From assembly GCA_025350985.1 (NCBI GenBank), contig JANXWU010000129.1, positions 1-11,705 on the forward strand: a stretch of 11,705 nt of DNA, given 5' to 3'. Below, piece after piece: positions 1 through 11,705 of the stretch. Below the pieces are notes generated by a model. That model saw only the letters and a program-made list of their open reading frames with translations, had not been told where the DNA came from and did not search any database. The DNA comes from Spartobacteria bacterium. Its GTDB lineage: Bacteria > Verrucomicrobiota > Verrucomicrobiia > Chthoniobacterales > Chthoniobacteraceae. The position numbers and the translations under genes are program-made. How positions within the stretch are numbered: the first letter of the stretch is position 1; each line of letters begins with the position of its first letter.

Positions 1-3000
1 ACGGAATGGGCAGCGAAGGAGTAGAAGATCAACGGCACAGTAAACAGAATGGCGGCAAGGATTCCCGCCAAGGCTGCGTGCTTAAACAGTCGCTCCACCG
101 TGGACGGCGGGCCGGGCTTCCTATTCCCACCAATGAAGAAACCTGCTAGCGCGCGTGCAGTGGGAGCTAGCGCAACGAAGCCGGCGGCAAAGGCCGCGAA
201 GGCTTTGGTATAAGTCTGGTTTTTTGCCACGAGTTGCTGCAAGCCGTGACCAGCGGTGTCGATCAGGGCGAAGACCAAGGCACCCGCGCAAAGGCCCAGT
301 CCCAAGCCCAGGTCATAGGTTAGATGGTTGCGCGTGCGCAGTCGCTGCGTTTCCACGTCGCCCACGCCGACCGCGTCCTCCCTGCTTCGCCCCCGCCGCC
401 AGGCCATCTGCACCGCGACAAAGGATCCGAGCAACGACAGGGCTAGCGCCGTCGGTTCGATGGCGAGTCCGTCGCGCACCCCCAGATAAAGCAACACCGC
501 CGCAACTATCAAGACGACGGCCAGTGCCGGCGATTGGTAACGCTCGTGCTCATCCTGCGACACCATCCAATAGCCGACCATTCGCGGAACAACCAGAATC
601 AGCAGCAGCAGTTCAAAAAAGAGAAACCAAGGACTGAAGAAGGGTCCCAGCGCGGCTTCGAGCAAGTGTTCCAACGGAAAGTCAGAAGGGGTGAGACGGA
701 CGAAACCAAGTCCCGTGGTCGCCGGGTCGAGCAGCCAGTAACGCACCAGATTAGCGAGTCCGAAGATGGCAAAGACCAGCAGTCCCACGACAAAGTGGAC
801 GGTAAGCAGGTTGCGGAGAAACACGGCTACGTCGAGGCGGACATCGCCCGAACCGGAAGGTGCGATGTAGTTGCCGTGCTTGCGCAACCACTCAATCGCT
901 TTTGACTTGGGATTAGTTAGTTCCCTCTCGACCAAGTCCGGCGTGGAAGGCCGTTTGTCCTGTGCCAGCGGGGCTTCGCGGTAGCGATCAAAAAGCCGTC
1001 CTAGAAAGGCGCCGATGTAACCGCCACCGGAAACTGTGGAAAGGAAGTCAATCCGGCGCAGAGCCCGTCCTTGTGCCATCGCTTGCAGAATACCAAGCCC
1101 CAGGGTCGCACTGCGGACACCACCGCCGGAAAGAGCCAGTCCGGTCACGTCGTCGGACCAGTCCCCAGATGATTCTAGAACGGGCCTTGGCTCTTCCCCA
1201 ACCTTTGTGTCAGCGGCAAAAGTGGACACTTCAACCAAGGCGTGCGCCGCTGTGACGGGCTGGCCCCCTAGCTGCGCACGACGCAGCGTTAATGCCTCTG
1301 CCTCCTTCACCCGCAGCTCACGCGGATAAGTGGGCGAGTCGGGCCATGCAGTCATAACATCCGTGCCGCCATGCCCTGAGTCTTCGATCAATACTTCGGC
1401 GGCTTTCTCGCTGGCCATGTAAATGTTGGTGACAATGAAGTAACCCGGAATCTTCGGAAAGATCGACGCGTCCACGACGCGCAAGCCAGCCACTCCCCGG
1501 ACGCGAAAGCGTGAATCGAGCACGGCGTTTTCATCGTCTTCAGGTCCCATGCGGCAGGTGCCGCAGGCATGATGTCCCCACGCCGCGCGACGAATCCAAT
1601 CCTTCAGCCGCCCGTCGTTTTCCTCCGGCACTTCGGCCAGCCCCGGATAGGTCTCTCCTTTAACTATAACTTTCGCGTGGCGCGCGATGCCACGCACAAA
1701 CTTAACCCCTTCCACCAGGGCCTGAAGGTCGGGGTCTTCCGCGCTCTGACCCGGTTTGGAGCTTTCGTTGAAGTAATGAAAGTTGATCAACGGCGTGTCC
1801 AGCGGATCGATGCTGCGCAGCCGCACCGTGCCGTCGTGATTGCGAGTCTGACCTTTAAGGATCGCCCAGGTAAAAAAGTTGTGCTGGTCGCCAACCTTCG
1901 AGTAATCGACCTTGTAACCCTCGAAAGGCAGCGGCACCCCAAACATAAACAAATCAGGCTGCGCCAGCTTTGACCAAGTCCGATTAAACAAAATGCTGCG
2001 GGTAAGCAAACCCCATAAGCCGCGAATCGAACGCAGTTCGGCAATGCTGCGGGAACGCCAGAAGATACCAAGGACGGAACCGTTGCTGGTATAAAGACCT
2101 TGTCCTTGCTCCCGCCAGTTTTCCAGCGCGCCATCCGGTTGATTGGCTGGAACGGGAAGCTTGAAGGTCGCGTCATGGAGCAGCGAGAACTCTTCCTTCA
2201 TCTCACTGATGACCGTGACTTCGTAACGGTCTTGCAAATTCAGGCCGACACTGGGCGAGGCAATGCGCTGCGCTTTACCGGCGGCGTTCAAGAGCGGCTT
2301 GCTCTCACGGTTCCAGAGCACGCAGGCAGGCTTGCCGTCCTTTTGGTCAAACTCCTTCAAGTGCGCGGGACAACCGATGCCGGAGAGCATTAACAACTGC
2401 GGCGTATTGAAAGCTCCGCCACAAAGGACGACTTCTCCTTTGCCGGAACTGACGAAGACCCTTTGCGCCGTGCCTGTTGAGGTTTCCGGTTGCGGATGCG
2501 CGCGGTAGAGCTTTTTGCCTTTCAAATACTCCACACCTACGGCTCTCGGTTGTTTGGCATTGTCCGAGTCCTTTGGGCCATCGAATAAGATTTTAGTAAC
2601 CAGGCAATCCGTCCAGATTGTGAGGTTTTCAGGATGGCTGGCCTTTACCTCCAGCAATAGCTCACGGGGGCTGGAGCGGCGGCCGCCTTGCACCAATGGG
2701 GTGGCGGAGTTCTGATGGATCGTGGTCTTGCTTCCGCACACGGCCAGGGGCACCAAGACCACGCCTTCAGGATGTTCGGCCTGAGTGCGAGAGTGATTGG
2801 GATCGAGCGTTTCCAAGATCGTCCCGCGCAAGAACCGCGACACCAGAGTCCAGGCGCGATCAATGCCGGCGAGCTTGGCCTGCCAGAGCGCAGCCTTAAG
2901 CATCTTCACGATCTGAGGGTCGTGAAGACCGAGGGAGATGTCCGCAGTGCTGGTGTGCAGCCAGCCGTCGCGGCCGTGGCGTCCGCCGTCGTAGTCCGGC

Positions 3001-3599
3001 GCGCGCAGTCCCAGCCAGTTAAGATCGAAGAGCCAGCGCAAGTTATGCCAAAAGGACCTAGGGGTTGACTCAGGAATAGCATCCGGTTCGCGAAGGTATT
3101 CGTTGCGTTCCAGCCGCTCGAAATGATCCCGCATACGCTTGCCCCGCCACGACTCGTCGCCGAGAAAGTCGGCTAGGTCGTCCCAGTCGGCGTCGGGTCC
3201 GGCGATGGTGATCATGGCATTATGCACGGTGCAGCCACCGAGCGCCGCCGCCCGTGGATAGAAGATCCCGGCGTGGGTTTCGTTCTCGCCCTTGGTCTTG
3301 TCAGGTGAATGCCACTTGGCATCCTGACCAGTGGGCGGCTGATCGTAGTGTTTGACAAAGAATCGCCAGCTTAGGTCTGGATGCTCGGTCGAAACGGCGT
3401 GCAGCGCCGGAACCTGACTGACTTCACGCGCCGGGTCAGTCGCCGGAGCGTCCGCGTGGTTCGACCCCGCCTCGATGACCAACACTTTAAATCCCGCCAG
3501 CGCGAGCCGCGCTGCCAGCGGTCCGCCGCCTGCTCCCGAACCCACGATGATGTAGTCAAAGAGTTGCTCAGCACTGCCGGAGTTGGATGCGGAAGTCAT
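1..3599 (-). CDS. GMC oxidoreductase fused to a membrane patatin-like phospholipase (3' end outside window)
   Basis: One uninterrupted frame runs from ATG at 3599 off the left edge (1199 full codons). Residues 1-740 are a GMC-family FAD oxidoreductase: the dinucleotide-binding GSGAGG at 20-25 with the acidic end of beta-2 at E43-A-G, the GMC signature YPRAAALGGCTVHNA at 114-128, and the C-terminal active-site block WGHHACGTCRMG at 674-685, with N725 as probable partner of the catalytic His. After a ~75-residue linker a patatin domain begins: oxyanion motif SGGGVR at 824-829 and nucleophile block STVSGGG at 854-860 (probable Ser857). About seven hydrophobic segments follow from ~928 to the edge. 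The patatin catalytic Asp/Glu would lie beyond the window. There is no signal peptide, so the GMC part is predicted to be cytoplasmic. The gene lies 50 bases downstream of the dihaem cytochrome gene, same strand. No Shine-Dalgarno is evident. An internal ATG at 1355 (codon 749) could start a separate patatin polypeptide. Family assignments are firm; the substrate is unknown. Confidence 0.9.
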   Translation of the reverse strand, partial: MTSASNSGSAEQLFDYIIVGSGAGGGPLAARLALAGFKVLVIEAGSNHADAPATDPAREVSQVPALHAVSTEHPDLSWRFFVKHYDQPPTGQDAKWHSPDKTKGENETHAGIFYPRAAALGGCTVHNAMITIAGPDADWDDLADFLGDESWRGKRMRDHFERLERNEYLREPDAIPESTPRSFWHNLRWLFDLNWLGLRAPDYDGGRHGRDGWLHTSTADISLGLHDPQIVKMLKAALWQAKLAGIDRAWTLVSRFLRGTILETLDPNHSRTQAEHPEGVVLVPLAVCGSKTTIHQNSATPLVQGGRRSSPRELLLEVKASHPENLTIWTDCLVTKILFDGPKDSDNAKQPRAVGVEYLKGKKLYRAHPQPETSTGTAQRVFVSSGKGEVVLCGGAFNTPQLLMLSGIGCPAHLKEFDQKDGKPACVLWNRESKPLLNAAGKAQRIASPSVGLNLQDRYEVTVISEMKEEFSLLHDATFKLPVPANQPDGALENWREQGQGLYTSNGSVLGIFWRSRSIAELRSIRGLWGLLTRSILFNRTWSKLAQPDLFMFGVPLPFEGYKVDYSKVGDQHNFFTWAILKGQTRNHDGTVRLRSIDPLDTPLINFHYFNESSKPGQSAEDPDLQALVEGVKFVRGIARHAKVIVKGETYPGLAEVPEENDGRLKDWIRRAAWGHHACGTCRMGPEDDENAVLDSRFRVRGVAGLRVVDASIFPKIPGYFIVTNIYMASEKAAEVLIEDSGHGGTDVMTAWPDSPTYPRELRVKEAEALTLRRAQLGGQPVTAAHALVEVSTFAADTKVGEEPRPVLESSGDWSDDVTGLALSGGGVRSATLGLGILQAMAQGRALRRIDFLSTVSGGGYIGAFLGRLFDRYREAPLAQDKRPSTPDLVERELTNPKSKAIEWLRKHGNYIAPSGSGDVRLDVAVFLRNLLTVHFVVGLLVFAIFGLANLVRYWLLDPATTGLGFVRLTPSDFPLEHLLEAALGPFFSPWFLFFELLLLILVVPRMVGYWMVSQDEHERYQSPALAVVLIVAAVLLYLGVRDGLAIEPTALALSLLGSFVAVQMAWRRGRSREDAVGVGDVETQRLRTRNHLTYDLGLGLGLCAGALVFALIDTAGHGLQQLVAKNQTYTKAFAAFAAGFVALAPTARALAGFFIGGNRKPGPPSTVERLFKHAALAGILAAILFTVPLIFYSFAAHS

Positions 3600-3649
3600 A
3601 GGTTCGCGGATTAGATTAAAGAGACCACCTCGATCATTAACTCGTCGGG

Positions 3650-6600
3650 TTAGAATGTTTTGAGCAGTTCAATCAGCGCGTCCTTGTCCGCGTCACTCAT
3701 GGTCTTAAACCATCCAAAGTAATGGCCGTGATCCATCACGAAATCCGGGCATTTGCTGACCTTCATCAAGCGGGGTGCAATCTGCTCCTTAAGCACCTTC
3801 TGCGCGGCGGCTTCGTCGAGATGCTGTGACTCAATCTCTGCCAGCTTGCCCAGGACAAAGGCGACGGTTTTGGGCAGGTCTTTCGCGTCCGGGTTGAGGT
3901 TGGCTAATAGGTTCACCGGTGTTCCTTTCGGAATCGGTCCAATGCGCACATTGCCGAGGCTGCCATTGACCAGATACAAAAGAATACCCAGAAACAAAGC
4001 CAGGATAATGGAAAGGTAACCCAGCCAGCGCGCCAGCCCTCGGGAAGGTATGAGGGTAAAGAACAAGAACGCTAGGACAAAGAGCACAGCACTCGGCTTC
4101 CACAGCGGATGAATCCGGCCCAGCCGGGGATACTTCATCTTCAGGTTCACGATCTTGCTAAGACTAGGAAGCTTGGAGAGAATCTGTGGCACATGGCCGC
4201 CGGGAAGATCCAGATAAGTGACTTCGGTCGTTCGCCAGATCAAGCCATGATCCCGCTTGAGTCGTTCTGGCGTGGCTTCGTTATAACTGGAACTTTCCCG
4301 GCGCTTCGCCGGCCAGAGCAACTTGCGGATGGAGTCGTCGAACGACAAAAGCCGCCCCTCGACCGATGGGTCGTTGTTAAACAAACCCAAGCTGTTGTTG
4401 TGCAAGAAAGGAGCCGTCGCCCACACGGAAATCAAGGAAGCAGGGCGATAGAAGCCCGGGCCGCCGCCGCCCTCCGGTATTGGCGGCTGACCCGCTGGCG
4501 TTCGGACTTTGTGCCGGGGGTAGAACTGGTCGGCCCCTCCATCCTTGCCCAGATAAGGATTAAAAAAGTCGATCGCTCCGACATTCGGCAGCCGCCGATA
4601 GCTTTCCGAGCTATAGTCCTGCCACATATTACCCGTCATGCCATTGGTCGCCATAGCCCGGCCTGCATTCGTGCGGATGATATTGATTGGGATGCGGTAA
4701 TCAGTGGAGAGATAGTTACCCTGCCAGAACTTCGGTTGTTTGATCACCGCGAGCGCCCAAGCCTGGTAGTCCGGGTCACTAAGCCATTGACCGGGGTCGT
4801 GATCCCAGAACTCGCCAGCTTTCGCCCACTCCGCGAGTTTGTCTTTGCGCTTAGTCGCTATCCGGTCGAATTGCGTCTGCTCGAGCGGCACGCCGGCTTC
4901 AGGCTTCTTTCCATCGACGGGCGGCAGTGTTGTCGCAAGAGATGCGGCGCCGATACTCTCCGGCTGGATACTGGAATGGCAGACGATGCAGTTCTTCGCG
5001 AAGACCTGACGGCCCTGCGCGAGCTTGGAAACATCGACTCGTTGGGCGCGCTCGGCAGCGAGGAGTGTTTTCAAATCGGCATGTTCAATTTCCGATTTGG
5101 CCTTGAGCGCCGCTTCGTCAACCGGGGCGTTTCGATCGATAGTCTTGAGACTGCCGCCATTGTCTGCGGCGGCTGACAAGGGCATGGGCGGCGTGATTTT
5201 CAGAAAGTAATCGCGCAAGGGCCCCACCCGGCGTTCGGTGGCGTGCCAATAGACCGAGTGTGCCTTGGAGTCGTCAATTTTGAAAGGTGACTGCGGTTTG
5301 AAACCAATGAGCGGCTCATGCAAGGTAATCCATTGCTCGTAATAGGAGCCGATGTTGAGAAAGACGCGCGCGAGCGCCACCCACGCGCCCACGGAATCCG
5401 CGCCATCAAGCAGGACGCGCGGCACGAAGCGCGGATTGTCATTAGAAGCCGGCAGATTCTTAATCAAGTCAAGGTAAGCCTTGGGCGCTTCGACGACAGG
5501 ATCATACCAAAGCGAAGGCCGGCTGGCGCTGACGGGAGACAGTTGCTCCTGCGGAAGTTCAAACGAGCGGACGACCCGTTGTGGCACGCCAAAGACCGCA
5601 TTCATGGCATTGGCATTGTTGATATTGTCCGACGCGATCAAGGAGGTGTCGATCGTGCCCGCCACCTGGCTTTCGAGCAGGTGATAGACAAAGTTATCCT
5701 TGCGCAGCAAGTTTCCGAAGACCATGCCGACGCGGAGATATTGCGCGCCAATGTTGCCGGAGAGGTTGGCCCATTGCGGGTTGACGATGTCGCGCGGCGG
5801 ACTCAGTGGGTGGAAGGAAGCGTGGCAAAAGGCACAGCTCATGCCTACGCGGAAAGGTCGGATCAGGCTGGGATTATTGTAATAGGACGGGTCATTGTAG
5901 AAGCGGACCGGGTCCCACTTTTTCTGTGCTTCCTTGCTCTCGATGAACTTTGGATTCGGAAACAAGCGCAGACCGATCACGCCGCTGGAAAGGCCGTAGA
6001 TTTTCGGCGGAGGCAGGTTTAGGTCATAAGCTTTCCCGGTTAACTCATCTGCATAAGTGTCCCCGCTTCCTGCCATTGGTTTATCGGCATAGGAACCCGG
6101 CAGGGCTTGGCTGGCAGCGTAGCTTTTAGGAACCGCCACCTCTGCCGGTGAGCTAAAGGCCTTCTTCAAGTAATCGTCACGCCACTGCCTTCGCCCCTCA
6201 TCGGCTGGCGCGTCGAGTCGTAGTCCGAAGTCGGACGGCCCCGGAGTGGCGGTCTGCTTCATATTAGGCTCATTGATTAGTCCCACATCCCGAAACCGAG
6301 TCGAGCGATGGCTGCTGTCGATAACCTTTAAGAGATCGGTGAAGCCGAGGCTGTTATTCGCCAGCCAATCCCAAAAGCCCTCATTGCCCGCGCACCACAT
6401 CATCCAAGTATTGCGGCCCAGGATTTCGCTTTCGCGCAGTTTTTTATAACGATCATCCGCAAGCTGTGGGTCGAGCTTTTCGTCCTGCGTCAGCAAGTCC
6501 GCTACCTTAGCCGGTCCATAAGATGGCTGCCGATCGCGCAACTGATCGGGCCACACTTCATCGGCCGGATTCGGTCCGCCTGCCGGCAAGGCCACGCGGT

Positions 6601-6802
6601 CCATCCCGGCAAAGTAGTTGTCCACCTGGCGCGGGGTGAAATCGAGCGCCGCCTGCTCCGCCGTCCGACCCTGCTTGCGAGCGATGACCATGGCTTCGTC
6701 ATCTTGAGCGCCACGGCTGCTGGCGGTCCGGCGGTGACAGCCAGATGAAAGCAAGCTAAGCGCGGCGAAAACAATGAACGGAAAGGCCGGAAATCGTGGC
6801 AT
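3650..6802 (-). CDS. RoxA-like dihaem c-type cytochrome, predicted lipoprotein with C-terminal membrane hairpin
   Basis: Predicted 1050-residue exported haem protein. The start at 6802 is preferred over the in-frame ATG at 6949 because it begins directly with a lipoprotein signal peptide (hydrophobic residues ~7-18, then LSSG-C with Cys22). Two c-type haem motifs are present: CAFCH at 323-327 and CIVCH at 605-609. The block WATAPFLHNNS at 794-804 is typical of the dihaem peroxidase/MauG/RoxA group, and the end (SKCPDF, then DADKDALIELLKTF) resembles the end of RoxA-like proteins. An aromatic-rich stretch, WMMWCAGNEGFWDW, lies near 133-146. Two hydrophobic helices (~904-923 and ~926-947) interrupt the C-terminal part; both flanks would then be periplasmic, as the lipid anchor requires. 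Known relatives include rubber oxygenases that cleave polyisoprene with O2, and peroxidases; which chemistry applies here cannot be told. The protein is longer than RoxA (~70 kDa), with a wider spacing between haem motifs. The neighbouring GMC-patatin gene suggests a shared pathway. No Shine-Dalgarno precedes the start. Confidence 0.85.
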   Translation of the reverse strand: MPRFPAFPFIVFAALSLLSSGCHRRTASSRGAQDDEAMVIARKQGRTAEQAALDFTPRQVDNYFAGMDRVALPAGGPNPADEVWPDQLRDRQPSYGPAKVADLLTQDEKLDPQLADDRYKKLRESEILGRNTWMMWCAGNEGFWDWLANNSLGFTDLLKVIDSSHRSTRFRDVGLINEPNMKQTATPGPSDFGLRLDAPADEGRRQWRDDYLKKAFSSPAEVAVPKSYAASQALPGSYADKPMAGSGDTYADELTGKAYDLNLPPPKIYGLSSGVIGLRLFPNPKFIESKEAQKKWDPVRFYNDPSYYNNPSLIRPFRVGMSCAFCHASFHPLSPPRDIVNPQWANLSGNIGAQYLRVGMVFGNLLRKDNFVYHLLESQVAGTIDTSLIASDNINNANAMNAVFGVPQRVVRSFELPQEQLSPVSASRPSLWYDPVVEAPKAYLDLIKNLPASNDNPRFVPRVLLDGADSVGAWVALARVFLNIGSYYEQWITLHEPLIGFKPQSPFKIDDSKAHSVYWHATERRVGPLRDYFLKITPPMPLSAAADNGGSLKTIDRNAPVDEAALKAKSEIEHADLKTLLAAERAQRVDVSKLAQGRQVFAKNCIVCHSSIQPESIGAASLATTLPPVDGKKPEAGVPLEQTQFDRIATKRKDKLAEWAKAGEFWDHDPGQWLSDPDYQAWALAVIKQPKFWQGNYLSTDYRIPINIIRTNAGRAMATNGMTGNMWQDYSSESYRRLPNVGAIDFFNPYLGKDGGADQFYPRHKVRTPAGQPPIPEGGGGPGFYRPASLISVWATAPFLHNNSLGLFNNDPSVEGRLLSFDDSIRKLLWPAKRRESSSYNEATPERLKRDHGLIWRTTEVTYLDLPGGHVPQILSKLPSLSKIVNLKMKYPRLGRIHPLWKPSAVLFVLAFLFFTLIPSRGLARWLGYLSIILALFLGILLYLVNGSLGNVRIGPIPKGTPVNLLANLNPDAKDLPKTVAFVLGKLAEIESQHLDEAAAQKVLKEQIAPRLMKVSKCPDFVMDHGHYFGWFKTMSDADKDALIELLKTF

Positions 6803-6970
6803 AGGATAAACGAGTGGAAAACCGGGTGCAGGCAACGAGGCGTTGCGACCTGCTTGAATTAGGGAATCGCGGAGAAATCCGCAATAGGTGGTTGCACCCA
6901 TGCGCCGTGAGTTCAATCGCCGCTGGTATTTCCGGTCACCAAAGTTCATGACACGCTACGGTGACTTAAA
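6803..6970. promoter_or_regulatory. Divergent intergenic region with nested inverted repeats
   Basis: This 168-base stretch separates the divergent cytochrome and TPR genes and must hold both promoters; no convincing -35/-10 pair was found. It contains GGGTGCA (6824-6830) pairing with TGCACCC (6893-6899), enclosing two smaller hairpins. One is GCAGG-CAACG-AGG-CGTTG-CGA-CCTGC (6828-6853), a 10-bp stem with a 3-base bulge. The other is GCGGA-GAAA-TCCGC (6869-6882). Read on the minus strand this would be a branched leader of the cytochrome mRNA. GCA at 6828-6830 is shared by the outer and one inner stem, so the two compete there. If translation instead starts at 6949, the region is coding on the minus strand and the repeats may be coincidental. 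Confidence 0.4.
6960..6964 (+). promoter_or_regulatory. Possible ribosome binding site of the TPR gene
   Basis: GGTGA lies six bases before the GTG at 6971. It matches the 3' part of the extended Shine-Dalgarno consensus AGGAGGTGA and supports the GTG start. It is the only start in the window with a visible site of this kind. Confidence 0.45.
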
Positions 6971-8206
6971 GTGTCGGGACCAATTCAAACCTTGGAAACA
7001 ACGAACCACTTCTCAACGCGGGCGCGCGTGACATTCCTGCTTCTCGCCGCCGGAATTCTCGCCAGCGGGGGCTTCGCTTGGTTCATCACTTCGCACGACG
7101 CCGCTTTTTGGAACCAATCCGCCGATCGACAACTGCGCCTCCTCGCCACCACCGGCGATCTTGCGCATCTCGGCAAAGCCAGAAACGCCATCACGCATTC
7201 GCTCGCGGCGGAGTCCGCTTCCACCAACCGCGCCGGGCTCATCCTGCGCGCCCGCGCAGCTTTGGCGGCGCATCGTTTCGAGGAGGCGAGGTGCGACGCC
7301 GGACGTGTGCGGGCTCTGGTTCCCGGAAACTCACTCGCGCTCCGTTATCTCGGAGATGCGTGGTTCAACTTGGGAGACTACAACGAGGCCGCGCAAGTTT
7401 GGAACGAGCTACTCGCCGTCGAGAAAAGCAGCCTCGTGACCGAGCCGCGCCTGGCTCAACTCGACTTGATCTTTGGCCGGGACGAGAGCGCGCGGCAGCG
7501 GCTGGAAGCGGGATTGAAGGCCGCCCGAAGGCTAACGCCGCCCGCGCCGGAAATCGTCGCCTGGTTTTGCGTGCAGGTGGGTGAGCTGGCGTTTAAATCA
7601 GGAGACTGGGACACAGCCGGGACTCACTACGACGCTGCGCTCGCCGCGCAGCCGGACTATTATTCCGCCCTTGACCACCAAGCCGAACTGCGCGGCGCGC
7701 AAGGCCGCTACTCGGAAGCCGTGGAGCTTTACACCCGGTTGATCCGGCGTTGCCCTCGACCGGAATTCATGCAGGCGCGTGGCGATTTGCACGCTTTTGC
7801 GGGCCAGCCCGACGCAGCCCGCCGGTGGCACAAAATGGCGCGCGAGGCTTACCTTGCCTCTGTCGATCAAGGTGAAATCGTTTACTTTCATCACCTCGCC
7901 GGCTTTTTCGCCGCCTCCGTGGAAGAACCACAACAAGCGGTGGAATGGGCGCGGCGCGATTTTGCGCTGCGCCACGGAATCACCGCCTGCGACGCGCTGG
8001 CGTGGGCTTTGCACAAGGCCGGTCATCTCGCAGAGGCCCGCGCGATGAGCGAGCGCGCGCTCGCGACCGGCACGCGCGACCCGCATCTGCTTTACCACGC
8101 TGCAATGATCCGCATGGCGGCGGGCGACATCGCGGGTGGCGCGGCGCTGACCCAGCAAGCCCTCGAGGCGAATCCGCGTTATTTCGGTTTCCACGTTCAC
8201 CGCTAG
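6971..8206 (+). CDS. Membrane-anchored tetratricopeptide-repeat protein
   Basis: 411-residue protein starting at GTG, with GGTGA six bases upstream. A single hydrophobic segment at about residues 20-40 (TFLLLAAGILASGGFAWFIT) is a signal anchor, which should leave the rest outside the cytoplasm. The remainder is alpha-helical with TPR-like pairs: around 118-150 (SLALRYLGDAWFNLGDYNEA), 200-232 (VGELAFKSGDWDTAGTHYDA), 233-262 (HQAELRGAQGRYSEAVELYT), 265-293, 340-367 (LAWALHKAGHLAEARAMSER) and 374-405. TPRs bind other proteins; no enzymatic motif is visible. The divergent neighbour is the dihaem cytochrome and the next gene on the same strand encodes a secreted protein, so it may act as a scaffold for envelope proteins; this is inference. 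Codon third positions look richer in G/C than in the following gene. Confidence 0.85.
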   Translation: MSGPIQTLETTNHFSTRARVTFLLLAAGILASGGFAWFITSHDAAFWNQSADRQLRLLATTGDLAHLGKARNAITHSLAAESASTNRAGLILRARAALAAHRFEEARCDAGRVRALVPGNSLALRYLGDAWFNLGDYNEAAQVWNELLAVEKSSLVTEPRLAQLDLIFGRDESARQRLEAGLKAARRLTPPAPEIVAWFCVQVGELAFKSGDWDTAGTHYDAALAAQPDYYSALDHQAELRGAQGRYSEAVELYTRLIRRCPRPEFMQARGDLHAFAGQPDAARRWHKMAREAYLASVDQGEIVYFHHLAGFFAASVEEPQQAVEWARRDFALRHGITACDALAWALHKAGHLAEARAMSERALATGTRDPHLLYHAAMIRMAAGDIAGGAALTQQALEANPRYFGFHVHR

Positions 8207-8243
8207 GCTTCGCAAAAATCGGAGCACAGCACTGTTACTCACA

Positions 8244-8273
8244 CTACCCGGAATGACTGGCGTTGGCGGGTAG
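8244..8273. repeat. Inverted repeat upstream of the secreted-protein gene
   Basis: CTACCCG (8244-8250) and CGGGTAG (8267-8273) are perfect 7-bp inverted arms around a 16-base spacer, in the 142-base gap between the TPR gene and the next gene. There is no T run after it, so it is not a standard intrinsic terminator. It could be an operator or a chance repeat. Confidence 0.3.
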
Positions 8274-8292
8274 GTATGAATAGTTGTAAATG
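8263..8292 (+). promoter_or_regulatory. Weak candidate sigma70-type promoter
   Basis: TTGGCG (8263-8268) and TAAATG (8287-8292) are 18 bases apart, about 57 bases before the preferred start of the secreted-protein gene. The match to TTGACA/TATAAT is partial and the -35 overlaps the right arm of the inverted repeat at 8244-8273. Low confidence. Confidence 0.2.
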
Positions 8293-8348
8293 CTCGCCAT
8301 GACACGTTTCCTCCCACTCCTTCAATGGCGGCGATGCCGCGAACACTA

Positions 8349-9980
8349 ATGAAACACCTCGTATTTTTTCTCGCCGTCCTAACCCTCCTTCGCCCAAGCG
8401 CGGCCCCTGCCGCCGAAGTTCAGAAAGCCGAAATGGCGGGCTATCTATTAGTCTCGTCGGATAAAGTTTCCGAGGAATACAACGCTGGCTTTTCGCTCTA
8501 TGCCGCTGCCTGGCCGTTGCTGCAACAGTATCCGGGGCATCGCTTCCAGACCGGACTTTTCGGCACTTGGATGCACGCGCAGTATCAGGGCAAGCCACCG
8601 GCAGACCTTTACTCTGACATCGAAGGCGGACTAGGCTGGTGGCGCGACACCCGCTTCCCGACGGAGACGCCAAAGTTCATCATGGGCGGGGTGGCGGTGA
8701 ATTTCAAAGAGATCGCCAATGGTCCCGCGCACGGTCGTGGCACTTGGGACAAGCCCCAAGGCCTCTATGGGGTCGCGCAACTAAGCCCGTGGCTGCTCTT
8801 CCCCATCGATGGATTGAACTTAAAGCAGGGAACCTGCGGGGAGCTATTCGGTTATGGGTATCTGCCGCTGCCGTTGACAGCCGCCAAGGCAACCACCGGT
8901 GGCAAGAAGGTTGCGACCGGCGACAATTCTTGGACGCTGTTCCTCAACACAGGGAACTTCAAAGGACCGGTCTGTTTCTTCACGCCATACTTCTGGTCAC
9001 ACTCCGCAGAGCTGAACCCGGACTTGGCAGGCCTGTTACTGGACTCGAGACCTTCGGCTCCGAACAAACCTTTTCAAATGGAGACTCAGTATGTGCCGGG
9101 CGCGCTCTCCAAGGACGAGAAGGGGGAGACTTACGCGCGCGTCGCGCCGACTTCTTTCCCAGTAGGATCGGATGGCAACACGGTTATCCTGCATCGCCTC
9201 ACGTCCTATAATCGCAAAGCTCTCTGGGATGGCGTGAAAGCATGGTTCGAGGGTGGTCCGGTTGTCAGTGGAGCAATTAGTTCCGACGGCTCCCATGTGC
9301 AGACTTTGCGAGCCGGCGGCGGCTCGACATGGAGGATTTACGCGGAGAAAACTCCCAAGGAACAAAAGGTTGCAATGGCGTGGGGTTCGTTCGCCACGGC
9401 GATCGCACCTGATCCTACGACTTATGGCTATAAGTGGAATGAGCAGTTAGTTAGAAAGGTGAAAGACGCGAACGGGGCCCGCGTGGTGCTCCCGGAATAC
9501 TTTCATCTACAGAACAACGGAAAGAAGGACCAGTGGGTTGCGGTCAAACCAGCCGAGATACCGGCTGGATTAGGATTGGACGCGTGGCGTTTTGATCGAC
9601 CAAAGGAGAAAGCGTCCGAACCTTATGACACACCCGAAGCTCCCGATAGCTCCTTTAAGAGGCCAGGTCCAGTCGCCGGGCCTTGCAAGACGCGTCTGGG
9701 TGACGGCAGTGTGGTGACTTACTATTGGTATCGCTTTGCCGATCAGCCGGCATTGCTCAATGCCGACCTGACCAAGGAGGAGCGCGAGAAAATGCAGGTG
9801 AAGGTGGAGAAGCTGCACCGGACTTGGACAAAGAATCGCGATTACCTAGCGCCGCCCACCGTCGGCAAACTCGCCGACTTGGATCAAGCTCAGCTCGTGA
9901 CTCCTCCCAAGGGACTGGAGATCGGCTATGTCCCAATTGCCACGCGACAAGAGTTGGAACCTTCTCGTCCCATCAAATAA
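8349..9980 (+). CDS. Secreted protein of unrecognised family
   Basis: 543 residues from the preferred ATG at 8349, where the protein opens with a textbook Sec signal peptide: Lys2, hydrophobic core ~3-14, then PSAAPAA with cleavage near residue 21-22. In-frame ATGs at 8325 and 8334 would add 8 or 5 residues before it; none has a clear Shine-Dalgarno. The mature part is rich in aromatic residues and glycine (for example GGLGWWRDTRF, TPYFWSH, VTYYWYRFADQP) and has only three cysteines, none in a CxxCH haem motif. I recognise no domain or catalytic motif. A charged helical stretch (LTKEEREKMQVKVEKLHRTW) lies near the C-terminus. It sits 142 bases after the TPR gene on the same strand, so the two may be co-expressed. 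It is a probable periplasmic or surface protein; function unknown. The coding call is strong because of length, signal peptide and lack of a competing frame. Confidence 0.8.
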   Translation: MKHLVFFLAVLTLLRPSAAPAAEVQKAEMAGYLLVSSDKVSEEYNAGFSLYAAAWPLLQQYPGHRFQTGLFGTWMHAQYQGKPPADLYSDIEGGLGWWRDTRFPTETPKFIMGGVAVNFKEIANGPAHGRGTWDKPQGLYGVAQLSPWLLFPIDGLNLKQGTCGELFGYGYLPLPLTAAKATTGGKKVATGDNSWTLFLNTGNFKGPVCFFTPYFWSHSAELNPDLAGLLLDSRPSAPNKPFQMETQYVPGALSKDEKGETYARVAPTSFPVGSDGNTVILHRLTSYNRKALWDGVKAWFEGGPVVSGAISSDGSHVQTLRAGGGSTWRIYAEKTPKEQKVAMAWGSFATAIAPDPTTYGYKWNEQLVRKVKDANGARVVLPEYFHLQNNGKKDQWVAVKPAEIPAGLGLDAWRFDRPKEKASEPYDTPEAPDSSFKRPGPVAGPCKTRLGDGSVVTYYWYRFADQPALLNADLTKEEREKMQVKVEKLHRTWTKNRDYLAPPTVGKLADLDQAQLVTPPKGLEIGYVPIATRQELEPSRPIK

Positions 9981-9997
9981 CCGAGTTGGATCCGCTG

Positions 9998-11134
9998 CTA
10001 TTCAAGGCTTCCGTAAACGGCCTTAACCAGCGAGAGCGCCCGGTCGCTTGGCAAAACTTCGATGTCCATCTGATTCATCGTGTAGGCGAAGGCCACGCGA
10101 TTTTCCGGATCGGCAAAGGCGAGGCTGCCCCCGGAACCAGGATGCCCAAACGCGCGTGCCGAAGGTCCGAAGAGCGCGCGTCGCTTTGTGCCATCCGCTG
10201 AAACGGGGTCTTGCATAAATCCAGCGGAAAATGCCGTCTCGACTGCGAGCACTTTGTCCTCGCCGCTGGTCAGGGTCGTGGTCATCCACGAGATCGCCTG
10301 CGGCGAAAAAAAGCGGACGCCGTCGAGTTTGCCGCCGTTGGCCAGCAACGCATAAAACTTCGTCAGCCCCGCCGCCGTCGCGATGCCGCCGAACGCCGGG
10401 AACGACGCCCTGCGTGCCTCGCGGGTGTTCATGCCGGGGATGCCGCCGATTCCTTTGGCCGGAAAAAATGCCCGCGCGGTGAGCGAAGCCGGATCGCCCC
10501 AACCCCGAAAAAACGGGGTGTCGGGGAGCTTCGGCGCGCGTGGAGGAAAAATCGGCGCGACGCTTTCCAGCAATCCCTCGGGCACGCCGAACCACGCCTG
10601 GATTGCGAGCGGTTCGGCGAAGGTGCGCCGCCAGTATTCGCCAAGCGTCAACCCCGCGAGACGGCGGACGAGTTCATCGGCCAAAAAACCGAACGTGCGC
10701 GGGTGATAACCGTGTCCCGAACCCGGTCGCCAAAGCGGGGTCTGCGCCGCCAGCCACTCGACCACCCGTTCATGATCGAAGACCGAAACGTCCGGCGGCA
10801 AGAGCGGCAACCCGGCTTGGTGCGAGAGCAATTGCCCGACGGTGACACCGTCCTTTTCGCCCTGCGCAAACGCCGGCCAGATTTCCGCGACGGACGTTTC
10901 CAGCGGCAGTGCACGTTGATCCAAGCAATGCAGAACACACGCGGCGGCGAGCCCTTTACCCACCGACCAGACGAGCACCGGCGTGTATGGCGTCCAGGGT
11001 TTTGTTCTTTCGCGGTCGCAAAAACCGTCCGCCAAGTTTGCGACTACCTCGCCTTCCTGCCACACCGAAACGGAGGCACCCCATTCGCCGCGCCGCGAAA
11101 AGTTTTCCTCGAAAACCTGAGTCAGCCGGGTCAA
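9998..11134 (-). CDS. Beta-lactamase-fold serine hydrolase (class C / family VIII esterase-like)
   Basis: 378-residue protein of the serine beta-lactamase/penicillin-binding-protein-like superfamily. The nucleophile motif SxxK is S57-V-G-K60, followed by LLSHQAGLP at 102-110, a hallmark of this group. Y143 in GYHPRTFG is the likely catalytic tyrosine, in place of the usual YxN. H331-P-G333 (GHPGSGGS) stands where true beta-lactamases have KTG, which fits esterases or peptidases better than a resistance enzyme. No signal peptide is seen, so it is probably cytoplasmic. It starts with TTG immediately after the gcvH stop codon, with no other good start nearby, so translation is probably coupled to gcvH. 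Its stop is 17 bases from the stop of the convergent secreted-protein gene. The substrate is unknown; a link to glycine metabolism is not implied. Confidence 0.88.
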   Translation of the reverse strand: MTRLTQVFEENFSRRGEWGASVSVWQEGEVVANLADGFCDRERTKPWTPYTPVLVWSVGKGLAAACVLHCLDQRALPLETSVAEIWPAFAQGEKDGVTVGQLLSHQAGLPLLPPDVSVFDHERVVEWLAAQTPLWRPGSGHGYHPRTFGFLADELVRRLAGLTLGEYWRRTFAEPLAIQAWFGVPEGLLESVAPIFPPRAPKLPDTPFFRGWGDPASLTARAFFPAKGIGGIPGMNTREARRASFPAFGGIATAAGLTKFYALLANGGKLDGVRFFSPQAISWMTTTLTSGEDKVLAVETAFSAGFMQDPVSADGTKRRALFGPSARAFGHPGSGGSLAFADPENRVAFAYTMNQMDIEVLPSDRALSLVKAVYGSLE

Positions 11135-11533
11135 CTAAACGTCGTATTTTCCGCTGGCTGAAATTTGCGCGCGATATTCGGCCGCCGTTTTCAGCGTTTC
11201 AATTTCCTCGCCCGCTTCGACCGCCAACCGGAACAGCCAGCCCTCGCCAAACGGATCGCGATTGAGCAACCCCGGATCAATGCCGAGCGCTTCGTTTACT
11301 TCCGTGATCGTGCCGCTGACGGGCGCGTAAATATCGCTCGCGGCTTTGACCGATTCGACCACGGCGATGGGCTTGCCCGCCTGCGTCTGCGCGCCGACTT
11401 TCGGGAGTTCGACAAAGACGATGTCGGTCAACTCTGCCTGCGCGTGGTCGGTGATGCCGACGCGGGCATTCGCGCCCTCGAGGAGGAGCCACTCGTGCGA
11501 GGTCGTGTATTTGCGATCTTCGGGGACGTTCAT
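11135..11533 (-). CDS. gcvH: Glycine cleavage system H protein
   Basis: 132-residue lipoyl carrier of the glycine cleavage complex; it shuttles the aminomethyl group from GcvP to GcvT and is reoxidised by the L protein. The family opening is clear (DRKYTTSHEW at 6-15, then VGITDHAQAELTDIVFVELP), and the lipoylated lysine is K63 in VVESVKAASDIYAP. Length is normal for the family. The ATG at 11533 is chosen because it begins next to the conserved core; an in-frame GTG at 11602 would add 23 residues of low-complexity, non-family sequence. The gene lies downstream of gcvT on the same strand, and its TAG is directly followed by the TTG start of the serine hydrolase. Confidence 0.96.
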   Translation of the reverse strand: MNVPEDRKYTTSHEWLLLEGANARVGITDHAQAELTDIVFVELPKVGAQTQAGKPIAVVESVKAASDIYAPVSGTITEVNEALGIDPGLLNRDPFGEGWLFRLAVEAGEEIETLKTAAEYRAQISASGKYDV

Positions 11534-11614
11534 GAGATTAGGGCGTTGAAATTCGCGCTGGGGAAGGCCGTCGGACGGAGGAGGACCATTGAGTAAATCC
11601 ACCGGGAAGTCCAG

Positions 11615-11630
11615 AACCGCGCTCGCGGTT
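11615..11630. repeat. Perfect 16-bp palindrome between gcvT and gcvH
   Basis: AACCGCGCTCGCGGTT is a perfect palindrome (7-bp stem, 2-base centre) located 12 bases after the gcvT stop in the gcvT-gcvH spacer. There is no following T run on the minus strand, so a standard intrinsic terminator is unlikely. It may be an mRNA-processing or stability hairpin, or a protein-binding site. Confidence 0.4.
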
Positions 11631-11642
11631 CAATCGATACGT

Positions 11643-11705
11643 TCAACTTTTTCGATACAGCGGTTTCTTCTCGATCGTTGCCGGGAAACGCCGCCCGCGC
11701 ACGTC
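11643..11705 (-). CDS. gcvT: Glycine cleavage system T protein (aminomethyltransferase), C-terminal end only
   Basis: The last 20 codons before a TGA at 11645-11643 read DVRGRRFPATIEKKPLYRKS. This matches the usual C-terminus of GcvT (V-R-G/N-x-x-x-x-A-x-V-x-x-x-P-F/L-Y). Position and strand, 109 bases upstream of gcvH, fit a gcvT-gcvH order. Only this short tail is in the window, so the call rests on the terminal motif plus context. GcvT transfers the methylene carbon from the H-protein adduct to tetrahydrofolate. Confidence 0.75.
   Translation of the reverse strand, partial: DVRGRRFPATIEKKPLYRKS

Follow-up and report, generated by a model that had tools for sequence, protein, structure and literature searches.

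An open reading frame at one edge of a Spartobacteria bacterium contig raises two questions: is a GMC flavin oxidoreductase really made as one polypeptide with a membrane lipase, and what would such a protein do? The window, the whole 11,705-nucleotide stretch of DNA that was analyzed, is all of contig C154 of a draft genome (542 contigs, 88.2% complete, 3.32% contamination). Its features are listed in Table 1.

Gene layout and assembly

The fusion frame starts with an ATG at 3599 on the minus strand, stays open through base 3 (1199 codons), and then leaves the contig. Because the window is the entire contig, the gene is truncated by the contig end and not by a stop. Its remainder lies on contig C19 (bases 3-1643; L038 3-1643) and has 546 codons, ending at a stop. 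The first 82 of these codons match residues 1118-1199 of the window frame at 95% (237/250 bases in the DNA), and the 13 base differences in the overlap (window 1-250) fall in 13 codons, nine silent and four replacement. The two pieces, compared as unjoined contigs, are therefore one and the same gene of about 1663 codons. The break in the assembly probably arose from strain variants.

Table 1. Features of the window, with coordinates and the basis of each assignment
Feature	Coordinates	Strand	Basis
GMC flavin oxidoreductase domain, residues 1-741	1377..3599	-	Pfam; 18-sequence alignment; GSGAGG 20-25, active-site HH 676-677
In-frame junction with the N-terminal part of the lipase half (residues 742-820)	1140..1376	-	Translation, conserved residues
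cPLA2/patatin-like catalytic domain, first half, residues 821-930	810..1139	-	GGGVR oxyanion at 825, Ser857 in TVSGGG; fold via P. soli homologue
Membrane module, residues 931-1199, seven predicted helices between catalytic Ser and Asp	3..809	-	Hydropathy, alignment
Di-heme RoxA/cytochrome c peroxidase-like gene, upstream of fusion gene	3650..6949	-	Pfam, NCBIfam, alignment
TPR-repeat gene, divergent	6971..8206	+	Pfam; relatives near cassette in L039 and L040
Exported-looking protein, 551 aa	8325..9980	+	Neither Pfam nor NCBIfam gave a match at E 0.1
Serine beta-lactamase-fold protein, probably an esterase	9998..11134	-	PF00144, 2.8e-53; closest NCBIfam model is esterase LipL (160 bits; cut-off 650)
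Glycine cleavage H protein, ordinary	11135..11602	-

Fusion of the flavoenzyme and lipase halves

Three Pfam domains lie in this single frame: GMC_oxred_N (E 1.1e-18; 68.3 bits against a cut-off of 23), GMC_oxred_C (residues 588-729, E 5.3e-30; 105.2 bits against 24.6), and Patatin PF01734 (residues 821-868, E 2.8e-6), the last at 28.1 bits for the window, barely above its cut-off of 27.7. The original prediction had read an in-frame fusion from the strings GSGAGG, YPRAAALGG, HHACGTCRM, and SEKAAEVLIED. Every one of these is present in the translation, and a scan of the junction (residues 740-820) found no stop. G+C content is lowest at codon position 2 throughout the frame, as a single frame predicts, with a weaker contrast at residues 751-900.

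The halves are not always separate genes in relatives, as the same fusion reads in frame through the junction in nine full-length proteins. These are encoded in Paludisphaera soli JC670 (L002, 1589 aa), on plasmids of Mesorhizobium onobrychidis (L047, 1562 aa, annotated merely as a GMC oxidoreductase) and Rhizobium sp. CCGE532 (L050, 1537 aa), and at L039 (1671 aa), L040 (1661 aa), L041 (1642 aa), L045 (1734 aa), L046 (1595 aa), and L068 (1714 aa). A second Rhizobium record (H3) looks similar to the fused record. Three loci (L042, L043, and L044) instead encode the halves in two neighboring genes, ordered as in the fusion; in L043 the two ORFs overlap by 17 bases. An assembly or sequencing artefact that joined two genes might be suspected, because the draft is fragmented and the gene is split between contigs with 13 mismatches in their 250-base overlap. 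The same fusion at nine further loci, a named strain and a complete plasmid among them, rules this out and leaves it virtually no probability.

Unfused GMC relatives without a lipase of this family are 597-664 aa long (n = 6: L003, L004, L006, L007, L048, and L049), the GMC proteins of the three split pairs 646-855 aa, and unfused lipases 804-1020 aa (n = 10). Thirteen lipases, whether fused, split, or stand-alone, all keep a P, an E, and an RR of the junction stretch (residues 742-820). Two longer frames were set aside: a 2635-aa frame in G308 is two ORFs (1714 and 884 aa) sharing a phase, for which no longer fusion is claimed, and a 1386-aa GMC frame in G1412 is no fusion, its phase staying open across the upstream di-heme gene.

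Distribution and evolution

Among 96 genomes besides its own, five carry the fusion (G029, G052, G064, G066, and G085) and three carry the split pair (G009, G059, and G067). Four wider phylum samples give lower bounds, at most two candidate stretches having been scored per genome: the fusion is in at least one of 386 other genomes of its own phylum (G308), and at that depth it was found in 0/293 other genomes of the P. soli phylum, 0/398 genomes of the Nitrosomonas phylum, and 0/247 genomes of the phylum of the Acidobacteriaceae genome.

Trees of the GMC and lipase halves agree in their main clades. One clade holds the window protein (placed in the GMC tree only), L002, L039, and L040; the other holds L041, L045, L046, L047, L050, and L068, with the split pairs L043 and L044 at its base. 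The split pair L042 falls outside both, and its placement is weak in the lipase tree. These trees would fit either a single early fusion that later split or two fusions. Presence of the fusion in several phyla yet few genomes suggests horizontal spread.

Flavin domain

GMC oxidoreductases, including choline oxidase, choline dehydrogenase, and fatty acid photodecarboxylase, share with this protein the GMC_oxred_N and GMC_oxred_C domains, the GxGxxG motif, and the HxxGT His, and by these features the protein belongs to the GMC superfamily. The FAD motif is present as GSGAGG, with G20, G22, G24, and G25 invariant in 18/18 aligned GMC rows. The active-site His (H677) is equally invariant and aligns with the HPVGT of choline oxidase. 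In contrast, the second active-site position, canonically Asn or His, is Phe (F721) in all 18 rows, and the lipase is fused C-terminally. F721 faces an Asn of choline dehydrogenase 9lq0 that is presumably catalytic. By this second residue the protein is not a canonical GMC alcohol oxidase or dehydrogenase. A lipase coupled to oxidation of an alcohol or sterol had been proposed for this gene; the coupling is supported by nine fused proteins, three adjacent split pairs, and concordant trees, but the proposed oxidation is hypothetical, and the usual Asn/His is Phe.

The nearest solved relatives of the domain are choline dehydrogenase (E 2.4e-57) and fatty acid photodecarboxylase (E 4.4e-56). A lipase fused to a photodecarboxylase could produce hydrocarbons, and the closeness to that structure favors this, but choline dehydrogenase scores equally well and the photodecarboxylase active-site residues Cys432 and Arg451 are not conserved. 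The Cys is aligned to Ala in the profile and to Ser in the window, and the Arg falls in an insertion relative to the profile; a Cys/Ser pair of the photodecarboxylase chain sequences is visible in the alignment. Photodecarboxylase identity was rejected because Cys and Arg are not kept in the alignment, and a hydrocarbon-producing fusion is very improbable.

Inspection and hydropathy revealed no apparent signal peptide in the window protein or its nine fused relatives. The unfused Methylobacter GMC protein (L003) has a Tat-like leader by eye.

Lipase half and membrane module

In humans, group IV cPLA2 releases fatty acids for lipid signaling. The model of the P. soli homologue (mean pLDDT 66; weak Foldseek E-values, best 4.5e-3) predicts a cPLA2/patatin fold that resembles group IV cPLA2 more than patatin. 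Neither the P. soli protein nor the C19 piece has a Patatin Pfam match at E 0.1. A Ser-Asp dyad and a GGGx(R/K) oxyanion motif are present across the gene's own two pieces and 17 other family rows; the 18th row of the lipase alignment, L048, is a different patatin family. The nucleophile motif is T-V-S-G-G in the window, with T, S, or P two before the Ser in the family rows, and the strict GxSxG motif is in none of them. Because that motif is absent, we use the label cPLA2-like and do not assign the protein as a canonical patatin or cPLA2 member.

The window part has seven hydrophobic segments, in agreement with the roughly seven membrane helices first predicted, and an eighth lies on C19 with the catalytic Asp. 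The module is thus inserted between Ser and Asp, and a simple C-terminal membrane anchor was rejected for this reason. Hydropathy gave 7 to 9 membrane helices across the family, odd numbers included. Compared with group IV cPLA2 and patatins, this family differs in these predicted inserted helices, in T/S/P-x-S-G/C/S-G in place of G-x-S-x-G, and in the fused flavoenzyme. Of the membrane-bound patatin-like lipase in the original prediction, membrane association is retained, but the predicted fold is nearer group IV cPLA2 and the helices form an insert. Sequence and structure prediction together show one polypeptide of about 1540-1730 residues, with an N-terminal GMC flavoprotein and a predicted cPLA2-like serine acyl hydrolase that carries a 7-9-helix insert.

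Di-heme partner

A large di-heme gene lies directly upstream in 10/10 fused loci. The window protein has a lipoprotein-like signal by inspection, its CXXCH motifs are at residues 372 and 654, and two helices are predicted after heme 2; two CXXCH motifs are present in 16/16 aligned rows. PA2077 and PA2078 are described, in PMC4496055 and PMC5155153, as periplasmic, RoxA-related di-heme Ccp-type enzymes of fatty-acid oxygenation. With RoxA and these enzymes the family shares two CXXCH motifs, a size larger than ordinary Ccp, and an export signal by inspection. It differs in greater length (714-1272 aa), in helices after heme 2 in most cassette members, and in the weakness of the match: 21.2 bits against a cut-off of 26.7 for the Pfam RoxA-like family, 42 against 150 for the NCBIfam di-heme Ccp model, and E 0.0014 over 25 positions for the profile against RoxA structure 4b2n. 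Across the second heme site, the profile fits cytochromes c and cbb3 CcoP as well.

Di-heme genes are found in 12/97 genomes, nine of which have GMC and lipase genes, two the lipase only (G065 and G096), and one neither nearby (G091). Beside GMC plus lipase, 12/13 di-heme proteins have 2-5 predicted helices after heme 2, a count that leaves out L044, whose di-heme genes are broken or cut. The helix-less exception is the second, shorter di-heme gene of L043 (3965-6175), directly 3' of the lipase gene. Helices after heme 2 are absent from the proteins beside GMC alone (L004, L007, and L049), beside lipase alone (L090 and L091), and in L092, and the L094 protein has two although its contig is without GMC and lipase genes. 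The lipase and di-heme pairs of L090 (5269-10149) and L091 (5503-10502) have no GMC gene of this family within the 15-kb stretch.

These neighborhoods bear on whether the cassette is an electron-transfer module, in which a flavin dehydrogenase passes electrons to a di-heme carrier or peroxidase and the lipase supplies or remodels a lipid-soluble substrate. In Nitrosomonas (L004 and L007), Sinorhizobium (L049), and G1412, a GMC gene adjoins a di-heme gene and the stretch fetched has no such lipase, which makes flavin plus di-heme the apparent core unit; the profile's fit to cytochromes c and CcoP is in line with electron transfer. However, the flavin domain looks cytoplasmic and the hemes periplasmic, L090 and L091 pair lipase with di-heme, and the catalase-fold protein is left unexplained. 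We regard an electron-transfer role as rather unlikely.

Catalase-fold and DUF4331-like partners

Within the fetched stretches, 8/10 fused loci have a linked DUF4331-like gene (23.6 bits; cut-off 27) and 7/10 have a linked catalase-fold gene. Six of 97 genomes, the window's own among them, have the catalase-fold gene, and each also carries the GMC, lipase, and di-heme genes, although in G009 it is some 140 kb away. It is absent from G052, G059, and G067, which carry the other three genes. At L041 (13038-15719), L045 (13276-16062), and L068 (12627-15281) the DUF4331-like and catalase-fold parts are joined via three predicted helices, which makes a second fusion inside the same cassette. The open-access literature search returned no paper for DUF4331.

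The catalase-fold protein has a predicted catalase beta-barrel (low-confidence model, pLDDT 58), no Pfam match at E 0.1, and no RxxxY, the catalase proximal-ligand motif, in its body; in this genome's own protein the sole RxxxY is at residue 29 near the N-terminus. H102 is invariant in 7/7 sequences, and we take it for the distal His of the predicted fold. The catalase-related 33-kDa mycobacterial protein 3e4y shares the predicted barrel and the invariant His, whereas the missing body RxxxY, the missing Pfam match, and the fusion to DUF4331-like in three loci set this family apart from catalase-related proteins. The coral allene oxide synthase type is also a catalase-related protein. PMC5617202 describes catalase-related enzymes as processing hydroperoxides.

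The di-heme and catalase-fold partners are related to peroxide-handling families, as expected if the cassette repaired lipid peroxides. In that scheme the lipase would excise peroxidized acyl chains, and their hydroperoxides would be reduced by the Ccp-like and catalase-fold proteins. Phospholipases excise oxidized acyl chains in other systems, which also favors repair. The flavin domain has no place in such a scheme, however, and the rare, patchy distribution is unlike general stress repair. Repair is accordingly quite improbable.

TPR and HupE/UreJ-like genes flank the L094 di-heme gene (5104-10468) and lie upstream of the cassette in L040 (1181-3564), hinting at a wider gene set. Seventeen neighboring proteins, among them AMP-binding, MFS, amidohydrolase, DUF1295, and HupE/UreJ proteins, gave no consistent clue to a substrate.

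A possible membrane lipid-oxidation module

We tentatively favor, at somewhat under even chances, a membrane module that cuts and oxidizes membrane lipids in a manner like oxylipin (eicosanoid) formation. The analogy is drawn from the PA2077/PA2078 di-heme enzymes and from the catalase-related hydroperoxide-processing enzymes. The helix module would anchor the hydrolase in the inner membrane, and eight helices would place both catalytic halves and the flavin domain in the cytoplasm. From membrane lipid, the hydrolase would release acyl chains or some other lipid held by an ester bond. On the periplasmic side the di-heme protein may oxygenate the lipid or reduce a lipid peroxide, with RoxA and PA2077-type enzymes, which act on hydrophobic substrates, as the model for this step; its membrane helices could mean contact with the same complex. 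Later redox steps on the product would fall to the catalase-fold and flavin domains, and the fusion would hold lipase and flavoenzyme at 1:1. The more specific proposal of a horizontally spread oxylipin-type machine, analogous to eicosanoid synthesis and made of the helix-bearing cPLA2-like lipase fused to a flavoenzyme, a di-heme oxygenase, and a catalase-fold enzyme, is unlikely.

The chief weaknesses of the lipid-oxidation reading are the Phe at the GMC Asn/His position and the need for the same molecule to cross the membrane, since the flavin and lipase parts look cytoplasmic and the di-heme and DUF4331-like proteins look exported. The di-heme protein is also only a weak RoxA match, and the catalase-fold protein, with its low-confidence model, has no RxxxY in its body. 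Furthermore, some fused loci yielded no catalase-fold or DUF4331-like gene, and the link between di-heme helices and lipase is imperfect (no helices in the second copy of L043, two in L094).

The Calothrix plasmid pCAL6303.01 (L048 3741-11665) carries heme peroxidase-family, transposase, GMC, and different patatin genes. The GMC gene overlaps the patatin gene by 4 bases, and the animal-heme-peroxidase-family gene is upstream, beyond the transposase gene. This locus was dropped as a split relative because its patatin belongs to another family. It is an independent flavoenzyme-lipase pairing that lends single-locus support to lipid oxidation.

Novelty and significance

All cassette parts belong to known superfamilies. 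Among the matches listed in the open-access literature (titles and abstract beginnings), none described a lipase that is fused to a flavoenzyme and carries a membrane module inside its catalytic domain. The full-length version in Paludisphaera soli strain JC670 makes a test practical. If the lipid-oxidation reading is true, the cassette would offer a bacterial system in which to test cutting and oxidation of membrane lipids by one complex, and it would give a role to families annotated in plasmid records just as GMC oxidoreductase or hypothetical protein.
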